The notes under the pieces are model-generated. The model was not told the DNA's origin. It was given only the letters and a program-made list of their open reading frames with translations, and searched no databases. From Candidatus Limimonas egerieequi (lineage in GTDB: Bacteria > Bacillota > Clostridia > Oscillospirales > Acutalibacteraceae): a DNA stretch of 64,000 nucleotides. This document shows, in pieces, positions 1 through 64,000 of this stretch (the stretch's first letter is position 1; each line of letters begins with the position of its first letter). The stretch is taken from assembly GCA_018064455.1 (NCBI GenBank), contig JAGHVH010000010.1, positions 62,001-126,000 on the forward strand, read 5' to 3'. A program made the translations under genes and the position numbers.

Positions 1-22
1 TTAATGCGAAAGGATAAACACA

Positions 23-763
23 ATGCGAGGAGATTTAAACGATCAGTTCCAACGCGCACAGACCGCTATGGACGACGATAATTCTCAAAAGATAATTATC
101 GGTGTGGCTGCATTTATGGCCTTTGCTTTTATAGCAATGGTTGTTGCTGGAATTGTATTTTTTGTAAAAACTGTTGATAAGTTTGTTGAGGCAGAGCCAG
201 AGACGCATATCAATCGTGAGATTGTAACTCAGATGGACAGGCTCAATGATCAACTCTTTAATGGCGGTACAGGTTCAAGTTTATCAGGGGAGGGTCAATC
301 AACTTCTACCTTCCAATACGGTACTGTTGATGGTACAAGTTACTACAGTGAGCTCTCTGGTATTTCATTTAGAGCACCTTCTGATTGGAACTTTACAAGT
401 TATGCAGAAAACCTTGCTCCAACATCGCCAAAGGATTTGACTGCTTCAAGTGGCAATATGGCATCAAGTGTCATCATTCAGTATGAGAACATGAAGATGT
501 ATGGCTACAAGAGCATCGATGATGCTATTGCCTCTGTTACCAAGATTGCACAGGGTCAAAACAATCAGATTGTTGACAAGAACGCCAAGACAAAATGGGG
601 CGGAAACAAGTTCGAGGGCATTATTTACAAGAAGGAATTTGTTTCAGGCTATCCAACTTACTATGAGGTTGTATGTACCCAAATAGGTGATTATTGCCTC
701 AAGATAACTCTTTCGGCAAGTTCTGATTCTGATCTTTCAGTCCTTAGAAGTTACTTCAATTAA
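23..763 (+). CDS. Membrane-anchored protein of unknown function
   Basis: 246 residues. A short charged cytoplasmic N-terminus is followed by one strong hydrophobic segment at about residues 24-48 and a polar C-terminal domain that would lie outside the cell. The stretch 'GISFRAPSDWNFTS' resembles the start of PsbP-like or related small extracytoplasmic folds, but I do not recognise a specific family. The ATG is preceded by AAAGGA at a suitable distance. The gene is followed by a strong hairpin terminator shared with the convergent gene downstream. Its upstream context lies outside the window. Confidence 0.75.
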   Translation: MRGDLNDQFQRAQTAMDDDNSQKIIIGVAAFMAFAFIAMVVAGIVFFVKTVDKFVEAEPETHINREIVTQMDRLNDQLFNGGTGSSLSGEGQSTSTFQYGTVDGTSYYSELSGISFRAPSDWNFTSYAENLAPTSPKDLTASSGNMASSVIIQYENMKMYGYKSIDDAIASVTKIAQGQNNQIVDKNAKTKWGGNKFEGIIYKKEFVSGYPTYYEVVCTQIGDYCLKITLSASSDSDLSVLRSYFN

Positions 764-767
764 TTGA

Positions 768-804
768 AGACCTCCGAGTGAATTATCACTCGGAGGTCTT
801 TTTT
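768..804. terminator. Bidirectional hairpin terminator
   Basis: Inverted repeat AGACCTCCGAGTGA / TCACTCGGAGGTCT with a short loop and a T-run on the plus side. It sits between two convergent genes and can serve both. Confidence 0.9.
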
Positions 805-1393
805 AATCTTCATCTTTTGATTTCTTTTTCTTTTCCACTGGTTCTTCGCTTTTGAGGCTCTTGAAAATAGTGTCCGCAACGATAATGCCAGAGTTTGAAA
901 GGGCGGTGGCACGAGTTGCGATTATAGCACGACGGGCGCGCTCGTCGTCACTTGAAACGACAGAGATTTCCTTAAGCCTGTCTGCTGCTGCAATAAAGCT
1001 CTGCTCATAAGTCTCGATAAATGTATCAAGTAGCTCATTTATAGGCATAATCTCAAGCATAGACTTGATAAATGTATCGATAACTGGAATAGGAAGTGAC
1101 TGCTTCATAATGCAGATGATAATAAGGTGAGCTATGTGCTCCTTGCCATACTTCTTTTTAACAGGAGCAGGCATATATTCCTTTTTAACATAGTTGTTGA
1201 CCATAGACGATGTAATGATGGAGTCTTCATCTGAGCCTGTCGCTTTATCAAGATTTGCGCGACAGAGGTACTTGTCCATCAAAACAAGTACTTGGTCCAT
1301 ATAGAGGTCAAGTTCAGGAAGGTCGTTCCAACGTGGGAACTTGACGTCTGTAAGATTATCAAATACTGAATTTATATCAAAGTTTTCATTCAT
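803..1393 (-). CDS. Conserved hypothetical protein, DUF1836-like
   Basis: 196 residues from the ATG at 1393. This start is chosen because GGGTGAT sits just upstream; the longer ORF in the track begins at a TTG with no ribosome binding site. The protein is soluble and helical, with 'FPRWNDLPELDLYMDQVLVLMDKYL' near the N-terminus and 'SSMVNNYVKKEYMPAP' further on. That pattern resembles the DUF1836 family of Firmicutes, which has a winged-helix-like segment ('ITSSMVNNYVK') and is thought to be regulatory. No catalytic motif is visible and the C-terminus is lysine-rich. The family call is from memory of the pattern and is moderate. Confidence 0.7.
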   Translation of the reverse strand: MNENFDINSVFDNLTDVKFPRWNDLPELDLYMDQVLVLMDKYLCRANLDKATGSDEDSIITSSMVNNYVKKEYMPAPVKKKYGKEHIAHLIIICIMKQSLPIPVIDTFIKSMLEIMPINELLDTFIETYEQSFIAAADRLKEISVVSSDDERARRAIIATRATALSNSGIIVADTIFKSLKSEEPVEKKKKSKDED

Positions 1394-1465
1394 AAAATCA
1401 CCCAAAGACATTTTAACAGAGTGCAATCTAGTTTTCAATACGAGATTATCTATTTCAAGTGTTTT

Positions 1466-1493
1466 TTGCTTGTTTATGTCATATAAATATAGT
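1466..1493 (+). promoter_or_regulatory. Candidate promoter for the 1538 gene
   Basis: TTGCTT, a 16-base spacer, then TATAGT, lying 45 bases upstream of the chosen start. It is the best match in the divergent intergenic gap. Confidence 0.4.
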
Positions 1494-1537
1494 AAAATGT
1501 ATGTGTTGTTATGCTAAATATAAAGGAGGCATCGGGT

Positions 1538-2344
1538 ATGTCAGAAGACAATAAAGCTTTTGATGTTGAATCAAAGGAACTTATCCCTGTTGAAACAACA
1601 CCAGTCCCAATTGGTCCACAGAAGACCAAAAAAGAAAAACGCGAAGAGAAACGCCGCGTTGGCAAGGTAATGTCAACTGGAGCATTTCTTGCTACATTCC
1701 TTTTACTTTTAATCCCTGGCGTTAATATTTTGCTCATCATACTTTGGGCTATTGGCGCTGCAAAGAATCGCAATAAAGTTAACCTTTCACGTGGCCTTAT
1801 CATTTTCTTCCTTATAGAAGTGCTTTTAACACTCGTAATTTTGGGCGTAGGCTACATAGTTGCTGATCAAAAATCTGATACAGTCCTTAAGTACCTTGAT
1901 AACAAATCAGGTGGTGTAATCTCTTACTTTGAGATTAAGGACTATAAGGATTTCAAAAAACTTTCAAAACTCTCTGATTACCTTGTTGAAAAGGAAAAGC
2001 CAGAGGAGAAAGAGCCGGTTGAGGAAGAAGAGGAAGTTGTAATTCCAAAGACATGCTATGCATACAATCCAGTAGGCATCGAGTCATTGGAGGACTTTGA
2101 AGCACTCTTTGAGGCTCAGTTTGCAGAGCCTTCTGAGGATGTCGATGAGGAAGAGATGGAGCAACCACTCTTTGAACTTTTAGAGGCTGCTAACGTTGAT
2201 GTAGAAAACTCAGAGTACATCTATATCATCCTTGATAACAAAAAAGAATCTAGCGTAATCATGTTTAATAAGGCTGGCCAGTTCCAGTCATTCCCAACAT
2301 CCTCACTTTCAGAGGCTTACGCATATGTAGGAGGTGCTAAATAA
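1538..2344 (+). CDS. Two-span membrane protein with acidic tail, unknown function
   Basis: 268 residues when started at the ATG behind AAGGAGG (1538) rather than the track start. A basic stretch ('KKEKREEKRR') precedes two hydrophobic segments at about residues 47-72 and 85-107, followed by a long, very glutamate-rich region ('EKPEEKEPVEEEEE') and a small C-terminal domain. No family was recognised. The stop overlaps the next start (TAATG), so the two membrane proteins are translationally coupled and probably function together. Confidence 0.75.
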   Translation: MSEDNKAFDVESKELIPVETTPVPIGPQKTKKEKREEKRRVGKVMSTGAFLATFLLLLIPGVNILLIILWAIGAAKNRNKVNLSRGLIIFFLIEVLLTLVILGVGYIVADQKSDTVLKYLDNKSGGVISYFEIKDYKDFKKLSKLSDYLVEKEKPEEKEPVEEEEEVVIPKTCYAYNPVGIESLEDFEALFEAQFAEPSEDVDEEEMEQPLFELLEAANVDVENSEYIYIILDNKKESSVIMFNKAGQFQSFPTSSLSEAYAYVGGAK

Positions 2345-3057
2345 TGGCTAAGAAGAAAACTGAAATTATTAATGAAGAAATAGTTGAAACTCCAGCTGTA
2401 GAGGAAGCACCTAAGAAAAAACGTGGTCGTCCAAGAAAGAATCCAGAACTCTCTAATGAGATAAAGGAAACAGCTGATAAGGTTGTAGAAGAAATAAAAG
2501 AAACAGCCGATGATGTTAAAGAAACTGCACAGGAGGCTGCTGAGGAAACTAAGTCAAAAGCGCAGGTCGCAGATCAAAAGCTTCCTGTGGATGGTTTTGA
2601 TCGTCGCGATAAGTCGGAAGCTTCGGTTGAAGCTGACCAACCTTTGAAAACAAAGGCAGATGTGTTCCAGGAGAAATGGAACTCAGCAAAGGATTTGACT
2701 GAGGAGTTTGAGAAAGAGGATATAGAAAAGAACAGCGCATATGCTGTACTTGGCTATTTTGGTATCCTTGTATTGATTCCAATTATCTTTGCTCCAAATT
2801 CAAAGTACGCTCGTTTCCATGCAAATCAAGCAGTAATTCTTTTCATTATGAATACTGTTTACTTGCTTGTTGCAGCAGGCGTTATCGCATTGCTTGCACT
2901 TGCTGGTAAGGTTGCTGCTATTATTGCAGGTCTTATCTTTGCATTGCTCTCACTTGTAATCTTTGTAATGTGGGCTAAGGGACTTTCAAATGCCGCAAGC
3001 GGCAGGGCAAAGAAACTTCCACTCATAGGTGAATATGAGATCATTGATGTAGATTAA
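2344..3057 (+). CDS. DUF4870/Tic20-like membrane protein with basic N-terminal extension
   Basis: 237 residues. The N-terminus carries an AT-hook-like 'KKKRGRPRKNPE' and a Lys/Glu-rich, likely coiled-coil region (about 30-75). The C-terminal half contains 'KYARFHANQAVILF' and three hydrophobic segments, matching the DUF4870 (Tic20-like) pattern of small membrane proteins in which a membrane helix follows an RFHANQ motif. Its start overlaps the stop of the preceding gene. The AT-hook-like sequence on a membrane protein is unusual; it may simply be a basic cytoplasmic tail. The biochemical role of this family is not established. Confidence 0.8.
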   Translation: MAKKKTEIINEEIVETPAVEEAPKKKRGRPRKNPELSNEIKETADKVVEEIKETADDVKETAQEAAEETKSKAQVADQKLPVDGFDRRDKSEASVEADQPLKTKADVFQEKWNSAKDLTEEFEKEDIEKNSAYAVLGYFGILVLIPIIFAPNSKYARFHANQAVILFIMNTVYLLVAAGVIALLALAGKVAAIIAGLIFALLSLVIFVMWAKGLSNAASGRAKKLPLIGEYEIIDVD

Positions 3058-3067
3058 ATAAAAAAGT

Positions 3068-3103
3068 AACGCACTGTATGGTTTTCATACAGTGCGTTTT
3101 TTT
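3068..3103. terminator. Bidirectional hairpin terminator
   Basis: AACGCACTGTATG / CATACAGTGCGTT with a T-run, between convergent genes. Confidence 0.9.
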
Positions 3104-3632
3104 ATTTCTTAAGTGATCTTATATATTTGAAGGTTTTTTCTTCGCCCTCGTTTGCGAGCATTGTGAGGAGCTCCTCAAGGAGTTTCCTTGTGTTTGGATG
3201 CATGGTCACGCGATAGTCGTGAGCGTTGAAGTAATTAAGTGGAATAGAATCGTTATAATTCTTGCCGTTATATACTTTGCTCGCTGCAACGCGGTCACAG
3301 AACATCTCAATTACATATTTTAAAGGCATCTCAACTGGTTGGATGGTGAGTGTTGCATCATCATTGTCAAACCAGTATTCATAGTGATGTTTACTGCGGC
3401 CTTTGTGGTGCAACCAGGCAGAGGAGTAGCCGCGAGCTTTGCGCTCGGCGACGTTTGGACTCCTCGTGCCCTGGTAATATTTCGCGCCGACAAGGAATTC
3501 GTAAGGTGAATACTTTGAAAGGTCGTGCAGCAACCCCTGCACAGGTATGCCGGCGCGGAAGCAGTTGAACATAACTATGTGTCTGTGCTTTGTAATTGTT
3601 TTAAAGTGTTTCCATGCATTTACTATATACAC
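3102..3632 (-). CDS. DUF5662 family protein
   Basis: 176 residues. The pattern 'HRHIVMFNCFRAG...LLHDLSKYSPYEF...YYQGTRSPN...WLHHKGRSKHHYEYW' is characteristic of DUF5662, a family frequent in Firmicutes and phages. The spaced histidines and aspartates (HDLSKY, HHKGRSKHH) suggest a metal site similar in spirit to HD-domain proteins, but no activity is known. It is a single gene ending at a shared terminator. Confidence 0.8.
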   Translation of the reverse strand: MYIVNAWKHFKTITKHRHIVMFNCFRAGIPVQGLLHDLSKYSPYEFLVGAKYYQGTRSPNVAERKARGYSSAWLHHKGRSKHHYEYWFDNDDATLTIQPVEMPLKYVIEMFCDRVAASKVYNGKNYNDSIPLNYFNAHDYRVTMHPNTRKLLEELLTMLANEGEEKTFKYIRSLKK

Positions 3633-3651
3633 ATTAAAACCTTCTTCTTAA

Positions 3652-4710
3652 TTATCCGTTAGTCTGTGGATTTTGCATATCTATTACTTTGTAGCTTTCG
3701 CCGTTCTTGAGAACGTATACTATCTTATCAAAGTTGTCTGGATATGTTGTATTAGCAAGGATGAGTGTGTGCTTGAATGATACACGGCAGCTATAGAGGC
3801 TGTCAGAGTACTTCATAAGTGAGCCAACCTTCATATCGTCGTTCTTGTAACCGTTGTGGTTTTTAACGAACTGGATGAGGGTGGAGGCAACGTTCTTATA
3901 GAATGGTGTGCTTGTGTCTGTGTACTTTGCAAGTTCACCAAGTGAACCATCCTTTTGCATGTATGCGGCATAAGCAACAGCAGCATTCTGCGCGGTATCT
4001 TGAACAGCCTTTGCTACAGTCTTGTTAATTGTCTGTGCAACGCTGTATGTGCCACCATTTGCTGTAACCTCAACTTCTTTGCCGTTGTCTTTTGCAACGA
4101 CTTCTTGAGCCTCACAGAGCATTCCTTCAAGTGTGATTGTTTGAGGTGGTGTGAGAGTCTTTGCATCAACCTTTGGAAGCTCTGGAAGTTTACCGTCAAC
4201 TCTCAAGTCATCTGCAATTTCATTACCGTTGATTGTTACTTCAGTGTTCTTGTAAACGTTGATAACGATTGTTTTTAAAAGGTTCTTGGATACTTCAATA
4301 CTATCAACATCATAGCCTTTGCCAATCTTGTGCTTCTTGAGGAAGACGTTAAGAACTTTTACATCATCAGCTTTTATGATGTAAGCATCGTCAATTCCTT
4401 CTGGCTTGAGTGAACTGTGAGAAATTGTAATTTTCTTGCCATCGATACTGTCGTGGAGGAGAGAGTAGAAGTGTTCTTCTGTCTCATACTCTGAAAGTTC
4501 GATGTCATAGTCCTTTTTGAGCTTATCGTACTTTCCTGGTTTTACATACTCTGAAATTAATGAATTCACTATAGTTGTTGGCTGTGACTGTTCATATGAG
4601 CGGAGCCAACCAAAGAGAAAAATAGCACCAACAATTAAAGCGATAAAGAAAATGATAATAACAGAGAAGTAAATGGTATAGAATTTAGATCTTTTTTTCT
4701 TAGTACTCAT
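3652..4710 (-). CDS. Membrane-anchored extracytoplasmic protein of unknown function
   Basis: 352 residues. A short basic N-terminus (KKKRSK) and one transmembrane segment at about residues 11-34 are followed by a large polar domain expected outside the cell; there is no cleavage site or lipobox. The gene directly follows the phosphodiester glycosidase-like gene with a gap of two bases, so they form one operon with the glycosyltransferase upstream. That context suggests an envelope glycan role, but the protein itself was not recognised. Confidence 0.75.
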   Translation of the reverse strand: MSTKKKRSKFYTIYFSVIIIFFIALIVGAIFLFGWLRSYEQSQPTTIVNSLISEYVKPGKYDKLKKDYDIELSEYETEEHFYSLLHDSIDGKKITISHSSLKPEGIDDAYIIKADDVKVLNVFLKKHKIGKGYDVDSIEVSKNLLKTIVINVYKNTEVTINGNEIADDLRVDGKLPELPKVDAKTLTPPQTITLEGMLCEAQEVVAKDNGKEVEVTANGGTYSVAQTINKTVAKAVQDTAQNAAVAYAAYMQKDGSLGELAKYTDTSTPFYKNVASTLIQFVKNHNGYKNDDMKVGSLMKYSDSLYSCRVSFKHTLILANTTYPDNFDKIVYVLKNGESYKVIDMQNPQTNG

Positions 4711-4712
4711 AA

Positions 4713-5963
4713 TTATTCTCCTGTTACGATGAAGTATGTTGGTATTCTACGTGGGTTAGTGAATGCTTTGTACTTGTTAACAAGACCTTTTGCTTGATAT
4801 TCATCAAGACCTGACTTGTCGATATTATAGACATCGAAGTAGTTCCTGTAATAGAGCATACTTGATGAGCCACCGTCAAGTGAACCGGCTGCAACAGCAC
4901 CGTATTCAACCATGAGGTCAATCATATCGTTTCTTGTTGCGCCAACGCTATCTGTTGAACGACCGTCAGTAACAATCATAATTACTGTACCGTCCTTGCG
5001 CTGACCAATAGCGGTCTTTTGCGCAATACCAAGGTTGTCGTTTGCGTAGTTGAGTTTAACATCGTCGCCGTCACGCTCGATGATGACGTTGCCTGTCATA
5101 AAGCAGCAACCGTCACGTACGCCGAGCTCTTCTGCTTTTTTCTGTGTTAAACCTTCACGTACAACAAGTTTGTTATCCTTGTCAAAACCGATGAATGTAC
5201 GGTCTGTACCTGATTGCCATACACATTTACCGTCAGAATAGGTGATACCCATTGGGGTAGCACCAGTACCTGATCCGCCTGGATCTGAGAATTCACCAGC
5301 GTTGATAGCGGCTACGCAGTTGTATTTTGCAGCCATGTCAAAGATGCGCATTCCCTCAGTTGCAGTAGCAAAGTTGTCAGATGAAACACCAAGTTTAACA
5401 CGGGATGGGTCCTTGATGAGGAGGATGTATGCTTTGAAGTTTGCTTCCTGACGGAAGATAAGTTTCATACCATCTTTGGCATCAGCCCATTCGTTTTCAG
5501 ACTCGTCAACAACGATGTCGTCAACGCTAACTGTGTCTGTGTCAATTGCCTTTGATGCTGCTTCAATAGCTGCAATCTCATCCTTTGACATAAAGAGTCC
5601 TGGAACCCATTTTGTTGCGCTTGCCTGCTTTGCAGATAATACGCAGATGTTTCTAACTGTTGGGCTTGGACCATAGACAATGATGAGGCAAGCAGTTGCT
5701 ACTGTGATGACTATCATTAATATGAAGGTCAAAATGCAAAGGAAGAAACGTCCGACATAATTTGGCTTTTTTGCCTTTGCGGTTGTAGGCTTTTCCTGCT
5801 TTGGCTTCTTTTGCTTTTTAGGTTTCTCTATTACTGGCTCTTCGTCATAGTCATTTTCATCGTCTGCATAATAAGAAACCTGTTGCTTTTGAGGTACACG
5901 CTTTTCTGGAACGTAGTCATCCTCATCGACGAGATACTTTTGATAATCGTCTAAATTACTCAT
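4713..5963 (-). CDS. Phosphodiester glycosidase (NAGPA-like) family protein
   Basis: 416 residues from the ATG at 5963; the longer track ORF extends back into the upstream gene. An acidic, lysine-rich cytoplasmic region (1-75) is followed by a transmembrane segment (about 78-105) and an extracytoplasmic domain. The C-terminal half shows the family hallmarks 'AINAGEF', 'DGRSTDSVGAT' and 'GSLDGGSSSMLYY', as in NAGPA/exopolysaccharide phosphodiester glycosidase domains (PF09992). Family members remove sugars from phosphodiester-linked glycans. Its start overlaps the end of the GT2-GtrA gene, which supports a joint role in modifying surface polymers such as teichoic acids; that link is inferred. 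Confidence 0.85.
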   Translation of the reverse strand: MSNLDDYQKYLVDEDDYVPEKRVPQKQQVSYYADDENDYDEEPVIEKPKKQKKPKQEKPTTAKAKKPNYVGRFFLCILTFILMIVITVATACLIIVYGPSPTVRNICVLSAKQASATKWVPGLFMSKDEIAAIEAASKAIDTDTVSVDDIVVDESENEWADAKDGMKLIFRQEANFKAYILLIKDPSRVKLGVSSDNFATATEGMRIFDMAAKYNCVAAINAGEFSDPGGSGTGATPMGITYSDGKCVWQSGTDRTFIGFDKDNKLVVREGLTQKKAEELGVRDGCCFMTGNVIIERDGDDVKLNYANDNLGIAQKTAIGQRKDGTVIMIVTDGRSTDSVGATRNDMIDLMVEYGAVAAGSLDGGSSSMLYYRNYFDVYNIDKSGLDEYQAKGLVNKYKAFTNPRRIPTYFIVTGE

Positions 5964-7071
5964 CGTTTTCATCCTCACTATCTTTAATGGAGTCATTGCT
6001 TGCAGGTGCTGATGTGAAAACCCATACGCGCTGAACACGGTAGTTTACAAGGAAGATTATCGCATCGACAATAATCTTGATTAAGGTTTCAATCGCTGCA
6101 AGTTTTGGCAAGAAGTAAACAATCAGTGTTACAAGACTTGCCGAGATACACATCTGTGGAATAGCTAGTGCGTAATACTTAATAAGTGTGTGATCTTTTT
6201 TCTTCTCTTCTGGGTCTTCGTAGTCAAAGACTTTTCGCTTGTTCAAATTGTAATTGAGAAGGGAAGAGAAAAGTCGAGCGATGCCGGTTGCAAGGAAGGT
6301 CATTTGTGTGACTGGTAGGAACGCGAACACTTTGCAGAGCAAGTGGAAGAGCGCTACGTCAACGATAAATGAGATTGCCGAACTTGCAACGTAGGCAAGT
6401 ATAAATTTATAAACGAGGAATGAGTCCTGAACAGTTCTGAAATGGGACGCATGGTTCTCCTCGATATATACGGTTTGAATTGGTACTTCAAGTATCTCAA
6501 CGCCACGCTGCTTAAACTTAAGTAGCATATTTGTCTCGTATTCAAAGCGGTCACCTTCAATTGTGAGGAGGCTTGGAATAAGTGCTGTTGAGAAAGCTCT
6601 AAGGCCTGTTTGAGTATCGGATATCTTGATACCACAGAGCTTGTGGAATACGAAGAGGGTGATGTTGTTACCAATCTTGCTACGAAGTGGAACGTTGTCC
6701 TCTTTGAAGCAACGGGCGCCAAGAACAACGGCGTTCGTGTTATTGCCAAGCGCCTCGACGCACTTCTTTGCGTCCTCTGGCGCATGCTGGCCATCACCAT
6801 CAACTGTTACCATATATTTGATATTTTTAGTTGTTTCCTCAATATACTTAAACGCCGTCTTGAGTGCGGCGCCCTTGCCGAGATTAGTCTCGTGATGAAG
6901 GACAACTGTATCGTTTGCTTTTTCAGGAAAATATTGCTGATGTTCATCGTCGCTGCCGTCATCAACAATGATGAAGGCGCGAAATCCTGCTTCTTTGAGT
7001 CCAGCGATTGTTTCTTTTAAATGTTCGTCTGGATTGAGAGAAGGGATAATAACAACAGTGGATTTTAGCAT
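5956..7071 (-). CDS. GT2-GtrA fusion glycosyltransferase
   Basis: 371 residues from the ATG at 7071, which follows the previous stop by one base; the longer ORF starts with TTG. The N-terminal domain (1-225) is a family 2 glycosyltransferase of the polyprenyl-phosphate sugar type: 'VVIIPSLNPDEHL', 'IIVDDGSDD', 'VTVDGDGQHAPED'. The C-terminal part (about 230-355) has four membrane spans with GtrA features ('LLNYNLNKRKVF', 'NYRVQRVWVF'). Separate GtrB and GtrA proteins make and flip undecaprenyl-phosphate sugars; here both are in one chain. It sits in an operon with a phosphodiester glycosidase, consistent with decoration of a cell-wall polymer and trimming. Confidence 0.88.
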   Translation of the reverse strand: MLKSTVVIIPSLNPDEHLKETIAGLKEAGFRAFIIVDDGSDDEHQQYFPEKANDTVVLHHETNLGKGAALKTAFKYIEETTKNIKYMVTVDGDGQHAPEDAKKCVEALGNNTNAVVLGARCFKEDNVPLRSKIGNNITLFVFHKLCGIKISDTQTGLRAFSTALIPSLLTIEGDRFEYETNMLLKFKQRGVEILEVPIQTVYIEENHASHFRTVQDSFLVYKFILAYVASSAISFIVDVALFHLLCKVFAFLPVTQMTFLATGIARLFSSLLNYNLNKRKVFDYEDPEEKKKDHTLIKYYALAIPQMCISASLVTLIVYFLPKLAAIETLIKIIVDAIIFLVNYRVQRVWVFTSAPASNDSIKDSEDENDE

Positions 7072-7072
7072 A

Positions 7073-7978
7073 CTATTTCTCTTCCTTTTTTCTTTCAAGT
7101 TTTGAGATTACCTTAAGGATTGCTGACCCGAGGGATGTATTAGATACTGGTGGGTCCTCTTTCCAGTTGTGTCTTGTTGGAATCATTAGTTTTGCGAATT
7201 TATTTTCACCATGTGATTTGAGATATGGAATCAAGAATGCCAAGAAAACTAATACACCAAGTGTTGCAACAAGCATATCTTTCATTGTGTCGTAAATGCC
7301 AATATCAAGATATCCATTAATTGGTAACTCCTCCAAAGTACCGTCGGAGTGCTTGATTATTGTGCCAACAATGTCATCAACCTTGATTGGTATATTGCTG
7401 TGCGTATCATCGAGCATTACTGATTGGAAATGATCAACAACGTGGTCCTTTTGCATGTCCTTACCAAGACACTGGTCGGCAAAGAATTCGAAATACTCCC
7501 AAAGCATTCCAAAGAACAGGGTGGATGACACGGTGCTAAAGCAGAGGTATCCAGTTGAGAGTTTAAAGGTCTGATCCTCTTTGTTAAATACATTTACAAG
7601 TGAGAAACAGAAACCTGCGAATAGAAAACCATAGAGTGTGTGAAGCATGGTGTCCCAACCAGGGTATCTCGTGTAGAATGAGAATACTTCACCAAAAATG
7701 TTGGCACCACAAATGAATGCTAAAACAAATGATAAGAAGAGTGGTGGCAACTTAGTATTTGTGAACCTTTCAAAGTAAGGTGGGAGTAGGAACATTATGA
7801 GTGATAGGAAACACTGCCAGATATGTTCGTACTTGTGTGCCACAAATAAATAAATTATGAGAGCAATGATGCCAAGTCGAAGGATGGTATAAAGATAAAA
7901 TGGGACCTTATCCTTGCCATATTGCTCAGTCAACAATTTGTTAAAACCGAGTGCTTTATTCAAACAATACATCTCCAC
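7073..7978 (-). CDS. YjdF/DUF2238-like integral membrane protein
   Basis: Up to 301 residues. Multiple hydrophobic helices with the motifs 'GWDTMLHTLYGFLFAG' and 'FFGMLWEYFEFFADQ' match the DUF2238 (YjdF membrane) family, in which the WD..LH and WE..E residues are conserved. The start is uncertain: the track start is GTG, the ATG two codons on has GGAG immediately against it, and a TTG at 7963 has GGAG at the best spacing. It is the first gene of the minus-strand operon leading into GT2-GtrA. Function of the family is unknown. Confidence 0.78.
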   Translation of the reverse strand: MEMYCLNKALGFNKLLTEQYGKDKVPFYLYTILRLGIIALIIYLFVAHKYEHIWQCFLSLIMFLLPPYFERFTNTKLPPLFLSFVLAFICGANIFGEVFSFYTRYPGWDTMLHTLYGFLFAGFCFSLVNVFNKEDQTFKLSTGYLCFSTVSSTLFFGMLWEYFEFFADQCLGKDMQKDHVVDHFQSVMLDDTHSNIPIKVDDIVGTIIKHSDGTLEELPINGYLDIGIYDTMKDMLVATLGVLVFLAFLIPYLKSHGENKFAKLMIPTRHNWKEDPPVSNTSLGSAILKVISKLERKKEEK

Positions 7979-8118
7979 ATATATTATTAAATACTATAAA
8001 ATTATACTACATATTGTGGTTTAATACAATTACAATAATATTACATTTTACTTAAATATTATCGTCATTTTGCACAGTTTTGTTCATAAAATATTTCATT
8101 TTAAATTATACGTATATA

Positions 8119-8127
8119 TGTTAAAAT
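8119..8127 (+). promoter_or_regulatory. Possible extended -10 element for the lipase-like gene
   Basis: TGTTAAAAT (extended -10 form TGNTAAAAT) lies about 35 bases before the start codon in an AT-rich divergent region. No good -35 box is visible. Confidence 0.35.
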
Positions 8128-8161
8128 ATAAGTGCTTTATTTCATAAAGGGAGGTAATTTT

Positions 8162-9334
8162 ATGAAAAAGACTAACGATTATCCTGTTATACTTGTTCAC
8201 GGATTCCTTTGCTGGGGTTCTGAGTCCAAGATTAACCAGTTTATGCCATGCTTCGGTATGTGGACTGGCAACGGCCGTGACGCCATCATGGAGGAGGGCG
8301 TTAAGTGTTTTACACCACACGTAGGTCCTTTCACAAGCATGTGGGACCGCGCTTGCATACTCTATGCTTATATTAAGGGCGGTCGTGTTGACTTTGGTAA
8401 GGTTCACTCTGAAAAAATGGGTCATGACCGCTATGGTGACACATTCCCAGGTTGTGTTCCAAATTGGGGCGAGCTTGACGAGGCTGGCAAGATTCAGAAG
8501 ATCAACCTCATCGGTCACAGCTTTGGTACACCAACAATACGTACTCTTATCCACCTTCTTGCAGAAGGCGATCCTGATGAAGTAGCAGGAACAGATCCAT
8601 CAGACCTTTCTGATCTCTTCAAGGGTGGCAAGGCTAAGTGGGTTCACTCTTGCGTAACTCTTGCTGGTACACATAACGGTGTAACACTTCCAGATGCAGG
8701 TCGTCCACTTGTTAAGCCTATGGCTACAATGCTTTACAAGATTGGTAACGCAACATCTGGCACATGGTTCTCAAGATTCTATGACTTCCGTCTTGAGTGG
8801 TTTGGCTTCACAAGCAAAGACAAACACATCACTCTTGAGGAAGGTAAAGAAAAGATTAAGCATCTTGTAAATCTCGAAGAAGACAACATCTACTACGAGC
8901 TTTCAACAACTGGTGCAAAGAAGTGCCTTGATAAGACTAAGGTTTATGATAACATCTATTACTTCTCATACTATGGCCGCAGAACAAGACGTAAGTTTGG
9001 TATTGAGTATCCATCAAAGGATATTTGGCTTCCACTTCGTCTCTTCAGCCCATTTGAGTGCCTCTATAGCGATGCTAATCACAAGGGCGAGTACTGGCAG
9101 GCTAACGATGGTATCGTTAACGTAGGTGCAGCTCATCATCCAGATGGTCAGCCATTCGTTGAGTGGGCTGATATCAAGAGCTTTGACCAGATTAAGCCAG
9201 GTATTTGGCATTCAATGCCAGTAGAGTGGAAAGACCATACATCTTACATGGGTGTTGGCGAAACTCACGAAGGTTATCAGAAGTTCTTTAAGGATATCCT
9301 TGATAGAATTACTGATCTTCCAGTAATCGAATAA
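8162..9334 (+). CDS. Lipase-like alpha/beta hydrolase without signal peptide
   Basis: 390 residues from the ATG behind GGGAGG; the track start is upstream of this site. 'YPVILVHGF' gives the oxyanion region, 'LIGHSFGTPT' the nucleophile elbow with serine, 'NDGIVNVGAAHHP' the probable acid residue and 'KDHTSYMG' the catalytic histidine. The arrangement follows the family I.5/I.6 bacterial lipases of Bacillus/Staphylococcus, which are normally secreted and bind zinc and calcium. Here the chain begins directly with 'MKKTNDYPVIL', so no export signal is present. It could therefore be an intracellular esterase. It is a monocistronic gene. Confidence 0.85.
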   Translation: MKKTNDYPVILVHGFLCWGSESKINQFMPCFGMWTGNGRDAIMEEGVKCFTPHVGPFTSMWDRACILYAYIKGGRVDFGKVHSEKMGHDRYGDTFPGCVPNWGELDEAGKIQKINLIGHSFGTPTIRTLIHLLAEGDPDEVAGTDPSDLSDLFKGGKAKWVHSCVTLAGTHNGVTLPDAGRPLVKPMATMLYKIGNATSGTWFSRFYDFRLEWFGFTSKDKHITLEEGKEKIKHLVNLEEDNIYYELSTTGAKKCLDKTKVYDNIYYFSYYGRRTRRKFGIEYPSKDIWLPLRLFSPFECLYSDANHKGEYWQANDGIVNVGAAHHPDGQPFVEWADIKSFDQIKPGIWHSMPVEWKDHTSYMGVGETHEGYQKFFKDILDRITDLPVIE

Positions 9335-9389
9335 TTTTTGATTTATTGACCGCTTGTGTTTTACAAGCGGTCAACTTTTAAGAGGATAT

Positions 9390-11744
9390 ATGGAAAGAAT
9401 ACTTTTAAATGACAACTGGGTTTTCTATCGTGAGGATAGCCCAGAAAACAAAGAAACAGTAAGGCTGCCACATGCCAATGTGACGACACCATTTAACTAT
9501 TTTGATGATGCTGATTATCAGTTTGTCAGCGTCTATGAAAACACTTTCACAAAAACAAAAGAACAAGAGGATAAACTCTTGTTCCTAACTTTTGAGGGTG
9601 CTGCGCATAGGGCAGAGGTATATGTAAATGGCACTCTTGTCACAACTCATCAAAATGGTTATACTGCGTTCTCTTGTGAGGTTTCAAAGTATTCAAAATT
9701 AGGCAAGAATGATATCAAGGTTGTCCTTGATTCGCGTGAGAGCCTAAACGTTCCACCATTCGGTCATGTGATTGATTATATGACATATGGTGGCCTTTAT
9801 CGTGAGGCTTATATTGACGTCAAGGACAAGAACTATATTGATGACGTCTTTGTAAAGACGATTTCTGCCACAGGCGACAAAAAGGTTCTGGAGTTTGAAT
9901 TCGACATTAAGGGAGAACTCAAAGACAGCACAATTGAGGTTACGGTCTTGGATGGCAGAAAAGTGGTCGCAAAGACGGATAAGACAGGTGCGCTTAAGCA
10001 CATGTCACTTCGCCTTGAGTCATTTAATCTCAAGGTGTGGGATATTGACTCACCAAAGATGTACACTGCCAAAGCGACACTTAAAACACCAACAACCACA
10101 GACACATATGAAACTCGCTTTGGTGTAAGGGAAGCAGTTTTCAAAAGAGATGGCTTCTATCTTAATGGCAAAAAGATAAAAATACGTGGCCTTAATCGCC
10201 ACCAATCCTATCCTTACGTTGGTTATGCAATGCCACAATCAATGCAAGAGGAGGATGCCAAGGTTCTTAAATATGAGCTTGGCCTCAATGCAGTTCGTAC
10301 TAGCCACTATCCACAGTCTAAGTATTTTCTTGATGCCTGTGATGACCTTGGATTCCTTGTATTTACTGAGTCACCAGGTTGGCAGTACATAGGAAACAAG
10401 GAGTGGAAAGAGCAACATCTCAAAAATGTTGAAGAGATGGTGCGTCAGTATCGAAATCATCCAAGTATCATCCTTTGGGGTGTTCGTGTAAACGAGAGCC
10501 AGGATGATGAGTGGCTCTATACTAGGGCTAATGAAATTGCACACAGACTTGATAGCACGAGACAGACATCAGGTGTTAGATACCTTCAGATGAGTCAGAT
10601 GCTTGAGGATGTCTATGCATTTAATGATTTCTCACATACAGGAAACAATGGTGGACTTCAGCCAAAGGCTATCGTCACACCAAAGTTTACAAAACCATAT
10701 TTAGTTTCTGAATATAACGGTCATATGTATCCAACCAAAGCCTATGATGATGAGATTCACAGGCTTTCACATGCGCTGAGGCACACAAGAGTTCTCAGCG
10801 ACATGTATGCCGAAAGCAATGGTATATCCGGTTGCTTTGGTTGGTGTATGGCTGACTATAATACACACAAGGATTTTGGTAGTGGAGACCGTATCTGCTA
10901 TCACGGTGTCCTTGATATGTTCCGTAATCCAAAGCTTGCGGCATCAGTCTATGAGAGCCAGAGTGATGACCATCCGGTCCTCACTGTATCAAGCTCGATG
11001 GACATCGGCGAGCATCCAGCCGGAAGTCTTGGCGACGTCTATGTTTTCACAAACGCTGACTCTGTCAGCCTTTACAAAAACGACGTCTTTATCCGCAACT
11101 TCCGCCCAGACACCGCCGATTTCCCAAATCTTCCTCATCCACCAATCAAGATTGATGACCTTATTGGTTGTCTTCTTGAAAAGAATGAGGGTATCTCTAA
11201 AAAGTCCTCAGATGCCATCAAGAAGGGCGTTCATGGCTATATGACTGACAGTTATAAGGGCGTGTTAAAGCCTGATATCATTGCTGGTATGGGCCTTGCG
11301 ATGGTGCGCGATAGGATTGGAATCAAAAAAGGAATAGACATTGCATACAAGTATGTAATGGGATGGGGCAGTGATGTCACAATCTATCGCTTTGATGCAA
11401 TCAAAAACAACAAGGTTGTAAAGAGCGTAACAATGGCTCCTGCAAACAAGGTGAACCTTGTTGTAACTCCAAACAAAACAACATTAAAAGAGAACACAAC
11501 ATACGATGTTGCCAAAGTTCAAATCAAAGCAGTAAGTGAGTACCAAAACATCCTTACATACTACGATGAACCAGTGACACTTAAGGCGGAAGGCCCAATT
11601 GAAATCATTGGACCAAAGCTTTTAAGCCTTAGGGGCGGTCAAACTGCAACATATGTTAAAACAACAGGAAAAACTGGCGCTGCAAAACTGATTATTGAAT
11701 CAGAGCGCAGCCCGGCAATTACAATAAATTTCAAGGTGAACTAA
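9390..11744 (+). CDS. Glycoside hydrolase family 2 beta-galactosidase-like enzyme
   Basis: 784 residues from the ATG behind AGAGGAT; the track start is earlier and unsupported. An N-terminal sugar-binding domain ('LTFEGAAHRAEVYVNG') is followed by an Ig-like domain, then the TIM barrel with 'GLNRHQSYPYVGYAMP', acid/base glutamate in 'WGVRVNESQD' (about 365) and nucleophile glutamate in 'LVSEYNGHMYP' (about 440), and further beta domains at the C-terminus. Cytoplasmic, with no signal peptide. It is followed by galactokinase with no gap, which points to galactoside hydrolysis feeding galactose into the Leloir pathway. Confidence 0.9.
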   Translation: MERILLNDNWVFYREDSPENKETVRLPHANVTTPFNYFDDADYQFVSVYENTFTKTKEQEDKLLFLTFEGAAHRAEVYVNGTLVTTHQNGYTAFSCEVSKYSKLGKNDIKVVLDSRESLNVPPFGHVIDYMTYGGLYREAYIDVKDKNYIDDVFVKTISATGDKKVLEFEFDIKGELKDSTIEVTVLDGRKVVAKTDKTGALKHMSLRLESFNLKVWDIDSPKMYTAKATLKTPTTTDTYETRFGVREAVFKRDGFYLNGKKIKIRGLNRHQSYPYVGYAMPQSMQEEDAKVLKYELGLNAVRTSHYPQSKYFLDACDDLGFLVFTESPGWQYIGNKEWKEQHLKNVEEMVRQYRNHPSIILWGVRVNESQDDEWLYTRANEIAHRLDSTRQTSGVRYLQMSQMLEDVYAFNDFSHTGNNGGLQPKAIVTPKFTKPYLVSEYNGHMYPTKAYDDEIHRLSHALRHTRVLSDMYAESNGISGCFGWCMADYNTHKDFGSGDRICYHGVLDMFRNPKLAASVYESQSDDHPVLTVSSSMDIGEHPAGSLGDVYVFTNADSVSLYKNDVFIRNFRPDTADFPNLPHPPIKIDDLIGCLLEKNEGISKKSSDAIKKGVHGYMTDSYKGVLKPDIIAGMGLAMVRDRIGIKKGIDIAYKYVMGWGSDVTIYRFDAIKNNKVVKSVTMAPANKVNLVVTPNKTTLKENTTYDVAKVQIKAVSEYQNILTYYDEPVTLKAEGPIEIIGPKLLSLRGGQTATYVKTTGKTGAAKLIIESERSPAITINFKVN

Positions 11745-12830
11745 GTGAGTAAAGAATTAGTACTGAAAGCATTCGAAAAGGTGTATGGTGATAGTAAAAA
11801 CGTAAGTGTTTACTTCGCTCCAGGCAGAGTGAATTTAATAGGTGAACACATAGACTACAATGGTGGTCTTGTTCTCCCATGCGCACTCACAATTGGTACT
11901 TATGCAGCTGTCCGTAAAAGAGAGGACAACAGTATTAATTTTTACTCAGAAAACTTTCCAAATAACCACGATTTTGAGAAGTATCCACGTGCTGTCATCA
12001 AATCACTTGAATTAACTCCAAACCAAGGTTTTGATGTCGCATATTATGGTGACATTCCTAATCAAAGTGGTCTCTCGTCATCAGCCTCAATCGAAGTAGT
12101 TACAGCATTTTTCTTAAATGATTTATACGACTTAAACCTTGACAACATCACAATTGCCAAGCTCTGCCAGAGGGCGGAAAATGAATTTGTTGGTGTCAAC
12201 TGTGGCATCATGGATCAGTTTGCAATTGCAATGGGTAAAAAGGATAATGCTATATATCTCAACACCGAGACACTTGATTACACTTACGTTCCAATCGACT
12301 TAAAAGATCACAAACTCATAATCGCAAACACTAATAAGAAACGCACCCTTGCTGATTCAAAATATAATGAAAGACGACAGGAGTGCGATGAGGCAGCCAA
12401 AATGCTTGGCGTAGATTACCTCTGCCAACTTGATAGGGTTCTACCTCTTGATGATGAAATTCTCCAAAAACGTGCAAAGCACGTAATAACAGAGAATAAG
12501 AGAACTAAGGATGCAACAATCTGGCTCAAAAACGGTGACCTTAAAGTTTTTGGAAAACTTATGAATGAGTCACATGATTCACTAAGAGATGACTATGAAG
12601 TAACAGGCGTTGAACTCGACACATTGGTCGATAGCGCACGTGCCCAATTAGGCGTCTTAGGCTCCCGTATGACTGGCGCTGGCTTTGGTGGCTGCACTGT
12701 TAGCATCGTTAAAGAAAATGCCATAGATACGTTCATAGAGAACGTAGGAAATGCCTATAAATCAAAAACTGGTCTCACCGCAGATTTCTATGTTGTAGAA
12801 ATAGGAGATGGACCAGTAAAACTACAATAA
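11745..12830 (+). CDS. galK: Galactokinase
   Basis: 361 residues, GTG start immediately after the stop of the GH2 gene, with AAGGTG upstream. It has the three GHMP kinase signatures: 'PGRVNLIGEHIDYNGG' near the N-terminus (galactose binding), 'GLSSSASIE' (ATP-binding motif 2) and 'GSRMTGAGFGGCTVSIV' near the C-terminus. Phosphorylates galactose at C1 in the Leloir pathway. No galT, galE or transporter is next to it, so the rest of the pathway must lie elsewhere. Confidence 0.95.
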   Translation: MSKELVLKAFEKVYGDSKNVSVYFAPGRVNLIGEHIDYNGGLVLPCALTIGTYAAVRKREDNSINFYSENFPNNHDFEKYPRAVIKSLELTPNQGFDVAYYGDIPNQSGLSSSASIEVVTAFFLNDLYDLNLDNITIAKLCQRAENEFVGVNCGIMDQFAIAMGKKDNAIYLNTETLDYTYVPIDLKDHKLIIANTNKKRTLADSKYNERRQECDEAAKMLGVDYLCQLDRVLPLDDEILQKRAKHVITENKRTKDATIWLKNGDLKVFGKLMNESHDSLRDDYEVTGVELDTLVDSARAQLGVLGSRMTGAGFGGCTVSIVKENAIDTFIENVGNAYKSKTGLTADFYVVEIGDGPVKLQ

Positions 12831-12893
12831 TTCCCTTGACATTTAAATACCATAAATATATAATATCCAAGTGGCCAAAGGGTCATTTTGTGT

Positions 12894-12970
12894 GGACCAT
12901 TAGCTCAGTTGGTTAGAGCAACCGGCTCATAACCGGTTGGTCCGGGGTTCGAGTCCCTGATGGTCCACCA
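12894..12970 (+). tRNA. tRNA-Met (CAT)
   Basis: A full cloverleaf can be drawn: acceptor GGACCAT/ATGGTCC, D-arm GCTC..GAGC, anticodon stem ACCGG/CCGGT with loop CTCATAA, T-arm CGGGG-TTCGAGT-CCCTG, encoded CCA. The CAT anticodon could also be tRNA-Ile2, but the 'GGCTCATAACC' arm fits elongator methionine. Confidence 0.93.
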
Positions 12971-12986
12971 AATAAAATAAACATAT

Positions 12987-13062
12987 AGGGGTATAGCTCA
13001 GTTGGTAGAGCAGCGGTCTCCAAAACCGCGTGCCGAGGGTTCGAGTCCTTCTGCCCCTGCCA
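12987..13062 (+). tRNA. tRNA-Trp (CCA)
   Basis: Acceptor AGGGGTA/TGCCCCT, D-arm GCTC..GAGC, anticodon stem GCGGT/ACCGC with loop CTCCAAA (anticodon CCA), T-arm GAGGG-TTCGAGT-CCTTC, discriminator G and encoded CCA. It lies 16 bases after tRNA-Met, so they are probably co-transcribed. Confidence 0.95.
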
Positions 13063-13067
13063 AAGTA

Positions 13068-13098
13068 AGAGGAACAGTGAAAACTGTTCCTCTTTTTT
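13068..13098 (+). terminator. Terminator after the tRNA pair
   Basis: AGAGGAACAGT / ACTGTTCCTCT hairpin followed by a T-run, a few bases after tRNA-Trp. Confidence 0.9.
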
Positions 13099-13193
13099 AT
13101 TCAAATTGTATAAATTTCGCAAAGAAAATTCTAATTGAAAAAATCACAATATCTTGTATAATAAAAAACAATAAACATCAAGGAGTTGATATT

Positions 13194-13889
13194 GTGTTTA
13201 GATATGTTCATGCACCAACAGTAGGTATAGGTGTAGAGGAAGCTATCAAAGTTTTAAATGAATATGGTGTAATGGAAGAGCGTGAAAATCAGGACTGGAA
13301 AGATACAACAAAAGAGATTCAGCTCTGTCTTGATATAGATGATCCAACAGCGGAACCAGCAATTTCACGTTGCATTATGGGTGACCTTCGCGCACTCGCA
13401 AGCTATGACCACGAGATCCTTGATGGTACAGCGGACGATAGAGGATGGAAGTACACATACCATCAGCTTTACAGTCGTTTCTATGACCAGTGCCGTGATG
13501 AACTCAAGAGAAACATCCACACACGTCGTGCTTGTATCGCTCTTGGTCAGGGTGACATCAACTTCTCTGAGGATCCACCTTGCCTTCAGATGCTTATGTT
13601 TAACTATGTACAGGGCAAACTTGAGATGACAATCGTCTTCCGCTCAAATGACGGTGTTAAGGCGTTCCCAATGAACATCCACGCTATTTCTCTTATCCAA
13701 CAGAGGATGGCAAAGGACCTTGATGTTCCAGTAGGACCTCTTCATTACATAGCAAATAATTTCCATTGCTACAGCCGTGACTATGATGTTATCAAGGCTT
13801 ATGTTCACACATTTGAGACAGCGAACGAAAAGCGTCGTTTCTTCTCAATGGATCAGGTAATGGAATACTACAACGGTGAGAAAGAATAA
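13194..13889 (+). CDS. Thymidylate synthase-fold protein
   Basis: 231 residues from a GTG start preceded by AAGGAG; the ATG in the ORF track lies inside tRNA-Trp and is rejected. The segment 'EDPPCLQMLMFNYVQGKL...VFRSNDGVKAFPMNIHAISLIQQ..AKDLDVPVGPLHYIANNFHCYSRD' follows the thymidylate synthase pattern: PPC with the catalytic cysteine, the RS.D phosphate/base-binding arginine, the N in PMNI, and the Y/H motif near the end. The chain is shorter than ThyA and closer in size to archaeal-type or dUMP/dCMP hydroxymethylase-like members. It overlaps the MATE gene start. Whether it truly makes dTMP cannot be decided here. Confidence 0.75.
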   Translation: MFRYVHAPTVGIGVEEAIKVLNEYGVMEERENQDWKDTTKEIQLCLDIDDPTAEPAISRCIMGDLRALASYDHEILDGTADDRGWKYTYHQLYSRFYDQCRDELKRNIHTRRACIALGQGDINFSEDPPCLQMLMFNYVQGKLEMTIVFRSNDGVKAFPMNIHAISLIQQRMAKDLDVPVGPLHYIANNFHCYSRDYDVIKAYVHTFETANEKRRFFSMDQVMEYYNGEKE

Positions 13890-15280
13890 TGAATATTCGC
13901 AAGTATTTCGGTGATAAAGCGTTTTATAAATACGTTTTGGGCTTATCAGTTCCGATAATGATTCAAAACTTTATAACCAACTTTGTCAGCATGCTTGATA
14001 ACTTAATGGTAGGAAATCTTGGCACCGCTCAGATGAGCGGTGTCTCTGTTTCCAACCAGTTACTTTTTGTCTTCCAACTTACCGTGTTTGGACTGGTGTC
14101 CGGCGCGGGTATCTTTGGAGCTCAGTATGCTGGCAACAAGGATGTGCAGGGACTTCGCAATACGTTTAAGTTTAAAATTATTGCGAGTCTTATCTTCACA
14201 TTCTGTTTTTGTTGGGTGTATGCTGTTGCCAATGAGGCGCTCATAGGGCTCTACCTCAAGGGTGATGGCGATCCGACGCTCGCCGTCGAGACGGTCAAGA
14301 ACGCCAAAGCATATTTGATAATTATGCTTGTTGGCCTTTATCCAACTGCCGTCTCGCAGGCGTACGCAAGCTCGCTACGCGAGGTAGGCCAGACCAAGGT
14401 GCCTATGTATGCAAGCCTTGCTGCGGTTGTGTTCAACGTGGTGTTTGACTACATCCTAATCTATGGTAAATTTGGCGCACCAAGGCTTGAGGTCAGAGGC
14501 GCCGCTATTGCGACGGTACTCGCGAGGTTTTTAGAACTTGCGATCCTTATCATTTGGAGCAATAGGAACAAAGCAAAAGACCTGTATGCATTTATACAAG
14601 GTGCTTGGAAACCAAGCAAGATTCCACTTGAACTTGTCAAGAATATCATCATCAAGGGTACACCACTCATGCTTAACGAGGCCCTCTGGTCAGCAGGTAT
14701 TACAAGGCTTGCACAGTGCTACTCAATGCGTGATTTGAACGTTGTACCGGCAATGAGTATCTCTACTACTTATTTCAATCTCTTCTCGGTACTCTTCGTA
14801 TCAATGGGCGTTGCAATAGGTATTATCATAGGTCAAAAACTCGGTGCAAATGATACGGATGATATTATGCTTGTCACATGGCGACTGATATTGTTCTCGC
14901 TTATAATGAGCCTTATTTGTGCAATCCTTTTCATCTTGTGTTCACTGTTCATTCCAAACCTCTATGCGACAACAAGGGAAGTACGCCATATGGCGACAAT
15001 CTTTATGATAATTTCAGCATCTGGAATGCTTGGTGATTCGGTTTGCAACTCGACTTATTTCACAATACGTTCAGGTGGAAACACACTCATAACTTTCCTT
15101 ATGGATTCAGGCTTTGTATGGTGTGTTTGTGTTGCAACTGCGACTATACTTATCAACTTTACAACACTTTCTGTATATTTGATATATTTTATAATCCAGC
15201 TTTGTAATTACCTCAAAGCAGCAATAGGATTTACGCTTGTAAAAAAAGGTATCTGGATTAACAACATTATACAAGAATAA
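13889..15280 (+). CDS. MATE family multidrug/Na+ antiporter
   Basis: 463 residues, about 12 hydrophobic spans, start overlapping the preceding stop (TAATG). 'YVLGLSVPIMIQNFITNFVSMLDNLMVGNLG' at the N-terminus is the typical MATE entry, and the second half repeats the pattern ('LIIKGTPLMLNEALWSAG'). The family exports cationic drugs or metabolites driven by Na+ or H+. Coupled expression with a thymidylate-synthase-fold gene is not a known pairing and may be incidental. Confidence 0.93.
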   Translation: MNIRKYFGDKAFYKYVLGLSVPIMIQNFITNFVSMLDNLMVGNLGTAQMSGVSVSNQLLFVFQLTVFGLVSGAGIFGAQYAGNKDVQGLRNTFKFKIIASLIFTFCFCWVYAVANEALIGLYLKGDGDPTLAVETVKNAKAYLIIMLVGLYPTAVSQAYASSLREVGQTKVPMYASLAAVVFNVVFDYILIYGKFGAPRLEVRGAAIATVLARFLELAILIIWSNRNKAKDLYAFIQGAWKPSKIPLELVKNIIIKGTPLMLNEALWSAGITRLAQCYSMRDLNVVPAMSISTTYFNLFSVLFVSMGVAIGIIIGQKLGANDTDDIMLVTWRLILFSLIMSLICAILFILCSLFIPNLYATTREVRHMATIFMIISASGMLGDSVCNSTYFTIRSGGNTLITFLMDSGFVWCVCVATATILINFTTLSVYLIYFIIQLCNYLKAAIGFTLVKKGIWINNIIQE

Positions 15281-15328
15281 CGTTGAATTTTAGCGGCCTA
15301 CATGTTATTATATGTAGGTCGTAAATTT

Positions 15329-15404
15329 GCTGATATGGCACAGGAGGCAGCGCACTTCCTTGGTAAGGAAGAGGTCACCGGTTCGAATCCGGTTATCAGC
15401 TCCA
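15329..15404 (+). tRNA. tRNA-Thr (GGT)
   Basis: Acceptor GCTGATA/TATCAGC, D-arm GCAC..GCGC (one A-C mismatch), anticodon stem CTTCC/GGAAG with loop TTGGTAA (anticodon GGT), T-arm CCGG-TTCGAAT-CCGG, CCA encoded. Confidence 0.92.
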
Positions 15405-15405
15405 T

Positions 15406-15440
15406 AAAACCCTAGACAAATCACTTGTCTAGGGTTTTTG
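15406..15440 (+). terminator. Terminator after tRNA-Thr
   Basis: AAAACCCTAGACAA / TTGTCTAGGGTTTTT hairpin with T-run directly after the tRNA. Confidence 0.9.
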
Positions 15441-15470
15441 TTTGTTTTATAATAGGTATGGGTGATATAT

Positions 15471-15902
15471 ATGAATTTTAAATATGTAAGAATACAGGGC
15501 AAAGAGAGAGCTCCAAAGACAAATTATGCTAAGGGCATATTCTCTATGTGCTGGAGCTTAATCGGCCAGGATATTATGGATGAAGAGGACACAAGTCTTT
15601 ATTTGGAAATTGATAAGTGGTTCTCTGAAATTTTGCCATATCCACCAATTTGTAATTCAGAGGCAAAGGTTATCTGTTATTTCAAAACTGAGAATACAGA
15701 TATGATGATGAAACTCATCACACCTGCAATGTGGCTTCTTGAGAAATACAATCATCCTTACTATGTTGTATATACTAACTTCCCAGGCGAAATTGTTTAT
15801 GAGGATGAATTCCAAGTTGTTGTAAAAGTAGACGACAGTGTAATTATCGAAGAAAACTACCACCCAGGCATGCCTGAGGGTGCGCTTTTAGGAGAAGGAT
15901 AA
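15471..15902 (+). CDS. Conserved hypothetical protein
   Basis: 143 residues from the ATG behind GGGTGAT; the track begins three codons earlier at a GTG. A soluble alpha/beta-looking protein with 'TNYAKGIFSMCWSLIGQDIMDEEDTSLYLEIDKWF' and no membrane segment. I do not recognise the family. The stop overlaps the start of the following GH2 gene (TAATG), so it is in the same operon and could be an accessory factor, but nothing shows this directly. Confidence 0.75.
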   Translation: MNFKYVRIQGKERAPKTNYAKGIFSMCWSLIGQDIMDEEDTSLYLEIDKWFSEILPYPPICNSEAKVICYFKTENTDMMMKLITPAMWLLEKYNHPYYVVYTNFPGEIVYEDEFQVVVKVDDSVIIEENYHPGMPEGALLGEG

Positions 15903-17617
15903 TGGGTAAACAGTTAGAGTCTAGATTTTTTAAAGACGTAACAAACAAGCCACTACAGGAATATCCAAGACCACAACTTAAAAGAGATAGTTATATGAAT
16001 TTGAACGGCCTTTGGCAGTACGCCATAAGGCCTATAGATGTCGAATTCGATGGCAAGTATGATGGAGACATCCTTGTACCGTTTTCGCCTGAAGCAATGC
16101 TTTCAGGCGTCAATAGAACGGTTACGCCGGATGATCTCCTTTACTATAATCTCGAATTCGAAGTAGAGGATAGTTTTATCAGCGACAAAACTATCCTTCA
16201 TTTTACGGCCGTGGACTATGCTTGTAATGTCATCCTAAATGGTCAAGGAGTAGGCTCCCATACGGGAGGCTTCTATCCATTTGACCTTGACATTACCGCT
16301 GCCGTACGGCCGGGCACCAACGTCCTCCAGGTTGAGGTCGCAGACCCATCAAACCAAGGCGTTGGCGCAAAGGGCAAACAAAATGAGAGTCCAAATACAA
16401 TCTGGTATACACCACAGTCAGGTATTTGGGGCACAGTATGGATGGAGTCAGTATCAGATGACTACATCAGTGATCTCAAAATTACGACAGATATCGACAA
16501 CGATACAGTAACAATTATTCCAACTACAACTGCCAAGGATTTCACCATTGAAATCTATGACAGTGGAAAACAGATAATTAAAACAAAAGAAACAACAATA
16601 AAACTCACAGACTATGAACTCTGGTCACCAGAGAATCCAAAGCTCTATGACGTAATTATCAAAACTAAAAATGACAAAGTAGAGTCATACTTTGGAATGC
16701 GTAAGTTTGGCATTGGTACGGATGAGAACAATATTAAAAGACTGTTCCTCAATAACAAGCCATACTTCCACAATGGTGTTTTGGATCAGGGATATTGGTC
16801 AGATGGTATGCTCACACCACCAACTGATGAAGCATTGCTCTATGATATCAAGATGCTCAAAGATATGGGCTTTAACATGATTAGAAAGCACATCAAGATT
16901 GAGCCACTTCGTTGGTACTATTACTGTGACAAGATTGGAATGCTCGTATGGCAGGATATGGTCAATGGTGGTAACGGCAGTTATAACCCATTCTGCATTG
17001 CTATAATTCCATTCTTTAACATCAACGTAAATGACACTAAGCACTACAAGTTCTTCGGCCGTGAAAGCTTAGACGGTAGGGCAGAGTATGAGCGTGATCT
17101 TGAACGCACAATAAACCTTCTTAAGAATCAAACATCCATTGCAATGTGGGTCCCATTCAATGAGGGATGGGGACAGTTCGATTCCAAGAGGATTACAAAT
17201 AAAATCAAAGAGATGGACCCAACAAGAACGGTAGATTCATCATCTGGTTGGCACGACAACGGAAATGACTTTGTTTCAAAGCACATCTATTTCTACCCAA
17301 TCTATGTACCACGTGATGAGCGTTGCTATCTTCTTTCTGAGTTCGGTGGCTATTCCAAGCCAACACCTGGTCACATGTATACCAAAGCACTCTTTGGCTA
17401 TCACATGTACCCAACCAAAGGAATGCTTCAAAGAGCATACAAAAAGCTCTTTGAAAAGCGCATAATTGCTAACATCCCAAAGGGACTGTCAGCAACTGTT
17501 TACACTCAAGTCTCCGACATTGAGGGCGAGATTAACGGTCTCATTACATACGACCGCAAGGTCGAGAAATTCGACCGCGCTTTCCTCAAAGAAATAAATA
17601 GTCGTGTCCATTTTTGA
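15902..17617 (+). CDS. Glycoside hydrolase family 2 enzyme
   Basis: 571 residues. N-terminal jelly-roll ('LNGLWQYAIRP', 'LHFTAVDYACNVILNGQGVGSHTGGF'), an Ig-like domain and a TIM barrel. Acid/base glutamate is in 'MWVPFNEGWGQFDS' (about 418) and the nucleophile in 'LLSEFGGYS' (about 479). 'QGYWSDGMLTPPTDEALLYDIKMLKDMGFNMIRKHIK' is a typical GH2 barrel segment. It lacks the C-terminal domains of LacZ and has no signal peptide, so it acts in the cytoplasm on imported glycosides. The substrate cannot be fixed (beta-galactoside, mannoside and glucuronide are all possible). Confidence 0.9.
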   Translation: MGKQLESRFFKDVTNKPLQEYPRPQLKRDSYMNLNGLWQYAIRPIDVEFDGKYDGDILVPFSPEAMLSGVNRTVTPDDLLYYNLEFEVEDSFISDKTILHFTAVDYACNVILNGQGVGSHTGGFYPFDLDITAAVRPGTNVLQVEVADPSNQGVGAKGKQNESPNTIWYTPQSGIWGTVWMESVSDDYISDLKITTDIDNDTVTIIPTTTAKDFTIEIYDSGKQIIKTKETTIKLTDYELWSPENPKLYDVIIKTKNDKVESYFGMRKFGIGTDENNIKRLFLNNKPYFHNGVLDQGYWSDGMLTPPTDEALLYDIKMLKDMGFNMIRKHIKIEPLRWYYYCDKIGMLVWQDMVNGGNGSYNPFCIAIIPFFNINVNDTKHYKFFGRESLDGRAEYERDLERTINLLKNQTSIAMWVPFNEGWGQFDSKRITNKIKEMDPTRTVDSSSGWHDNGNDFVSKHIYFYPIYVPRDERCYLLSEFGGYSKPTPGHMYTKALFGYHMYPTKGMLQRAYKKLFEKRIIANIPKGLSATVYTQVSDIEGEINGLITYDRKVEKFDRAFLKEINSRVHF

Positions 17618-17660
17618 CACTCATTCGTATAAAAGAATAAAACCTTTAAGGAGGAACAAT

Positions 17661-18302
17661 ATGAAAAAGTTAGTTTCTATTCTTATCGCAATGATTATCA
17701 TTGCAACAATCGCAATTATCCCAGCGTCCGCAAAATTAGCTGATGGTATCGTAGACGAGAACGGTAAAGCCATCATTACTCTTGATAATACTAAAATCAA
17801 GTTTGTTGCTGGTGGCAACAAGGATCTCGAAGGCTGCAAAGTTGTAATTGAAACTATTTACAGAGATGAAAACCCGGCAGCATATGATAAAATTCAAAAT
17901 ACACTTGATGAACACATCGGAAAAGCTTTGTATTTCATTAAAATTGGCGTTTATACAGAAGATGGTCGTGAATTACAACTTAAAGAACCATTCTCAATTG
18001 AAATCCCACTCGAAGAAGACGTTGATTATGTAAGTTCAGAAGCTGACGTTGTAATTCCATGTGAAAAATTCACAAATGAAGAAGACGTTCAATGTGTACG
18101 ACTTGGCCTTAGAGACACTGCACCAATCGCAGTTGTAAGTAATGTAGAGCCAATGGAAAAGCCAGATGTTGCTGGCACAGCAATTAACAAGGCACCAACT
18201 AATACATGGCTCTATGTTGCAATTGCAGAGCTTGTTGTAATTATCGCTCTTGTAGTAGCATTTGTCGTTAAGACACGTAAACCAGAAACCAAGGCAGAAT
18301 AA
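17661..18302 (+). CDS. Secreted C-terminally anchored surface protein (cluster member 1)
   Basis: 213 residues from the ATG behind TAAGGAGG; the track start lies in the previous gene. A signal peptide with cleavage near 'IIPASA|KLA' is followed by an extracellular domain of about 155 residues and a C-terminal hydrophobic segment ('WLYVAIAELVVIIALVVAFVV') ending in a lysine-rich tail. No LPXTG motif is present; 'KAPTNT' precedes the anchor. The signal peptide and anchor resemble those of the 19875 and 20937 genes, so these are likely paralogues. Binding or enzymatic role unknown. Confidence 0.85.
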   Translation: MKKLVSILIAMIIIATIAIIPASAKLADGIVDENGKAIITLDNTKIKFVAGGNKDLEGCKVVIETIYRDENPAAYDKIQNTLDEHIGKALYFIKIGVYTEDGRELQLKEPFSIEIPLEEDVDYVSSEADVVIPCEKFTNEEDVQCVRLGLRDTAPIAVVSNVEPMEKPDVAGTAINKAPTNTWLYVAIAELVVIIALVVAFVVKTRKPETKAE

Positions 18303-18319
18303 CCAGGGAAGGTGTTTTA

Positions 18320-19438
18320 ATGAAAAGAATCCTATGCGTACTCATCGCCATCCTAATGATGCTGTCACTTACAGTTCCAGCATTTGCAGCAGATGAAGTT
18401 AAAGCAATTTCTACTAGTGAAGATTTAGTTAAATTGTTGATATTAGGTGGTAAAGGTAAAATAGAAAATGATATACGTATATCAACCAGAGAAATTCTTG
18501 AATTAATTAAGAGAACAGAGGAAGAAATTAATCCAAAAGCTGAAATCGACTTAAATGGAAATACTCTAATAATTGAAGCATTGGAAGAACCTTTAACTCT
18601 TGAAAATGTCGTATGGAGTTTTAAGAATGGTACTTTGGAAACTCGAGAAGATTTTTATCATAAAAATAACGTTAAATTTAGTGATGCCATATTAACACTT
18701 GATAAAGTACAATCACCATCTTTAAATATCTTTTCAGATGATTCCAATATAACCTTGTTTTTGACAAATGGATCATTTGTTACTGCTACCAGTAATAAAC
18801 CATTTAGTTTTTGTTACCATACTTCTCTTTGCTATCTTGCTAGAAATGATAAAAGTAAAGATATGCTTATTGATTTAGATGGTGGAATAATTAATCTTGC
18901 AAGTTTTATAAATGTAACTTTTAAAGATGGTTATGTAGATCTCGACTCAGTTATTCCACAAAAAAGTAAGACAAAGTTTTTGGGTTGGAATGACTGTAGA
19001 GCAGAATGGACTACAGAATTTACAATTACATTTGATCCAGGCCAAGGCACTTGTGATACTCAAACGCTTAAAACGCTTGATAATAGCAAACTAGAGCGAC
19101 TCCCAATTGCTTCAAAGGATGGATATTGCTTTGTTGGTTGGTTTGAAGAAGGTAGTAACCAAAAAGTGACTGTAGATACTGTTTTTGAAAAGGATACTAC
19201 ACTTCATGCAAAACTTATTGCAAAGGAAGAACAGATTAAAAATATTGAAAAGCCAATGAAAGACCTTGGCTTTAACGAGGTAGATGTTCAAAAGGTAATT
19301 TCATTGTTCTCTTCCAACAAGGTTGCAGGTTCCGCTATCGTATCTGAACCTGTTTGGGGTGTTGTAATAGCAGCACTTGTTGTTGGTGCATTTGCTGGCG
19401 GAACAGCGTTTGGTAGTAAAAGAAATAAGAAAGATTAA
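18320..19438 (+). CDS. Secreted protein with InlB B-repeat domain, C-terminal anchor (cluster member 2)
   Basis: 372 residues, start behind GGGAAGG. Signal peptide 'MLSLTVPAFA|ADE'. A long low-complexity-free region (25-225) of unknown fold is followed by an InlB B-repeat/Listeria-Bacteroides repeat at about 231-295: 'FTITFDPGQGTCDTQTL...GYCFVGWFEEGS...DTTLHAKL'. A C-terminal membrane segment ('VWGVVIAALVVGAFAGGTAFG') and a basic tail complete the anchor. InlB repeats occur in adhesins of Gram-positive bacteria. It shares the layout of the neighbouring secreted proteins, so a surface role is likely. Confidence 0.85.
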   Translation: MKRILCVLIAILMMLSLTVPAFAADEVKAISTSEDLVKLLILGGKGKIENDIRISTREILELIKRTEEEINPKAEIDLNGNTLIIEALEEPLTLENVVWSFKNGTLETREDFYHKNNVKFSDAILTLDKVQSPSLNIFSDDSNITLFLTNGSFVTATSNKPFSFCYHTSLCYLARNDKSKDMLIDLDGGIINLASFINVTFKDGYVDLDSVIPQKSKTKFLGWNDCRAEWTTEFTITFDPGQGTCDTQTLKTLDNSKLERLPIASKDGYCFVGWFEEGSNQKVTVDTVFEKDTTLHAKLIAKEEQIKNIEKPMKDLGFNEVDVQKVISLFSSNKVAGSAIVSEPVWGVVIAALVVGAFAGGTAFGSKRNKKD

Positions 19439-19443
19439 GAGTA

Positions 19444-19878
19444 ATGTATAAGATTTTATTTGTTTGTCACGGCAATATCTGTAGGTCGCCGTGTGCTGAG
19501 TTTGTAATGAAGGAGCTCGTGCGACAGGCAAACAGACAGGACGAGTTCGAGATTGCCTCTGCTGCTACTAGCACAGAGGAGCTCGGAAACCCTGTATATC
19601 CGCCAATGCGAGAGCTCCTAAATAAAAAGGGCATAAGTACCGCTGGTAAATATGCCCGTCAGATGACCAAAGCGGATTATGATTACTACGACAGCATAAT
19701 CCTCATGGATCACTATAACCTTAGAAACATAATGTACATCATAGGAGAAGACACCGACCACAAGGTCCGTCTTCTCCTTGATAGGGATGTCTCTGACCCT
19801 TGGTATACAAGGGACTTTACCAAGGCGTACAACGACATCCTAGAAGGTTGCACAGCACTTTTGGAGGAAATTCTATGA
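19444..19878 (+). CDS. Low-molecular-weight protein-tyrosine phosphatase
   Basis: 144 residues. The P-loop 'VCHGNICRSP' near the N-terminus (C-x4-CR-S) and the general-acid segment 'VSDPWYTRDFTKAYNDI' identify the LMW-PTP family. These cytosolic enzymes dephosphorylate tyrosine kinases and often control exopolysaccharide production. Here the gene is embedded between secreted-protein genes, and its stop overlaps the start of the next one (ATGA), so it is translationally coupled to a surface protein; an envelope-related target is plausible but inferred. Confidence 0.95.
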   Translation: MYKILFVCHGNICRSPCAEFVMKELVRQANRQDEFEIASAATSTEELGNPVYPPMRELLNKKGISTAGKYARQMTKADYDYYDSIILMDHYNLRNIMYIIGEDTDHKVRLLLDRDVSDPWYTRDFTKAYNDILEGCTALLEEIL

Positions 19879-20597
19879 AAAAATTTATTGTTATGATTTT
19901 TGCACTTGCAACAATCCTTGCACTCACAGTTATCCCAGCATCAGCGTTCAGTATGGAGAAACCTTTTGAACTTGATAAGAGCGGTGAGACATGGTTTAAA
20001 CTCGAGAACAAAGAAACAAATACAACGACATATTATAAGTTTGAATATGACGGAGACAAAATTGAAGAAGGCACACAAGTTATACTTTGGAACTATGATA
20101 AAGCTGCGAGTGCAATTGATAAAGAAATAATAGAAGGCATAGGTTCAGACAGTGAAAAAGAACTTTTTGAACAACTTAACAAGGTTACCTTAATATCATT
20201 CCTTCCACCAACTTCATCAAATTTTGACGTTCCTGTTAAAATATATGTACAGAACGATGGTGTAAACAAGTTGTTCTATGTTGATACATCATCGGCTTCT
20301 CAGTCAGAAATAGACGATATTAATTTCCATAATTTTACATATCCAGCAAAGGAAAATGATGTTAAACTTACTGCTCCAGATGGAAATGAATACTCTTTCT
20401 CAATGATGGAAACAAATTTTGAAACAAACTATTTGTTCTTTAGTCCAAATAATCCTGTTCCACCACATGAAACTAATGGTGCAGGTTCAACATTTATGAA
20501 CTCATCAGCTTGGTTTATCATATCAATTGCAGAACTTGTTGCAGTAGTTGCACTTTCAGTAGTACTTGTTACTAAGAGCAAAAAAGTAAAGAGTTAA
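19875..20597 (+). CDS. Secreted C-terminally anchored surface protein (cluster member 3)
   Basis: 240 residues from the ATG that overlaps the phosphatase stop, with GGAGG upstream; the track start is inside the phosphatase gene. The signal peptide 'FALATILALTVIPASA' is almost the same as that of the 20937 gene. The extracellular domain of about 190 residues was not recognised. The C-terminus 'GSTFMNSSAWFIISIAELVAVVALSVVLV' plus a KSKKVK tail is the shared anchor. Probably a paralogue of the 17661 and 20937 products. Confidence 0.85.
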   Translation: MKKFIVMIFALATILALTVIPASAFSMEKPFELDKSGETWFKLENKETNTTTYYKFEYDGDKIEEGTQVILWNYDKAASAIDKEIIEGIGSDSEKELFEQLNKVTLISFLPPTSSNFDVPVKIYVQNDGVNKLFYVDTSSASQSEIDDINFHNFTYPAKENDVKLTAPDGNEYSFSMMETNFETNYLFFSPNNPVPPHETNGAGSTFMNSSAWFIISIAELVAVVALSVVLVTKSKKVKS

Positions 20598-20627
20598 CTA
20601 CCAACTAAATATTCATTAGCCTTTTTA

Positions 20628-20685
20628 CTTCCTTCATCGTATAAATAAGTGAGATCCTTAAAAGGAGGGATTACGATGAAGGAAG
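20628..20685 (+). promoter_or_regulatory. Hairpin enclosing the ribosome binding site and start codon
   Basis: A perfect 14-base inverted repeat (CTTCCTTCATCGTA at 20628-20641, TACGATGAAGGAAG at 20672-20685) pairs the start codon of the 79-residue membrane protein into a stem. Inside the loop, TCCTTAAAAGGA can also pair the AAGGAGG ribosome site. This looks like translational control, or coupling to ribosomes arriving from upstream. Confidence 0.6.
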
Positions 20686-20915
20686 CTATTATTATTTTAG
20701 CAGTACTTTTGATTATTGAAATTTTGACACTTGTAGCTGTCATTTGTCCAGCAAGCCCAGCAGCTGACGCAATGCTTGCTTCATCTAATGCAGTTGCCGG
20801 CTCTATGCTGACGCACCAGAGCCTATCAGCAATAATTCTCATACTACTCGTAATTACTTTCATTGTTGAGACCGTAATTATCATAAAGGTAGTTAAGAAC
20901 GAAAGAAAAAAGTAA
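20676..20915 (+). CDS. Small two-span membrane protein
   Basis: 79 residues from the ATG behind AAGGAGGG. Two hydrophobic segments (about 4-26 and 46-70) separated by a small polar loop, ending in a basic tail (KNERKK). No family recognised. It lies between two secreted-protein genes in the same direction. The overlapping minus-strand ORF is its shadow. Start codon and ribosome site are buried in a strong predicted hairpin. Confidence 0.7.
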   Translation: MKEAIIILAVLLIIEILTLVAVICPASPAADAMLASSNAVAGSMLTHQSLSAIILILLVITFIVETVIIIKVVKNERKK

Positions 20916-20936
20916 AACAAATTTCGGAGGGAACTT

Positions 20937-21704
20937 ATGAAAAAAATAATTGCTACAATTTTTGCGTTAGCGACTATTCTTGCACTAACAATTATCCCGG
21001 CATCAGCTACTTATAGTCAATATAACGTTCCATTGAATCCAGATTCAAACGGTAGAATGTGGGTAGACGTAACTAACAGTTCTGGTAACCATATCCTTTA
21101 TGTAATGATTGAAATGGATCCTAACGATATTCCAGAAGGCGCCGAATATGACGTTACTTATACAGATAGAAGCAACAACTTTATTTCTGGTCCAGTTTTG
21201 GATTCTTTAGGTGAAATGTTGGGTCTTTATATTAATGATTCGGTTCAATTCGAAGTTACGGATTCATCAAATAAAACTCTTATAAAAGATGCTACTTTCT
21301 ATGTTGAGGCAGCTGATAGGAAAAATGCTTATGCGATAAATACAGTTGCATTTACACAAATGCCAGATGAAGAACGCCAAGCGTCAACTTATGCTAATGT
21401 TACAACGAAAATTAGTAAGGTTAAACTTAAAGGTCCTGATAAAAAGGACAGACAGTATTATAAAGTAAGTCAAGATAATGCATGCTTCACAGTAATATCA
21501 TCTCCGGACAATGTGGAATTTCCAGTTTCACCTGGTAATACAAATTTTTCAGGGACAGAATTTAATAATAATGCTAAAGGCAGTTATGGTGGCGCAATAG
21601 TTGGCTCTACATTTATGAACTTACCAGTGTGGTTTGCAGCATCAACAGTTCTTGCACTTGCAGTAGTTTTCTATGTAAGTTATAAGAAGAAAAAGAAGAA
21701 ATAA
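20937..21704 (+). CDS. Secreted C-terminally anchored surface protein (cluster member 4)
   Basis: 255 residues; ATG behind GGAGGG. Signal peptide 'FALATILALTIIPASA|TYS', extracellular domain of about 200 residues with no known motif, then 'GSTFMNLPVWFAASTVLALAVVFYV' and a run of lysines. The signal, the GSTFMN junction and the anchor match the 19875 product, which marks them as duplicates with diverged middles. No sortase motif. It ends the surface-protein cluster at a GCCAGGC-type terminator. Confidence 0.85.
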   Translation: MKKIIATIFALATILALTIIPASATYSQYNVPLNPDSNGRMWVDVTNSSGNHILYVMIEMDPNDIPEGAEYDVTYTDRSNNFISGPVLDSLGEMLGLYINDSVQFEVTDSSNKTLIKDATFYVEAADRKNAYAINTVAFTQMPDEERQASTYANVTTKISKVKLKGPDKKDRQYYKVSQDNACFTVISSPDNVEFPVSPGNTNFSGTEFNNNAKGSYGGAIVGSTFMNLPVWFAASTVLALAVVFYVSYKKKKKK

Positions 21705-21712
21705 TAATCATC

Positions 21713-21743
21713 AAGAAAGCCAGGCAGTTGCCTGGCTTTCTTT
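21713..21743 (+). terminator. GCCAGGC-family terminator (copy 1)
   Basis: AAGCCAGGC-agtt-GCCTGGCTTTCTTT. First of a family of near-identical hairpins that recur through the cassette array. Confidence 0.9.
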
Positions 21744-21837
21744 GCTTCATCACAAAAAATCGCTATACATTACCGTTCGTACCGAATTTTTAACCACTCG
21801 TAAATAATTCGAGATTTTTTGATATTTCTGTGTATTA

Positions 21838-21866
21838 TTGACTTTAGCAGTAGAAATAATTATACT
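21838..21866 (+). promoter_or_regulatory. Promoter of the vapB-like cassette
   Basis: TTGACT, 17-base spacer, TATACT. Downstream, GTAGGGTAATTCCTAC before the start codon is an imperfect palindrome that may be the AbrB-type operator. Confidence 0.75.
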
Positions 21867-21911
21867 ATTTGTAGGAAAAGTAGGGTAATTCCTACCAAAG
21901 GAGGAATCCAT

Positions 21912-22163
21912 ATGATTATTGAAAGTGCAAAGGTAATGTCCAAGGGTCAAATAACTTTGCCAAAAGAAATTAGAGAGGCATTAGGTGTCAGCACTGGTGA
22001 CCGTGTTACAATAATTTGTGATGGGTCACAAGCACACATGATGAATTCTTCTGTATATGCTTTAAAATTTCTTCAAGATGAATTAAAAGGTCTTGCAGAT
22101 GAAAAAGGATTAACAGAGGATGATATTATGGATCTTGTTGCTGAGATAAGGAATAAACGTTGA
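21912..22163 (+). CDS. AbrB/MazE/SpoVT-family antitoxin (VapB-like)
   Basis: 83 residues from the ATG behind AAAGGAGG; the track start is too early. 'SAKVMSKGQITLPKEIREALGVSTGDRVTII' is the swapped-hairpin AbrB DNA-binding domain (1-48), followed by a helical tail that would neutralise a partner toxin. Such antitoxins in Firmicutes are normally followed by a PIN-domain VapC. Here the next reading frame starts on its last codons (TTG within cgTTGA) as VapC, but stops after 13 codons. Own promoter and probable operator upstream. Confidence 0.88.
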   Translation: MIIESAKVMSKGQITLPKEIREALGVSTGDRVTIICDGSQAHMMNSSVYALKFLQDELKGLADEKGLTEDDIMDLVAEIRNKR

Positions 22164-22230
22164 AGGTCTTTATTGATACAAACGTAATTTATAAATCCTA
22201 AATTTGAAAGTGTTGGTAGATAGGGGATTT
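22160..22230 (+). pseudogene. VapC (PIN-domain) toxin remnant
   Basis: From the TTG overlapping the antitoxin stop the frame reads 'LKVFIDTNVIYKS' and stops. 'FIDTNVI' is the classic PIN-domain N-terminus carrying the first catalytic aspartate. The following bases in a shifted frame read 'PKFESVGR' and stop, which could be a piece of the C-terminus. A full VapC has about 130 residues, so the catalytic core is gone. Confidence 0.7.
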
Positions 22231-22231
22231 T

Positions 22232-22259
22232 AAGCCAGGCAGAAGCCTGGCTTTGTTTG
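22232..22259 (+). terminator. GCCAGGC-family terminator (copy 2)
   Basis: AAGCCAGGC-agaa-GCCTGGCTTTGTTT, immediately before long repeat copy A. Confidence 0.88.
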
Positions 22260-22260
22260 T

Positions 22261-22529
22261 ATCTGGCGGTCAATCCGCGCTCACACAGTAAAAGGTACCG
22301 CTGCGTAATTGGTAGCGCAGTCTGTTCGCATGTCAAGGCACGCAAGCTCTAAAGGCCTTGACAAAGCTCACAGCCAGCGCTACGGGCTAGATATCACCAG
22401 CAAAGGTAAACTTTGCTGGGCGCAAGTAACAACTATGTGTGGAGGCGAGTGGGATGGCCGCTCGTCAGTAATTTCTAACCGTTCGTAGGAAATGCGTCCG
22501 TTTTTGCTCTGTTTTGGGATATATAAGTA
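22261..22529 (+). repeat. Long boundary repeat, copy A
   Basis: About 270 bases. A multi-hairpin part (22261-22455) is followed by the short repeat (22456-22529). Visible hairpins: GCGG-tcaat-CCGC, CTGCG..CGCAG, TGTCAAGGC..GCCTTGACA (9 bp), CCAGCAAAG-gtaaa-CTTTGCTGG (9 bp). Copies B and C at 26259 and 27699 are nearly identical by eye. The ends GCGGTCA and TGACCGC (TGGCCGC in this copy) are inverted. No open reading frame is conserved across all three copies. Confidence 0.88.
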
Positions 22530-22539
22530 TAAAGATTTA

Positions 22540-22568
22540 TTGACGCGCCCTATATAATAGGGTATACT
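22540..22568 (+). promoter_or_regulatory. Promoter of the higBA-like cassette
   Basis: TTGACG, exactly 17 bases, TATACT. The spacer contains CCCTATATAATAGGG, a near-perfect palindrome suited to an antitoxin operator. Confidence 0.8.
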
Positions 22569-22580
22569 GTAGGTGAAATA

Positions 22581-22673
22581 ATGTATAGATTGTTTGTAAT
22601 GACAAAAGAATTTGATACTAAAGAAGAACGAGCTGCAATTAAGGAAGTAGTAAAATTGTTGAAGAATAATTGA
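22581..22673 (+). pseudogene. HigB-like toxin with in-frame internal deletion (30 residues)
   Basis: Not in the ORF track. ATG behind GTAGGTG, reading 'MYRLFVMTKEFD' joined directly to 'TKEERAAIKEVVKLLKNN'. In HigB/RelE-family toxins that pair with this kind of antitoxin, the chain begins xxFVMTKEFDK and ends with an LSKEERxAIKKxIExLK helix, with about 70 residues of catalytic core between. Here both ends are kept in frame and the core is missing. Promoter, ribosome site and coupling to the antitoxin (10 bases downstream) are intact. It cannot be an active ribonuclease, but still permits translation of the antitoxin. Confidence 0.72.
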
Positions 22674-22682
22674 GGTGATCAT

Positions 22683-23000
22683 ATGTCAGATTTATATAAG
22701 AGTTTATTGCAAGGCTTAAATGAAGCTGTTGAACATGAAAAAGGCACATTGACACTTAAAACTGCAGCAGTTGAAATAAATCCTGTAGAGGAGTTTACGG
22801 CTAAAGAAGTTAAAACTATCAGAAACAACCTCAATATGTCTCAGTCTGTTTTTGCGGTTCTCATGGGCGTGTCTAATAAAACGGTAGAGGCATGGGAAGC
22901 TGGAACAAATAAACCTACTGGTTCTGCCAGAAGATTGCTTGGAATGTTGAAAGAGGATAGTAATATACCTCAAAAATACAATATTGTTGTTTTAAAGTAA
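22683..23000 (+). CDS. HigA-like XRE antitoxin
   Basis: 105 residues, ATG behind GAGGTGATC. N-terminal 'LYKSLLQGLNEAVEHEKGTLTLKTAAVEI' and C-terminal helix-turn-helix 'MSQSVFAVLMGVSNKTVEAWEAGTNKPTGSARRLLGML' match the HigA/NadS-type antitoxins of Firmicutes that bind DNA and a RelE-fold toxin. The upstream toxin gene is reduced to 30 codons, so this is a functional orphan expressed from the ancestral promoter, where it could still neutralise an incoming cognate HigB. Confidence 0.9.
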   Translation: MSDLYKSLLQGLNEAVEHEKGTLTLKTAAVEINPVEEFTAKEVKTIRNNLNMSQSVFAVLMGVSNKTVEAWEAGTNKPTGSARRLLGMLKEDSNIPQKYNIVVLK

Positions 23001-23043
23001 GAACAACTGATTATAAATGTTTTGTTTGGAGACATAGATAAAT

Positions 23044-23808
23044 TTGAAAAGAATGAATAATAATAAATTAAAAATAGTAAATGGAGATGTAATTAAATAT
23101 ATTGCAATCATTCCAATGTTGTTAGGACACACAATCAGTTCTTTAGTTGAGCATGATATTCTTGAATCCAATACATTTTTGATTGTGCTTCAGGCATTAG
23201 CAATTTTTGCAGCTCCTATCTTCTTTTTTTCGATAACGGAAGGGTACAAATATACACGTTCAAAAAAGAAATACGCATTGCGATTGTTGATATTCGCAAT
23301 TATCACGCAGATTCCTTTTGCACTCAATTCTTTTGGAACATTGTTTACTGTAGAAGCAATACTAAATTTGAATGTCTTCTTTACTTTGCTTGCTGGTTTA
23401 ATTTCAATTATAGTGTGGGAAAGCAAATATCCAGCTGTAGCACGTATTATAGGAATTATTATTATAGATGGATTGACTGTATTATTTGGTAGCGAATGGA
23501 TGATATTTGGTGTACCGATAATCCTGGGACTGCATATATTTAGTGAGAAACCGAGAGTACGTTTTATTTGGTTTGCGATGTGTATTCTTTTGTCTCAGTA
23601 TATCTGTTGGGGAATGAATTTATATACATTTATTAGTCCAGGTTTCATTTCAGGAACAATAGCAGCAATCATAAGTTATTTGTTCATAACTACATTTTAC
23701 AATGGGCAAAGAGGAAAGCATCCTGTATTTTCAAAATGGTTCTTCTATATTGTTTATCCGTTGCATTTTGTGCTGATATATTTGATTATAATAATGATTA
23801 CGGCGTAG
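23044..23808 (+). CDS. TraX-family membrane protein
   Basis: Up to 254 residues with about eight hydrophobic helices. The N-terminal 'DVIKYIAIIPMLLGHTISSL' and later 'FSITEGYKYTRSKKKYALRLLIFAIITQIPFAL' are typical of TraX (PF05857), a family first known from F-plasmid pilin acetylation and common in Firmicutes chromosomes as probable acyltransferases. The track start is TTG; an ATG three codons further on is equally possible and the ribosome site (GGAG) is far from both. It is not followed by a GCCAGGC hairpin. Confidence 0.85.
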   Translation: MKRMNNNKLKIVNGDVIKYIAIIPMLLGHTISSLVEHDILESNTFLIVLQALAIFAAPIFFFSITEGYKYTRSKKKYALRLLIFAIITQIPFALNSFGTLFTVEAILNLNVFFTLLAGLISIIVWESKYPAVARIIGIIIIDGLTVLFGSEWMIFGVPIILGLHIFSEKPRVRFIWFAMCILLSQYICWGMNLYTFISPGFISGTIAAIISYLFITTFYNGQRGKHPVFSKWFFYIVYPLHFVLIYLIIIMITA

Positions 23809-23890
23809 ATTTTGTAATGCAACAGTCCGTTTCTTTTATCCAAAGCAAAATCATTGTATAATCAAGTCATCAAAACGTGCGGAGGATAAA

Positions 23891-24502
23891 ATGGAGATAA
23901 AAGATATACTTAAAACCCTAAGAGAAAAGAATAACCTTACACAGGAACAACTAGCTGACAAAGTAATGGTCACAAGACAGGCTGTAAGCCGCTGGGAGAA
24001 CGGTGAAACACAACCTAATACAGAAACCTTAAAACTACTTTCAAAGCTATTTGACGTGTCCATAAACACACTCCTGGGCGATGACCAATTAATATGTAAA
24101 TGTTGTGGCACACCGCTTGATGAAATATCTCTAAATAATGATTACTGCGAAGACTGTTATGACTATTTTACTAAGTATCAACAGTTTTCAGATGAAGGTC
24201 AATTTGAGGCATTTGTAAAACAGTTAATTAATGAAATCAATGATTTAAAGATTGATGGCATGCCAACCGTAACTGGCCTTAATCCATTACCAGGTAAATT
24301 TGTGAACCTATCATACAGGCTTCCAAGTGGTGAGTATGTCAAGTTCCTTGATGACAATGCAACCTACCTAGGTAACCAACTTGAATCCCTTTTTGATCCA
24401 AACGTTTGCTTTGGCGTTCTTGCAAGCCTTGGTTTCATTATGGTTTGCAGCTACGGTGAACAAGGCTCAAATCCAGAACTCATTATCTACAAGCAAAGAT
24501 AA
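23891..24502 (+). CDS. XRE transcriptional regulator with zinc-ribbon-like segment
   Basis: 203 residues, ATG behind GGAGGAT. Helix-turn-helix 'LTQEQLADKVMVTRQAVSRWENGETQPNTETLKLLSKLFDVSINTLLG' at about 14-62, then 'CKCCGTPLDEISLNNDYCEDC' (about 68-88), a Cys4 zinc-ribbon-like motif common in this Firmicutes regulator group ('zinc ribbon domain-containing / helix-turn-helix'). The remaining 110 residues are a soluble domain without known motif. Unit ends at a GCCAGGC terminator, so it is one cassette. Confidence 0.88.
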   Translation: MEIKDILKTLREKNNLTQEQLADKVMVTRQAVSRWENGETQPNTETLKLLSKLFDVSINTLLGDDQLICKCCGTPLDEISLNNDYCEDCYDYFTKYQQFSDEGQFEAFVKQLINEINDLKIDGMPTVTGLNPLPGKFVNLSYRLPSGEYVKFLDDNATYLGNQLESLFDPNVCFGVLASLGFIMVCSYGEQGSNPELIIYKQR

Positions 24503-24507
24503 TTATT

Positions 24508-24540
24508 AAAAGCCAGGCTACAATACAAAGCCTGGCTTTC
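24508..24540. terminator. GCCAGGC-family terminator (copy 3), bidirectional
   Basis: AAAGCCAGGCT / AGCCTGGCTTT with a longer loop, between the convergent regulator and EamA genes. Confidence 0.85.
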
Positions 24541-24543
24541 GTT

Positions 24544-24960
24544 CTATACAACCATTATTAATGTTCCAACACCAATTAGAATACAACCTATCAGAGACTT
24601 CGCAGTGAATTCCTCATGAAGGAATACAAAAGCAAGTATGAGTGTTATTACTACTGAAAGCTTGTCTATTGGTACAACCTTGGATGCATCACCCATTTGA
24701 AGTGCTTTATAGTAACAAAGCCATGATGCGCCAGTAGCAAGACCAGAAAGTATTAAAAATAGCCAGCTCTTTTTACTGATATCTGTCATTCCACTCTGTG
24801 CATTGGTAATGAACACCATTCCCCATGCCATAGCAACGACTACAACAGTCCTAATTGCCGTTGCCAGATTGGAATCAACTCCTTCTATACCTACTTTTGC
24901 AAGTATCGATGTAAGCGCTGCGAACACTGCTGAAAGCAATGCAAATATAAACCACGTCAT
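24544..24960 (-). CDS. EamA-family half-size transporter
   Basis: 138 residues with four to five hydrophobic helices; ATG behind TTAGGAG. 'LSAVFAALTSILAKVGIEGVDSNLATAIRT' and 'WLCYYKALQMGDASKVVPIDKLSVVITLILAFVFLHE' are the classic EamA (DMT superfamily) repeat. A single repeat of the family works as a dimer, in the manner of small multidrug resistance proteins. The only minus-strand gene in the array. Confidence 0.9.
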   Translation of the reverse strand: MTWFIFALLSAVFAALTSILAKVGIEGVDSNLATAIRTVVVVAMAWGMVFITNAQSGMTDISKKSWLFLILSGLATGASWLCYYKALQMGDASKVVPIDKLSVVITLILAFVFLHEEFTAKSLIGCILIGVGTLIMVV

Positions 24961-25034
24961 AATGCACTCCTAAGATATACTTTAATTTATAATCATTATA
25001 CTTTAAACTTAACATTGATGCATTAAAAACTTTG

Positions 25035-25073
25035 TAGCCATTTTTTAAAATGCTTCGTATAAAGAGATGTAAG
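25035..25073 (+). promoter_or_regulatory. Double-glycine peptide promoter (copy 1)
   Basis: TAGCCA (25035-25040), 17 bases, TATAAA (25058-25063), then GAGATGTAAGA. The same layout precedes the peptide genes at 29596 and 30306(-). Confidence 0.8.
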
Positions 25074-25097
25074 ACAAATCAAAAGGAGGAAAAAACA

Positions 25098-25259
25098 ATG
25101 TCAGAACTTAGAGATGAACTTTTACAGGAAACAACAGGTGGTTGCCCAGAAGAGCGTACAGTATTAGGTGGTATGCCAAAGATTAATCCAGATGAGAAAT
25201 ATGTATTAACACATAATATGCCTCAAAAGTCAGATGATGAAAAATACGTAATGAAGTAA
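25098..25259 (+). CDS. Double-glycine leader peptide 1 (bacteriocin/signal-like)
   Basis: 53 residues from the ATG behind AAAGGAGG; the track start is upstream of the promoter region. 'MSELRDELLQETTGG' resembles the N-terminal leader of peptides exported and cut by C39-type peptidase ABC transporters, with the cut expected after GG. The mature part (38 residues) is hydrophilic, with a cysteine right after the leader. It shares promoter architecture with two other peptide genes nearby. No exporter or modification gene lies adjacent, so the transporter must be elsewhere. Confidence 0.7.
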   Translation: MSELRDELLQETTGGCPEERTVLGGMPKINPDEKYVLTHNMPQKSDDEKYVMK

Positions 25260-25274
25260 TCTTCTTTTAGCAGA

Positions 25275-25302
25275 CAAAGCCAGGCGGTTGCCTGGCTTTT
25301 GT
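25275..25302 (+). terminator. GCCAGGC-family terminator (copy 4)
   Basis: AAAGCCAGGC-ggtt-GCCTGGCTTTT after the peptide gene. Confidence 0.88.
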
Positions 25303-25310
25303 TATCCTTA

Positions 25311-25339
25311 TTGACTTATACGTATTAAAGGCGCATAAT
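25311..25339 (+). promoter_or_regulatory. Promoter of the orphan hicB cassette
   Basis: TTGACT, 17-base spacer, CATAAT. The track's start codon for the next gene lies in this -10 box, which rules it out and supports the ATG at 25359. Confidence 0.75.
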
Positions 25340-25358
25340 GAGTGTGGATGGTGATCAA

Positions 25359-25751
25359 ATGAAACAAACTTACCCAATAGTGATTAAGAAAACTTCTAGT
25401 GGATATGTTGTCTATATTCCAGACTTTGATATCAATACTGAGGGTGCTGATATTACAGAAGCAATAGAAATGGCAAGGGATGCTATAGGAATTATGGGTA
25501 TCGATATGGAAGATGATAAAAAGAAACTTCCAGAACCAACAGCCTTTGATAGAATTAAACTTAAAAGCAATGAGTTCATCACTCTTGTTGATGTTGATTT
25601 CTATGAGTACAGACGTAAGAATGAAACTAAGGTAGTTAAGAAAAATTGTACTTTGCCAAGTTGGTTATGCTATGAAGCAGAGAAAGCTAATATTAATTTC
25701 TCTCAACTATTGCAAAATGCAATTAAAGAAGAACTTAAAATAGCAACATAG
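25359..25751 (+). CDS. Orphan HicB-family antitoxin
   Basis: 130 residues from the ATG behind GGTGAT. The N-terminal partial RNase-H-like fold 'YPIVIKKTSSGYVVYIPDFDINTEGADITEAIEMARDAIGIM' (about 3-45) and C-terminal 'LPSWLCYEAEKANINFSQLLQNAIKEEL' (a ribbon-helix-helix/MetJ-like DNA-binding helix pair) define HicB. HicB normally sits next to the small HicA ribonuclease; no HicA frame is found on either side. Closed by a GCCAGGC hairpin, so it travels as a solo antitoxin cassette. Confidence 0.88.
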   Translation: MKQTYPIVIKKTSSGYVVYIPDFDINTEGADITEAIEMARDAIGIMGIDMEDDKKKLPEPTAFDRIKLKSNEFITLVDVDFYEYRRKNETKVVKKNCTLPSWLCYEAEKANINFSQLLQNAIKEELKIAT

Positions 25752-25757
25752 TTTAAG

Positions 25758-25780
25758 AGCCAGGCTTCCGCCTGGCTTAT
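25758..25780 (+). terminator. GCCAGGC-family terminator (copy 5)
   Basis: AGCCAGGC-ttcc-GCCTGGCT, followed directly by the short boundary repeat. Confidence 0.85.
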
Positions 25781-25785
25781 TATTT

Positions 25786-25860
25786 TGACCGCTCGTCAGT
25801 AATTTCTAACCGTTCGTAGAAAATGCGTCCGTTTTTGCTCCGTTTTGGGATATATAAGTA
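25786..25860 (+). repeat. Short boundary repeat, copy 1
   Basis: Starts TGACCGCTCGTCAGTAATTT and ends TTTTGGGATATATAAGTA. Contains ATTTCTA-accgttcg-TAGAAA, a small stem. Nearly identical to 26933-27007 and to the right ends of the long repeats. Confidence 0.88.
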
Positions 25861-25896
25861 AAGGGCTTTTTTATCCCAACATAACATATTATTCTA

Positions 25897-25925
25897 TTGA
25901 TGTTTGATAGCAAGTATGCTATCAT
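25897..25925 (+). promoter_or_regulatory. Promoter with operator of orphan HTH antitoxin 1
   Basis: TTGATG, 17 bases, TATCAT. The perfect palindrome GATAGCA-agta-TGCTATC (25906-25923) fills the spacer and runs into the -10 box, typical of antitoxin autoregulation. Confidence 0.8.
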
Positions 25926-25950
25926 ATCGATAGATAAAGGAGTGAAAAAA

Positions 25951-26226
25951 ATGATCAAGTGGAATGAATATATTAATGATGCTAAAGAAGATTGCCCATG
26001 GCTTAAAGAAGATATTGAACAAGCTGAAGTGTGGGCTGCACTAATAACTCAGATTATTAAGCGAAGAGAGGAACTGGGAATATCTCAGCGTGAACTTGCC
26101 CAAATATGTGAACTTCCTCAATCATCTATTGCTAGGATGGAAGCATTTACTAATATTCCAAAAGTAAGTACAGTTATGAAAGTCATTAAACCTTTAGGAT
26201 TAAAGTTGCAGTTAGTTAATACATAA
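25951..26226 (+). CDS. Orphan XRE-family antitoxin
   Basis: 91 residues from the ATG behind AAAGGAGTG; the track start overlaps the promoter. 'AALITQIIKRREELGISQRELAQICELPQSSIARMEAFTNIPKVSTVMKVIKPLGLKLQLV' is a RelB/HigA-type helix-turn-helix antitoxin (residues about 28-90). In intact loci this family accompanies a RelE-fold toxin, but no such frame is present between the boundary repeat and the terminator. A strong palindrome in the promoter supports self-repression. Confidence 0.85.
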   Translation: MIKWNEYINDAKEDCPWLKEDIEQAEVWAALITQIIKRREELGISQRELAQICELPQSSIARMEAFTNIPKVSTVMKVIKPLGLKLQLVNT

Positions 26227-26230
26227 ATGT

Positions 26231-26257
26231 TAAGCCAGGCGGCCTGGCTTATTTTTG
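26231..26257 (+). terminator. GCCAGGC-family terminator (copy 6)
   Basis: TAAGCCAGGC-GCCTGGCTTA with almost no loop, then ATTTTTGT, just before long repeat copy B. Confidence 0.8.
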
Positions 26258-26258
26258 T

Positions 26259-26526
26259 ATCTGGCGGTCAATCCGTGCTCACACAGTAAAAGGAATCGCT
26301 GCGTAATTGGCAGCGCAGTCTGCTCGCATGTCAAGGCACGCAAGCTCTGAAGGCCTTGACAAAGCTCTCAGCCAGCGCTACGGGCTAGATATCACCAGCA
26401 AAGGTAAACTTTGCTTGGCGCAAGTAACAACTATGTGTGGAGGCGAGTGGGATGACCGCTCGTCAGTAATTTCTAACCGTTTGTAGGAAATGCGTCCGTT
26501 TTTGCTTAATTTTGGGATATATATAG
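26259..26526 (+). repeat. Long boundary repeat, copy B
   Basis: Aligns with copies A (22261) and C (27699) over its whole length with scattered single-base differences, such as CTTTGCTTGG instead of CTTTGCTGGG in the last hairpin. Contains the same hairpin series and ends in the short repeat. Confidence 0.88.
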
Positions 26527-26557
26527 GAAATGATTTTACTCTTGCTGAGTAAATGAA

Positions 26558-26586
26558 TTGACAAAATGTTATATATAACATATTAT
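26558..26586 (+). promoter_or_regulatory. Promoter with operator of orphan HTH antitoxin 2
   Basis: TTGACA, 17 bases, TATTAT, with the perfect palindrome TGTTATATATAACA (26567-26580) in the spacer. Confidence 0.82.
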
Positions 26587-26610
26587 TAACTTTAGAAAGA
26601 AGGGCTGAAT

Positions 26611-26901
26611 ATGTCAAAAACAATACCGTTTGAAGTTTTAGAGCAACAACTATTACAAAATGAGTCCTTTAAAAATGAATACTCAAACACTCAAGCTGAA
26701 TATGAAGCAATGCGTGAAGTTATGAAGGCAAGAATTGAATGTGATCTTACTCAGAAGGAATTGTCACAGTTGAGTGGTGTTACTCAAGCTGATATTAGTA
26801 GAATTGAAAATGGCAACTTTAATCCTACAATTAAAATGTTGCAACGTCTTGCAGCGGGAATGAATAGGCATATCGAGTTAAAGTTTGTGCCAAATACGTA
26901 A
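26611..26901 (+). CDS. Orphan XRE-family antitoxin (HigA-like)
   Basis: 96 residues, ATG behind AAAGAAGGG. 'MREVMKARIECDLTQKELSQLSGVTQADISRIENGNFNPTIKMLQRLAAGMNRHIELKFVP' is a helix-turn-helix antitoxin closely resembling the 28738 gene, whose partner is a Gp49/RelE-type toxin. No toxin frame lies between its promoter and start codon or before the terminator. An orphan antitoxin with its own strong, palindromic promoter. Confidence 0.87.
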   Translation: MSKTIPFEVLEQQLLQNESFKNEYSNTQAEYEAMREVMKARIECDLTQKELSQLSGVTQADISRIENGNFNPTIKMLQRLAAGMNRHIELKFVPNT

Positions 26902-26902
26902 T

Positions 26903-26930
26903 AAAAGCCAGGCAGCGCCTGGCTTTTTAT
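26903..26930 (+). terminator. GCCAGGC-family terminator (copy 7)
   Basis: AAAAGCCAGGC-agc-GCCTGGCTTTTTAT. Confidence 0.9.
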
Positions 26931-26932
26931 TT

Positions 26933-27007
26933 TGACCGCTCGTCAGTAATTTCTAACCGTTCGTAGGAAATGCGTCCGTTTTTGCTCCGTTTTGGGATAT
27001 ATAAGTA
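26933..27007 (+). repeat. Short boundary repeat, copy 2
   Basis: TGACCGCTCGTCAG ... GGGATATATAAGTA, matching copy 1 (25786) almost base for base. Confidence 0.88.
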
Positions 27008-27022
27008 GGAAATGTTATGAAT

Positions 27023-27064
27023 GCAACTAAATTTAGTTGCAAATTTCCGAATATATGATATACT
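27023..27064 (+). promoter_or_regulatory. hicAB promoter and operator
   Basis: Perfect 18-base palindrome GCAACTAAATTTAGTTGC (27023-27040) overlapping a TTGCAA -35 box (27037-27042), 16-base spacer, TATACT (27059-27064). Confidence 0.8.
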
Positions 27065-27076
27065 TAAGGAGAAAAA

Positions 27077-27328
27077 ATGAGTCAGAAAGTAAAATTAATA
27101 AGTAAGTTAAAAACAGTTCCTAAAGACTTTACTTATGATGATGCCAAAGCTCTTTTAGAATGGTTGGGTTATAAGGAATCTAATAAAGGAAAAACAAGTG
27201 GTTCTAGAGTGTCTTTCGTTAAAGATAATTCGTTGATAATCCTCCATAAGCCGCATCCACGAAAAGAGCTACTTGTTGTACAAGTTAAAGAGTTGATTAG
27301 AACATTAGAACAGGAGGGGCTCATATGA
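27077..27328 (+). CDS. hicA: HicA mRNA interferase toxin
   Basis: 83 residues, ATG behind AAGGAG. 'DDAKALLEWLGYKESNKGKTSGSRVSFV...IILHKPHPRKELLVVQVKELIRTLEQEGL' is the HicA dsRBD-like fold, with the catalytic histidine region in 'LHKPHP'. It cleaves mRNA when free of HicB. Full length and overlapping hicB by four bases (ATGA), so this is one of only two apparently complete modules in the array. Confidence 0.9.
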   Translation: MSQKVKLISKLKTVPKDFTYDDAKALLEWLGYKESNKGKTSGSRVSFVKDNSLIILHKPHPRKELLVVQVKELIRTLEQEGLI

Positions 27329-27657
27329 ATAACACTATGATATATAAGGGCTATATTGGCAGCGTTGAATTTTCAGAAGAAGATTGCCTTTTCTATGGCT
27401 CTTTGCAAGGAATTAAAAGCTTAGTAGATTATGATGGTGCAACAGCTAAAGAGTTAATTGAAGATTTTCATAATGCGGTTGATAATTATCTAGAAGTTTG
27501 CACGGCGGAAGGTATTGAGCCAGAGCGCCCATATAAGGGTAGTTTTAATATTAGAATTTCTCCTGATCTTCACAAGAAGGCTGCTATTTATGCAATTAAC
27601 CACAATGTTAGTTTAAACAGTGTTGTTGAACAAGCATTGCAAAAAGCATTAGTATAA
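27325..27657 (+). CDS. hicB: HicB antitoxin
   Basis: 110 residues, start overlapping the hicA stop, with GGAGG upstream. 'YKGYIGSVEFSEEDCLFYGSLQGIKSLVDYDGATAKELIEDFHNAVDNYLEVC' is the HicB partial RNase-H-like domain and 'FNIRISPDLHKKAAIYAINHNVSLNSVVEQALQKAL' the ribbon-helix-helix DNA-binding tail. Neutralises HicA and represses the palindromic promoter upstream. Confidence 0.92.
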   Translation: MNNTMIYKGYIGSVEFSEEDCLFYGSLQGIKSLVDYDGATAKELIEDFHNAVDNYLEVCTAEGIEPERPYKGSFNIRISPDLHKKAAIYAINHNVSLNSVVEQALQKALV

Positions 27658-27667
27658 TGTAGAACTT

Positions 27668-27697
27668 TAAGCCAGGCAGTTGCCTGGCTTATTTTTG
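27668..27697 (+). terminator. GCCAGGC-family terminator (copy 8)
   Basis: TAAGCCAGGC-agtt-GCCTGGCTTATTTTTG, directly before long repeat copy C. Confidence 0.85.
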
Positions 27698-27698
27698 T

Positions 27699-27967
27699 AT
27701 CTGGCGGTCAATCCGCGCTCACACAGCAAAAGGAATCGCTGCGTAATTGGTAGCGCAGTCTGCTCGCATGTCAAGGCACGCTATGCTCTGAAGGCCTTGA
27801 CATTGCTCTCAGCCAGCGCTACTGGCTAGACATCACCAGCAAAGGTGAACTTTGCTGGGCGCAAGTAACAACTATGTGAGAAGGTGAGTGGGATGACCGC
27901 TCGTCAGTAATTTCTAACCGTTCGTAGAAAATGCGTCCGTTTTTACCTGATTTTGGGATATATAAAT
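27699..27967 (+). repeat. Long boundary repeat, copy C
   Basis: Third long copy. Compared with A and B it restores GCCAG-cgcta-CTGGC to a perfect stem and keeps TGTCAAGGC/GCCTTGACA and CCAGCAAAG/CTTTGCTGG, while loop bases differ. Ends in the short repeat form. Confidence 0.87.
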
Positions 27968-28007
27968 GAGGGATGTGCCTCAATATATCCTAATTGGAGG
28001 TGAAATT

Positions 28008-28307
28008 TTGGGCGAAATTCAATTTGAGTGGGATGAGGAAAAGGAACAATTAAATATTGAAAAGCATGGAATTGATTTTACGACCGCTGTGCTTGTGTTT
28101 AAAGATGCTATGTATCTAGAACTGTTTGATGAGGATCATAGTACTGAAGAAGAAAGATTTAATATTATTGGAATGGTTGAAGAAGTTCTTTTTGTAGTGT
28201 ATACTGAAAGAGCTAGTAAGATAAGGATCATTTCCGCTAGGTTGGCAAATAAAAATGAAAGGGAGATGTATTTTGATAGTTTCTTATACTTTAAAGGAAG
28301 GCACTGA
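28008..28307 (+). CDS. brnT: BrnT-family toxin (DUF497)
   Basis: 99 residues from a TTG start positioned seven bases after GGAGG; the track ATG lies in the boundary repeat. 'FEWDEEKEQLNIEKHGIDFTTAVLVFKDAMYLELFDEDHS' and 'VVYTERASKIRIISARLANKNEREMY' are the BrnT signatures (RelE-like ribonuclease, PF04365). Overlaps the antitoxin gene. Appears full length. Confidence 0.88.
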   Translation: MGEIQFEWDEEKEQLNIEKHGIDFTTAVLVFKDAMYLELFDEDHSTEEERFNIIGMVEEVLFVVYTERASKIRIISARLANKNEREMYFDSFLYFKGRH

Positions 28308-28458
28308 AATTACTGAAGAGCAAAAAGAAATGATACGAAAGGCTAAGCAAATGCCTATCGTATATGATGAAGATTCTCCTGAAATGGATGAAAAGATGAA
28401 GAAGGCTTTTAAGGAAGCAGTTAAAGAACGTAATAGAAGAATATCAAATATGGCATAA
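28273..28458 (+). CDS. BrnA-like antitoxin
   Basis: 61 residues from a TTG with GGGAG seven bases upstream; the in-frame ATG at 28255 has no ribosome site. 'MPIVYDEDSPEMDEKMKKAFKEAVKERNRR' is the linker and start of the ribbon-helix-helix region seen in short BrnA/CopG-type partners of BrnT. Overlaps brnT by 35 bases, as expected for this pair. Confidence 0.78.
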   Translation: MIVSYTLKEGTEITEEQKEMIRKAKQMPIVYDEDSPEMDEKMKKAFKEAVKERNRRISNMA

Positions 28459-28471
28459 ATGTAGTATGAAT

Positions 28472-28499
28472 GGCAGGCTGTAAAGCCTGCCTTTTTTTG
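28472..28499 (+). terminator. Terminator, variant of the family
   Basis: GGCAGGC-tgtaaa-GCCTGCC with a T-run of seven; arms differ from the GCCAGGC family by inversion of CA/AG. Confidence 0.9.
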
Positions 28500-28502
28500 T
28501 TT

Positions 28503-28526
28503 GATTTTAGGATATATAAATAGGGG
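28503..28526 (+). repeat. Partial boundary repeat (right end only)
   Basis: GATTTTAGGATATATAAATAGGGG matches the right tail of the boundary repeats (compare GATTTTGGGATATATAAATG in copy C). Confidence 0.6.
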
Positions 28527-28541
28527 ATCCAAAAATAAGCA

Positions 28542-28570
28542 TTGACAATATAGGTTTAAACCTATATAAT
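28542..28570 (+). promoter_or_regulatory. Promoter with 20-base operator, relE remnant/HTH cassette
   Basis: TTGACA, 17 bases, TATAAT: a consensus promoter. The perfect palindrome ATATAGGTTTAAACCTATAT (28548-28567) fills the spacer and enters the -10 box. Confidence 0.85.
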
Positions 28571-28583
28571 CGGAGGCGAGAAA

Positions 28584-28751
28584 ATGAACTTCGAAGTAGA
28601 GTTCTTTGAAAAAAACGGTAAATGTCCTGTGGCTGAGTTTATCCTATGGTTTTACAAAAAGACGCAAAAGACACCCTCTAAGCAAATAGAATTAGCAAAA
28701 TCGTATATGAAAGAGTACTACAGTGAGGTGAAAAATAATGAAGTCGGATGA
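28584..28751 (+). pseudogene. Gp49/RelE-type toxin with in-frame internal deletion (55 residues)
   Basis: Not in the ORF track. ATG behind GGAGGCG. Reads 'MNFEVEFFEKNGKCPVAEFI' followed at once by 'WFYKKTQKTPSKQIELAKSY'. Full-length phage-derived Gp49-like toxins (about 115 residues) begin NFEVEFYE..GKCPVxEFL and end NGFxKKTQKTPxxEIExAKxR, with the catalytic beta-sheet between. Here the middle (roughly 55-60 residues) is missing but the frame is kept through to the stop, which overlaps the antitoxin start by 14 bases. Promoter and ribosome site are excellent, so it is still expressed. Confidence 0.75.
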
Positions 28752-29016
28752 ATTTTTTGAAAAACTTATGGAAGATCCTCAATATAGAGAAGAATATGAA
28801 AAAATGCAACCTGAAACGGAGCTTGTTAAAGCTTTACTTAAAGCAAGAAAGGATGCACGTTTAACTCAGGCTGAGTTATCAGAAAAATCTGGTGTTGCAC
28901 AAGCCGATATTAGCAAAATAGAAAGTGGTAAAGGTAATCCAACTCTCAAGATGATTATTCGTCTTGCTGAAGCGATGAATAGCCATGTTGAATTAAAAAT
29001 AATTCCAAATTCATAA
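28738..29016 (+). CDS. XRE-family antitoxin (HigA-like)
   Basis: 92 residues, ATG behind GAGGTG. 'VKALLKARKDARLTQAELSEKSGVAQADISKIESGKGNPTLKMIIRLAEAMNSHVELKIIP' is the helix-turn-helix antitoxin usually paired with Gp49-like toxins. Starts inside the end of the deleted toxin gene, so translation is coupled. Complete, and resembles the orphan at 26611. Confidence 0.9.
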   Translation: MKSDEFFEKLMEDPQYREEYEKMQPETELVKALLKARKDARLTQAELSEKSGVAQADISKIESGKGNPTLKMIIRLAEAMNSHVELKIIPNS

Positions 29017-29020
29017 TTGT

Positions 29021-29046
29021 AAGCCAGGCAACGCCTGGCTTTTTAT
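29021..29046 (+). terminator. GCCAGGC-family terminator (copy 9)
   Basis: AAGCCAGGC-aac-GCCTGGCTTTTTATT. Confidence 0.88.
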
Positions 29047-29048
29047 TT

Positions 29049-29072
29049 TGACCGTTCGTCAGTAATTCTAAC
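29049..29072 (+). repeat. Partial boundary repeat (left end only)
   Basis: TGACCGTTCGTCAGTAATTCTAAC is the left end of the short repeat; the rest is missing and replaced by unrelated AT-rich sequence. Confidence 0.7.
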
Positions 29073-29101
29073 TTTTATAAATTAAGTGCAGTAGTGTAAA
29101 T

Positions 29102-29209
29102 ATGGATATAAGAATTATTTGGTATTACGATTGTGATAAAATAATTTTGGCTGATATAGGTCATCATAAAATAATTGACTTGGGAATATTTAAAGCCTAT
29201 AATAGTTAG
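29102..29209 (+). pseudogene. RelE-type toxin C-terminal remnant
   Basis: Not in the ORF track. The frame 'DIRIIWYYDCDKIILADIGHHKII' matches the C-terminal beta-strands of RelE/StbE-type interferases (RIIYxxDGDxIILxDIGHH). The N-terminal two thirds are absent; the truncated boundary repeat lies just upstream, suggesting the same event removed both. The promoter of the next antitoxin lies within its last codons. Confidence 0.55.
29175..29203 (+). promoter_or_regulatory. Promoter of the AbrB antitoxin cassette
   Basis: TTGACT, 17 bases, TATAAT. Just downstream, GTAGGAATTTCTTAC is an imperfect palindrome resembling GTAGGGTAATTCCTAC before the 21912 AbrB gene. Confidence 0.78.
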
Positions 29210-29240
29210 AAAGTAGGAATTTCTTACAAGAGGTGATATT

Positions 29241-29483
29241 ATGCTTGTAGAACTTAGATCAAAATCTCAAATTACAATACCAAAACAAATAGTTAATAAG
29301 CTTGATCTCCATGAAGGGGATCAATTTGAAGTAATTGAAAAGGATGGCATTATAAATTTAGTTCCTGTTACTGTGTATCCTAAGGATTATATTGAACAAT
29401 TGGAAGCTGAAGTTAAACAGTTAAAGAAGGATATTAGAAAAGGAAAAATTAGTACATCCTCATCAATTGATGAGATATTATGA
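29241..29483 (+). CDS. AbrB-family antitoxin
   Basis: 80 residues, ATG behind GAGGTGAT. 'MLVELRSKSQITIPKQIVNKLDLHEGDQFEVIEKDGIINLVPV' is the AbrB/MazE swapped-hairpin domain; the helical tail 'YIEQLEAEVKQLKKDIRKGK' may contact a toxin. Upstream is only a RelE C-terminal stub, so the antitoxin is probably an orphan. Unit closes with a weak GCCAGGC hairpin. Confidence 0.88.
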   Translation: MLVELRSKSQITIPKQIVNKLDLHEGDQFEVIEKDGIINLVPVTVYPKDYIEQLEAEVKQLKKDIRKGKISTSSSIDEIL

Positions 29484-29487
29484 GTAA

Positions 29488-29512
29488 AAGCCAGGCGATT
29501 GTCTGGCTTAAA
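29488..29512 (+). terminator. GCCAGGC-family terminator (copy 10, degenerate)
   Basis: AAGCCAGGC-gatt-GTCTGGCTTA: one G-T pair in the stem and a weak T-run. Confidence 0.7.
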
Positions 29513-29520
29513 TTTTTTAT

Positions 29521-29559
29521 TAGCCATTTTCCAAACTCTTTCGTATAATGAGATGTAAG
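29521..29559 (+). promoter_or_regulatory. Double-glycine peptide promoter (copy 2)
   Basis: TAGCCA (29521-29526), 17 bases, TATAAT (29544-29549), then GAGATGTAAGA: same layout as at 25035. Confidence 0.83.
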
Positions 29560-29595
29560 ATGATTCACAAGACAAAATTTTAGGAGGAAATAACA

Positions 29596-29757
29596 ATGGC
29601 AGAACTTAAAGATAAAGATTTACAGCAGGTAGACGGCGGTTTCGAATTTAATGTTCCTGATAGTAAAAAAGAGTATGAACCTCATTTTTATGATGATAAG
29701 CCACTTACACCAGAAGAACTCCTTGATGTTACAGCTGGTACAGATGACAAAAGATAA
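29596..29757 (+). CDS. Double-glycine leader peptide 2
   Basis: 53 residues, too short for the ORF track; ATG behind TAGGAGG. 'MAELKDKDLQQVDGG' is a textbook double-glycine leader (bacteriocin/peptide pheromone type, ELxxxxLxxVxGG). The mature part is acidic and lacks cysteines, so it looks more like a signal or unmodified peptide than a lanthipeptide. Shares its promoter with the peptides at 25098 and 30306(-). Confidence 0.78.
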   Translation: MAELKDKDLQQVDGGFEFNVPDSKKEYEPHFYDDKPLTPEELLDVTAGTDDKR

Positions 29758-29774
29758 AACATCATTAACAAGTT

Positions 29775-29806
29775 AAGCCCAGTGCGTACTGCACTGGGCT
29801 TTTTCA
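29775..29806 (+). terminator. Terminator after peptide 2
   Basis: AGCCCAGTGC-gtact-GCACTGGGCT and a T-run. Not of the GCCAGGC family. Confidence 0.9.
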
Positions 29807-29891
29807 TTAGTCCATCTAATCGGACATTACCATATCTATAATCCGAATTAAAAGGGGATGCATAATCCTCAATTTATTAGGAGGACTAAAT

Positions 29892-30239
29892 ATGGGAATT
29901 AAAGCGCCATGGGAAAAAGATGGATATACTATGAGTGTAAATAATCTGGCTGATTTGGCGTGTGAAATTTTAAGTGATTTGCCAAACAACTATGAATTAT
30001 CTACAAGTGAACTAATTGAATTGTCTGATGATTTGCGCATGAATGAGTATGATATCAATGAATTACATACCCTTATTCTTGCAAAGGCAAAAGAAAATGA
30101 CCTTAAATTAGACTTTTCAAAATATGAAGGTATGATAGTTGGTTTGCCACATGATGTACCATACAAAGTTTTGAACAATAATCCTGATTGGGATGGTAAA
30201 CCAATAGGACGCACATATACAACCCACTATATTGAATGA
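29892..30239 (+). CDS. Hypothetical protein near the peptide genes
   Basis: 115 residues, ATG behind TAGGAGGA. 'EILSDLPNNYELSTSELIELSDDLRMNEYDINELHTLILAKAKENDLKLDFSKYEGMIVGLPHDVPYKVLNN' is soluble and mostly helical. I do not recognise it. It lies between two double-glycine peptide genes, so an accessory or immunity role is possible, but cytosolic solubility without membrane helices argues against a classic bacteriocin immunity protein. Confidence 0.7.
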   Translation: MGIKAPWEKDGYTMSVNNLADLACEILSDLPNNYELSTSELIELSDDLRMNEYDINELHTLILAKAKENDLKLDFSKYEGMIVGLPHDVPYKVLNNNPDWDGKPIGRTYTTHYIE

Positions 30240-30270
30240 GTATTGATGAAGTAAGTAAAATATAAAAAAA

Positions 30271-30301
30271 TAAGGACTAGATGAACAATCTAGTCCTTAA
30301 C
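30271..30301. terminator. Bidirectional terminator
   Basis: AAGGACTAGA-tgaacaa-TCTAGTCCTT between two convergent genes. Confidence 0.88.
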
Positions 30302-30305
30302 TCGT

Positions 30306-30488
30306 TTAATCATCAATTACCAATATTGGCTTTCCGTTTTTACCGTGTTCTAATATTGGTGATGGATAATTTGGAGTTCCTACTATTTTACTATCATTAT
30401 AACCGCATACACCACCAACGTTAGATTCTTCATTTGAACCGATACCACCGTTTACCTGTTCAAGTTCTTTTTCCTTTATCTCTGCCAT
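30306..30488 (-). CDS. Double-glycine leader peptide 3
   Basis: 60 residues, ATG behind AAGGAGG. 'MAEIKEKELEQVNGG' is a double-glycine leader almost the same as that of peptide 2. The mature part (45 residues) contains one cysteine, a glycine/asparagine-rich start and a C-terminal 'ILVIDD'. Encoded on the opposite strand but with the same promoter as the other two peptides. Confidence 0.78.
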   Translation of the reverse strand: MAEIKEKELEQVNGGIGSNEESNVGGVCGYNDSKIVGTPNYPSPILEHGKNGKPILVIDD

Positions 30489-30509
30489 TTTTTTATCCTC
30501 CTTATCTTT

Positions 30510-30548
30510 CTTACATCTTATTATACGAAGAAGAAATGATAATGGCTA
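30510..30548 (-). promoter_or_regulatory. Double-glycine peptide promoter (copy 3)
   Basis: On the minus strand: TAGCCA (30548-30543), 17 bases, TATAAT (30525-30520), then AAGATGTAAGA. Confidence 0.83.
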
Positions 30549-30614
30549 CAAATAAGTGTTGTACGTTTAAATGTATGATATAATTACTGTATTCTCATAA
30601 TAAGGTAATTGCTT

Positions 30615-31103
30615 ATGACAACTTTTGATTTGATATTTAAATATACTTTGATTTTTTCACTAGCTGCACTGGTAGTTGGATTCATTGTCTATATCATCAA
30701 ACATCAGATAACAACAAAAATAGATTGTACTACTGTTCAAGTTACTGATGAAATGGATGGCCATGACTTTGAATACTGGTGTGCTGATTTATTGAAAAGA
30801 AGTGGATTTAGTGATGTAGTAGTAACCTCTGCAAGCGGTGATCAAGGTGGAGATATACTTGCTACATACAATGATTTGCTTTATGTATTTCAATGTAAGC
30901 GTGTATCCAAGAAGGTTGGTAATCATGCAGTGCAAGAAGTTGTATCGGCTAGGATTTATTATGAAGCAGATGTTGCTGTAGTAATAACGAATAATGCATT
31001 TACGCCTAGTGCGATAGAACTTGCTGAGTCGGCTGATGTTGACCTTTGGGATCAAGATGTGCTGGAGAATTTGCTGTATAAAGTTGTGAATCATGTTGTT
31101 TGA
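30615..31103 (+). CDS. Membrane-tethered Mrr-like restriction endonuclease
   Basis: 162 residues from the ATG behind TAAGG; the track adds two codons from a TTG. One transmembrane segment (about 8-31) precedes a PD-(D/E)XK domain: 'MDGHDFEYWCADLLKRSGFSDVVVTSASGDQGGDILATYNDLLYVFQCKRVSKKVGNHAVQEVV'. The D-QGGD...QCK triad is the Mrr-type active site (PF04471). Mrr enzymes cut modified or foreign DNA. The membrane anchor is seen in a subset of such proteins and may place the nuclease at sites of DNA entry. It lies just before a type I restriction operon. Confidence 0.88.
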   Translation: MTTFDLIFKYTLIFSLAALVVGFIVYIIKHQITTKIDCTTVQVTDEMDGHDFEYWCADLLKRSGFSDVVVTSASGDQGGDILATYNDLLYVFQCKRVSKKVGNHAVQEVVSARIYYEADVAVVITNNAFTPSAIELAESADVDLWDQDVLENLLYKVVNHVV

Positions 31104-31120
31104 TTGGATGTATTAAATGA

Positions 31121-31153
31121 GCCCGTCGCTTTACTACTGCGACGGGCTTTTCC
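31121..31153 (+). terminator. Terminator after the Mrr-like gene
   Basis: GCCCGTCGC-tttactact-GCGACGGGC followed by TTTTCC. Confidence 0.88.
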
Positions 31154-31215
31154 TTTGGGTCATTTATCGGACACCACTGGTGATAAGATAATAGTGCGGT
31201 GGTAGAACTTTTGGT

Positions 31216-31262
31216 GACCATTCGTAAGATTATTCGTTGCCACTCGTAGTGGACGAACGGTC
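31216..31262. repeat. Inverted repeat upstream of hsdM related to the array boundary motif
   Basis: GACCATTCGT ... ACGAACGGTC with one mismatch, enclosing CCAC-tcgta-GTGG. The core ACGAACGGT (and its complement ACCGTTCGT) also occurs in nearly all boundary repeats and at 21772. Position fits an operator for the restriction operon. Confidence 0.6.
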
Positions 31263-31317
31263 AAATTTATAGTACAATAGGTAACATATTATAGTATTTT
31301 TATTAGGAGATACGCAA

Positions 31318-33063
31318 ATGACGGATTTAGAATTGAAAGAATTAAAGGATAATTTATGGCATGCTGCAGATATGCTTCGTGCTGGAGCACACCTTGCTGC
31401 TAATAAATATGGTCAGCCAATTCTTGGACTGATTTTTCTTCGTTATGCGGATATTCTTTATAAACATCATAAAGGTGAAATTGATACCGAATATAATAAA
31501 CTAAAAGGCGGACGAATGGAAAAGTCGTATAAGGAAATTGCAATTGAAAAATGCGGTTTCTTTTTGCCTGAGTGTGCCTATTATGACTTTATTAACAATT
31601 CTCCTGATGATGCTAACAAGGCAACACTTGTTAAAAAGGCAATGGAAGCAATAGAGGATGAAAATCCAAAAATGGCGAATGTTTTACCAAAAGAGGTATA
31701 TGCTCAACTCGTTCCGGAAGAGGAACCAGAACTTCTTTCCAAAATTATTCGAGTATTTAAAGATATTCCTGAGGACTGCACTGTTGACATTTTTGGTGAG
31801 ATTTATGAATACTTCCTTGGAAATTTTGCTTTAAGTGAAGGCAAAGATGGCGGAACATTTTACACACCAGCAACCGTTGTTCAATATATGGTTGAAGTCT
31901 TAAATCCTCAGCCTGGTGATAAGAAGTTTTTAGATCCTGCCTGTGGTTCTGGCGGTATGTTTGTTCAAGCGGCTAGATATATGCATCGTCATAATGCAAA
32001 TGATGATGAGCGAATGAACTTTCGTTGTTATGGTGTGGAAAAAGAGCCTGATACAGTAAAACTAGCAAAAATGAATCTTCTTCTTAACAACGTGCGCGGA
32101 GAGATTACAGAGGCTAATTCTTTTTATTCTGACCCATATAATGCATTTGGTCAATTTGATTATGTTATGGCAAATCCACCGTTTAATGTTGATGAGGTTG
32201 TTGTCGACAAAGTGATTAGCGATGCACGTTTTAATACTTATGGTGTGCCAAGAAATGCAACCAAAACTACAAAAAAGGCATCCGATAAAAAAGAAACTGT
32301 ACCTAACGCAAATTATTTGTGGATTGGTTATTTTGCGACGGCTTTGAATGATAATGGTAAAGCTGCGTTAGTTATGGCAAATTCTGCATCAGATGCAGGA
32401 AAAAGTGAATATGAAATCCGTAAGAAGATGATTGAGGAAGGCATTATCTCTCAAATGGTGACATTACCATCAAATATGTTTACATCGGTTACACTTCCTG
32501 CAACGTTATGGTTTTTCGATAAAGCGAAGACAACTAGAGATAAAAAGGATGAAATTCTTTTTGTTGATGCGCGTAATGTTTATACAAAAATTCCGCATGA
32601 TCGTGCTCACCGGAAGTTTAGTGACGAGCAAATTAAAAATCTTGGCATCATTACACGCCTTTATAATGGCAATACGGATGCATTTTTTGCGTTGATTGAT
32701 GAATACCAAAAAGAATTATTAATTGCTCCTGAAACTAGTAGTGATGATAATGTTAAAACAAAAGCTTACTGGCAAGAGCAAATTGATTGGTTGTTGGAAC
32801 GTTTTCCTGATGGAAGATATCAAGATGTTGTTGGACTTTGTAAAGTCGCAAAACTTGATGGTGAGGATGGTATTGTGGATCAAGATTATTCACTAAATGT
32901 AGGACGTTACGTTGGTGTAATGGTTGAAGATGATGGTATGACCGAGGATGAGTTTAAGGAAACTATGGTTAATCTTGGAGAAGATTTTGAAATGCTAAAT
33001 GCCGAAGCAAAGTCACTTGTAGGACAGATTTCAGACAATTTGAAAAAACTGTTTGAGGTGTAA
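31318..33063 (+). CDS. hsdM: Type I restriction-modification system, methyltransferase subunit
   Basis: 581 residues, ATG behind AGGAGA. N-terminal helical domain 'LWHAADMLRAGAHLAANKYGQPILGLIFLRYAD' (HsdM_N), then an N6-adenine methyltransferase with motif I 'FLDPACGSGGMF' (about 204-216) and catalytic motif IV 'NPPFN' (about 285). It methylates the recognition adenines and forms the M2S core. First gene of a six-gene operon. Confidence 0.97.
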   Translation: MTDLELKELKDNLWHAADMLRAGAHLAANKYGQPILGLIFLRYADILYKHHKGEIDTEYNKLKGGRMEKSYKEIAIEKCGFFLPECAYYDFINNSPDDANKATLVKKAMEAIEDENPKMANVLPKEVYAQLVPEEEPELLSKIIRVFKDIPEDCTVDIFGEIYEYFLGNFALSEGKDGGTFYTPATVVQYMVEVLNPQPGDKKFLDPACGSGGMFVQAARYMHRHNANDDERMNFRCYGVEKEPDTVKLAKMNLLLNNVRGEITEANSFYSDPYNAFGQFDYVMANPPFNVDEVVVDKVISDARFNTYGVPRNATKTTKKASDKKETVPNANYLWIGYFATALNDNGKAALVMANSASDAGKSEYEIRKKMIEEGIISQMVTLPSNMFTSVTLPATLWFFDKAKTTRDKKDEILFVDARNVYTKIPHDRAHRKFSDEQIKNLGIITRLYNGNTDAFFALIDEYQKELLIAPETSSDDNVKTKAYWQEQIDWLLERFPDGRYQDVVGLCKVAKLDGEDGIVDQDYSLNVGRYVGVMVEDDGMTEDEFKETMVNLGEDFEMLNAEAKSLVGQISDNLKKLFEV

Positions 33064-33064
33064 A

Positions 33065-34303
33065 ATGAAACGAAATTATAAAAGTATATCCGAAATAGGA
33101 ATGGTTATTACTGGAAAAACACCTTCTACAAATAATGATTCATTTTTTGAAGGACCTTTTCCATTTATTACTCCATCAGATATCCATACATATGATGAAA
33201 AATATCTTATGTCTACCGAACGCACTTTATCAGAATCTGGAGCTAATATTTTAAAGAGCAATAAATTGCCCCCAAATAGTATTTGTTTTGTTTGTATTGG
33301 ATCTACTATTGGAAAGATGTGTAAAACAAATCAAGTATCATATACAAACCAACAGATAAATTCAATTGTTCCAAAATCATCATATGATAGCGATTATATA
33401 TTTTATTATCTTCGATATGTAAAAAGTTATTTTCAATTGGTAGGAGGAGGTACTGGATCTGGTAAAGGTATAGTAAATAAATCACTTTTTTCTAAAACAA
33501 AGATTGAAGTTATTGAAGACAAAAAGAAACAATTTGAAGTTGCTTCAATTCTTTCTACGTTTGATGCTCTAATTGAAGTTAACAATAAACGTATCAAGAT
33601 TTTAGAACAAATGGCAGAAAACTTATATAAAGAGTGGTTTGTACGTTTTCGTTTTCCAGGCAATGAAAATACTCGGTTCGAAAATGGCTTTCCGAGTTGT
33701 TGGGAAGAAAAAAGACTTTGTGATTTCGGAATTACTTTGGATTCTGGTTCAAGACCTTCTGGTGGTATCGATGATAGCATTGTTGATGGAATTGCGTCAC
33801 TAGGTGCTGAAGCAGTTAATGGCTTGGCTGAGTTTGATTATTCTAATGTAAAGATGATCTCAAAAGAATATTACACTAAAATGAACCGCGGAAAGAGTAC
33901 TGGAAATGATATTCTTGTGTATAAGGATGGAGCATATATTGGTAAAATTACAATGTTTAGAAATGATTTTCCGTTTAAGGAATTTGCTGTAAATGAGCAT
34001 GTGTTTTTGCTGAGCGCCACTGACAATGAATATCAAAATTATTTGTATTTTACGCTTCATTTACCTGAATATTTTATATTGATGCAAAATTTGAATCGAA
34101 ATGCAGCACAACCCGGGTTGAGCAAACTTGATATATATAAAATAAAAATCACCATTCCTGATAAGAAAACGATTTTGCTATTTAACTCTTTTGTGGAACC
34201 AATAATTGATGAGATATTTAATATTGCAAAACAAAATCGAATTCTTGCTAAACAAAGAGATTTATTACTTCCGCGTTTAATGAGTGGAAGATTGGAGGTG
34301 TAA
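33065..34303 (+). CDS. hsdS: Type I restriction-modification system, specificity subunit
   Basis: 412 residues from the ATG two bases after hsdM, behind GAGGTG. Two target-recognition domains: the first begins 'SISEIGMVITGKTPSTNNDSFFEGPFPFITPSDI' and the second 'LCDFGITLDSGSRPSGGIDDSI'. Each is followed by a conserved helical spacer ('FDALIEVNNKRIKILEQMAENLYKEW', 'QNRILAKQRDLLLPRLMSG'). It decides the bipartite DNA target. Confidence 0.95.
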   Translation: MKRNYKSISEIGMVITGKTPSTNNDSFFEGPFPFITPSDIHTYDEKYLMSTERTLSESGANILKSNKLPPNSICFVCIGSTIGKMCKTNQVSYTNQQINSIVPKSSYDSDYIFYYLRYVKSYFQLVGGGTGSGKGIVNKSLFSKTKIEVIEDKKKQFEVASILSTFDALIEVNNKRIKILEQMAENLYKEWFVRFRFPGNENTRFENGFPSCWEEKRLCDFGITLDSGSRPSGGIDDSIVDGIASLGAEAVNGLAEFDYSNVKMISKEYYTKMNRGKSTGNDILVYKDGAYIGKITMFRNDFPFKEFAVNEHVFLLSATDNEYQNYLYFTLHLPEYFILMQNLNRNAAQPGLSKLDIYKIKITIPDKKTILLFNSFVEPIIDEIFNIAKQNRILAKQRDLLLPRLMSGRLEV

Positions 34304-34305
34304 TT

Positions 34306-34917
34306 ATGCCTCTCTTACAGAACGGAGTATATGTAGAAAATAGCGATAAGCCATATGAGTTAGAAACAGTATATTATTTGAATTTTCATATTTTAAGTGC
34401 GTTGTTTTCTATTGAACGCTTATACTCCTTTGAGACAAACGAAATATGGAATAATAAGGTTCAGTACTATCATTATTATGCGGATCATTTATTGTTTTGC
34501 GTTGGACAAATAGCAAATCGTTTTGTTGATGGAAACAGTAAAAAATCACTGTTAGAACGAAAACGTATAAATCGAGGAAATTTTAATTTTACTGATGAAA
34601 AATATCCCATATTATCAAATAAGAGTGCTAGAAATGTTATAGAACATATTGATGAGCGAAATCAAAAAATCATTGCGAACAAGCAAGGAGTGGGAGGTTT
34701 CAATATAATTGATGATGCTACCTCGCTGGAATTAACAAAGACTTTAAGAGAAAGAACTGATTCTCATCCATATACGCTTGACTTGATTAAAAAAGAATTG
34801 TTAATTAGAGATAACGAAAGTGATTTAGTAATTAACATAGATTATCTTAAACAGGAATTAGAGTTATTACATAAGAGCGTTATATATTTTGAGCAAATAA
34901 TAACTGACTTGTTTTAA
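34306..34917 (+). CDS. Uncharacterised protein in the hsd operon, HEPN-like motif
   Basis: 203 residues, two bases after hsdS. Mostly helical. 'ARNVIEHIDERNQ' (R109-N-V-I-E-H114) fits the Rx4-6H motif with a polar residue after R, characteristic of HEPN ribonucleases. An earlier helix 'YYADHLLFCVGQIANRF' is compatible with a HEPN bundle. No known accessory name is recognised. Location between hsdS and hsdR makes it a candidate anti-phage effector or regulator. The HEPN assignment is inference from one short motif. Confidence 0.7.
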   Translation: MPLLQNGVYVENSDKPYELETVYYLNFHILSALFSIERLYSFETNEIWNNKVQYYHYYADHLLFCVGQIANRFVDGNSKKSLLERKRINRGNFNFTDEKYPILSNKSARNVIEHIDERNQKIIANKQGVGGFNIIDDATSLELTKTLRERTDSHPYTLDLIKKELLIRDNESDLVINIDYLKQELELLHKSVIYFEQIITDLF

Positions 34918-34942
34918 CCAAATATTGAAAGGTAATTTGCAT

Positions 34943-36136
34943 ATGTCAGAAAAATCAGAGCTACTATTAAATTTGTCTGTTTTGACGGATTTTCGCAACA
35001 CGATTAACTCTTCTCCAATTTTTGTGAATTCTGAGAAGCATTGTCATCGTTATAACCTAATTTGCACTGTTATGGATCGAATTGATAGCGCGGTTAAAGT
35101 ATTAAATGAATATGGTGAACAGCCAAAATCTGAGGAAAGTTTTATTATGTTCCTTGTTTATGCTTGCATGTTAAAGGATGGAATTTATAAGCTTTACGAA
35201 AATGTGTTTCATAAAAAACCGCCATGTGTAGATTCGAGTAGGTACCTATCAAATGTTTGCAAGTATTCTGAAGCAGTTTTTCAAAATGATGATTGTCCTA
35301 CGGATGATGTGTTGTTTGAATACTTACGTGCAATGGCTTTTGCTCATCCTTATGACACTAATCATCGGAATCGTCGTTCGTTTCTAGATACTGGCGAGAA
35401 TCATTGCTGTCCATGGGTAATTGTGAGCACACCTCCAATTCTAAAGATTAAGAATCCTGTAGGAATACGAATATATTCTAACAAAAAAGAAGATGGAATG
35501 ACGGATGTATATATATCTTTTGATGATTTAAAAGCATACGTAAAAAGTAGATATGACTTACTCGCAAATTTAAATAATTGGGCAATTCTTGCGGTTCAAG
35601 AACAGAATAGTGAATGGATTAAAAGCAAAATCAACCGTAATCTTTCACCAATTGAAATATTAATAGAGATAGATAATATTTTGGAAGAACGATTTGATGA
35701 AAACTATGGTATAAAAACCGCAATCATTGATTTGAATTGTACTTTATCATTGGAAGAAAATAATAGGTCAGTAGAACAATATCGTAATGCGATAGTCTCT
35801 ATTGTTCCAGAACTATGCGATGCCATAGATTGTTTAGATCATGAACAAATTGATAAATTGATTGGTAAAGTTGTATATAGTTGCCCTAAAACAATGCATA
35901 AAATGGGTTATTATCAATTAGAAAAAATTTTTAGTTATTTATATGTAAGAAGTACCGAAATAGACCCTTTGTCTAATGAATCTTGGGGATTAAAACAAGC
36001 ACATGCTTTTTCACAAGGATTTGCTAAAGAGTGGGTAACAATTGATGTAAACACAATGTCATACGATGAAATTAAACTGTTAGTTAGAACAGCGTGCTAT
36101 TTAGAAAATATGAGGCAATCGGGTGAGAAGGAATAA
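34943..36136 (+). CDS. Uncharacterised protein in the hsd operon
   Basis: 397 residues from the ATG at 34943; the longer frame starts with TTG. Soluble, helical at both ends. 'EYLRAMAFAHPYDTNHRNRRSF' (residues about 127-147) contains R-x5-H and a cluster of basic residues and is the most motif-like part. 'WVIVSTPPILKIKNPVGIRIYSNKKEDGMTDVYISFDDLKAYVKSRYDLL' looks like a beta-rich insert. Overlaps the next gene by one base. No family recognised. Confidence 0.72.
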   Translation: MSEKSELLLNLSVLTDFRNTINSSPIFVNSEKHCHRYNLICTVMDRIDSAVKVLNEYGEQPKSEESFIMFLVYACMLKDGIYKLYENVFHKKPPCVDSSRYLSNVCKYSEAVFQNDDCPTDDVLFEYLRAMAFAHPYDTNHRNRRSFLDTGENHCCPWVIVSTPPILKIKNPVGIRIYSNKKEDGMTDVYISFDDLKAYVKSRYDLLANLNNWAILAVQEQNSEWIKSKINRNLSPIEILIEIDNILEERFDENYGIKTAIIDLNCTLSLEENNRSVEQYRNAIVSIVPELCDAIDCLDHEQIDKLIGKVVYSCPKTMHKMGYYQLEKIFSYLYVRSTEIDPLSNESWGLKQAHAFSQGFAKEWVTIDVNTMSYDEIKLLVRTACYLENMRQSGEKE

Positions 36137-36663
36137 TGCTACTTGACGGATATTGGAAAAAGGATTTGAAATCCATTATTAAGCAATTAGAATTCTGGAG
36201 CAAAAGACCTTTTTTGTTTTCTCAAAGATTTGCTGAACATCAAATCAATAAAGGGGTACTTTGTTCTGCAGTAATTATTAGGAAAATTATTGAAGATGAA
36301 AAAGATGTTAAACCTTTTTTTGATGAATGCAGTGAATCTGAGAAATATTTGAAGACTTTATTTTATGATGTTCCAGTAGTTAAATATAATCATGTGGGTG
36401 ATGGTGATTTATTTATCAATTCAAAAGTAATTATTGAAGATTACGATACAAAAAATGCTGAAAAGGAAACGGTTCATTTATCTATGGTTTGCAACCAACT
36501 CATTCACTCTTATGTATGGAGCTTGATATATTGCTATAATGGTAAGAGAATTTTTGGATTTATGGTTGCTTCTGATAATTTAAAGGAAAAAGAAGCATTA
36601 TTTATAAAAATAGATGATTGGATTAATGTAATTCATTTTGTAATAGATAACGCTATCATTTGA
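36136..36663 (+). CDS. Uncharacterised protein in the hsd operon
   Basis: 175 residues, start overlapping the previous stop (TAATG). 'AVIIRKIIEDEKD' near residue 45 and 'HLSMVCNQLIHSYVWSLIYC' near 120 are the most distinctive parts, followed by a beta-hairpin ('GKRIFGFMVASDN'). I have a weak memory of small proteins with this RK..E / N.LIHS pattern, but cannot name a family. Tight coupling with the 34943 gene and hsdR suggests that the two or three proteins work together. Confidence 0.7.
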   Translation: MLLDGYWKKDLKSIIKQLEFWSKRPFLFSQRFAEHQINKGVLCSAVIIRKIIEDEKDVKPFFDECSESEKYLKTLFYDVPVVKYNHVGDGDLFINSKVIIEDYDTKNAEKETVHLSMVCNQLIHSYVWSLIYCYNGKRIFGFMVASDNLKEKEALFIKIDDWINVIHFVIDNAII

Positions 36664-36677
36664 AAAGGGGGTTCAAA

Positions 36678-39600
36678 ATGCGTAGCTTTATTTCAGAGGA
36701 CAATATTGAACAGGCGATACTTGATAAGCTTTCAGTTGAACCTTTTAGATATGATATTATCCATTGTGACGCAGATCCCACAAAGCGCGATGTGCTTCCA
36801 GATGGGACTGGACGTGACAATAAAAAACAATGTGTTCTTCCAAAGGTGTTAAAGACATCTCTTGCGCGTATTAACCCAACAATTTCAGAAGATAAAATTG
36901 ATTCTGCCGTAAAGGAACTTTCTCGTGATTTCACTGGTTCTGATATGACGGCTACTAATTATTTACTTTACAATCAAATTCGCAATGGTATAAAGATTAG
37001 TCTTCGTAGAAATGGAAAAGAAGATTTTGATTTTATCAAGCTAGTCGATTTTGAGCACCCTGAAAACAATACTTTTACCGCTGTTTCTCAAATGTGGATA
37101 CAGGGTAAGGTATATTATCGTCGTCCTGATGTACTAATTTTTGTTAATGGTATGCCGATGGTGTTTATTGAGTTGAAAAATAGCACTGTTAAAGTAAAAG
37201 TTGCATACGACGACAATCTTACAAATTACAAGAAGGATATTCCTAATTTATTCGCATTTAATCAAATGTGCGTATTATCTAATGGCATTGAAACAAAAAT
37301 TGGTGCTTTTAATGCTAGTTATGATTACTTTTTTGAATGGTTAAAAGTACATTCTGAAAAAGAAAGTTTAAATCGTGAATACCTTAGGCAAGTTGATATG
37401 GCGAAAAACAGTTCTATCCGTTTGTTCGTTGATGGTCTTCTTGATAAATCACGACTAATTGACTATATAGAAAACTTTATTATGTTCCAAAATCAGTCAA
37501 TTAAAATTCTTGCAAAGAACCACCAGTTTCATGGTGTTAATAACTTAATGAAATCTGTAAACAACCGACAAGAATTAGGTGGCAAATTAGGTGTGTTTTG
37601 GCATACACAAGGTTCTGGAAAATCTTATTCAATGGTTTTTTTTGCACGGAAGGTTAAACGTAAGGTAGAGGGCAATTTTTCATTCCTTATTGTTACTGAC
37701 CGTGAGGACTTAGATGACCAAATCCATAAAAACTTTGTTCGCACGGAAGTTATTGGTCCAAAAGATGAATGTCAGCCAAAGAATGGTGAACAATTACGTC
37801 AGTTTTTGCAGACAAACAAAGGCTTTATATTCACTTTGATACATAAATTCCGCTATAACAAAGGAGAAAAGTACCCAGTTCTTTCTACGCGTGATGATAT
37901 TTTCGTTCTTGTGGATGAAGCACATCGCACACAGTATAAGGATCTTGCGGAAAACATGAGAACGGCGCTTCCAAATGCAAACTATATTGCTTTTACTGGC
38001 ACTCCATTGCTTGGCTCAAAGCGTCTTACAAATCAGTGGTTTGGTAATTATATTTCTGAATATAATTTTGCACAGTCGATTGAGGATGGCTCTACGGTGC
38101 CACTGTTTTATTCTCGTCGCGTACCTGAGGTTGGTCTTGAAAACGATTTTCTTGATGATGATGTTGTTGATATTATCGAGGATGAAAATTTAAATGAAGA
38201 AGAAACTCGACTTCTCGAAAACTCTGCGTCACGAATCCTTGAAGTAATTAAGCGCGAAAATCGTTTGGACAAAATTGCTCAGGATATAGCTCATCATTTT
38301 CCACGTCGTGGTTTTCTTGGAAAAGGACTTGTGGTGTCTGTAGATAAATACACGGCTGTTCGTATGTATGACAAAGTTCAATATTATTGGGCAATTGAAA
38401 AAACTGCTATTATGCAAGAACGCAATGCTGCAAAAACAAAAGCTGAACGTGATAAGTTTACTAATATTTTGAATTATATGAATAGCGTTGATATGGCAGT
38501 TGTTATTTCTGAAGATGCCGATGAGGTTGAAAAATTTCAAAAGCAGGGGCTTGATATTACTACACATCGACAAAAGATGAACTATATTTCTCCTGAAGGC
38601 AAAGATATTGAAGATAGATTTAAAGATCCAAATGATTCGCTTCAACTTGTCTTTGTATGCGCTATGTGGCTGACTGGATTTGATGTTCCAAATCTTTCTA
38701 CACTTTATTTGGATAAACCAATGAAAGGTCACACGTTAATGCAAGCTATTGCTCGTGCCAATCGTGTGTTCCCAGAGAAATCGTGCGGTATTGTTGTTGA
38801 TTACGTAAATGTATTTAAGTATATGCAAAAAGCACTTACGGAATATGCAACGGGCGATGATGGAACTGAGTTCCCAGCAAAGGATATAGACAAATTAATT
38901 GGATATATTGATGCTACAATCGATGAAGCAGATACCTTTCTAAAAGGTATTGGTATTGATATCGGTGAAATTATTGAAGAGTCTTCAACATTAGACCGTC
39001 TTGATGAAATAAGATCTGCATATGATAAGATTGTTGCTCATGAAGAGGATGAGGATAGGTTCAAAGTTATTTTGAATACACTTATAAATCTTTATGATGC
39101 ATCAAAGCCTGAAATATTTGAAAAGAATTGGACTAATGAAAAATTCCCACCACTTATTTACTTGCACGGTCTATTCTATAAGAAGATTGATGACGAAAAA
39201 ATTGCGCGTGCAAGGCTTAAAATGGCGCAGGTGCTTGATACGTCAGTTACTTCTTCTGATGCAGATGATGAAAGTGAGTATGTAATACATCAAGGAAAGG
39301 TTCTTGATCTTTCAAAAATTAATGTTGATGAACTTAGGCAAGAGATTAAGGTTGCAAAGTATAAAGCAATTGAAATTGATGATTTGAAAGATTTTATTGA
39401 AAAAGTTCTTGAGCAAATGATTAATCGTAACTGTACTCGCAAAAAGTTTTCTGAACGATATAAAAATATTATTGATCGATATAATGCTGGTGGTTCAGAG
39501 AATGAAGATTATTATGAGCAACTTGTTAAACTAATTGAAGAGTTGAAAAATGAAGATAAACGTGCGGAAACAGAGGGCTTAACTGAAGAAGAACTTGAAA

Positions 39601-39893
39601 TTTACGATCTTTTAGTTGCTGGAAAGAAACTAACTAGTGAAGAGGAACAAAAAGTAAAACTATCAGCTAAGCATTTGTTTAAAAAACTCTCTGAAAATAA
39701 AAAAGAATTACTTGTTGTTGATTGGTATAAAGATGATCAACCAAGAGCAAAGGTAAAAACGGCAATAGAAACATCGTTAAATGATGATTTGCCAGAAAGT
39801 TATGACAAAGACTTTTTTGCTGTTAAGATTGATCTTTTGATGATGCACTTTATTGATATGGCTGTTCAAGGATATGGTTGGATTGCAGCATAA
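36678..39893 (+). CDS. hsdR: Type I restriction-modification system, endonuclease/translocase subunit
   Basis: 1071 residues from the ATG behind AAAAGGGGG; the track start is within the preceding gene. PD-(D/E)XK nuclease '[21 protein letters not shown]' (about 145-165), SF2 translocase motifs Walker A '[10 protein letters not shown]' (about 312), DEAH box '[12 protein letters not shown]' (about 412), 'AFTGTPLLG' (about 438) and '[34 protein letters not shown]' (motifs V/VI). Helical C-terminus contacts the M2S core. Apparently intact. Confidence 0.97.
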   Translation: [1071 protein letters not shown]

Positions 39894-39897
39894 AACA

Positions 39898-39938
39898 AAA
39901 GCGCTCGCAGGGGACTCAAATACCTGCGAGCGCTTTGT
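39898..39938. terminator. Bidirectional terminator between hsdR and groEL
   Basis: AAAGCGCTCGCAGG / CCTGCGAGCGCTTT: a 14-base stem with a 12-base loop. Confidence 0.9.
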
Positions 39939-39977
39939 TATGCTTTACAGAGGAAATGTAAAGCTATAAGCGGTTAA

Positions 39978-41916
<1,939 letters not shown>

Positions 41917-41961
41917 CTTGTGCGCCTCCGTTTGTTTTTTGATTTTTTTATTAACTTATAT

Positions 41962-41990
41962 ATTATACAAAAGTTTTGAAAAAAGTAAAC
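41962..41990 (-). promoter_or_regulatory. groES promoter
   Basis: Minus strand: GTTTAC (41990-41985), 17 bases, TATAAT (41967-41962). Overlaps the divergent promoter at 41976-42004. No TTAGCACTC-N9-GAGTGCTAA element nearby. Confidence 0.65.
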
Positions 41991-42004
41991 TTGTATATTA
42001 TAAT
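41976..42004 (+). promoter_or_regulatory. Promoter of the O-antigen ligase-like gene
   Basis: TTGAAA, 17 bases, TATAAT, face to face with the groES promoter; the two cannot easily be occupied together. Confidence 0.7.
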
Positions 42005-42047
42005 TGTGGTGTTATTTATTTCTTTTTTAAATTTTTTGAGGTTTTGT

Positions 42048-43385
42048 ATGTTAGTACGTATTCGTAAGTTCTTGGCATCTGACATATTTCTGATATTGAT
42101 GGCAATAATTGCGGCTGTAATTATCTGTGTGGATCAAATGCTTGGTACACCAGTGTATTACGGTCTGTCTATATATTTTGGATTCTTGTGCTTCTTTGTA
42201 CTTGCATTGTCCGATGACATGCTCTCTATGCTAGGTCCAGCACTTTTGATGTTATCATTTGTTATCCAGTACAAAAACAGCTTTGACGCGTATATGGAGT
42301 ACCTGTGGGGCATACCTGTAGTTGTTATATGTGTCATATTGCATATTGTCTTAGGTCATAAGTCTTTTGTTGGGCTTAAGATTTCTTCATTGGCTCTGTT
42401 TAAGCCTATTTCTTTTACTTCTGTAGCACTGTTTTTGGGCGGTGTTGGAAGTTTATCTTTGACATCGTATTTCTCAACATTATCTGTTGTTTATATGATT
42501 TTGTTGGGACCAGCTGTATTGCTTCTTTATTGGTACTTTAGTAGTAGGTTTGCTAGTTCTGATTCTTTTTCTTTTCTTCGACTTGCAAAGATTATGGTAG
42601 TGGTATCTTGTTTCTTGATATTTGCTATCTTTGAGTACTATGGAGAGCATTGGGCTAAGTTTATTGCTTCTCCTAATGTATTGCCATTCCAGTGGAGAAA
42701 TAATGCATGTACATTGCTTATGATTGCAATGCCGTTTGGATTCTATCTTTCTAAAGAGAAGTCTCTGTGGTATTTCTTGGTGCCTGTAATGACGTGTGTG
42801 GCATTTGTTTTGTCAGGATCACGTGGTGGATTGCTGTTTGGACTTTTGGAATTCTTGATACTTGTTATCTACTACAGTGTGGTTGATAGTAGGCATAGGT
42901 GGGTGTATCTTTCGGTTTTAGGTATAGGTTTAGTTTTAGGTGTAGTTGTACTTATTAAGTATTCATCACTTGTTTCTTATACATTATCAAGGTTCACATC
43001 TTCCAAGGAGAACTTTAGAAGAATTGGTCTTTGGAAACGTTCTGTTTCGGACTTCTTGTCGAATCCTGTGACTGGTAGGGGAATAGGTTACATGGGTAAT
43101 CGTGATTTCCATCCGTCTCAGGTAGGACAACTTTGCTGGTATCACTCATCAATTCCACAGGTAATTGGTAGCATGGGTATCGTTGGTATCTTGGCTTATG
43201 GATATCAACTTGTTTGTAGAGTTAAAGTTTTAAGGGGGCTAGGTTCAGCTGGTGCTTGTGCACTGCTGTCACTTGTTGGACTTGAACTGATGTCACTGGT
43301 AAATCCGGGAATTTTTACACCGGCATATCTCATAATTATCACAGTCGTGATGGCTTGTGCTGAAAGGGCTTCGTCTAATAATTGA
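42048..43385 (+). CDS. O-antigen ligase/polymerase-family membrane protein
   Basis: 445 residues from the ATG behind TTTTGAGG; the track start (TTG) lies within the promoter. About eleven hydrophobic spans. 'FVLSGSRGGLLFGLLEFLILVIYY' and 'GRGIGYMGNRDFHPSQVGQLCWYHSSIPQVIGSMGIVGILAYGYQLV' show the Wzy_C/O-antigen ligase pattern (SxSRG and a periplasmic loop with H..Y/H). In Gram-positives such proteins polymerise or attach surface polysaccharide. No other polysaccharide genes lie adjacent. Confidence 0.82.
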   Translation: MLVRIRKFLASDIFLILMAIIAAVIICVDQMLGTPVYYGLSIYFGFLCFFVLALSDDMLSMLGPALLMLSFVIQYKNSFDAYMEYLWGIPVVVICVILHIVLGHKSFVGLKISSLALFKPISFTSVALFLGGVGSLSLTSYFSTLSVVYMILLGPAVLLLYWYFSSRFASSDSFSFLRLAKIMVVVSCFLIFAIFEYYGEHWAKFIASPNVLPFQWRNNACTLLMIAMPFGFYLSKEKSLWYFLVPVMTCVAFVLSGSRGGLLFGLLEFLILVIYYSVVDSRHRWVYLSVLGIGLVLGVVVLIKYSSLVSYTLSRFTSSKENFRRIGLWKRSVSDFLSNPVTGRGIGYMGNRDFHPSQVGQLCWYHSSIPQVIGSMGIVGILAYGYQLVCRVKVLRGLGSAGACALLSLVGLELMSLVNPGIFTPAYLIIITVVMACAERASSNN

Positions 43386-43444
43386 CGAAGCTCTTTTTAT
43401 ATGGTATTATTTTATATGAATTGGTTCATAAAAGAGGTAAAATT

Positions 43445-43972
43445 ATGCCAAAAGTAATTAAAGATTTAGATAAAAAGATAATCGAAGTGGCTACAAAACA
43501 GCTGTTTGAAAAGGGCTATGCCAAGATGACTATGAGGTCGATTTCGGATGAGTGTGGAATAGCTGTTGGTACACTTTACAATTACTATAAATCAAAAGAC
43601 GTTATCGTAGCTGATGTAATGCTTGTTGACTGGAGTGCAATGATTAAATCGGTTTCTAGTTCATGCTTGTCTGCCACATCTATTCATGATGCTTTTAAGT
43701 TTCTCTATGATGGCGTAATATCATTCTCTGATAAATACACACCTGTATGGCACGAGTATGGAAATGAAGTTTCAATTAGGCAGAAGATGCCAGATAAATT
43801 TGACCTTCTTACTTCTCAGCTTGCCGGTATTTTGAATGAGGTCCTTGTCCGTTGTCATGATGAAAAGGACGAGTTCATAAGTGTATTCCTTGCAGAGGTT
43901 ATACTCAATGCTGCAACAAAGCACGGACTTGAATACTCTGATGTATCACGTGTGTTGCATCGTATGTTTTAG
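43445..43972 (+). CDS. TetR/AcrR-family transcriptional regulator
   Basis: 175 residues from the ATG behind AGAGGT; the track start is in the previous gene's end. 'IIEVATKQLFEKGYAKMTMRSISDECGIAVGTLYNYYKSKDVIVADVM' is the TetR helix-turn-helix (about 10-57). The C-terminal ligand domain is not assignable. It heads the SDR/DUF1295 genes with a 41-base gap and probably regulates them. Confidence 0.92.
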   Translation: MPKVIKDLDKKIIEVATKQLFEKGYAKMTMRSISDECGIAVGTLYNYYKSKDVIVADVMLVDWSAMIKSVSSSCLSATSIHDAFKFLYDGVISFSDKYTPVWHEYGNEVSIRQKMPDKFDLLTSQLAGILNEVLVRCHDEKDEFISVFLAEVILNAATKHGLEYSDVSRVLHRMF

Positions 43973-44013
43973 TAGCAAATGTCTTAATATATATTTTTCG
44001 GGGGTATTTTTAA

Positions 44014-44922
44014 ATGAAAGTCGTACTCGCAGGTGCTTTTGGTAAACTTGGCTCTGACATTCTTCGCGCACTTGTAGCAGAAGGTCATGATGTTACTGCT
44101 GCAGACCTTGTTATTCGCGAACTTGAGGGTCTCGATCCAAATGCCTACAAAACAAGACAGATTGATATCACAGATCCAGAAAACATTGCTGGCCTCTGTG
44201 ACGGCGCTGATGTTGTAATTACAACATGCGGACTTACTGGCGCTTCAACAAAGGTAAACAACTATGATATCGATTTCCTTGGCAACTTGAACCTTGTAAA
44301 CGAAGCTAAAAAGGCTAATGTAAACCATTTCGTTTACATCTCAGTAATCAATGCTGACAAGGGTGACGGTATTCCAATGGTTAACTCTAAGTATCTCTTA
44401 GAGGCAGAACTTAAGGCTTCTGGCCTTACATACGTTATCCATCGTCCAACAGGTTACTTCTATGACATCGCACACGTATTCTGGCCAATGATCTTAAAGG
44501 GCGAGATTCAGCTCCTTAAGGGCACACCAAAGAAGGCTAACGTTATCGATACTATGGACTTTGCTAAGTTCATCGTTGAGACAATGTGCGAAGAGAACAA
44601 GATGTACAACGTTGGTGGTACAGAGACATACACATACCAAGAAATTGGTCAGATGTTCTGGGAAGCAGCTGGTAACACAGGTGATGTTCCAATTAAGTAT
44701 GCTCCAGCATGGATGTTCTCAATGCTTGCTATGCTTCCAAAGATTAAGGCACAGGGCAAGTCTGATATTATGAAGTTCTCTAAGTTCACTCTTTCTAACG
44801 ACTGCTATGGTGATCATGAAGTACCTGGTCTCTCATTCAAGCAGTACATTATGGAAAAATCATACGCAAAGCGTATTGAAGATGAACTTGCAGCAAAGGC
44901 AGCTGCAGAAGCTAAAAAGTAA
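44014..44922 (+). CDS. NAD(P)-dependent SDR/NmrA-like oxidoreductase
   Basis: 302 residues. Rossmann motif 'VVLAGAFGKLGSDILRALVAEGHDVTAADL' at the N-terminus, 'DITDPENIAGLCDGADVVITTCGLTG', and an atypical SDR active-site region ('NHFVYISVINADKGDG...NSKYLLEAELKASGLTYVIHRPTGYF') where the usual YxxxK appears as 'SKYLLEAEL', so catalysis may be altered as in NmrA-like members. Operon with a steroid-5-alpha-reductase-like protein. Confidence 0.88.
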   Translation: MKVVLAGAFGKLGSDILRALVAEGHDVTAADLVIRELEGLDPNAYKTRQIDITDPENIAGLCDGADVVITTCGLTGASTKVNNYDIDFLGNLNLVNEAKKANVNHFVYISVINADKGDGIPMVNSKYLLEAELKASGLTYVIHRPTGYFYDIAHVFWPMILKGEIQLLKGTPKKANVIDTMDFAKFIVETMCEENKMYNVGGTETYTYQEIGQMFWEAAGNTGDVPIKYAPAWMFSMLAMLPKIKAQGKSDIMKFSKFTLSNDCYGDHEVPGLSFKQYIMEKSYAKRIEDELAAKAAAEAKK

Positions 44923-44945
44923 TTTTTAATAAGGGAGAATTTAAT

Positions 44946-45833
44946 ATGTATTATTGGGCTTTATTTGCAGCAGCTCTTGTTTTCTGTTGCATAGGTTTTA
45001 AAGAATTCGTATGGTTCATGTCTGTTGGCTACGGACTCTCTGTTTGTGGCATTGGACTTGCAAACCTTGTAATTATTCTTATTCAATTGTTCACAGGTGC
45101 TCCTATCCTTGGTGTTGCACCAATGACTGGTCTTGCTTACTGGGTAACACTTGCACAGTGCGTATTGTTCATTGGTTATGGTATCCGTCTTGGCGGTTTC
45201 CTTCTTATCCGTGAACTTAAGAACGCAGCTTACAAGAAGACTCTTCAGGAAGCATCAGGCGCTGAGCCTCCAATCTTTGTAAAGGCTGTTATGTGGCTTT
45301 TGATGGGCGCTCTTTACCTTGCTCAGACATCAGGTCTTAACTATCGTATCCACAACACATCTGACGCTGTTATCCTTCCAATCGTTGGTCTTGTTATTTC
45401 ACTTATCGGTGTTATCACAGAGGCTACTGCTGACAAGCAGAAGGGTGCACAGAAGAAGGCTGATCCTAACATGGTAGCTACAAAGGGTCTCTACAAGTTT
45501 GTACGTTGCCCTAACTACTTTGGTGAGGTAACTTTCTGGACTGGTACATTTATCTCTGGTATTTCTTCATATCAGGGCGCTGGTCAGTGGATTGTTGCAA
45601 TTATCGGTTACATCGCAATCGTTTACATCATGTTCAACGGTTGTCAGAGACTTGATAAGCGTCAGTCAAAGAGACTCTGTGGTAATCCAGAGTTTGAAAA
45701 GTACGCTACAACAACACCAATCCTTATTCCATTCATTCCTTGGTTCTATCACGTTGATCCAGCAACAATGAAGAAGGAAATTGCTATGGATCACGCTAAG
45801 AAGCTCGCTAAAGAGCAGGAGAAGAAGGCTTAA
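44946..45833 (+). CDS. DUF1295 (steroid 5-alpha-reductase-like) membrane protein
   Basis: 295 residues, about seven hydrophobic helices, ATG behind GGGAG. The C-terminal 'GLYKFVRCPNYFGEVTFWTGTFISGI' and 'RLDKRQSKRLCGNPEFEKYATTTPILIPFIPWF' are the DUF1295 hallmarks shared with sterol/steroid reductases (NADPH-binding RxPNY). Together with the SDR this suggests reduction of a lipid or steroid-like substrate. The substrate is unknown. Confidence 0.9.
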   Translation: MYYWALFAAALVFCCIGFKEFVWFMSVGYGLSVCGIGLANLVIILIQLFTGAPILGVAPMTGLAYWVTLAQCVLFIGYGIRLGGFLLIRELKNAAYKKTLQEASGAEPPIFVKAVMWLLMGALYLAQTSGLNYRIHNTSDAVILPIVGLVISLIGVITEATADKQKGAQKKADPNMVATKGLYKFVRCPNYFGEVTFWTGTFISGISSYQGAGQWIVAIIGYIAIVYIMFNGCQRLDKRQSKRLCGNPEFEKYATTTPILIPFIPWFYHVDPATMKKEIAMDHAKKLAKEQEKKA

Positions 45834-45835
45834 TT

Positions 45836-46486
45836 ATGGATTTTATTAGTTTAGCTCAGCCAACACTTACTGCTGACTATTCTGTACTTATGGCAATAGT
45901 TGACTTTTTGCCAGTACTTTTCTATTTTCTTGCAGCTTGGCTCGTAACAAAGGATTTGTATCCACACGTTGGTAAAACAACTTATGCTTTACTTTCTGCT
46001 GGATGCTACATGGTATTCATTGGTGGTGCGTTTAAGGCGCTTTGGAAGCTCCTTTTCTGCTTCGGCATTAACTATCCAGTGCTTTTCACATCTTTCTTCC
46101 CAATGCAAGGCCCAGGCTTCTGCCTTTACTTTGCAGGCCTTATCATGGCTTTCAAGGGAATCAAGAAAGATGGAGCAGCACTTAACGCTGTTACTGCCAC
46201 AACAATGATCGCTTCAACACCGCTCCTTGCTCTCCAATCAATTGGTAGCATAGGCAGCCTTGTTGCACTCGCTGTTATGGGCTTTAAGAGAAAATCAGCT
46301 ATTGCAGGTATTTACTTTATATTGTCACTTATCTTCTTGCTTGGCATGGTTGGACTTTCAATTGCTATTGATAGTTCACTCGGTTGGGCAAACTGGCTTG
46401 AACAGGGTGTAAACACTGTTGGCCAAGTATTTTTCTTCCTTGGCGCACTCAAGATGCACAAGGTAGGATACAAAGCAGGAGCTTAA
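45836..46486 (+). CDS. Multi-span membrane protein of the SDR/DUF1295 operon
   Basis: 216 residues, about six hydrophobic helices, starting two bases after the DUF1295 stop. 'FFPMQGPGFCLYFAGLIMAFKG' and 'ALKMHKVGYKAG' give no recognised family. Tight spacing on both sides places it in the operon; it may be a membrane partner of the reductase. Confidence 0.75.
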   Translation: MDFISLAQPTLTADYSVLMAIVDFLPVLFYFLAAWLVTKDLYPHVGKTTYALLSAGCYMVFIGGAFKALWKLLFCFGINYPVLFTSFFPMQGPGFCLYFAGLIMAFKGIKKDGAALNAVTATTMIASTPLLALQSIGSIGSLVALAVMGFKRKSAIAGIYFILSLIFLLGMVGLSIAIDSSLGWANWLEQGVNTVGQVFFFLGALKMHKVGYKAGA

Positions 46487-46487
46487 A

Positions 46488-47150
46488 ATGATTGACGTAT
46501 TAGATATTGTTAAAAAGTATTTTGAAGTAACACCTTGCGACGTACCAGATGAATTTGCTTCAATGAAGACTTCAAAGATGAAGACAGCTATTGAGCAGTA
46601 TGATATTGCTGGTCTTGGTAACATGACAATGCAGCATGCATCTGGTATGATGGGCCTTATGAAGATGGAAATGGTTTGTATCACACCACTTGAGCGTGAT
46701 ATGCCACTTTTCTCACTTGATATTATTGATGTACTTGGTAACTACACAGTACTCACTGAGTTCTATGACGTTACGTTAGAGAATAGGGCAGACCTCAATG
46801 AAATATTCCTTGGAATTAAAGATGGCTATTCATCAATTCCTGATGGTACTGCTGAATCCAAGTGGTATGATGATATCAGATGGCCTTCATCTGTTTGCAA
46901 AAAGGGCAAGAAAAAGAAAATCGCAACTCAGTGCGATGACCTTATGAGAGAATATCTTGAATTCTATGTAAGCTACGCTTCCAAGATGGATCTTGTACTT
47001 GATAAAGAGGCAAAGAGATTGGCTTCTGATTCATATGTACAAGGACTTCTTGATAACGGTGGCCCTTCAACAGATGTTTTCGTTGATATGCTCGGCAAGG
47101 AAAAAACAACTGAATATTTCAAAAAGTACATCTTTGGTACTGAGAAATAA
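46488..47150 (+). CDS. Hypothetical protein at the end of the SDR/DUF1295 operon
   Basis: 220 residues, one base after the previous stop. Soluble. 'MIDVLDIVKKYFEVTPCDVPDEFASMKTSKMKTAIEQYDIAGLGNMTMQHASGMMGLMKMEMVCITP' and 'DIRWPSSVCKKGKKKKIATQCDDLMREYLEFYVSYA' are distinctive but not assigned. Ends at a shared terminator. A distant similarity to bilin-reductase-like folds crossed my mind, but is not supported enough to call. Confidence 0.72.
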   Translation: MIDVLDIVKKYFEVTPCDVPDEFASMKTSKMKTAIEQYDIAGLGNMTMQHASGMMGLMKMEMVCITPLERDMPLFSLDIIDVLGNYTVLTEFYDVTLENRADLNEIFLGIKDGYSSIPDGTAESKWYDDIRWPSSVCKKGKKKKIATQCDDLMREYLEFYVSYASKMDLVLDKEAKRLASDSYVQGLLDNGGPSTDVFVDMLGKEKTTEYFKKYIFGTEK

Positions 47151-47154
47151 AATT

Positions 47155-47188
47155 AGACCTCCAGCTTTTATTTGCTGGAGGTCTTTGT
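47155..47188. terminator. Bidirectional terminator
   Basis: AGACCTCCAGC / GCTGGAGGTCT with flanking T-run, between convergent operons. Confidence 0.9.
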
Positions 47189-47193
47189 TTATC

Positions 47194-48468
47194 TTATTCT
47201 TCTTCGTTTTCTTGTACTTTTTCCTGTTCAATTAGGACTTTTTCTACACGACGTTCTTCTGTTTCAAGGATAGTTACTTTGATGTTTTCATAGGTGAATA
47301 CTTCTTCTGGTTCTGGGTAGTGTTCGAGCATTTCGATACACCAACCACCAACAGTTTCACTCTCAAACTCGCTCTCTGGAAGTTCAAGCTCTTCAAAGAG
47401 GTCGTCAAGGATCATGTCACCATCAACTTCAAAGTCATCATCGTGTTCGATGAGTTCCTCTTCAACTTCATCGCTTTCGTCCCAAATCTCACCAACAAGT
47501 TCCTCAAGTACGTCCTCAAGCGTTACTATGCCGTGTGTGCCACCGTATTCGTTGGTGACAATAGCAAGGTGCTGCTTATTCTTCTTAAGCTCACGAAGGA
47601 CGTCAGGGAGTTTCATTGTCTTGTAGACAAAGCATGGTTCCATGAGAAGGTTTTTGAGGTTCAATTTGTCGCCATCGGCGAGCGAACGTAAAACGTGGTT
47701 TATGTGGAGCACGCCGATGATGTTGTCGATATCATCCTCATAGACAGGGATTCGAGTGAAGGAAGTTTCGCGAATGAATTTGCGAATTTCCTTCTCGTCA
47801 TCGTCTATGTCTATGGCTTCCATATCGACACGTGAAGTCATTACATCTGATGCAGATGTATCTGTGAAATCAATGGTTGCTTGGATAAGTTCTGAACTAT
47901 CACTTGAGAGGACACCTTCGTCCTCAGCAGTTTCGATAATTGACTGGAACTCCTCAACTGCTTCTTCCTCATCATCTTCTTCATCCTTTTCAGGACCTGT
48001 AATTAAGTTTACAAGTTTTACAGTGATGAAAACAATTGGGTAGAGGATAGTCATAAGGACTTTGATAGGGAGCGAATGACGCATTGCTATCGTGTTAGGC
48101 TTCTTCTTGGATGTAATCTTTGGAATTGTTTCACCAAAGATGATTACAAGAATTGTAATTACTAGTGTACCAAGCCAGTTGAAACTATCTGCTTTTTCCT
48201 TAAGTGTTAGATTTAAGAGTACAACCATAAGTGATGATGCTGCGATATTAACAAGGTTGTTACCTATGAGAATTGTGGAAAGCGCATCATCAAAACGTTT
48301 CGTGATTGCGAGAGCGCGCTTAGCGCTCATTTTACCGTTGTCTGCCTCATGCTCTAGTCTAACTTCATTTGCCGCTGAAAAACTCATTTCAGAGGACGAG
48401 AAGAAGTTTGAGAGAGCGATGCAGATGATGATTCCGATTGAAACGAGGATTATTGGTAATATGCTCAT
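47194..48468 (-). CDS. Hemolysin/CorC-type CNNM-domain transporter (second gene)
   Basis: 424 residues. DUF21/CNNM membrane domain (1-175, 'LSNFFSSSEMSFSAANEVRLEHEADNGKMSAKRALAI'), paired CBS domains ('MTSRVDMEAIDIDDDEKEIRKFIRETSFTRIPVYEDDIDNIIGVLHINHVL') and a C-terminal CorC_HlyC domain, with an acidic extension. Members are Mg2+/Co2+ or Na+ coupled exporters. Start overlaps the end of its paralogue by four bases. Confidence 0.92.
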   Translation of the reverse strand: MSILPIILVSIGIIICIALSNFFSSSEMSFSAANEVRLEHEADNGKMSAKRALAITKRFDDALSTILIGNNLVNIAASSLMVVLLNLTLKEKADSFNWLGTLVITILVIIFGETIPKITSKKKPNTIAMRHSLPIKVLMTILYPIVFITVKLVNLITGPEKDEEDDEEEAVEEFQSIIETAEDEGVLSSDSSELIQATIDFTDTSASDVMTSRVDMEAIDIDDDEKEIRKFIRETSFTRIPVYEDDIDNIIGVLHINHVLRSLADGDKLNLKNLLMEPCFVYKTMKLPDVLRELKKNKQHLAIVTNEYGGTHGIVTLEDVLEELVGEIWDESDEVEEELIEHDDDFEVDGDMILDDLFEELELPESEFESETVGGWCIEMLEHYPEPEEVFTYENIKVTILETEERRVEKVLIEQEKVQENEEE

Positions 48469-49466
48469 GCTTCATCACCATCCTCTTCGTCATATATTTC
48501 GCCGACGAGTTCTTCGAGGATATCCTCAATTGTCACAACACCCAAGGTGCCGCCAAATTCGTCTTTGACGATGGCGAGCGTCACCTTGTTCTGTGACATT
48601 CTCTCAAGGAGTCCATCGATTTCCTCGTCCTTGTCGGCGAAGAAAGGCTTATCCATGATACGTTTTATCTGTGGATATTTATTTGTCTTAAGATATTGCT
48701 TTAAATAACGTCTGATTGAAAGGACACCGATTATATCATCCTTGTCTCCGTCATATACTGGAAGACGTGAATGCGTTGAATCACTGATGTCGTTGAATAT
48801 TTCCTCTGGTTCTTTGCTAAGGTTAACGCCTTGGATATTTACTCTTGGAGTTGCAATTGATTCAACCTTGGTGCCTTCAAACTGTAAAGCAGAGGAGAGA
48901 AGGTCACTTTGCTCCTCATCAATAACGCCACTTTCCTCAAGGTCCTCTATGATGTCATAGAGTTCGTCCTCAGTGACTGTTATTTCTTTTTCAGCTTTTG
49001 TAAGTTTGCTGGCAAGGTTGCCAATGCCGGAAAGTGCCTTGGATAATGGGCTTAATATCTTCATTAAAATAAGTAAAGGCCCTGAGCATATCAGAACAGA
49101 AGATTCACTGTTCTTCTTTGCAAAACTTTTTGGTAACATCTCTCCAACGAAGAATACAACAAGCGTTGTGATGATGGTACTAATAGATACCGCACTAAGC
49201 CCCCATATTCTCGTAACAAAGATGGTTACGATAGAGGCAATAGAGATATGTACGATATTGGTACATATAAGTAGGGTAGTGATAGCTTTATCAAAGTTGT
49301 CAAGCGCAAATAAAACACGCTCAGCACGCTGATCACCACGCTCAAGTCTCATTTTGATTCGATTTCTCGAAACACTTGAGAGTGCGGTCTCGGTTATTGC
49401 AAAGAATGCTGCAAGACCTAGTAAAATTATGATTAATATTAATGACCCTCGACTGTCACCGTCCAT
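48465..49466 (-). CDS. Hemolysin/CorC-type CNNM-domain transporter (first gene)
   Basis: 333 residues. Same DUF21 ('LAAFFAITETALSSVSRNRIKMRLERGDQRA') and CBS-pair ('ATPRVNIQGVNLSKEPEEIFNDISDSTHSRLPVYDGDKDDIIGVLSIRRYL') layout as the following gene, but stops right after 'LEELVGEIYDEEDG', so the C-terminal CorC_HlyC domain is missing. The two paralogues overlap (ATGA), and probably form a hetero-oligomer. Confidence 0.9.
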   Translation of the reverse strand: MDGDSRGSLILIIILLGLAAFFAITETALSSVSRNRIKMRLERGDQRAERVLFALDNFDKAITTLLICTNIVHISIASIVTIFVTRIWGLSAVSISTIITTLVVFFVGEMLPKSFAKKNSESSVLICSGPLLILMKILSPLSKALSGIGNLASKLTKAEKEITVTEDELYDIIEDLEESGVIDEEQSDLLSSALQFEGTKVESIATPRVNIQGVNLSKEPEEIFNDISDSTHSRLPVYDGDKDDIIGVLSIRRYLKQYLKTNKYPQIKRIMDKPFFADKDEEIDGLLERMSQNKVTLAIVKDEFGGTLGVVTIEDILEELVGEIYDEEDGDEA

Positions 49467-49589
49467 TTAGGATCAAACGCTCCTTTCGTAGCTAAAGTAT
49501 TAGTAAATAGTATATATTATTAAATAATAGTTGTCAAATAATATAGGATGACTTACAATAGGATGGAATTTTATTAGGGGAGGTGCAGT

Positions 49590-50558
49590 ATGAAAAGTTT
49601 TGAAATTGATAGCAATTCTGCTGGTGTCAGACTTGATAAGTTTGTAACTAAGAACTTGCCACTATTGCCACAGTCATTGCTTTACAAATATATTCGTACT
49701 AAACGAATTAAAGTAAACGGTAAACGAGCTGAGATTTCAACAAGGCTTAACGTTGGCGACATCGTTGATATGTATATAAACGATGAGTTCTTTGAAAAGC
49801 CTGATCCACACTATGACTTTTTACATGCATCTCTTGATTTAACTATACTGTATGAGGATTCAAATATTTTGATTCTTGATAAAAAGGTCGGACTTTTGTC
49901 GCATCCTGATGATAACGAGTATGTTGATACATTGATTTCACGTGTTAAGCATTACCTTTATGAGAAGGGCGAATATGATCCAGAGTCGCCGACAGTGTTT
50001 ACGCCGGCGCTTATCAATAGGATTGATAGAAACACTGGCGGTATCGTCATGGCGGCGAAGAATGCCGAGACACTGCGCATAATGAACCAAAAGGTCAAGG
50101 ATAGGGAACTACATAAGTATTACCTATGCGCAGTTTACGGCAACTTGCCATCAACATCTGGTTTGCTTGTTGATTATCTGATTAAGGATGAATCAAAAAA
50201 TCAGGTTCGTGTCTATGAAAAACAGGTTCCTGGTTCTAAGGAAATTAGAACCGCATACACTGTTGTGAAAACAGGAAAGGCAAAGGGAGTTCCTGTTTCC
50301 CTTTGCGAGGTCGAGCTTTTGACTGGCCGTACACATCAGATTCGCGCGCATATGGCCTACATAGGCTGCCCGCTCATCGGTGATGGTAAATACGGCTCAA
50401 ACGCTCGTAACAAGGAACTGGGCTACAAGAAGCAGTTCCTTTACAGTTACAAACTCTCATTTGACTTCACAACTGACGCTGGTATCCTGTCATACCTTGA
50501 CGGTATGACTTTTGAAGCACCAGACGTCTGGTTCGCAACAGAGTTTCCTAACTTTTAA
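49590..50558 (+). CDS. RluA-family RNA pseudouridine synthase
   Basis: 322 residues, ATG behind GGGGAGGTG. N-terminal S4 RNA-binding domain 'VRLDKFVTKNLPLLPQSLLYKYIRTKRIKVNGKRA' (about 9-50), then the synthase domain with catalytic aspartate in 'NRIDRNTGGIVMAAKN' (about D145) and 'GRTHQIRAHMAYIGCPLIGDGKYG'. Isomerises uridine in rRNA or tRNA. RluC/D group; the exact target cannot be told. Confidence 0.93.
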   Translation: MKSFEIDSNSAGVRLDKFVTKNLPLLPQSLLYKYIRTKRIKVNGKRAEISTRLNVGDIVDMYINDEFFEKPDPHYDFLHASLDLTILYEDSNILILDKKVGLLSHPDDNEYVDTLISRVKHYLYEKGEYDPESPTVFTPALINRIDRNTGGIVMAAKNAETLRIMNQKVKDRELHKYYLCAVYGNLPSTSGLLVDYLIKDESKNQVRVYEKQVPGSKEIRTAYTVVKTGKAKGVPVSLCEVELLTGRTHQIRAHMAYIGCPLIGDGKYGSNARNKELGYKKQFLYSYKLSFDFTTDAGILSYLDGMTFEAPDVWFATEFPNF

Positions 50559-50567
50559 TAAAAATAT

Positions 50568-50597
50568 AAGCGGCTCACGTTTGTGAGCCGCTTTCTT
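50568..50597. terminator. Bidirectional terminator
   Basis: AAGCGGCTCAC-gttt-GTGAGCCGCTTTC between convergent genes. Confidence 0.88.
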
Positions 50598-50609
50598 ATT
50601 GCTATTAGT

Positions 50610-50807
50610 TTACATCAAAAGAAGCATTGCATATGAGCCAAGGATTGAGCGAGCAAGCTGGCTTGCAAAGAGCTTATCAATAAGCTTTGGGAATGGTCCA
50701 AACTTCAAGATAGGGCAGATAGTGTAAAGGATGTTGCGAACGAAGTCAAAGAGTACTTCGCTGAACTTCTTTTCATTACTTGTATATGTATATTCTTTAT
50801 TTTCCAT
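50610..50807 (-). CDS. Small hypothetical protein after URO-D gene
   Basis: 65 residues, ATG behind GGAGG. Moderately hydrophobic C-terminal half ('FASQLARSILGSYAMLLLM') that might associate with the membrane. Follows the URO-D-like gene by 14 bases on the same strand, so is co-transcribed. No family recognised. Confidence 0.6.
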   Translation of the reverse strand: MENKEYTYTSNEKKFSEVLFDFVRNILYTICPILKFGPFPKLIDKLFASQLARSILGSYAMLLLM

Positions 50808-50821
50808 TTTTATACCTCCAA

Positions 50822-52081
50822 TTAATACTGACCGTAAACGTGTACGAATTCGTTTACTGCTGCGAGGTTTCTGATGTCTACATCGCCAGGAGCCAAGAGT
50901 ACCTTGTCTGTAGCGAAGAGGTAACCACCGTCAACACCAAGCTCGTCAACGAGCTTCTTTGCGTAGTCAACGCACTCAGACTTAGATGATTCACGAAGCA
51001 TAGCGAGAGGCATACCACCCATGATAGAGTGCTTTGTGCCAAAGAGCTTCTTGCATTCGAAGATATCATCGTTTTCAACAACGAATGTAACTGAGTGTGC
51101 TGGAACACGTTCATTGAGTAATTCGAGTTTTCTCTGGCCCCACTGACCTTCAAGAACTGTAAACATATGGCCACCATGATTCTGGATGTAAGTAGCAATG
51201 TCTACAAAGTCATCGAGGTAGATTTCCTCAAACTGCTGATCGTTGAGGAATGGAGGCATATGACATGGATTGAGAATCCATGGGAATGGCTTAAGCTTTG
51301 GCTCGCCACCCTTAACTACTGCATTGATGCCGTAGTCAACGAGCCAAGGAAGATCCTTGATGTGTGGTGGCATTGTCATCATAAGGTGAGTCATCTTGAT
51401 AAGGTCATAGCAGTATTCTGCTGCTGCGTCCTTAGCCTTGATAAAGTCATCTTTATTACGACGAAGGTCAATTGTTGTGCCCTTGAATCCACGAAGGAAG
51501 TCAAAGAAGAGGTCTGTTGGCATCTCAGCTGAACCACCAACTACTACAGGCATACCAAGGAACTTTTCGAAATAGAAGTAACCGAGTACAAGTGAGCCTG
51601 CAAACTCAAGGAATGGTGGGAGAGAGCTATAGAATGACTTGAGCTGTTGCTCGTTAGTTACGTCAAAGTGAGGGAACTTACGAGGAAGGAACTCATCAAG
51701 AATCCACATTACTGGATCTTCAGCAATCTTCTTGTAGTCCTCTGGAGTCATTGGACAATCTTCTTTATGCTGGAGTGTGTATCCATCGTCTGATGCGAAG
51801 AATACTTCACTACCGAGTGTTCTACCAAGCTTGATTGAGTGAGTAAGGCTTGGAACATAAGCACAGTCAAAGTAGATATCTTTGTAAATAGCACCGTAAC
51901 CCTTAACGTGCTTTAACATATGGCCCTCTGTTTCGCCGATAGTAACACCTGCATAAGCGAGAGCATAGCTCTCGATAAATGAGCATACAGGGATTCTGTC
52001 TGGCACTTTGTTGTCAGCTGCATCAAGCATACGCTGAACTTTTGTAGCGTATTCTTGCTTGTTTTTCTTAAAATCAACCAT
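50822..52081 (-). CDS. Uroporphyrinogen decarboxylase-fold protein (corrinoid methyltransferase-like), paralogue 1
   Basis: 419 residues. Belongs to the URO-D superfamily: 'VPDRIPVCSFIESYALAYAGV', 'DCAYVPSLTHSIKLGRTLGSEVFFASDDGYTLQHKEDCPMTPEDY' and a C-terminal 'GGMPLAMLRESSKSECVDYAKKLVDEL...FATDKVLLAPGDVDIRNLAAVNEFV'. The size and C-terminus are closer to MtaA/MtbA-like or demethylase methyltransferases than to HemE. The zinc motif HxC..C of MtaA is not seen; 'NPCHMPPFLN' is conserved with the paralogue. The corrinoid link is supported only by the nearby B12 uptake operon. Confidence 0.82.
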   Translation of the reverse strand: MVDFKKNKQEYATKVQRMLDAADNKVPDRIPVCSFIESYALAYAGVTIGETEGHMLKHVKGYGAIYKDIYFDCAYVPSLTHSIKLGRTLGSEVFFASDDGYTLQHKEDCPMTPEDYKKIAEDPVMWILDEFLPRKFPHFDVTNEQQLKSFYSSLPPFLEFAGSLVLGYFYFEKFLGMPVVVGGSAEMPTDLFFDFLRGFKGTTIDLRRNKDDFIKAKDAAAEYCYDLIKMTHLMMTMPPHIKDLPWLVDYGINAVVKGGEPKLKPFPWILNPCHMPPFLNDQQFEEIYLDDFVDIATYIQNHGGHMFTVLEGQWGQRKLELLNERVPAHSVTFVVENDDIFECKKLFGTKHSIMGGMPLAMLRESSKSECVDYAKKLVDELGVDGGYLFATDKVLLAPGDVDIRNLAAVNEFVHVYGQY

Positions 52082-52163
52082 AACAAATTCTCCTCATATA
52101 TTTACCGAAATTTTTTAACCAATATTCATTTTAAATTTTAATACGTGTATAGTCAACTAATTA

Positions 52164-53396
52164 TTAGTAAATTCCATATGAATGAACAAATTCGTTAACA
52201 GCCATGAGGTTTTCGATTTTTGCATCTGATGGGGCAATAAGTACTTTGTCAGTTGAGAATACAAAGCGACCATCTGGTGCAAGTTCATCTATCATTTTCT
52301 TTGCATGGTCGATACATTCACGCTTTGTTGAGTCACGAAGCATTGCCTGAGGCATACCACCCATAACTGAGTTGTTCTTGGCAACTTTCTTAATTTCTGC
52401 AATACGCTCAGTAGGGCAGATGAATGTAACAGAATTGTCAGGGAGTTCCTCAAGTCGTGCAATGTTTGGACCCCAGTCACCCTCACAGAATGTGAGCATG
52501 TGACCGCCGTTTTCATGGAGATACTCAACCATTGCTTTGTATGTTGGCCAATAGAGTTTATCAAACTGCTTTGGATTAAGGAATGGAGGCATGTGGCATG
52601 GATTGAACATCCATGGGAATGCTTCAAACTTATATTCCTTACGTCTGATTACACCGTTTACAAGGTTTTTAGCCATCCATGGCATACCAGCTGTTGCTGA
52701 ACCAAACATCATATGAGTCATACGCATCAAATCCATGCAGTAATCGAGAAGGGCGTTAATTGCCTTCTCAACATCATCCTCATGACGACGTATGTCAGTG
52801 ATTGTTGGCTTGAAACCACGAAGGTAGTCAAAGAGCATATCTGCTGGCATTTCAGCAGATCCACCAACAACGAATGGGTAATCAATTACCTTGGTGCAGT
52901 AAGTGCTAGCGAGCATCATAGTAAGTGCAAACTTAAGGAAAGGTTTAAGTGAGCCTATGAATGCCTTTTGCTGTTTGTCGTTGCTTTGGTTGTAAGCAGG
53001 ATACTTGCGAGGCAAGAACTCATCAATAATCCACATAACAGGATCCTTTGCAAGTCCTTCATAATCCTCTTCAGTCATAGGGCAGTATTCTTTGTGTTGT
53101 ACTGTTACTCCGTCGTCCGATACGAAGAATACGTCAGAACCAAGTCCCCATGAAAGTTCAAGAGCGTGCGACATCTGAGGTGTGAATACGCAATCAAAAT
53201 AAGCATCTTTGTAAATCTTGGCATATGAGGTGATATGCTTTGCGATACTCTTGTTTGCTTCATTTACAGTTGTACCTGCATATGCAAATGCATATGTTTC
53301 CATAAGGCCACAGATAGGTACTCTATCTGGAATAATGCCAGATGCGACGTCAGTCATTCTTTTACGACGCTCTTCATAGAGCTGTTTGTTGAGCAT
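52164..53396 (-). CDS. Uroporphyrinogen decarboxylase-fold protein, paralogue 2
   Basis: 410 residues, clear paralogue of the 50822 product throughout ('IPDRVPICGLMETYAFAYAGTTVNEANKSIAKHI', 'NPCHMPPFLNPKQF', 'GGMPQAMLRDSTKRECIDHAKKMIDELAPDGRFVFSTDKVLIAPSDAKIENLMAVNEFVHSYG'). ATG behind AAGGAGGT. First of the pair, with an 82-base gap to the next gene. Probably a methyltransferase component for an unknown methyl donor; it may work as a heterodimer with paralogue 1. Confidence 0.82.
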   Translation of the reverse strand: MLNKQLYEERRKRMTDVASGIIPDRVPICGLMETYAFAYAGTTVNEANKSIAKHITSYAKIYKDAYFDCVFTPQMSHALELSWGLGSDVFFVSDDGVTVQHKEYCPMTEEDYEGLAKDPVMWIIDEFLPRKYPAYNQSNDKQQKAFIGSLKPFLKFALTMMLASTYCTKVIDYPFVVGGSAEMPADMLFDYLRGFKPTITDIRRHEDDVEKAINALLDYCMDLMRMTHMMFGSATAGMPWMAKNLVNGVIRRKEYKFEAFPWMFNPCHMPPFLNPKQFDKLYWPTYKAMVEYLHENGGHMLTFCEGDWGPNIARLEELPDNSVTFICPTERIAEIKKVAKNNSVMGGMPQAMLRDSTKRECIDHAKKMIDELAPDGRFVFSTDKVLIAPSDAKIENLMAVNEFVHSYGIY

Positions 53397-53541
53397 TATT
53401 TTACCTCCTTTATTAATTTTTCTGTAACTTAATACTCCACAAATAATTGTAGATTTATGTACGCGTATAGAATATATTTAATAATGGAGGACTTCTGTGA
53501 ATAGCGAACATATATCAAACTTGTAATATGGCTAAACAATC

Positions 53542-53569
53542 TTGTGTTTTTTGGGGAAAGTGATATAAT
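53542..53569 (+). promoter_or_regulatory. Promoter of the riboswitch-controlled operon
   Basis: TTGTGT, 16 bases, TATAAT with the extended TG (TGATATAAT), about 30 bases before the riboswitch. Confidence 0.6.
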
Positions 53570-53593
53570 CATTTCGCAAATTGAATAGAAACA

Positions 53594-53785
53594 TTATGTT
53601 GAGCGCAAGGCTGTCCATAGGGGGCAGGCGCGAAAATTAGGTAATACCGGTTGGAGTCCGGAGCAGTTCCCGCTACTGTAAGTGCAGGAGTGTATATGAC
53701 GCGGCGTGAGTCGGCCATTGGAGTAATCTGAGAAGGTAGTCGTATATACGTTTTATGGCACGAGCCAGGATGTCGATAATGTTTA
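53594..53785 (+). ncRNA. Cobalamin riboswitch
   Basis: Conserved cobalamin-aptamer pieces occur in order: 'GGAGTCCGGAGCAGTTCCCGCTACTGTAAG' (the B12 box region and central junction) and 'CACGAGCCAGGATGTCG' near the 3' end, with the expected stems between ('GGCGTGAGTCGGCC'). Binds cobalamin and turns off the downstream genes. Placed before an ECF transporter and DUF4430 lipoprotein. Confidence 0.92.
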
Positions 53786-53839
53786 ACTAACTTTTGTTGC
53801 GGGAGTGCGACGGGTTGGTTTTTAAGTCACGTAAAAACG

Positions 53840-53873
53840 GTCGTGGTAGATGTATTTCTACCACGACTTTTTG
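53840..53873 (+). terminator. Riboswitch expression-platform terminator
   Basis: GTCGTGGTAGA-tgtatt-TCTACCACGAC followed by TTTTTG lies between the aptamer and the first gene, consistent with ligand-induced transcription termination. Confidence 0.85.
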
Positions 53874-53904
53874 TTTTGCAATTTTTTATGAAGGAGGTAT
53901 GGAT

Positions 53905-54765
53905 ATGGGCGAAAACTGCAGGTTCGGTTCACTGAACCCAATAATTAACTTTGTGTTCTTTATTGGCGCAATTGTCTTTGGCATGTTGTTCCAGCATCCA
54001 TATTTCCTTATAGCATCTGTTGTGCTATCTATATTGCTTCTTGTTTCAATCAAGGGACGTGACTCTATTAAGTTGTTACTATTGATGATTCCAGTATTTT
54101 TGCTGATTACTCTCATCAATGCGCTTATTAACAACTATGGATCGACAATTCTGTTCTATTACTTTGGTAGGGAATTTACTTTCGAAGGACTGTTCTTCGG
54201 TATTATCTTTGCTGCAATGATGGTAGCAATGCTCGTGTGGTTCTCTTCGTATAACAAACTTATGACTTCAGATAAGTTTGTATATATTTTTGGACCAATA
54301 ATACCGTCGATATCTTTGATACTTACATTAATCCTTCGATTTATACCGAATTATCAGAGGAAAGCGCGCCAGATATCGACGGCGCGAGCTTGTATAGGAC
54401 AGGAGAGCCGAGTTGATGTGCTGTCATCGCTCACAACGTGGGCGTTTGAAAGCGGCATCACAACGGCCGACAGTATGAGAGCTCGCGGATACGGCGGAAA
54501 GCGCCGTACGAACTATTCGATTTATCGATTTGGTTTTAAAGATGTACTAATTCTTGTGTACTTTGTAGTACTTATTGTTGTGCTTAGTTTTTGCTATGCA
54601 AAAGGTGGCATGAGTTCTGAAGTAGTACCGTCAATTGTGATGTCGGATATCAGCAATCCATATACTCTTGTTGGATTGATTGCTTATATTTTGTTTTTAT
54701 CATTCCCACTTATTCTCAATGTAAAGGAGGCGCTAAAATGGCAGATTTTGAGATCAAGAATCTAA
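53905..54765 (+). CDS. ecfT: ECF transporter transmembrane component T
   Basis: 286 residues from the ATG behind GGAGG; the track start lies in the riboswitch. Hydrophobic N-terminal part and the coupling region 'RFIPNYQRKARQISTARACIGQ...AFESGITTADSMRARGYGGKRR', containing the ARA/ARG motifs that contact the ATPases. Links the ATPase pair with the substrate-binding S component. First gene of the B12-controlled operon. Confidence 0.93.
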   Translation: MGENCRFGSLNPIINFVFFIGAIVFGMLFQHPYFLIASVVLSILLLVSIKGRDSIKLLLLMIPVFLLITLINALINNYGSTILFYYFGREFTFEGLFFGIIFAAMMVAMLVWFSSYNKLMTSDKFVYIFGPIIPSISLILTLILRFIPNYQRKARQISTARACIGQESRVDVLSSLTTWAFESGITTADSMRARGYGGKRRTNYSIYRFGFKDVLILVYFVVLIVVLSFCYAKGGMSSEVVPSIVMSDISNPYTLVGLIAYILFLSFPLILNVKEALKWQILRSRI

Positions 54766-56375
54766 GTTTCTCGTATGCAACAAATCCTGAAAAGAGAGTC
54801 CTTGATAATATCAATCTTACAATCGAACACGGTGAGTATATTACTGTCTGTGGCAAGAGCGGTAGCGGTAAGTCAACACTTCTTCGCCACCTCAAAACGG
54901 TTTTGGCGCCAGCTGGTGAGAGAGTAGGAATTATTAAGTTTAATGGCAAGGAACTTTCTGATATTTCAACTTATGAGCAGGCAAGTTTTATAGGCTTTGT
55001 AATGCAGAACCCAGATGATCAGATAGTAACTGACAAGGTTTGGCATGAACTTGCATTTGGACTTGAAAACCTTGGTTGTGACAAGAGCACAATAAGGCTT
55101 CGTGTTGCAGAGATGGCGTCCTACTTTGGAATACAGAATTGGTTTGATAAGGATACATCCGACCTGTCGGGCGGACAGAAACAGCTCCTTAATCTTGCGT
55201 CCATCATGGCAATGCAGCCATCAGTTTTGATTCTCGATGAGCCTACATCTCAACTCGACCCAATCGCTGCGGCTGACTTCCTTAACACAGTACGCAAGAT
55301 TAACTTGGAGCTTGGCACAACTATTATCATCACAGAGCACAGGCTTGAGGACATCCTCTATGCATCTGACAGAGTTGTCTTGATGCAAGAGGGAAAGATA
55401 CTTGCTTGTGATGAACCTCACAAGATAGGTGAGTATTTAAAGAGCACTGATAACGAGATGTTTGCTGCTATGCCAACACCTGTACAGGTGTATCACGGCA
55501 TTGACTCGGCAGTTACTTCTTCTCAAGCGTGTCCTTTGACTGTTCGTGAGGGTGCGGAATTCCTTACATCAATAATTGGTTATACAGACAAACTGATTCC
55601 TTCTCTTGAAAAGGCTGAGGATATCTATGATGAAAAGGCAGCAAAGAAAGATGCTGTAATCAGTCTTTCTGACGTTTGGTTTAGGTATGAAAGACAGGGA
55701 AGAGATATCTTAAAAGGCGTTGATTTAAACGTTCCAAAGGGTAAACTCTTTGCTATCGTTGGTGGCAATGGTACTGGTAAATCAACTACACTCAAAGCTA
55801 TTTGTAATGTAGTAAAACCATATCGTGGTAAGGTTCGTGTAAATGGACACTGTTCAATGCTTCCACAGGACCCAGCAAGCCTCTTTGTAAAAGAGACAGT
55901 AAAGGATGAGCTCCTTGAGATGACGCACGATAACGAGCGTATAGAGAGCGTTGCAAAGACGTGTGATATTGAGCATCTCTTTGCTAGTCATCCTTTTGAT
56001 ATTTCAGGCGGTGAGCAACAGCGTGTTGCTCTTGCAAAAGTACTTCTTTGTGAGCCAGAGATAATACTTCTTGACGAGCCAACTAAGGGCCTCGATAACT
56101 TCTTTAAAATCAAGTTTGCAGGCATTTTAAAGGAACTGACTTCATTAGGAGTAACAATTGTTATGGTATCCCACGACGTAGAGTTCTGTGCAAGGTATGC
56201 TGATATTTGTTCAATGTTCTTTGATGGAAACATTGTTACAACTAATGCCCCTTGTAAGTTCTTCTCTGAAAACAGTTTCTATACAACTGCTGCAAACAGA
56301 ATGTCACGACACTTATTCTTGAACGCTATTAATGTAGAGGATGTAATTGAGCTATGCGCAAAAAATCTCTCATAA
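54738..56375 (+). CDS. ECF transporter ATPase, two ABC domains fused
   Basis: 545 residues, overlapping ecfT. First ABC domain: Walker A 'GKSGSGKSTLLRHL', signature 'LSGGQKQLLNLASI', Walker B 'VLILDEPTSQLDP'. Second: 'GGNGTGKSTTLKAI', 'ISGGEQQRVALAKV', 'IILLDEPTKGLDN'. In most Firmicutes EcfA1 and EcfA2 are separate; here they are one chain, as in dedicated (group I-type) ECF systems. Powers uptake of, presumably, cobalamin or a precursor. Confidence 0.95.
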   Translation: MADFEIKNLSFSYATNPEKRVLDNINLTIEHGEYITVCGKSGSGKSTLLRHLKTVLAPAGERVGIIKFNGKELSDISTYEQASFIGFVMQNPDDQIVTDKVWHELAFGLENLGCDKSTIRLRVAEMASYFGIQNWFDKDTSDLSGGQKQLLNLASIMAMQPSVLILDEPTSQLDPIAAADFLNTVRKINLELGTTIIITEHRLEDILYASDRVVLMQEGKILACDEPHKIGEYLKSTDNEMFAAMPTPVQVYHGIDSAVTSSQACPLTVREGAEFLTSIIGYTDKLIPSLEKAEDIYDEKAAKKDAVISLSDVWFRYERQGRDILKGVDLNVPKGKLFAIVGGNGTGKSTTLKAICNVVKPYRGKVRVNGHCSMLPQDPASLFVKETVKDELLEMTHDNERIESVAKTCDIEHLFASHPFDISGGEQQRVALAKVLLCEPEIILLDEPTKGLDNFFKIKFAGILKELTSLGVTIVMVSHDVEFCARYADICSMFFDGNIVTTNAPCKFFSENSFYTTAANRMSRHLFLNAINVEDVIELCAKNLS

Positions 56376-57046
56376 TTGACATAGTATGCATAGTGATAGT
56401 GCTAGGGCTTATGGTAATTTCTTTGAAATTCAAAGTACATTACCTGCTTACTGGCTCCATTATGGTACTGACGGCAATGCTGCCACTCTTTGTCGGCTTT
56501 GAAAACAAGCGACCAGGAGCGCGCGAACTTGTCGTTATCGCGATAATGTCAGCACTGACCATTGCGTCACGTCTTATATTTATGGCGACGCCTATGGTCA
56601 AACCAGTTATTGCATTCATTATGATTGCTGGATTTGCATTTGGTTCTTCTACTGGGTTTATGGTCGGCGCGCTGTCGGCACTTGTTTCCAATTTCTTTTT
56701 CTCACAAGGTCCGTGGACCTTGTGGCAGATGCTGGGATGGGGCGTAGCCGGTATTATTGCTGGCCTTCTGTCAAAGGCCAAACTAATCGACGGCACCAAG
56801 CGTATCCCAGCAACAATACTAGGTTTTGTTATAACCCTAGTGATTGTTGGACCAATACTTGATACAAGTTCAGTCTTTTGGATGATAAGCAACCCAACAC
56901 TCAAAAAGGTCATTCCTTTGTACCTTGCAGGAGTAGTGCCAAACCTTTCGATGGCAATTTCTACTGCAGTAACATTGTTCATTCTCTCTGGACCAATACT
57001 TAAAAAGTTGGCCAGAGTGAAGATAAAATATGCTATTAATTTTTAG
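56354..57046 (+). CDS. ECF transporter S component (substrate-binding)
   Basis: 230 residues, ATG inside the end of the ATPase gene. Six or more hydrophobic segments; 'SALTIASRLIFMATPMVKPVIAFIMIAGFAFGSSTGFMVGALSALVSNFFFSQGPWTLWQMLGWGVAGIIAGLL' is the S-component hallmark (AxxR..G, G-rich helix, QGPWTxWQM). Such S components under B12 riboswitches are the cobalamin/cobamide-specific type (CbrT-like). The ligand follows from the riboswitch, not from the sequence itself. Confidence 0.9.
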   Translation: MRKKSLIIDIVCIVIVLGLMVISLKFKVHYLLTGSIMVLTAMLPLFVGFENKRPGARELVVIAIMSALTIASRLIFMATPMVKPVIAFIMIAGFAFGSSTGFMVGALSALVSNFFFSQGPWTLWQMLGWGVAGIIAGLLSKAKLIDGTKRIPATILGFVITLVIVGPILDTSSVFWMISNPTLKKVIPLYLAGVVPNLSMAISTAVTLFILSGPILKKLARVKIKYAINF

Positions 57047-57058
57047 GAGGATAAATCT

Positions 57059-57457
57059 ATGAAAAAACTTATCGCAATCGTACTTTCACTCGTAATGGTA
57101 TTTGCTTTTGCTGCATGTGCTCAGGCACCGGTACAGAAGGCAGATGACACAACAAAGGCTGCAGCACCTGCTGGTGACCTCAAGTTTGACTTTACTGTTA
57201 AAGACATTGATGGCAATGAGCAGAAGACAGAAGTAGCATTTAGTGATGGCGACACAGTTGCAGATGCACTTGTAGCTGCTGGTATCGTTGAGTACAGTGA
57301 AGATGGTCTTTACAACACAGTTTCAGGTATCACTTATGACTGGAACGAGACACAGACATATTGGGCACTTTACATCGGTGACGAAATGGCTTCAGAAGGC
57401 ATCAACACAATTAAGGCAGAAGCTGGCGCAGCATATTCATTTGTTGCTACAAAATAA
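57059..57457 (+). CDS. DUF4430 (transcobalamin-like) lipoprotein
   Basis: 132 residues. Signal peptide with lipobox 'FAFAAC|AQ', short linker, then a DUF4430 domain (PF14478, related to the C-terminal domain of transcobalamin): 'TVADALVAAGIVEYSEDGLYNTVSGITYDWNETQTYWALYIGDEMASEGINTIKAEAGAAYSFV'. Probably captures corrinoids outside and hands them to the ECF transporter. Shares the operon and the riboswitch. Confidence 0.9.
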   Translation: MKKLIAIVLSLVMVFAFAACAQAPVQKADDTTKAAAPAGDLKFDFTVKDIDGNEQKTEVAFSDGDTVADALVAAGIVEYSEDGLYNTVSGITYDWNETQTYWALYIGDEMASEGINTIKAEAGAAYSFVATK

Positions 57458-57472
57458 AGCTTTGACAAATGG

Positions 57473-57502
57473 ACCCCTGTGAGTTGTTCACAGGGGTTCT
57501 TT
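57473..57502 (+). terminator. Terminator of the ECF operon
   Basis: ACCCCTGTGA-gttgt-TCACAGGGGT followed by TCTTTG. Confidence 0.85.
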
Positions 57503-57549
57503 GTGTTATTATATGGTTTGTTAATTAACTCTAAGAGGAGGTGTGCTCT

Positions 57550-59514
57550 TTGGACAAGTTCGTATTACATTCGAAATTCAAGCCAACAGGTGATCAGCCT
57601 GAGGCAATAGACAAGCTTGTTGATGGTATCAACAAGGGATACAAGGAGCAGACACTCCTTGGTGTTACTGGTTCTGGTAAGACATTTACAATGGCAAATA
57701 TTATTGAGCGTGTAAACAAGCCGACGCTTGTTTTAGCTCATAACAAGACATTGGCAGCGCAACTCTGCTCAGAGTTCCGTGAGATGTTCCCAGAAAATGC
57801 TGTTGAGTACTTTGTTTCATACTATGATTACTATCAACCAGAGGCGTATGTGCCAACAACAGACACATATATCGAAAAGGATTCATCAATCAATGATGAG
57901 ATAGACAGGCTCCGTCACTCAGCAACATTCTCACTGTCTGAGAGACGTGATGTAATTATCGTTGCATCTGTTTCTTGTATCTATTCGATTGGTGACCCTG
58001 ATACATACAAGAATATGATGATTTCTCTGCGACCAGGCATGGAGAAATCACGCGACGACTTGATGCGCAAGCTCGTAGAACTTCAGTACGAGCGTAACGA
58101 CATCAACTTCATTCGTGACAAGTTCCGCGTGCGCGGAGATACAGTTGAGATATTCCCATCAGGATATAGTGAACTTGCAATTCGTGTTGAGTTCTTTGGT
58201 GATGAGATTGATCAAATTTCTGAAATTAATCCGTTGACTGGTGACGTTAAAACACGTCTTTCACATGTTGCAATTTATCCAGCATCACACTATGTAGTTG
58301 ATGCTGATACGCGCGAAGATGCAATACATGATATTATGCAGGAGTGCTTTGAGCGCGTTGCATATTTTGAAAACGAAGGCAAACTTATTGAAGCACAGCG
58401 TATCAAACAGCGCACTGAGTACGATATGGAGATGCTTCGTGAGACAGGCTTCTGCACTGGTATTGAGAACTACTCACGCGTTCTCTCACGCCGTGCACCT
58501 GGCTCAACACCATATACACTCCTTGACTTCTTCCCAGATGATTTCTTACTCTTTGTAGATGAGGCACACGTAACATTGCCACAGGTTCGTGGCATGTTTG
58601 GAGGAGATAGGGCAAGGAAGGAAAACTTGGTTGAGTTTGGTTTCAGACTTCCGTCTGCATTTGATAATAGACCACTCAATTTTAATGAGTTCTATTCTCA
58701 TATAAATCAGGTTGTATTTGTATCAGCTACTCCTGGTGACTTTGAGCGTGAGAAATCTGCTCAGATTGTAGAACAGCTCATAAGACCAACTGGCCTCTTG
58801 GACCCAATGGTTACAGTAAAGCCAGTTGAAGGTCAAATTGATGACCTTATATCTCAAATCAATATTCGCACAGAGCGTGGGGAGAGAGTCCTTGTTACAA
58901 CTCTTACCAAGAAGATGGCAGAGGACCTCACAACGTACTTTGAAAACTATGGTATTCGTGTGCGCTATATGCACCATGACATTGATACCATCGAACGCAT
59001 GCAAATCATCCGTGATTTGCGTCTCGGTGAGTTCGATGTACTTGTTGGCATTAACTTGCTGCGCGAAGGCCTCGACATACCAGAGGTTTCACTCGTTGCC
59101 ATCCTTGACGCTGACAAGGAAGGCTTCCTTCGTTCTGAAACCTCACTGGTACAGACGATAGGCCGCGCTGCACGTAATGCGGGCGGTGAAGTCATCATGT
59201 ATGCTGACAGCGTCACACCGTCTATGGAACGTGCTCTGTCCGAGACGTTCCGTCGCCGTGAGATTCAGCAGCGCTACAATGAGGAGCATGGCATTGTACC
59301 TAAAACAATTATTAAAGATGTACGAGATGTCATAGAGATAACATCCAAGGTAGAGAAGGAGAAGTCTAAGTCTGGTAAGCGTATGACTAAGGCTGAAAAA
59401 ACAGCTGCAATCAATGAACTTACCCGTGCAATGCGCGCAGCAGCGCGTGTTCTGGACTTTGAACTCGCAGCTCATTACAGGGATGAAATCAAGGCACTCG
59501 AAGAAGAGCGTTAA
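57550..59514 (+). CDS. uvrB: Excinuclease ABC subunit B
   Basis: 654 residues from a TTG start eight bases after AGAGGAGG; the track's GTG lies in the ribosome site. Walker A '[14 protein letters not shown]', beta-hairpin '[36 protein letters not shown]', DEAH-like '[12 protein letters not shown]', helicase motifs V and VI ('[21 protein letters not shown]', 'QTIGRAARN') and a C-terminal UVR/UvrC-binding region. Verifies damage in nucleotide excision repair with UvrA and UvrC. Confidence 0.97.
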
Positions 59515-59540
59515 GTTGTTATAACAAGGTTGTTATAACC
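59511..59540. repeat. Two tandem palindromes after uvrB
   Basis: TTGTTATAACAA followed by TTGTTATAACC: two GTTATAAC palindromes 13 bases apart. Could be an operator; no known consensus is matched. Confidence 0.5.
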
Positions 59541-59559
59541 ATTTAGAATATTTACACAA

Positions 59560-59609
59560 AATACCTTATATAACATTTGGCAAAATTTGTTATATAAGGT
59601 ATTACTTTT
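59560..59609 (+). terminator. 16-base perfect inverted repeat with T-run
   Basis: AATACCTTATATAACA / TGTTATATAAGGTATT with a 12-base loop, followed by ACTTTTT. Likely the uvrB terminator; unusually AT-rich and long, and its end touches the next promoter region (TATAAT at 59626). Confidence 0.7.
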
Positions 59610-59664
59610 TCGTAGGGCATTGTTGTATAATGTTCACGTATTCTTAATAAAAGGAGTCCTAACA

Positions 59665-60864
59665 ATGGATCAATATGAGAGAAGAGTAGGAACAGTATCA
59701 CGTGGCATTCGTTGCCCAATCATTCGTGAGGGTGACAATCTTGCTGAAATCGTAGCTACTTCTGTATTAGAGGCAGCTCAGTTTGAGGGCTTTGAGCTCC
59801 ATGACCGTGATGTTATTTCAATGACAGAGTCAATCGTTGCTCGTTCACAGGGTAACTATGCATCAGTTGATAATATCGCTGCTGATGTTAAGGCAAAGCT
59901 TGGTGGAGAAACAGTAGGTGTTATCTTCCCAATCCTTTCACGTAACCGTTTTGCTATCTGCCTCCGTGGTATAGCTCGTGGTTGCAAGAAGGTTGTATTA
60001 ATGCTTTCTTATCCATCTGATGAAGTTGGTAACAGCCTTGTTTCACTCGACAAGATTGACGAAGCTGGCATTAACCCATATTCAGATGTACTGTCTTTAG
60101 AGAAGTACAGAGAACTCTTTGGCGAGAACAAGCATGAGTTCACAGGCGTTGACTATGTTGCATACTATTCAGACCTCTGCAAAGAAGAGGGCGCTGAAGT
60201 AGAAGTAGTTTTCGCAAACCAGGCAAAGACTATCCTTGATTATACAGACTGCGTAATTAACTGCGACATCCACACAAGAGCTCGTACAAAGAGAATTCTC
60301 AAGGACGCTGGCGCAAAGGTTGTTTGCGGTCTTGATGATATCATGAACGCTCCAGTAGATGGCAGCGGTTGCAATGAAAAGTACGGTCTTCTTGGCTCTA
60401 ACAAGTCAACAGAGGACAAGATTAAGCTCTTCCCAAGAGAGTGCAAGGACCTTGTACTTGATGTACAGGATCGTATTCTCAAGGCAACAGGCAAGCACGT
60501 TGAAGTAATGGTTTATGGCGACGGCGCATTCAAGGATCCACAGGGTAAGATTTGGGAACTTGCTGACCCAGTTGTATCACCAGCATTCACAGATGGCCTT
60601 ATTGGTACACCTAACGAGCTTAAGCTTAAGTATCTTGCTGATAACGATTATAAGGATCTCTCAGGTGAGGAGCTCAAGAAGGCTATCTCAGAGAGCATTA
60701 AGTCAAAGGGTGACAACCTTGTTGGCAACATGGCATCTCAGGGTACAACACCTCGTCAGCTCACTGACCTTATTGGTTCACTTTGTGACCTTACATCTGG
60801 TTCAGGTGATAAGGGTACACCTGTAGTTCTTGTACAGGGCTATTTCGACAACTACACAAACTAA
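59665..60864 (+). CDS. Coenzyme F420-0:L-glutamate ligase (CofE)-like protein
   Basis: 399 residues from the ATG behind AAAAGGAG. 'YERRVGTVSRGIRCPIIREGDNLAEIVATSVLEAA...LHDRDVISMTESIVARSQGNYAS' and 'VFPILSRNRFAICLRGIARG' match the CofE/FbiB-type ligase family (PF01996). In methanogens and actinobacteria it adds glutamate to F420-0. Bacillota of this type generally lack other F420 genes, and none is in this window, so the substrate is probably a different phosphate- or lactyl-linked acceptor. Followed by a GMP synthase subunit gene. Confidence 0.88.
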   Translation: MDQYERRVGTVSRGIRCPIIREGDNLAEIVATSVLEAAQFEGFELHDRDVISMTESIVARSQGNYASVDNIAADVKAKLGGETVGVIFPILSRNRFAICLRGIARGCKKVVLMLSYPSDEVGNSLVSLDKIDEAGINPYSDVLSLEKYRELFGENKHEFTGVDYVAYYSDLCKEEGAEVEVVFANQAKTILDYTDCVINCDIHTRARTKRILKDAGAKVVCGLDDIMNAPVDGSGCNEKYGLLGSNKSTEDKIKLFPRECKDLVLDVQDRILKATGKHVEVMVYGDGAFKDPQGKIWELADPVVSPAFTDGLIGTPNELKLKYLADNDYKDLSGEELKKAISESIKSKGDNLVGNMASQGTTPRQLTDLIGSLCDLTSGSGDKGTPVVLVQGYFDNYTN

Positions 60865-60883
60865 TTGTAGGAGAACTTTTATT

Positions 60884-61876
60884 ATGATGGATATGACTTC
60901 TAACGTTCGTCCAGCTGACCTTGACCGCATCACAACTGAAGCTCAGGCTAATGCGTTCATCGATGAGCAGGTTGAACTTATTCGCAATCAAGTAGGTGAC
61001 GGCAAAGTGCTTCTTGCACTTTCAGGTGGCGTTGACTCATCTGTTGTTGCTGCACTTCTTATAAAGGCAATCGGCAAGCAGCTCGTTTGCGTACACGTAA
61101 ACCATGGTCTTCTTAGAAAGGGCGAGCCAGAGCAGGTTGTAGAAGTATTCAAGAATCAGATGGATGCAAACCTCATCTATGTTGATGCAGTAGACAGATT
61201 CCTTGATAAACTTGCTGGTGTTGATGATCCAGAGACAAAGCGCAAGATTATCGGTAAGGAATTCATCGATGTATTTGCTGAGGAAGCATCAAAACTTGAA
61301 GGCGTTAAATTCCTTGGTCAGGGCACAATCTATCCTGACATTTTGGAATCAAATGGCGTTAAGGCTCACCACAATGTTGGTGGACTTCCACCAGAGCTTG
61401 ACTTTGAGCTCGTAGAGCCAGTTAAGTTCCTTTACAAGGACGAAGTACGTATCGTTGGTAAGGTACTTGGTCTTCCTGATGGTATGGTTTATCGTCAGCC
61501 ATTCCCAGGTCCTGGTCTTGGCGTTCGTTGCGTAGGTGCAATCACACGTGACAGACTTGAGGCACTTCGTGAGGCTGATGCAATTGTTCGTGAAGAGATA
61601 GAAAAACTTCCAGAGACACCATGGCAGTATTTCTGTGCTATTCCTGACATCCAGTCAACAGGTATCAAGTATGTTGACGGTGTTGGCCAGCGCTATATGG
61701 GCTGGGCAGTTGTAATCCGTGCTGTAAACACAACAGACGCTGTTGTAGTTACAGTTCCAGAGATTCCATTTGAGACACTTTGCGCTATGCGTGATCGCAT
61801 CGTTAAGATTCCAGGCGTTAACCGTGTACTTTGGGATATCTCAGAAAAGCCAGTCGCTACAATCGAGTGGGAATAA
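60884..61876 (+). CDS. guaA: GMP synthase, ATP-pyrophosphatase subunit only
   Basis: 330 residues from the ATG after TAGGAGA. P-loop 'LLALSGGVDSSVVAALL', 'CVHVNHGLLRKGE', 'LGQGTIYPDILES', 'PFPGPGLGVRCVG', and the C-terminal dimerisation domain with 'NTTDAVVVTVPEIPFETLCAMRDRIVKIPGVNRVLWDISEKPVATIEWE'. It amidates XMP to GMP. The N-terminal glutamine amidotransferase domain found in most bacterial GuaA is absent, as in split archaeal-type enzymes; the glutaminase partner must be elsewhere, or free ammonia is used. Confidence 0.93.
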   Translation: MMDMTSNVRPADLDRITTEAQANAFIDEQVELIRNQVGDGKVLLALSGGVDSSVVAALLIKAIGKQLVCVHVNHGLLRKGEPEQVVEVFKNQMDANLIYVDAVDRFLDKLAGVDDPETKRKIIGKEFIDVFAEEASKLEGVKFLGQGTIYPDILESNGVKAHHNVGGLPPELDFELVEPVKFLYKDEVRIVGKVLGLPDGMVYRQPFPGPGLGVRCVGAITRDRLEALREADAIVREEIEKLPETPWQYFCAIPDIQSTGIKYVDGVGQRYMGWAVVIRAVNTTDAVVVTVPEIPFETLCAMRDRIVKIPGVNRVLWDISEKPVATIEWE

Positions 61877-61888
61877 TAGGTGATATTA

Positions 61889-62119
61889 ATGGCTGAAAAA
61901 TGGTATCCAATGATAAATAGTGAAACTTGTGTTGATTGCAACACTTGCGCAGATTTTTGTCACAAAAGTGTATTTGACAAGTCTAAATCAGGAGCAGAAA
62001 AGGTTGTATATCCAGTTGGTTGTGTTGATACATGCCATGGATGTGGTGACCTATGCCCAGTAGGTGCAATAACTTACTTTGGTGATAACACAGGTTGGAT
62101 TCCAAAAGCATTGAAATAA
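61889..62119 (+). CDS. Two-cluster [4Fe-4S] ferredoxin-like protein
   Basis: 76 residues from the ATG behind TAGGTGAT. Two cysteine groups: 'CVDCNTCADFCHKSVF' (CxxCxxCxxxC) and 'GCVDTCHGCGDLCPVGAI' (Cx3CxxCx3CP). The first group lacks the usual proline after the last cysteine (CH instead of CP). Soluble electron carrier or a small electron-transfer subunit. It lies 12 bases after guaA, probably in the same operon. Confidence 0.88.
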   Translation: MAEKWYPMINSETCVDCNTCADFCHKSVFDKSKSGAEKVVYPVGCVDTCHGCGDLCPVGAITYFGDNTGWIPKALK

Positions 62120-62168
62120 TTTATTTAATATTTTGATTTACATAGTACTTTAAAGGGGTGAGACATAA

Positions 62169-62444
62169 ATGATAAATGGCGATCCTAATGCTTTTATCGA
62201 TAAAGCATATAGTGCGCAAGAAATTTTTTATAAATTTAGAGAAGAAGAGTATATGCTTCAAGGTTATACTGCAGATGGTCAATCCCACATCGAGATTCAA
62301 CGTCATCTTCCTTTCTCTCCAAATTTAATTTGGTCGTTTGAAGGTTCTTCAATGCAAGAATGCGTTAGCGCATTCGAAATAGAACCACTCTTTGACGGTA
62401 AGACATTTTGGCAAGCTGAAGAAGATATTGAATGGCTAGATTAA
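62169..62444 (+). CDS. Small hypothetical protein
   Basis: 91 residues, ATG behind AAGGGGTGAG. Soluble, acidic, with 'YKFREEEYMLQGYTADGQSHIEIQRHLPFSPNLIWSFEGSSMQECVSAF'. I do not recognise it. It is 49 bases after the ferredoxin and ends at a terminator. Confidence 0.7.
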   Translation: MINGDPNAFIDKAYSAQEIFYKFREEEYMLQGYTADGQSHIEIQRHLPFSPNLIWSFEGSSMQECVSAFEIEPLFDGKTFWQAEEDIEWLD

Positions 62445-62464
62445 AAAATACCCTTTAAAACGTA

Positions 62465-62499
62465 TTAGAGACTACTTCTTGTAGTCTCTAATTTTCTTT
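62465..62499 (+). terminator. Terminator
   Basis: TTAGAGACTAC-ttctt-GTAGTCTCTAA followed by TTTTCTTTATTTTT. Confidence 0.9.
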
Positions 62500-62507
62500 A
62501 TTTTTGT

Positions 62508-62536
62508 TTGTCAATTAAAAATGTTTGTAGTATAAT
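62508..62536 (+). promoter_or_regulatory. uvrA promoter
   Basis: TTGTCA, 17 bases, TATAAT, 27 bases before the start. No LexA (GAAC-N4-GTTC) box is seen in the gap. Confidence 0.75.
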
Positions 62537-62563
62537 TCTTGAGTCTAGGAAAAAGGAGTAGTT

Positions 62564-64000
62564 ATGGCTCAAAAAGATATAGTTATCAAGGGTGCTCGTG
62601 AGCACAATTTGCAAAATGTGGATTTGACTATTCCACGCGATAAGATGGTAGTATTTACTGGACTTTCGGGCTCCGGTAAGTCTTCTCTTGCCTTTGATAC
62701 TATCTATGCTGAGGGTCAGCGTAGATATATGGAGAGTTTGTCATCGTACGCTCGTCAATTTTTAGGACTTATGGAGAAGCCGAAAGTCGATCAGATTGAT
62801 GGACTTAGTCCAGCTATTTCTATTGACCAGAAAACTACTTCTAAGAACCCTAGGTCAACCGTTGGTACTGTAACAGAAATATATGACTATATCAGGCTTT
62901 TATATGCAAGAATTGGTGTTCCTCATTGCCCAGTATGTGGCAAGGAGATTAAGGCACAGTCGATTGACCAAATAGTTGATCAAGTGCTGGCTATTGAGTC
63001 CGGAACTAAGATTCAGATTGTAGCCCCAATTGCACGCGGCAAGAAGGGTGAGTATGTTCACGAGCTTGAAAATGCTAAAAAGCAGGGCTTTGTTCGTGCA
63101 TTTATTGATGGTGAAGTTCGTGACCTCTCAGAGGATATCAAGCTTGCTAAGACTGTAAAACACAATATTGGAATTATTGTTGATAGACTTGTTGTTAAGG
63201 ATGGCATTAGAACAAGGCTCGCTGACTCGATAGAGACAGCGACTGGCCTTGCTGATGGCATGCTTATGGTAGACGTCATTGATGGAAAACCACTAGAGTT
63301 TTCAATGACGTTTGCATGCCCAGAGCATGGCGTATCTGTGACAGAACTCCAGCCAAGAATGTTCAGCTTTAATAACCCTTACGGCGCTTGTACGCGCTGC
63401 TCAGGCCTTGGAGAATACACTGCAATTGATGAGGACTTACTCATCAAAGACAAGTCTTTGACTGTCAGAGAGGGTGCTATACAAGCGCCAGGATGGACCA
63501 AGGTTGAGGGCGGAACAATGGCCGAAATGTTCTATGACGGTATTGCACGCCACTATGGGTTCTCTATTGATGTACCAGTACGTGATATGAAGAAGGAGGA
63601 TCTTGACAAGATTCTCTATGGTACTAATGGGGACAGGATTCACTACATTCATGAGGGTAAGCACAGCCACTCTGAATGGGATGGAAAATTTGAAGGAATT
63701 ATTCCAAATCTGTTACGTAAATACTCAGAGACCAACTCAGAATGGTCACGTCGTCAGATAGAGGAGTTTATGACTGTTCACGCATGTGATGACTGTCATG
63801 GTAAACGACTCAATCCGATATCGCTTGCTGTAACTGTAGGCGGCCTTAATATTGATGAACTTACTCACTTGTCTATTAAGGATGAGCTCAAGTTTTTCAA
63901 TGAACTGGAGCTTACAGAGAGGGAAGCGACAATTGCTGAACTTATACTCAAAGAGATTAAATCAAGACTTACATTCCTTTGTTCTGTTGGTCTTGATTAC
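62564..64000 (+). CDS. uvrA: Excinuclease ABC subunit A, 5' part (runs off the window)
   Basis: Absent from the ORF track because no stop is reached. ATG behind AAAGGAG; 479 codons in the window, about half of the usual 940. '[86 protein letters not shown]' is the UvrA N-terminus with Walker A, and 'CPVCGKE' begins the first zinc module. Recognises DNA damage as a dimer with UvrB. Confidence 0.97.

Follow-up and report, generated by a model that had tools for sequence, protein, structure and literature searches.

In the M. tuberculosis toxin HigB-TAC, residues K58, E66, R68, N73, R77, Q98 and K99 adjoin the mRNA and K95 is catalytic, and alanine at K58, R68, N73, R77, K95 or K99 impairs toxicity (PMC9098466). 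That toxin-antitoxin (TA) pairs degrade, that orphan antitoxins persist and that such antitoxins may act in anti-addiction are also established ideas (PMC2654758, PMC7167474, PMC7192599, PMC7354431). The locus described here resembles the HigBA systems of the Gp49 family (S. pneumoniae HigB, PDB 6AF3/6AF4; HigB-TAC, PMC9098466) in that an HTH antitoxin adjoins a toxin gene with homologous N- and C-terminal ends, and its toxin-first order is that of the intact relatives found in this work. Unlike those systems, it has lost by deletion the toxin core with most of the catalytic residues, such that positions 28584-28751 encode no working toxin. We consider it highly probable that 28584-29016 is a decayed type II TA operon, in which a Gp49/HigB-type toxin was gutted by an internal deletion and an orphan antitoxin was left. 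The window, meaning the whole 64,000-nucleotide stretch of DNA that was analysed, is C9:62001-126000 of a 1.7-Mb draft genome (46 contigs, 86% complete).

A toxin gene reduced to its two ends

The forward-strand ORF at 28584-28751 encodes 55 residues, MNFEVEFFEKNGKCPVAEFILWFYKKTQKTPSKQIELAKSYMKEYYSEVKNNEVG, in a frame that is open throughout, and fuses in frame the first 21 and the last 34 or so residues of a Gp49/HigB-type toxin of 116-121 residues. The N-terminal remnant spans 28584-28646 (+; 21 codons, MNFEVEFFEKNGKCPVAEFIL), the C-terminal remnant spans 28647-28751 (+; WFYKKTQKTPSKQIELAKSYMKEYYSEVKNNEVG and the stop codon), and a ribosome-binding site, GGAGG, precedes them at 28572-28576 (+). 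Since intact homologues are 116-121 residues long, about 64 codons (about 190 nt) are gone. Intact relatives of this kind came from the genus itself (L018), from the family (L020, L021 and others) and from a scaffold of a faecal phage (L115).

Descent from the Gp49 family is evident at both ends. Part-models for the N end, the core and the C end were built from 11 intact toxins of the family and run against the 64-kb window and 14 kb of contig C3 in all six frames, which gave 4620 stop-to-stop pieces. The best N and C matches in these 78 kb both fell on the 28584-28751 ORF (E=2e-7 and 3e-9, rank 1 each), the runners-up were the two ends of a second remnant on C3 (N, E=3e-4; C, E=2e-5), and the next matches stood at E of about 1 or worse. 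The core part-model found no match at either locus in the same six-frame space, and a PF05973 (Gp49) search of the whole genome returned neither a toxin core nor an intact Gp49 toxin. Against the Pfam profile itself, residues 22-43 of the remnant align with positions 69-90 of 90 (E=0.0015), at 19.0 bits and thus under the gathering score of 23.9. What adjoins the antitoxin is therefore a remnant only, and not the intact toxin beside a cognate antitoxin that defines a type II pair. The earlier note had read this ORF as the two ends of a known Gp49/RelE-type toxin, joined in an intact frame with about half of the protein missing, upstream of an intact antitoxin gene; its coordinates and frame are borne out, and the part-models, the lengths of the homologues and the domain match of the antitoxin agree with the rest.

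Alignment with full-length Gp49-like toxins, which the note had proposed as a check, assigns residues 1-21 and 22/23-55 of the remnant to the two toxin ends. The left boundary rests on the L115 and L062 homologues: with a slash for the breakpoint, the faecal phage homologue reads ...GTCPVEEFIL/KQDNKM..., and relatives with CPVEEFIL/KQ.. and EFIL/SL.. also place it after L21. The right breakpoint lies at or just before F23 (relatives: ..NG/FIKKTQKTP). MAFFT alone puts ILWFY of the remnant elsewhere within the gap, and the breakpoint was taken from the relatives' sequences. No direct repeat is visible at the junction, 28646/28647, for which no close intact relative was found for comparison; the deletion is known from one draft genome.

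Aligned to S. pneumoniae HigB (6AF3), the remnant lacks the equivalents of K58, E66, R68, N73 and R77 of HigB-TAC. Its F23, K25, Q28 and K29 correspond to F93, K95, Q98 and K99, the only segment kept, and the full catalytic set (the equivalents of K58, E66, R68, N73, R77, K95 and K99) is not present in the 55-residue ORF. AlphaFold2, given an alignment of natural homologues only, predicted two helices and no sheet, at low confidence (mean pLDDT 63, pTM 0.35). Judged by the residues that it retains, the 55-residue product is very unlikely to be toxic.

An intact antitoxin and an intact control region

The antitoxin gene at 28738-29016 (+) encodes an intact HTH protein of 92 residues (HTH_3, E=5e-14; no stops), 39-43% identical to antitoxins that are paired with intact Gp49 toxins. 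It has no intact cognate toxin and no toxin core was found for it, which makes it an orphan antitoxin. Its start overlaps the remnant ORF by 14 nt, and its ribosome-binding site, GAGGTG (28725-28730, +), lies inside the retained 3' end of the toxin gene. A genome contig search with this antitoxin yielded no close orthologue and no more than two HTH proteins, both distant and both from MAGs of gut Clostridia; by these two relatives alone, the genome under study is probably a gut clostridial MAG too.

Upstream, a sigma-70 promoter, TTGACA-17-TATAAT (28542-28570, +), matches the consensus at 12 of 12 positions, consensus being the sole basis for the call, and ends 13 nt before the remnant start codon. 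Between its -35 and -10 elements stands a perfect 20-nt palindrome, ATATAGGTTTAAACCTATAT (28548-28567, +), a probable operator for the antitoxin, whose fully complementary arms, ATATAGGTTT/AAACCTATAT, fill the 17-nt spacer; an arm of 10 or more arose in 6 of 5000 shuffles. Most intact relatives examined have the same promoter layout, with related palindromes such as ATATAGGATWWATCCTATAT in the spacer. Further upstream, at 28494-28530 (+), is the 3' half of a dispersed promoter-like repeat (TTTTTGTTTGATTTTAGGATATATAAATAGG...; family D3, by alignment of copies), which precedes most TA cassettes of the array and of which the gutted Gp49 operon keeps only this half. A terminator hairpin, AAGCCAGGCAACGCCTGGCTT (29021-29041, +), follows the antitoxin. 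By consensus match and palindrome, then, the antitoxin has kept its own promoter and operator; because the promoter is perfect and the palindrome is like those of intact relatives, the gene still looks expressed and autoregulated, as we infer from these signals. Since the antitoxin ribosome-binding site falls within the part of the toxin gene that was kept, and the control region has survived intact, the retained pieces are those that the antitoxin needs for its expression.

Toxin losses in the same genome and in its relatives

Two or three losses of a similar kind accompany the Gp49 remnant in this genome. On contig C3, a second Gp49 toxin without a core, here out of frame, stands before an intact HTH antitoxin; it reads MSNYSLVLYKKENGKVPIQEFYDEL.. 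and then, in another frame, SLEISRAIQYRDDYRKR.., and lies behind a copy of the same dispersed repeat as in the window and a shared promoter start, AGCATTGACAATAT. Its N-terminal part, by the full-length model, is longer than that of the remnant in the window and its C-terminal part is shorter, and because the retained ends differ, the two deletions are probably independent. The palindrome at the C3 locus is degraded. In the window itself, a gutted RelE-type toxin at 22581-22673 (+) consists of MYRLFVMTKEFD joined in frame to TKEERAAIKEVVKLLKNN, with N and C part-models of its own matching at rank 1 in the same frame (E=0.015 and 3e-4) and no core between them; its intact homologues are PF06296/RelE, and it is followed by an intact XRE-type antitoxin (22683-23000, +; HTH_3, E=1e-6) whose homologues are paired with intact toxins. 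The earlier note had written of a toxin gutted again before a good antitoxin, and this second locus justifies the word. At 22160-22201 (+), a PIN-domain toxin is reduced to an N-terminal stub, MKVFIDTNVIYKS (PIN N part-model rank 1, E=0.04), which begins MKVFIDTNVI and then stops; the intact AbrB/MazE-type antitoxin of this locus lies at 21912-22163 (+; PF04014, E=4e-10), and its homologues are followed by intact PIN toxins. The string NPKFESVGR at about 22190-22226 suggests a PIN C-terminal remnant by eye; the PIN C part-model gave no match, and we do not claim it.

The gutted loci in the window belong to a run of TA loci that occupies 21.9-29.5 kb of the window and comprises AbrB with the PIN stub, the gutted RelE with its XRE antitoxin, a HicB-like protein, two HTH proteins, HicA-HicB, BrnT with a small partner, the gutted Gp49 with its HTH antitoxin, and AbrB/MazE. 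A similar AAGCCAGGC..GCCTGGCTT terminator closes many of them, and the genome still has intact HicA, BrnT and RelE toxins. Antitoxin-like genes at 25338, 25936, 26611 and 29241 (HicB-like, two HTH and AbrB/MazE) have no recognisable toxin beside them. Just downstream of the array, at 31318-39893, methylase, specificity and helicase-like subunits, judged by eye, form a type I restriction-modification-like cluster, a defence-island-like setting. Near the TA array, at 25098-25259, 29596-29757 and 30306-30488 (minus), lie genes for small proteins whose leaders (MSELRDELLQETTGG.., MAELKDKDLQQVDGG.., MAEIKEKELEQVNGG..) are double-glycine-like and which are possible peptide or bacteriocin precursors.

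Antitoxins of the three kinds found at the window loci were sought in 398 genomes of the family, and the neighbouring toxin was classified. Elsewhere in the family 26 of 40 toxins were intact, three were core-deleted (L100, L105, L107) and the others were frameshifted, partial or missing, whereas none of the five antitoxin loci surveyed in the genome under study had an intact toxin and three of the five showed core deletions with both ends kept. The two comparisons (intact; core-deleted) each give Fisher p=0.01, a value that is only indicative, since counts are small and it was the window that led to the loci of this genome. Two of the core-deleted cases, L105:360-452 and L107 (minus strand), are PIN toxins of two other genera in which LTGDKDFLES.. 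or TGDKDFLES.. is joined to an MRVL-like start; in each, an intact AbrB antitoxin gene lies immediately upstream.

Dispersed repeats run through the array. An element of about 72 nt, GACCRYTCGT..AATTTC..ACCRTTCGTAG..GCGTCCGTTTTT..TTTTGGGATATATAA, has copies in the window at 22456, 25787, 26454, 26934 and 27895, in L006, L008 and L009, and at G002:C94, G002:C37, G008:C1, G008:C6 and G010:C191. It precedes TA loci (window, G002), ssb (four species of the genus) and a TadZ-like gene (two), and contains 9-nt direct repeats 12-13 nt apart and a -10-like TATATAA. Lying between TA cassettes, it first resembled the recombination site of an integron-like cassette array, a reading that we rejected; given its position upstream of ssb and the TadZ-like gene, its 9-nt repeats and its -10-like box, it looks like a regulatory element, and TA loci may belong to a regulon that it marks out. 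The 9-nt direct repeats may resemble LytTR-type regulator sites. The element is carried at the 3' end of a 283-nt dispersed repeat (window 22256-22538, 26254-26536 and 27695-27977; C3:64434-64702), of which partial copies occur at further places in the genome and genus, and whose inner part resembles a tRNA D-arm (AATTGGTAGCGCAG). A search of the repeats against Rfam gave no match at the gathering score.

Decay, its alternatives and known systems

We propose that an internal deletion of about 190 nt took out the catalytic core of a ribosome-dependent, mRNA-cleaving toxin of Gp49/HigB type while sparing promoter, operator and the start of the toxin gene, together with its 3' end, which bears the antitoxin ribosome-binding site. 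The 55-residue product would be inert, and the operon would now serve only an orphan HTH antitoxin that is presumably still autoregulated. Deletions that spare the antitoxin survive because loss of the antitoxin while the toxin is present is lethal, and their survival suffices to account for the persistence of the two toxin ends. The antitoxin that was kept may guard the cell against related toxins brought in by plasmids or phages, or may merely linger; a selective reason for its retention is conjectural. Homologous intact toxins are present on phage records. Taken together, these loci are best read as repeated decay of toxin genes through internal deletions that leave promoter, ribosome-binding site and antitoxin untouched.

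It could be argued that the 55-residue protein has a function, as a non-toxic co-repressor that binds the antitoxin or as a leader translationally coupled to it, and the open frame, the good ribosome-binding site, the 14-nt overlap and the equally in-frame RelE-type remnant would all suit such a role. Yet the C3 paralogue is out of frame, the predicted structure has no RelE-type sheet, and a conserved in-frame short form was found neither in 300 genomes of the family nor in plasmids or viral contigs; two phage records opened out of 47 weak matches contained no short form, and the best phage match is an intact 116-residue toxin. A functional product is accordingly improbable, and the importance that the earlier note had implied for the open frame finds no support. 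Both-end core deletions number three in this genome (the two Gp49 loci and the RelE locus), and two of three in frame is unremarkable, since one in three is expected by chance; the open frame of the 55-residue ORF is probably luck. That the organism itself has no deletion, and that the sequence reflects an artefact of assembly or binning, is an explanation that a draft in 46 contigs at 86% completeness might invite, but we give it very little credence: the site falls within a contig of 273 kb and the C3 paralogue, whose break points differ, within one of 86 kb, the whole assembly holds no Gp49 core, and unrelated toxin families of the genome show the same kind of loss. The absent core and the separate deletion of the paralogue likewise exclude a small sequencing error as the cause, an objection that the earlier note had itself raised.

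Selection might instead have favoured gutted toxins, with the lineage keeping regulated orphan antitoxins, under a promoter-like repeat in common, as an anti-addiction shield. The deficit of intact toxins relative to the rest of the family (0 of 5 against 26 of 40; Fisher p=0.01), the four antitoxin-like genes that stand without a toxin, and a repeat that precedes both TA cassettes (window, G002) and ssb in four species of the genus speak for it; but numbers are small and the window was chosen because of its losses, HicA, BrnT and RelE toxins are still intact, the gutted Gp49 operon has only half of the repeat, and neutral decay predicts the same picture, so that we regard active selection as unlikely. 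Less probable still is a broader version, in which the lineage systematically strips TA toxin cores and keeps the antitoxins as a regulated immunity set against addiction modules that enter during DNA uptake, several of them behind a promoter-like repeat common to ssb and a pilus-type (TadZ-like) gene.

Recurrent decay thus remains the reading that we prefer, and the significance of the gutted Gp49 locus is modest, the decay of a toxin to leave an orphan antitoxin being ordinary, known gene decay in which only the clustering within one genome is mildly unusual. The locus does offer a clear and dissectable example of the passage from TA pair to orphan antitoxin in one step, with the core lost and the control region and antitoxin staying, and several unrelated gutted toxins make this genome a good place to ask whether such antitoxins are selected for anti-addiction or are lingering. 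Like the orphan antitoxins and anti-addiction modules described earlier (PMC7192599, PMC7354431; ccdEch, Erwinia), the gene at 28738-29016 is an antitoxin without its toxin, and by analogy it may neutralise related toxins. The ccdO157 system of E. coli, as it is cited in PMC2654758 and PMC7167474, is likewise a TA system degenerating in the chromosome; unlike ccdO157 as presented there, the present case shows clean internal deletion of the toxin, with both ends and the antitoxin left, in unrelated toxins of one genome.
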